A stretch of 9,661 nt of DNA, from contig JAUXWS010000080.1 in NCBI GenBank assembly GCA_030685015.1, positions 1 to 9,661 on the forward strand. The letters run 5' to 3'. Of this stretch, positions 1-9,661 are shown one piece after another. This stretch comes from a bacterium. GTDB taxonomy: Bacteria > CAIWAD01. Made by a program: the position numbers and the translations under genes. Numbering within the stretch: the first letter of the stretch is position 1; each line of letters begins with the position of its first letter. Below the pieces are notes generated by a model, which was not told where the DNA came from, did no database searches, and was given only the letters and a program-made list of their open reading frames with translations.

Positions 1-180
1 AGTCCCACCCACGTGGTGGACGTGTTACTCTCATGCATGGCCGGGCTCCTTACGTTTCTGGGCACTGCCCAGTGTGGCTCTGGTCCCTCGTGGATCAACC
101 CACGGCCAACGTAGGGACCCGGCCGTTCCATAAGGTCTAGAAGTCCTTTGGTGGCCTGCCCTGTCCACATGACAGGGCGA
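1..180. other. Gene-free left end with nested inverted repeats
   Basis: No reading frame here has a ribosome binding site or a recognisable product. Several complementary segments are visible. GGCCGGG (39-45) pairs with CCCGGCC (118-124). CTGGGC (58-63) pairs with GCCCAG (67-72). GGTCCCT (82-88) pairs with AGGGACC (113-119) and encloses CGTGG (89-93) with CCACG (100-104). The outer pair and the GGTCCCT pair share bases 118-119, so they would compete or shift slightly. GCCCTGTC (158-165) and GACAGGGC (171-178) form a separate hairpin with a 5-nt loop. This could be a small structured RNA, the 3' untranslated region of a gene outside the window, or the end of a repeat element. No known RNA family signature was recognised. 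Confidence 0.35.
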
Positions 181-820
181 CAGACAACAAGCGCAGGCGC
201 CCCGGATCCCAGGACCCGGAGCGCTCTGTATGACTGTTGGGGGGCAAGGGTTTCGAAGAAGTCGTCTGTCCCCAGACTGTCCACTGCCAGTCCCCCCGCC
301 CTTGTCCGAGGCCCCCATGTGATTGACCCACCCTTCCAACATCTCAGCAGGCGAAATAACTTTGTATAGCCGTTGATGGGCAAGGGTTTCGAAGAAGTCG
401 TCTGTCCACAGACTGTCCACAGACTGTCCCCGGACTGTCCACAGCCAGTCGTCCCGCCCCTGTCCGAGGCCCCATGTGACCGATCCCACCCTTCCAGCAT
501 CTCAGCAGGCGAAATAACTTTGTATAGCCGCTGATGGGCAAGGGTTTCGAAGAAGTCGTCTGTCCCCAGACTGTCCCCGGTCTGTCTGCAGACAGTTCCC
601 CTGTCACCAGCCCCTGTTCGACGCCCCCATGTGAGCAGTCTGACCCTCAAGCATCCCAGGGTGCGGGATAATCATGTATGTCTGCTGTTGGGCAAGCGTT
701 TCGAGGAAGTCGTCTGTCCCCAGACTGTCCCCGGACTGTCCCCAGACAGTCCCCCATCCCCTGTTGTTCCGACGCCCCCATGTGACCCATCTCACCCTCC
801 CGGGTGCGACCTCGTCATCC
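180..820. repeat. Four-copy ~155-bp tandem repeat array with nested minisatellite
   Basis: The anchor GGGCAAGGGTTTCGAAGAAG begins at 242, 378 and 536, and with two changes at 690. It is followed each time by TCGTCTGTCC. A second anchor, CATGTGA, begins at 316, 473, 628 and 779, a period of 157, 155 and 151 bp. The CATGTGA-to-GGGCAAG segment is constant at 62-63 bp. The other segment varies (74, 95, 92 and 89 bp) because it holds different numbers of ~11-bp units of the form CAGACTGTCC, CGGACTGTCC or ACAGACTGTCC. Copies 2 and 3 are the most alike (341-407 against 499-565). The flanks near 180-241 and 786-820 look like decayed partial copies. The period is not a multiple of three and frames differ between copies, so it is not a repeated protein domain. 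Read on the minus strand, the units give GGGGACAGTC-type strings, which resemble intergenic repeats seen in many bacteria. That likeness is from memory and untested. Confidence 0.85.
582..595. repeat. Perfect 14-bp palindrome inside the repeat array
   Basis: CTGTCTGCAGACAG reads the same on both strands. It sits in the variable minisatellite part of the third repeat copy. The other copies have only weaker symmetry at this place, such as GTCTG-TCCC-CAGAC or GGAC-T-GTCC, so it may simply come from divergence of the short units. Confidence 0.6.
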
Positions 821-1033
821 CCTGCGGTACCATTGAATGCGATCCTTGTGCCAGAGATGCGGTGGAAGTGGAACGAGGCCCCAGCTTAGCGGCAGACGGG
901 GCCTCGTTCACGTCTGGTGGCATCAGCAATCCGCCTGTGGGATACTCCAGGCATTGCGACGTCAATGGTCAAGCACAGTGCCAGGCCACTGGTCGATGGC
1001 AGACCGCTGCTTCGACTCCTTCGGGATGCAATG
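821..1033. other. Gene-free spacer between repeat array and terminator
   Basis: About 210 bp follow the repeat array before the hairpin that ends the leftmost gene. No supported gene is visible; the open frames crossing it only mirror the repeat array or the neighbouring gene. The one clear structure is the 12-bp inverted repeat at 871-909, listed separately. The rest shows no motif I recognise. Confidence 0.5.
871..909. repeat. Strong hairpin, 12-bp perfect stem
   Basis: GAACGAGGCCCC (871-882) and GGGGCCTCGTTC (898-909) are exact reverse complements, separated by 15 nt. With one bulged base the stem could extend to GTG (868-870). No T-run follows on either strand, so it is not a textbook intrinsic terminator. 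Its arm resembles that of the terminator-like hairpin at 1037-1060 (ACGAGCCCCC). It may be a second terminator, a stabilising 3' structure, or part of a small RNA. Confidence 0.6.
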
Positions 1034-1068
1034 AGGACGAGCCCCCGGGCGGGGGCTCGTGTCGTCCT
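1034..1068. terminator. Probable terminator of the C10 peptidase gene
   Basis: ACGAGCCCCC (1037-1046) and GGGGGCTCGT (1051-1060) form a perfect 10-bp, very GC-rich stem with a GGGC loop. An alternative outer pairing, AGGACGA (1034-1040) with TCGTCCT (1062-1068), is also possible. The hairpin lies about 30 nt beyond the TAG stop at 1093-1095 of the minus-strand gene, the usual place for a terminator. No uridine run follows, so it could act bidirectionally, with a factor, or as a transcript 3'-end stabiliser. Confidence 0.6.
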
Positions 1069-1079
1069 GATCATGATCA
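1068..1079. repeat. 12-bp palindrome next to terminator
   Basis: TGATCATGATCA is a perfect palindrome between the terminator-like hairpin and the stop codon of the C10 peptidase gene. In the transcript it would be a weak AU-rich hairpin. It may be incidental. Confidence 0.35.
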
Positions 1080-1092
1080 TGCAAGGGAAGGG

Positions 1093-3057
1093 CTACCGCA
1101 GCAAGGTGACCTTCTGCACGAAGCGGCGTCCGGATGCCTCCAGGACCACCAGATAGGTGCCGCTGGGCAAGCCCTCCGCCCGCCAAGTCCGGTGGTGCCG
1201 GCCGGCGGCCAGGGGCTGGTCCTGGATCAGATGGGCCAGTTCCACGCCAAGCAGGTTGAAGACCCGGAGGTTGACCGTGGCGGCAGCGCCCAGCTGGAAG
1301 GAAAGCTGGGTGGCGGGATTGAAGGGGTTGGGCCAGGCGGCCTCCAGACCCCAGTCAGCGGGCACCTGGCCTGCTGGCACGTGGGTGGTCTGCATCGTGG
1401 TCAGGTTGCGGATCACCGACCATTCGCTCCAACCGGCCAATCCGTCGCACATGACGCGCCACCAGTAGGTGGTGGCCGGCTGCAGCACATTGCGCAGCAG
1501 GACGTAGTGGGCCAACACGCCGGTGGTGTCCACCACGGTGTCGGCGAATCCCGGATCGGCCGACACCTGCACGCGGTAGCTCTGGGCGCCGGTGACGAAG
1601 TTCCACACCAGCACCGTGGGATCCAGGTTGACATTGACGGCCCCGTTGAGCGGCGTGGCCGGCGCCGGGGGCGGCGTCTGGTCCCAGTAGGCGGTGAAGA
1701 ATCCCGCCGTGGGTGACCAGGGACCCGTGCCCTGCACGCCGTGACTGCGGATGCGCCAGTAGTATTGGCTGTAGTGCAGCAGATCCTCCACGGCCACCTG
1801 GGTGCCGGTCAGGCCGCTCAAGGTGAGCACGGGCTGCTGGAATCCGGCATCGTCGTCGATCACCAGCTCATAGCTGAGCGCGCCTTCGGCGGCGGCCCAC
1901 TGGAACAGCGTGGGGGTGCAGGCCACGTCCTCGCTGTTGTTCACCGGATGCGCCATGACAGGCGCCGCCTGATACTGCATCGGCAGCAGGTTGACGACCG
2001 CGCCCTGGCCCTCGCTGAAGTTGTTGCCGCCGGGAGTCAGGGCGTCGATCAGGAACCAGCCGTTGTAGGCTCCGCTCCAGCCCCAGTTGAGGTGGAAGTA
2101 TCCGTCCTCGCGCCAGCCGTCCAGGTTGAAGGCGTGGCCGCCGCTCCCATAGCCGCTGTGCAGGATGGGACGGCCGGCGTCGAGCTCCTGGCGCAGGCGA
2201 TTGCGCCAACCCGTCCAGGTGAAGTTGCTCTTGGCGATGAATTGGGCGTTGGGGTAACCGAAGTTGTCACGCATGGCCGTCAGGGCGGTGGGGTTCCCCC
2301 AGCCCACATAGGCGCCGCTGCCGTCCGGCCCGTACATCATGTCCACGGCGATGCCGCAGTGATACAAGAGCTCGGCGGCCTCGACCGTGGGGGAGTTGGC
2401 CTGGATCTGGCTCCAGTCGTAGGTGGCGGCGGAGAAATCCGCGTAGAGCCAGCCATAATCGGACATGTAGCCATGGCTGCCGAAGCCTTGCCAGGGTTGC
2501 TGCCAGTAATGCATGATCTGGCCCATGGAAGTGGCCACGCAGCCGGCCCACACCCGGCCGCCGGGACCGCCGCCGTCCGCGGGACAGAAGGCATTCCATC
2601 CGGCGCCCTGGTCCCACGTGCAGGTCAACAGAGGCAATACGCCCAGCTCGCGGCTGGCGGGGGCATCCCCCCGCAGCACCGTGTGCCACCCCACATGCGC
2701 AGCCCATCCGTTCAAACGCGCCTGCCGGACTTCCCGCCCGACGATGACCAGAAACTCCTCCAGGGCGGGCGGCAGCTCCCAGGCCGTGGCCTCGCCCTGC
2801 TCCGACCATCCCAGCACAGGCTGGAGGGCGTCGTCGGCGGACACCAGCACGAAGCCCTCGGGTTGCAGCGGCACCAGCCAGGCGGCCGCATCATCCGCGT
2901 TGGGCCACGCGACGGCGGACACGGCCGATCGCGGCTGTCCCGCGTAGGTCCGGACAGCCAGCCAGGCCTCCGCCACCGACGTGGCCAGATCCTGCGATAC
3001 AGGGGCGGCGAGGGCCGCACTGGCGGCCAGCAGGGTCACGATCAGGCAGCGCCGCAT
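1093..3057 (-). CDS. Secreted C10-family (streptopain-like) cysteine peptidase with C-terminal sorting domain
   Basis: The predicted product is a 654-residue exported thiol protease. Residues 1-18 form a signal peptide (MRRC, hydrophobic core, ALAA). A pro-region resembling that of streptopain follows (about 20-130, including 'GFVLVSADD' and 'PVLGW'). The C10 catalytic domain spans about 135-360. The nucleophile is Cys173 in GCVATSMGQIMHYW and the general base is His308 in GGHAFNLDGW, followed by the typical NWGWSG at 324-329. Two fibronectin-III-like modules (about 365-455 and 460-555) precede an 85-residue sorting domain (PNPFNP at 576-581, SGTYLV at 632-637, ending KVTLLR) of the type IX kind. 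The start at 3057 is chosen because GGAGG lies 6 nt upstream and the signal peptide begins there; the frame stays open 34 codons further without such support. The enzyme is probably made as a zymogen and either released or anchored at the cell surface. C10 members are known to cleave host or dietary proteins; the substrate here is unknown. Confidence 0.9.
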   Translation of the reverse strand: MRRCLIVTLLAASAALAAPVSQDLATSVAEAWLAVRTYAGQPRSAVSAVAWPNADDAAAWLVPLQPEGFVLVSADDALQPVLGWSEQGEATAWELPPALEEFLVIVGREVRQARLNGWAAHVGWHTVLRGDAPASRELGVLPLLTCTWDQGAGWNAFCPADGGGPGGRVWAGCVATSMGQIMHYWQQPWQGFGSHGYMSDYGWLYADFSAATYDWSQIQANSPTVEAAELLYHCGIAVDMMYGPDGSGAYVGWGNPTALTAMRDNFGYPNAQFIAKSNFTWTGWRNRLRQELDAGRPILHSGYGSGGHAFNLDGWREDGYFHLNWGWSGAYNGWFLIDALTPGGNNFSEGQGAVVNLLPMQYQAAPVMAHPVNNSEDVACTPTLFQWAAAEGALSYELVIDDDAGFQQPVLTLSGLTGTQVAVEDLLHYSQYYWRIRSHGVQGTGPWSPTAGFFTAYWDQTPPPAPATPLNGAVNVNLDPTVLVWNFVTGAQSYRVQVSADPGFADTVVDTTGVLAHYVLLRNVLQPATTYWWRVMCDGLAGWSEWSVIRNLTTMQTTHVPAGQVPADWGLEAAWPNPFNPATQLSFQLGAAATVNLRVFNLLGVELAHLIQDQPLAAGRHHRTWRAEGLPSGTYLVVLEASGRRFVQKVTLLR

Positions 3058-3063
3058 GGGTCG

Positions 3064-3068
3064 CCTCC
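3064..3068 (-). promoter_or_regulatory. Ribosome binding site of the C10 peptidase gene
   Basis: GGAGG on the minus strand, 6 nt before the ATG at 3057, fixes the start of the peptidase and excludes the longer in-frame version from 3159. No convincing promoter was seen in the 162-bp gap above it. A CATAAT box near 3096-3101 lacks a good -35 partner. No terminator was seen after the peroxidase gene, so read-through from it is possible. Confidence 0.7.
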
Positions 3069-3219
3069 AAGCAAAGTGAGTTGCGGTCCTGGACATTATG
3101 TCGGCATTTGACATGGCCAGCTCGATTTCTCGACGGAAATCAAACACAAACAGCGCCATCTGCCCAATCCACGGTTCTTTCGCAAAGGACAGGCCAAGTC
3201 AGATGGAAGAAGCGGGCGC

Positions 3220-3828
3220 TCAGAGCCCCATGGGCAGAACCCGCTCCACCGCTGCCAGCAGATCGGCGTCCAGGGGATCCACCTTCGGCTCGAAGCGGGC
3301 CACCACCTGCCCCTGCGGGTCCACCAGGAATTTGGTGAAGTTCCACTTGATGGGCCCGCGCAGCGGCTCAGGACTTTGCTCGGTCAACGCGCGATACAGG
3401 GGGTGCGCCTCCGTCCCTTGTACCTTCAGCTTGGCAAACATGGGGAAATCCACCGCAAAGGTGTTCTCGCAGAAGGCGAGGATCTCCTCGTTGCTGCCCG
3501 GCTCCTGTCCCATGAAGTCATTGCAAGGGAATCCCATCACCACCAGGCCGCGGGAACCATAACGGCGGTGCAGCTCTTCCAGGCCGGCGTACTGCTTGGT
3601 GAAGCCACATTTTGAGGCCGTGTTGACGATCAGCAGGGCTTTGCCGCGATAATCATCCACCTTCTCCTCGCGGCCGTCGATGCGGGTGATGGTCTGGTCG
3701 AGCGCCACGTGTCCTCCTGCTCTCTGCAATTGATCGGCGGAGCTGCGCCCGTTCAATCCACAAGCCGAACAGGCGAGCAGGACAAGCGAGAAGACCTGTC
3801 GCGACAAGGACTTAATGGTCATGTACAT
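3220..3828 (-). CDS. Glutathione-peroxidase-family thiol peroxidase, predicted lipoprotein
   Basis: This protein of about 202 residues reduces hydrogen peroxide or lipid hydroperoxides using a reactive cysteine. Residues 1-20 look like a lipoprotein signal (SLVLLAC, lipid-modified Cys20), placing it on the periplasmic side of a membrane. The catalytic tetrad is complete: Cys74 in NTASKCGFTKQY, Gln108 in GFPCNDFMGQEPG, and Trp162-Asn163 in KWNFTKFLVD. Cysteine replaces the selenocysteine of animal enzymes. Cys120 (ILAFCENTF) matches the resolving cysteine of yeast and plant GPx-like proteins, so electrons probably come from thioredoxin or a similar donor rather than glutathione. This last point is inferred from family knowledge. 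The start at 3828 is chosen for GGGGAG 5 nt upstream; a second ATG at 3822 is also possible. The gene lies 91 bp after a Fur-family gene on the same strand, suggesting shared stress control. Confidence 0.9.
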   Translation of the reverse strand: MYMTIKSLSRQVFSLVLLACSACGLNGRSSADQLQRAGGHVALDQTITRIDGREEKVDDYRGKALLIVNTASKCGFTKQYAGLEELHRRYGSRGLVVMGFPCNDFMGQEPGSNEEILAFCENTFAVDFPMFAKLKVQGTEAHPLYRALTEQSPEPLRGPIKWNFTKFLVDPQGQVVARFEPKVDPLDADLLAAVERVLPMGL

Positions 3829-3833
3829 AACCA

Positions 3834-3839
3834 CTCCCC
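3834..3839 (-). promoter_or_regulatory. Ribosome binding site of the peroxidase gene
   Basis: GGGGAG on the minus strand sits 5 nt before the ATG at 3828 and 11 nt before the alternative ATG at 3822, so it favours the upstream start. The frame also opens further up to 3870, but without a comparable site. Confidence 0.6.
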
Positions 3840-3854
3840 GTTGTCCGCGCAAGT

Positions 3855-3876
3855 TAAGTTGGGCAATCAAAACTTA
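3855..3876. promoter_or_regulatory. Candidate operator dyad upstream of the peroxidase gene
   Basis: TAAGTT (3855-3860) and AACTTA (3871-3876) form a 6-bp inverted repeat separated by 10 bp. It lies in the 91-bp gap between the Fur-family gene and the peroxidase gene, just above the ribosome binding site. It does not match the classical Fur or PerR box (GATAATGATAAT or TTATAATNATTATAA types) but could be a lineage-specific operator or a weak mRNA hairpin. Confidence 0.35.
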
Positions 3877-3919
3877 CATCAGGCGTGTACCCGTCGAGGA
3901 CGGTGGCCTTGGTGCTCGG

Positions 3920-4315
3920 CTACTCGCTTCCCCTGCCGTCCTCAACGGCTTGGCAGGTTGCGCAAACACCGTAGAAGGTCAGTTCGTGGAAATCCTGGAC
4001 GAATCCCGGTGGCACGAGGCTGTTCACCTCAGGCCGGCACCCGCTGATCTCAGTGACAATCCCGCAACGAAAGCAATAGAAATGGTGGTGATGTCCCGTG
4101 TCCGAGCGCTCGAATCGTGGGGCTTCACCGGCAATGTGCACCTCGCGCAGGAATCCTTCCTGGGAAAGCAACCGCAGATTTCGGTAGATCGTGGCGAGGC
4201 CCATGCGGGGTACGATCGCCTGGGCCAAGGAGAGGATCTCAAGGGGCGTCAGCGGTCGAGCCTCCTTCAGGATCACCTCGCGGATGGCGCGTCGTTGCCG
4301 AGTGTCACGTTGCAT
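3920..4315 (-). CDS. Fur/PerR-family metal-dependent transcriptional regulator
   Basis: This 131-residue cytoplasmic DNA-binding protein has the usual length of the family. A winged helix occupies about residues 5-65 (TPLEILSLAQ ... GLATIYRNLRLLSQEGFL, the recognition helix being around ATIYRNLRLL). The C-terminal metal-binding and dimer domain follows. Cys81/Cys84 (HHHHFYCFRCG) and Cys118/Cys121 (GVCATCQ) form the structural zinc site. His75-78, Glu69 and His110 are candidate ligands of the sensing metal. The position matching the amino-terminal sensing histidine of Bacillus PerR is Arg20 here (EARPLT), so a strict PerR oxidation mechanism is uncertain. The ATG at 4315 is preceded only by a weak GAGAG. 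Because the next gene is a thiol peroxidase, I infer a role in peroxide or iron response, perhaps with autoregulation. Zur or another Fur-type specificity cannot be excluded. Confidence 0.9.
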   Translation of the reverse strand: MQRDTRQRRAIREVILKEARPLTPLEILSLAQAIVPRMGLATIYRNLRLLSQEGFLREVHIAGEAPRFERSDTGHHHHFYCFRCGIVTEISGCRPEVNSLVPPGFVQDFHELTFYGVCATCQAVEDGRGSE

Positions 4316-4592
4316 AGAGCTCTCTTGATTTGACGGAGACCCTCAGTGGCGGATGATCGGTGCGCGGATTGCCGAGGCGCACGCCATCCCTGGACGTGTT
4401 TCGCGAGTCTTGTTGACATTCCCTTTTCATTTCATGACGTTAATCATCGCACGTGACGGGATCCTGGCGGATTTCTCCCGTCATGGGCACGACCCGTTTC
4501 ACACCTCCCAGACAGCGGCCTCCCTCGGAGGCCGTTGTCATATCGGCACAGTCAGGTTGTTCCCTTTCCGCCTGGCGGTTCCCCGCATCGTG
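4316..4592. promoter_or_regulatory. Intergenic region above the Fur-family gene
   Basis: This 277-bp gap separates the end of the M1 peptidase gene from the Fur-family gene and should hold the latter's promoter. A relatively AT-rich stretch lies at about 4410-4448, against a GC-rich background. A TTGACA at 4413-4418 is on the plus strand, with no clear -10 box and no plus-strand gene after it, so it is probably not a real promoter. I could not pick out a convincing minus-strand promoter or a canonical Fur box. AGAGCTCT (4316-4323) is a short palindrome touching the start codon. Confidence 0.35.
4511..4539. terminator. Probable terminator of the M1 peptidase gene
   Basis: GACAGCGGCCTCC (4511-4523) and GGAGGCCGTTGTC (4527-4539) form a 13-bp stem, with one G-T pair, around a 3-nt CTC loop. 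It lies about 54 nt beyond the TGA stop (4593-4595) of the minus-strand M1 peptidase gene. No T-run follows on the minus strand, as with the hairpin at 1037-1060, which suggests that terminators in this genome rely on GC-rich stems. Confidence 0.6.
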
Positions 4593-7500
4593 TCACTTGA
4601 TCAGCAAGAGCTTCCGCACCGCCTCTTCGGTCCCATCCTCCAGTGCAAGGAAGTAAAGCCCCGATGCCAGACCACGGCCGTCCACCCTCAGCGTGTGGGA
4701 TCCAGCGGACACTTCGCCCCTGTGCAGGACAGCGACTTCGCGGCCCGCCACATCATGCAAGGTGATCAGCAGGTTGGTCGATCGATGCAGTGTGTAGGGA
4801 ATGCGTGCCATAGGGTTGAAGGGATTTGGATGTGGCATGCCAAGCGTGAAAGCGGGTGCTCGCTGCCCGCTTGCCCGGGGAGGCAGGGGCGTGCCCGGCT
4901 GCAGCAACTCGACCACGGCGCCCATCCATTCCTGCCGGCTGTTGGTGTTGGCCATGCCGGAGATGGCTTCCAAACCGAAGCCGCAAGCGAACAAGGTCAT
5001 CTCCATGTCCCAATGGGCAGCTCCCAGGATGGCCGCTTCCTGGCTGTTGCGATAGACGGCCAGCGGCACGGAGTATTCGACACCCTCGCAAGCCTGCAGA
5101 GAGCTGCGGCCGACCTGGTTGCCGGCTCCGCCCGCCCCGATGAGCAGGGCGCTTAAACCTTCAAACACGGTTCCGGGCAAGCCATCCACCACCACATCGG
5201 CCACATTGGTGCTGAGCGGTTGGAAGAGGCATTCGGCCGCGGGCTGGTCCCAGGCGTCCTGACCGCTGACGAACACCGTGCCTTGAGCAAGTGTGTGGAT
5301 CCCGCGCAAGTAGGATTGCTGGTCGGCCTCCAGCACCTGGCCGCCGGCTCCGGTGAACCAGAGCAGGGCGCTGTGGTCGGGCAGCCCGGGGGGGGGCAGC
5401 GGATCGAGATCAACGCGCAGGTGATCGGTGAAGACGCGCAATGAATCAAGCGAATCCTCGTAGTAGGGAAGCAGATTCATCTGGGAGCCGGGCATGGCCA
5501 GCAGGAGCCAGGGGTCGCCCATGGGCAGGCGGAAGGAGCTGGTCTGTGCGGTGTGGCCGAAGCTGGTGGAATGCAGGACAAGGTCGGCATAGGCCATCCC
5601 CGACTGGTTCCAGCCGCTGATTTGCACGTGGCCAGTCGGCAGGGTCACAACTGTGCCACCGCCGGCCTCGGGCACGGGCTCCCAAGCACCGGCCACATCC
5701 AGGGTGGAGCTGCCCAGGCTGAACTGGATGTCCGTGTCCCAGCCGCCCACGTTCTCCACGGTCAGGCTGAGCCAGGCCCAATCGCCTGGGGCCAGGTCGC
5801 CGTCCCCGTTGCCGCCTTCGCTGTCGTCCATGGTGAAACTCCGCACCTGCCACAGCGGAGGACCCGGCTGCGGTGGCACGGTGACGTGACGACAAAGGAC
5901 AGTTTCCCGATGGTTGAAAAGCAGGGTGTCAAAAACGCCCGGCAGAAGCCAACTGTGCTGTGTGGAGGGGTCTTCGATCCAGACGAAGGTGTCCAGCAGC
6001 GCCGCGCTGGTGAGGAGGCGGATGGGAAGGCGGGCCCGGAAGGACTCCTGCACCTGATGGCTTTGGTTGACCGTCAAATGGATGCGGCAGAAGTCCCCCT
6101 CCTCCCGCTGCTCGGTCACGGTGTGGTAGGTCGGGTAGCCACCCCGGTAGATCCATTGCTGGAAGAACCAGTCCAGATCCAGTCCAGAGGCGGCTTCCAT
6201 CGCCTCTTGATACTCCCGGGCGTCCACCGTGCCGTGGCGGTGTGCCGCCAGCCAGTCGCGCTGGGCTTGGTGGAAAGCGACCTCCCCCATCAGATCCCGC
6301 AACATGTGGAGGACGCTGGCCGCCTTCTCATACTGGTTGATGGTGAAGAGGTTGTTGGGCGGGGGAGCATGGATGGGCTGGAACTGCGTGTCCCAATTGA
6401 GATAGGTCTGTTGGATCAGGCGCAGGTACTCCAGGAAAGCGTCTGCGCTGCCACCGGCAAGATGTTGATAGAAATACGCTTCGGCATAGGTGGCCCATCC
6501 CTCGTTGAGCCAGACATGGCGGAAGTCGACGGGCGTGACGCTGTCCCCCCACCACATGTGGCTCAATTCGTGGGCGATGATCGACTCGTACTGCAGGCCG
6601 GCGGCAATGATGCCGCTGCCGATGGTTGTGCAGGTCTGATGCTCCATGCCACCCATGCCACCATAGATGGGCGCCTCACCCATGGCGTAGCTTGAGAAGG
6701 GATACCCGCCCCACAAGGACGTGAAACAGGCCAACATCTGATCCATCCGGGACACCGCCTGCCATGCCGGTGCCACATGCTGGGGGTAGACGAACCAACG
6801 CATGGGCAGGCCGTTCCAATTATCCTCCAGGATGGTCAGGCGTCCGCATGCAAAGCTGACCAGGTAGCTGCTCATGGGGACATCGTGGCGATAGGCCCAG
6901 GTGCTGGTGCCGTCTCCATGGTGCGTGATCCCAAGCAATTCGCCGTTGGCCAGGGTGGCAAAGGTCGAGTCGGCCCGCACGGAAACACTCCACAGCGCTT
7001 TGTCATGCGGTTCATCAAAGCAGGGCAGCCAGTTGCGCGTGCCCCACGGATCGGACAGGGTATAGGCGATCTGCGGGGAGACGGAAAGCCCCAGCCCATT
7101 CTCCCAGACGGGCGGACCGGCGTAGTGCAGCACAAGCCTGGCACTGTCCCCGGGAGCCAGCGCATGACCGGCCAGGTCGAGGAGGAGCCGGTCCGCCTCG
7201 CGGGTGAAGGGGGTCGCCTGGCCGTTGAGGCAGACGTCCGCCACCGTGTAGCCGCGCAGGTGGAGTTGAAGAGCGTCCAGCGCCTCGCGTGCCACCAGGT
7301 CGATGGTCATCGAGGCCTGCAGGTGGGCGGGCGGCCCAAAGCTGAGCCACAACGAGGCGTCATAGCGCAGGGCGTCGTAGGCGTGAAGGCTGTCCACCCG
7401 CTCGTCACCCTGCGCCACCGGTGCCAGCGGCCGGCGGTGCAGGAAGCGTGAGGAGTCGGCGAAGCCCCCCCACAGAGCAGCCTGTCGGACGTGGGCCTTT

Positions 7501-7799
7501 GATGGGTTTCGCGCCCATGTCGTGGACCATTCGGCGGGGATTTCGCGCCGCGTAATGGTATTTACTCGCAAGAAATCTGCGTCGGATGGGACCGGCTGGC
7601 CCGACGCGAGCATCGGGTGGGGCGATGAAGACCGCACAGCGACCAAGCCCGACAGGCTGCTGGCAGGCTGTGGAGACTCTGCTGCCCAGGTTGGGCCACT
7701 CGCCAGGAGCTGACCGGCCAGGCAAAACAACTGCAGGATGCCGCCAGGTCGCCACTCTTTCAAAGAGTGCTGCATCGATATGATTCCAATACACATCAT
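4593..7799 (-). CDS. Secreted M1-family metallopeptidase (aminopeptidase N-like) with C-terminal sorting domain
   Basis: This product of about 1068 residues is a zinc aminopeptidase exported for peptide breakdown. A signal peptide lies at the start (core ILQLFCLAGQLLASG, likely cut near TWA-A). The M1 amino-terminal beta domain spans about 140-320 (NWLPCFDEPHDKA). Exopeptidase motif GGMEH at 383-387 replaces the usual GAMEN. Zinc ligands are His410, His414 (HELSH) and Glu433 in WLNEGW, with the exact 18-residue spacing and catalytic Glu411. Tyr490 in YEKAA is the probable transition-state tyrosine. After about residue 640 come a beta domain containing GNGDGDLAPGD (about 659-759), a region of alpha/beta look (about 764-969, with LLWFTGAGG and VFVSGQDAW), and a type IX-like sorting domain (985-1068: PNPFNP, SGLYFLAL, KLLLIK). 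The start at 7799 (ATGATG) overlaps the upstream stop as ATGA, suggesting coupled translation; an ATG at 7775 is a good alternative because it sits directly before the signal peptide. Confidence 0.9.
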   Translation of the reverse strand: MMCIGIISMQHSLKEWRPGGILQLFCLAGQLLASGPTWAAESPQPASSLSGLVAVRSSSPHPMLASGQPVPSDADFLRVNTITRREIPAEWSTTWARNPSKAHVRQAALWGGFADSSRFLHRRPLAPVAQGDERVDSLHAYDALRYDASLWLSFGPPAHLQASMTIDLVAREALDALQLHLRGYTVADVCLNGQATPFTREADRLLLDLAGHALAPGDSARLVLHYAGPPVWENGLGLSVSPQIAYTLSDPWGTRNWLPCFDEPHDKALWSVSVRADSTFATLANGELLGITHHGDGTSTWAYRHDVPMSSYLVSFACGRLTILEDNWNGLPMRWFVYPQHVAPAWQAVSRMDQMLACFTSLWGGYPFSSYAMGEAPIYGGMGGMEHQTCTTIGSGIIAAGLQYESIIAHELSHMWWGDSVTPVDFRHVWLNEGWATYAEAYFYQHLAGGSADAFLEYLRLIQQTYLNWDTQFQPIHAPPPNNLFTINQYEKAASVLHMLRDLMGEVAFHQAQRDWLAAHRHGTVDAREYQEAMEAASGLDLDWFFQQWIYRGGYPTYHTVTEQREEGDFCRIHLTVNQSHQVQESFRARLPIRLLTSAALLDTFVWIEDPSTQHSWLLPGVFDTLLFNHRETVLCRHVTVPPQPGPPLWQVRSFTMDDSEGGNGDGDLAPGDWAWLSLTVENVGGWDTDIQFSLGSSTLDVAGAWEPVPEAGGGTVVTLPTGHVQISGWNQSGMAYADLVLHSTSFGHTAQTSSFRLPMGDPWLLLAMPGSQMNLLPYYEDSLDSLRVFTDHLRVDLDPLPPPGLPDHSALLWFTGAGGQVLEADQQSYLRGIHTLAQGTVFVSGQDAWDQPAAECLFQPLSTNVADVVVDGLPGTVFEGLSALLIGAGGAGNQVGRSSLQACEGVEYSVPLAVYRNSQEAAILGAAHWDMEMTLFACGFGLEAISGMANTNSRQEWMGAVVELLQPGTPLPPRASGQRAPAFTLGMPHPNPFNPMARIPYTLHRSTNLLITLHDVAGREVAVLHRGEVSAGSHTLRVDGRGLASGLYFLALEDGTEEAVRKLLLIK

Positions 7800-9127
7800 G
7801 TGGATCTGGCCAATGTCTGCCGCGCCCATCGGCACGCCGCCTCCTTGTCGGTCAAGCGATCCTCCAGCTGCAGGGCCTCCAGTTCTTTGACCATGGCTCC
7901 CAAGGCGGGACCGGGCGGCGAACCCATTTCCATCAACTCCGTACCTGTGAGCAGGGGAGATGGATGCCACCTTGATTGGTGGTATGCCACAAGCTGAGCC
8001 ATCTGCGACCAGGCTACCGGCGCGGCCTGTGGCACGTGGCATGCCACCTCGCGAAGCCAGTCCGACTCAGGTCCGCGCAGGATGCGCAACTGGTCGGCCA
8101 GCCGCAGGGAGGGAAAGGTGGACAGCTGGCATAGCACCCGGGCAAGCTCTTCCATCATGGCCACATCCCGCCGGGAGCCCCGCAAGGACCGCATCAGGCA
8201 GGCAAGGGCGTGGGCGGCCTCCCGCATGCGGCCGGGCGTCAGCTCCGCAAACTCATGGCCCGCCACATCCAGCAAGAGGCAGGCCAAGCCACCACGTTGC
8301 ATGTCGCACCGCCCCGGCACCGCAATCGTCCGGCTGGCCGTTTTCCATGCCTGTCGCCAATGGCCGCTGGCACCGCTCCCCAGCCAGGGCGCGCGGTGTT
8401 GATCCCACTTCCCGGCCTCTTCGCGCAGCCATCGGCACAGCACGGGCCACAAGGCCGCGTCTTCCAGCAAATCCAAGCCCACGCCCGCGGCCGGGGCGGC
8501 CAGGAGCTTGTCCAGTTCCTGACGCACCCGTTCCAGGCTGACCACCACCAGATGTCCGGCATGGTCGCGGATGGCCTGGAGGGTGGCGCTGTCCACGCCG
8601 AAGCCCAGCTGGGCGGCGAAACGGACGGCCCGCAGCATGCGCAGGCGATCCTCGGCGAAGCGTTCCTCCGGCGGGCCGATGGTGCGGATGAGCCGGGCGG
8701 CCACATCCGCCTGGCCGCCCACCCAATCCATCAACTCGCCGGTCTCTGGATCCCACAGCATGCCATTGACGGTGAAGTCGCGCCGGCGCACGTCTACCAG
8801 GGCGGTGGAGAAGCGGACCTGCCCCGGGTGGCGGCCGTCCATGTAGCCGTCCTCCTCGCGGAAAGTGGCCACTTCGAAGTCGCGGCCACAGTGACGGACG
8901 ATCACCACGCCGAAGCTCTCGCCAACGGCAAAGGTGCGGGGAAAGAGGGCGCGCACCTGCTCCGGAGTGGCGGAGGTGGCGATGTCGAGGTCGGTCTGCA
9001 CCCGGCCCAGCAGGTAGTCGCGCACGGCGCCGCCGGCGATGAAGGCTTCGTGGCCCGACTGGCGCAGGGTGCGGATGATTTCCCGTGCCGGCTGGTAAAG
9101 TCGGGGTGGTGCGAACTCGATCTTCAT
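7796..9127 (-). CDS. cca: CCA tRNA nucleotidyltransferase / poly(A) polymerase family (class II)
   Basis: This enzyme of about 443 residues adds nucleotides without a template to RNA 3' ends, most likely the CCA end of tRNA. The class II head is clear. GGAVRDYLLGR begins at residue 32, and the two metal-binding aspartates are Asp46 and Asp48 in TDLDIAT. RRRDFTVNG at 114-122 fits the sugar-binding motif. RTIGPPEERFAEDRLRMLRAVRFAAQLGF (start about 148) contains the neck motif with Glu159, Asp160 and the arginines that recognise the base. The carboxyl half is helical and poorly conserved, as is usual. CCA-adding, A-adding and poly(A) activity cannot be separated with certainty by eye. ATG at 9127 is chosen because the fold begins right after it; the frame extends to a GTG at 9214 with no homologous sequence, and neither start has a clear ribosome binding site. 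Its stop overlaps the M1 peptidase start by 4 bp. Confidence 0.85.
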   Translation of the reverse strand: MKIEFAPPRLYQPAREIIRTLRQSGHEAFIAGGAVRDYLLGRVQTDLDIATSATPEQVRALFPRTFAVGESFGVVIVRHCGRDFEVATFREEDGYMDGRHPGQVRFSTALVDVRRRDFTVNGMLWDPETGELMDWVGGQADVAARLIRTIGPPEERFAEDRLRMLRAVRFAAQLGFGVDSATLQAIRDHAGHLVVVSLERVRQELDKLLAAPAAGVGLDLLEDAALWPVLCRWLREEAGKWDQHRAPWLGSGASGHWRQAWKTASRTIAVPGRCDMQRGGLACLLLDVAGHEFAELTPGRMREAAHALACLMRSLRGSRRDVAMMEELARVLCQLSTFPSLRLADQLRILRGPESDWLREVACHVPQAAPVAWSQMAQLVAYHQSRWHPSPLLTGTELMEMGSPPGPALGAMVKELEALQLEDRLTDKEAACRWARQTLARST

Positions 9128-9416
9128 GGCAGGGGCAGCATAGCATTCCGGCAGAAGCGGCGTGGGCTGAACGCGTCGTGTGGAAGAATTGATCGACCCA
9201 GGACGGGGGTACACATTCGACAGGGAGATGAAGCTGTACCATCGTTTAATTCATGCATGAGGGTTGATGGACCCTGGGCATGACCTTTGCGCCGTTGGAT
9301 CCTGAGGCAGTCGTTCGGAATGATTCAAGCCATCATCAATTCGAAGTCAGCAACACTTTTTCACTTCCTGCCCGCCAAGAAGTGTCAAAAGGCTCGTGTC
9401 CGGGTGGTTGAAGCGC

Positions 9417-9430
9417 TTGGTCGCGACCAA
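9417..9430. promoter_or_regulatory. Perfect 14-bp palindrome, candidate operator
   Basis: TTGGTCGCGACCAA is identical on both strands and lies 42 bp before the ATG of the plus-strand gene, where an operator or an mRNA 5' hairpin would act. A half-like sequence, CTTGGT, recurs shortly downstream (about 9439-9444). No regulator can be named. Confidence 0.4.
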
Positions 9431-9459
9431 TCTTGAACACTTGGTGACGGGCCTTAAAC

Positions 9460-9465
9460 AAGGAG
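9460..9465 (+). promoter_or_regulatory. Ribosome binding site of the truncated plus-strand gene
   Basis: AAGGAG is 7 nt before the ATG at 9473. This strong site, with the signal peptide that follows, supports the partial gene as real. Confidence 0.75.
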
Positions 9466-9472
9466 CGCTGGA

Positions 9473-9661
9473 ATGAGACGAGCCTTGACGGGCTTCCTTG
9501 TGGTTGCGGCCCTGGCTGGTTCCGCAATGGCGGGCACGTTTTCGAGCGGGCTGGAACGGCTGGTGGCGGGTCGATCCGCCTCGGAGTCGATCACAGTGCT
9601 GATCAGCATGACGGACCAGGTGGACGTGGCGGGCCTGGACGCCGATCTGCGGGCGCGCCGG
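9473..9661 (+). CDS. Amino end of an exported protein, possibly subtilase-type (truncated by window)
   Basis: The first 63 codons are open to the end of the window with no stop. The product begins MRRALTGFLVVAALAGSAMA, a classical signal peptide with two arginines, a hydrophobic core and an AMA cleavage site near residue 20. It continues GTFSSGLERLVAGR and SITVLISMTDQVDVAGLDADLRARR. The last part resembles the start of pro-regions that precede subtilisin-like serine peptidases in this kind of bacterium ('v.v.l.dQ.Dla.Lda.lra'). This is a pattern impression from family knowledge, not proof, and no catalytic residue is within view. The strong ribosome binding site makes the start secure. It is transcribed away from the tRNA nucleotidyltransferase gene. 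If the assignment holds, it would be a third exported peptidase in under 9 kb. Confidence 0.75.
   Translation, partial: MRRALTGFLVVAALAGSAMAGTFSSGLERLVAGRSASESITVLISMTDQVDVAGLDADLRARR

What the first reader, a model, noticed from the sequence alone, without database searches (positions are those of the whole stretch)
180..820. Tandem ~155-bp repeat array with a constant block and a variable minisatellite block
Four units share a rigid 62-63 bp segment and a length-variable segment made of ~11-bp GACTGTCC units. Copies 2 and 3 are nearly identical, suggesting recent duplication, while the outer units are decayed. It lies in a gene-free stretch and is not coding. It could be a REP-like non-autonomous element mobilised in trans, a protein-binding array, or a source of repeated hairpin RNAs.
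Basis: partly seen in the sequence, partly recalled or inferred. Interest (0 to 1): 0.6.

Follow-up and report, generated by a model that had tools for sequence, protein, structure and literature searches.

The report
Tandem array carrying transposase-linked 11-bp repeats
A run of four 155-base repeats in a bacterial genome carries short 11-base repeats of the kind that surround a class of one-tyrosine transposase genes, so it is probably a local pile-up of a transposase-linked repeat rather than a gene or a new mobile element.

Summary
The array is real: four units of 136, 158, 154 and 151 bp at 191-789, each with a near-invariant 30-bp core and two to four 11-bp CTGTCCNNNGA copies. The 155-bp unit as a whole occurs nowhere else in the assembly, in 59 other genomes, or in the phage and plasmid collections, so it is not a dispersed element. 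The 11-bp block is dispersed: about ten loci in this genome, several just after stop codons, and one lies at the 3' end of a RAYT-type tyrosine transposase gene. Its GGGGACAG core matches the published GGGGWSAS motif of TIRYT-flanking repeats, and that core is enriched beside related transposase genes in 80 named genomes. In this bacterial family such genes are repeatedly flanked by 11/12-bp minisatellites (4 of 10 loci, 6 arrays; 0.16 expected). Best reading: a RAYT/TIRYT-linked repeat tandemly amplified together with flanking DNA, next to a mobile-element end. This is a new variant of a known kind; the more interesting part is the 11-bp minisatellite-RAYT association, which I did not find described.

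The parts
1..140 (-). End of a multi-copy mobile element: upstream region and first codons (MHESNTSTTWVG...) of its transposase. The contig breaks here.
   Evidence: The same 140 bp is at C48:122-261, 100% identical; the terminal 22-mer is at the start or end of five contigs. IS110-like only by inspection; no Pfam hit for the 53 residues available.
191..326 (+). Array unit 1 (136 bp, most diverged)
327..484 (+). Array unit 2 (158 bp)
485..638 (+). Array unit 3 (154 bp, 82% identical to unit 2)
639..789 (+). Array unit 4 (151 bp)
242..271 (+). 30-bp constant core, unit 1
378..407 (+). 30-bp constant core, unit 2
536..565 (+). 30-bp constant core, unit 3
690..719 (+). 30-bp constant core, unit 4 (two substitutions)
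265..292 (+). 11-bp repeats, unit 1: 2 copies ending in an inverted CCAGTC
401..450 (+). 11-bp repeats, unit 2: 4 copies ending in an inverted CCAGTC
559..597 (+). 11-bp repeats, unit 3: 2-3 copies ending in the palindrome CTGTCTGCAGACAG
713..754 (+). 11-bp repeats, unit 4: 3 copies; the last forms an 8-bp hairpin GGACTGTC-CCCA-GACAGTCC with an inverted copy
   Evidence: (fold z -5.5)

Best explanation
Each unit carries a small cluster of a dispersed, non-autonomous repeat: direct 11-bp copies of (C)TGTCCNNNGA, usually closed by an inverted copy that can form a hairpin. This repeat belongs to the class recognised by a RAYT/TIRYT-type single-tyrosine (HUH) transposase; the likely partner in this genome is the gene on contig C6. 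Shown: dispersal of the 11-bp repeat, its position at the 3' end of the C6 transposase gene, the match of its core to the published TIRYT flank motif and to flanks in other genomes, and the absence of the array in sister species. Inferred: the transposase binds, nicks and rejoins the repeat as single strands, which seeded a copy downstream of the C10 peptidase gene; the copy and about 110 bp of neighbouring DNA were then duplicated in tandem, by slippage, unequal recombination or transposase strand transfer, and the units diverged. A copy of a multi-copy mobile element lies about 50 bp from the array; that it inserted later is inferred.
For: (1) ACTGTCCN4ACTGTCC with at most 1 mismatch: 31 matches against 1 for the reversed control; GGACAGTCN4GACTGTCC: 23 sites against 3. 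(2) The C6 RAYT gene (245-571, NF047646 E 7e-22, just under the curated cut-off) has GACTGTCCGCA copies at bases 1-41 at its 3' end. (3) All seven GGGGWSAS sites in the array are CTGTCCCC; GGGGACAG lies in the 5' flank of 16/80 and CTGTCCCC in the 3' flank of 15/80 related transposase genes, against 1/593 and 4/593 distant pieces. GGGGWSAS is the TIRYT flank motif (PMC3733652; PMC6006769). (4) Other RAYT genes in this genome have their own repeats: C19 a hairpin on both sides, a family with dozens of sites genome-wide; C94 a 161-bp tandem array with one hairpin per unit, which is the same architecture as this window; C100 an 11-bp array on both sides. (5) C65 holds a 218-bp tandem duplication around the same 11-bp repeat. 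(6) No array downstream of the orthologous C10 genes in two sister species. (7) REP clusters repeated in tandem with their flanks are documented in P. fluorescens (PMC3116915).
Against: The C6 gene shows the repeat on one side only; the contig starts inside the repeat. On the gene strand its 3' flank reads mainly GGGACAGTC, not the CTGTCCCC expected of a terminal inverted repeat. The extended form GACTGTCC is not enriched beside RAYT genes of other genomes (p = 0.6); only the GGGGACAG core is. The near-invariant 30-bp core of the array lies mostly outside the 11-bp repeat and is unexplained. No transposase gene of this class lies in the window.
Confidence: 0.62

Rival explanations
1. Ordinary VNTR: the array and the 11-bp clusters grew by replication slippage alone, and the transposase link is coincidental.
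For: Tandem arrays need no enzyme to expand; the 155-bp unit is unique to this locus.
Against: The 11-bp sequence recurs at about ten unlinked loci. A sampled 800 kb of the clade holds only four 11/12-bp arrays of score 100 or more, and all four belong to sequence families that also flank RAYT genes in the clade. RAYT loci hold 6 such arrays where 0.16 are expected.
Confidence: 0.2
2. Functional protein-binding or regulatory array: the conserved 30-bp core is the selected part and is read by a DNA-binding protein, and the 11-bp units are passengers.
For: The core is far more conserved than the rest of the unit (28/30 against 48/105 columns).
Against: The core exists only here in this genome and the unit is found in no sister genome; homogenisation between copies would give the same pattern.
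Confidence: 0.1
3. The 155-bp unit is itself a REP-like non-autonomous element mobilised as a whole.
For: It holds RAYT-type repeats and hairpins.
Against: No copy anywhere outside this array.
Confidence: 0.05
4. Source of a repeated hairpin RNA.
For: Units 3 and 4 fold better than shuffles (z -2.5 and -5.5, DNA parameters).
Against: Units 1 and 2 do not; no Rfam family reaches threshold.
Confidence: 0.03

Closest known systems
TIRYT / TIRtron repeats (Di Nocera et al. 2013, PMC3733652)
   Same: RAYT-like transposases flanked by repeats with the motif GGGGWSAS; some of these repeats form dispersed families as dimers or clusters. The window repeat contains GGGGACAG.
   Different: Here the repeat is organised as 11-bp direct minisatellites, often with a terminal inverted copy; it was seen on one side of the C6 gene only.
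REP/REPIN clusters with RAYT (Bertels and Rainey 2011, PMC3116915)
   Same: Dispersed extragenic repeats tied to a RAYT gene; clusters repeated in tandem together with flanking sequence.
   Different: No GTAG foot and no long imperfect palindrome in the window's repeat; the higher-order unit is unique to one locus.
Bacterial VNTR / minisatellite loci
   Same: Tandem units with variable copy number in non-coding DNA.
   Different: The 11-bp sequence is shared among unlinked loci and with transposase gene flanks.

Membership tests
REP element (RAYT-linked palindrome) | Dispersed, mostly extragenic copies | tested here: met
   For the 11-bp block: about ten loci, several directly after stop codons. 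For the 155-bp unit: not met.
REP element (RAYT-linked palindrome) | Imperfect palindrome with a GTAG or GTGG foot | tested here: not met
   Hairpins are GGACAGTC/GACTGTCC with no GTAG foot.
TIRYT-associated repeat | Flanks a RAYT-like Y1 transposase gene on both sides in inverted orientation | tested here: inconclusive
   Present at the 3' side of C6; the contig starts inside the repeat, and no array or hairpin of this kind was found in the 5' flank to base 4000.
TIRYT-associated repeat | GGGGWSAS motif | tested here: met
   Seven CTGTCCCC sites in the array; motif defined in PMC3733652.
RAYT transposase (contig C6 gene) | HUH-type H-x-H motif and catalytic Tyr in Y---NP | tested here: met
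   NHIHL and LYIERNP, invariant in alignment A1; Y1_Tnp over the cut-off; NF047646 77.8 bits against a cut-off of 80; 4er8 TnpAREP found by profile, E 6e-6.
REP or TIRYT system | Transposase binds and cleaves the repeat | not testable with these tools
   Needs biochemistry.

The most novel reading that the evidence does not exclude
In this little-known bacterial family many RAYT-type transposases are paired with their own minisatellite of 11 (or 12) bp, present beside the gene and dispersed elsewhere in the genome as tandem arrays: a RAYT-driven class of tandem repeats distinct from palindromic REPs, with a unit close to one helical turn. The window is one such repeat caught in a higher-order amplification.
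Probability: 0.4. Interest if true: 0.65.

Novelty: new variant of a known kind. Interest (0 to 1): 0.48.

Why it matters
RAYT transposases are widespread, yet their substrates are known mainly for GTAG palindromes; one large subclass was reported as having no recognisable REP (PMC6006769). If some RAYTs work on 11-bp direct repeats, that would give a candidate substrate and a concrete mechanism for how bacterial minisatellites arise and spread.

Tried and rejected
Coding sequence: rejected, since periods are not all multiples of 3 and there is no supported frame. Rfam RNA families: nothing over threshold. Phage, plasmid or viral origin of the unit: no match. A wider family of the 155-bp unit in 59 other genomes: only the 11-bp part gave a weak hit in one distant genome. 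A first genome-contig scan with the C6 protein alone found nothing; an alignment of nine RAYTs worked. RAYT loci of 27 distant genomes showed almost no tandem arrays (1 of 27), so the minisatellite habit is not general. The 11-bp period itself was not seen beside the named, mostly proteobacterial RAYTs, whose flank arrays have periods of 14-41 bp. Literature search for minisatellites linked to RAYT or TIRYT found none; only the open PMC library was searched.

Full report
Where it is. The window is the whole of contig C80 of a 3.61-Mb, 105-contig, 97% complete genome. Few relatives are held: two of the same genus, one of the same family, one of the same class; the organism could not be named. 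Genes to the right, all on the minus strand, are a C10 peptidase with a secretion tail, a glutathione peroxidase, a Fur-like regulator, an M1 peptidase with a secretion tail and a tRNA nucleotidyltransferase-like protein. Bases 1-140 are 100% identical to C48:122-261, and the terminal 22-mer recurs at the ends of five contigs: this is the end of a multi-copy mobile element, and the assembly breaks on it. It looks IS110-like from its first residues (VGLDVHQ), which I could not confirm.

What it is. Four units at 191-326, 327-484, 485-638 and 639-789. Each has a diverged left part, a 30-bp core with 28 of 30 columns invariant (against 48 of 105 elsewhere), two to four direct 11-bp copies of CTGTCCNNNGA, and an inverted copy or palindrome at the end of the cluster. 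The array is far beyond chance.

Where else it occurs. The 155-bp unit and its core occur nowhere else in this genome; the unit is also absent from 59 other genomes and from plasmids and phages, and the core from viral contigs. In the two sister species the C10 peptidase gene has other DNA downstream. The 11-bp repeat recurs at C5, C6, C34, C40, C45, C48, C59 (two places) and C65. At C34 and C59 it lies just after a stop codon, and at C40 close to one, in two or three cases of a gene with the same secretion-tail end. At C5, C34, C40 and C48 it adjoins another dispersed hairpin, GGTGTCCGACCATGGGTCGGACACC; at C48 also GGTCAGAC..GTCTGACC and at C40 a degenerate form of it, making mosaics like BIMEs. 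At C65 it sits in a 218-bp tandem duplication.

The transposase link. The genome has five Y1_Tnp genes. Four are RAYT-type (alignment A1). C6: 11-bp GACTGTCCGCA copies at its 3' end, where the contig starts. C19: the GGTGTCCGACC hairpin on both sides. C94: GGTCAGAC..GTCTGACC hairpins on both sides, those on the 5' side inside a 161-bp tandem array of 2.8 copies, the same architecture as the window. C100: 11-bp GGGCAACACCA arrays on both sides. In sister genomes: G001:C83 11 bp x 11; G001:C281 11/22 bp on both sides; G003:C59 12 bp x 19. A sample of 800 kb from the same genomes held four 11/12-bp arrays of score 100 or more; one repeats the C100 family (C76), one matches the G001:C281 family (C67), and two match the G003:C59 family (G000:C19 and G003:C75). 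Against that rate, 0.16 arrays are expected in the 31 kb around ten RAYT genes and six are seen. The sampled regions were chosen by hand and the count is small, so the p-value of 2e-8 should be read loosely; at the level of loci (4) it is 2e-5.

Beyond this family. Of 80 related genes in named genomes, mostly Proteobacteria, 5' flanks carry GGGGTCA and 3' flanks TGACCCC, and a second set GGGGACAG and CTGTCCCC, strongly above distant pieces of the same contigs. These fit GGGGWSAS, the motif of the repeats that flank TIRYT genes (PMC3733652); PMC6006769 says its subclass 2.1, for which it found no REP, probably corresponds to the TIRYTs. The window's CTGTCCCC is the same core. The longer GACTGTCC is not enriched there, so the link to those genomes is by core motif only.

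Mechanism. Shown: dispersal, position beside one RAYT gene, motif match, lineage-specific array. Inferred: recognition and single-strand cleavage and rejoining by the RAYT, seeding at this locus, and tandem amplification with flanking DNA. Tandem REP clusters that include flanking sequence are already described (PMC3116915), so higher-order arrays need no new principle. Why the 30-bp core is so constant is open: selection or recent homogenisation.

Verdict. The REP-like interpretation holds for the 11-bp block, as a TIRYT-type rather than a GTAG-type repeat, and fails for the 155-bp unit. The broader pattern, 11-bp minisatellites paired with RAYT genes, is the most interesting outcome; I found no earlier description in the library searched.

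Noticed in passing
G000 C19:68849-69704 and dozens of other sites: A dispersed hairpin family GGTGTCCGACC-ATGG-GTCGGACACC, often in pairs about 160-260 bp apart (REPIN-like), flanks the C19 RAYT gene on both sides.
   Followed up: partly
L082:2307-2770 (G000 C94): 161-bp tandem array of 2.8 copies, each with a GGTCAGAC..GTCTGACC hairpin, directly upstream of a RAYT gene.
   Followed up: partly
L055:1963-2931 and L065:2088-3015 (G003 C44, C46): IS200-like Y1 transposase genes directly beside 443-bp x 2.2 and 306-bp x 3 tandem arrays.
   Followed up: no
L079:1-166 (G000 C45) and L268:1177-1309 (G000 C67): 11-bp CCCGGGGGAAG arrays with no transposase seen nearby; the same family flanks a RAYT gene in sister genome G001:C281.
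   Followed up: partly
window 1-140: Copies of this mobile-element end at C48 and C80 lie within about 130 bp of RAYT-type repeats; the other insertion sites read (C49, C90) show no common flank.
   Followed up: partly
window 852-909: Perfect 12-bp hairpin GAACGAGGCCCC..GGGGCCTCGTTC in a 55-bp stretch, parts of which recur three times within 3.3 kb of sister genome G002:C158, once just downstream of the orthologous C10 gene.
   Followed up: partly
window 4593-8042: The M1 peptidase frame as listed overlaps the 3' end of the tRNA nucleotidyltransferase-like gene (7796-9214); its true start is probably further in.
   Followed up: no
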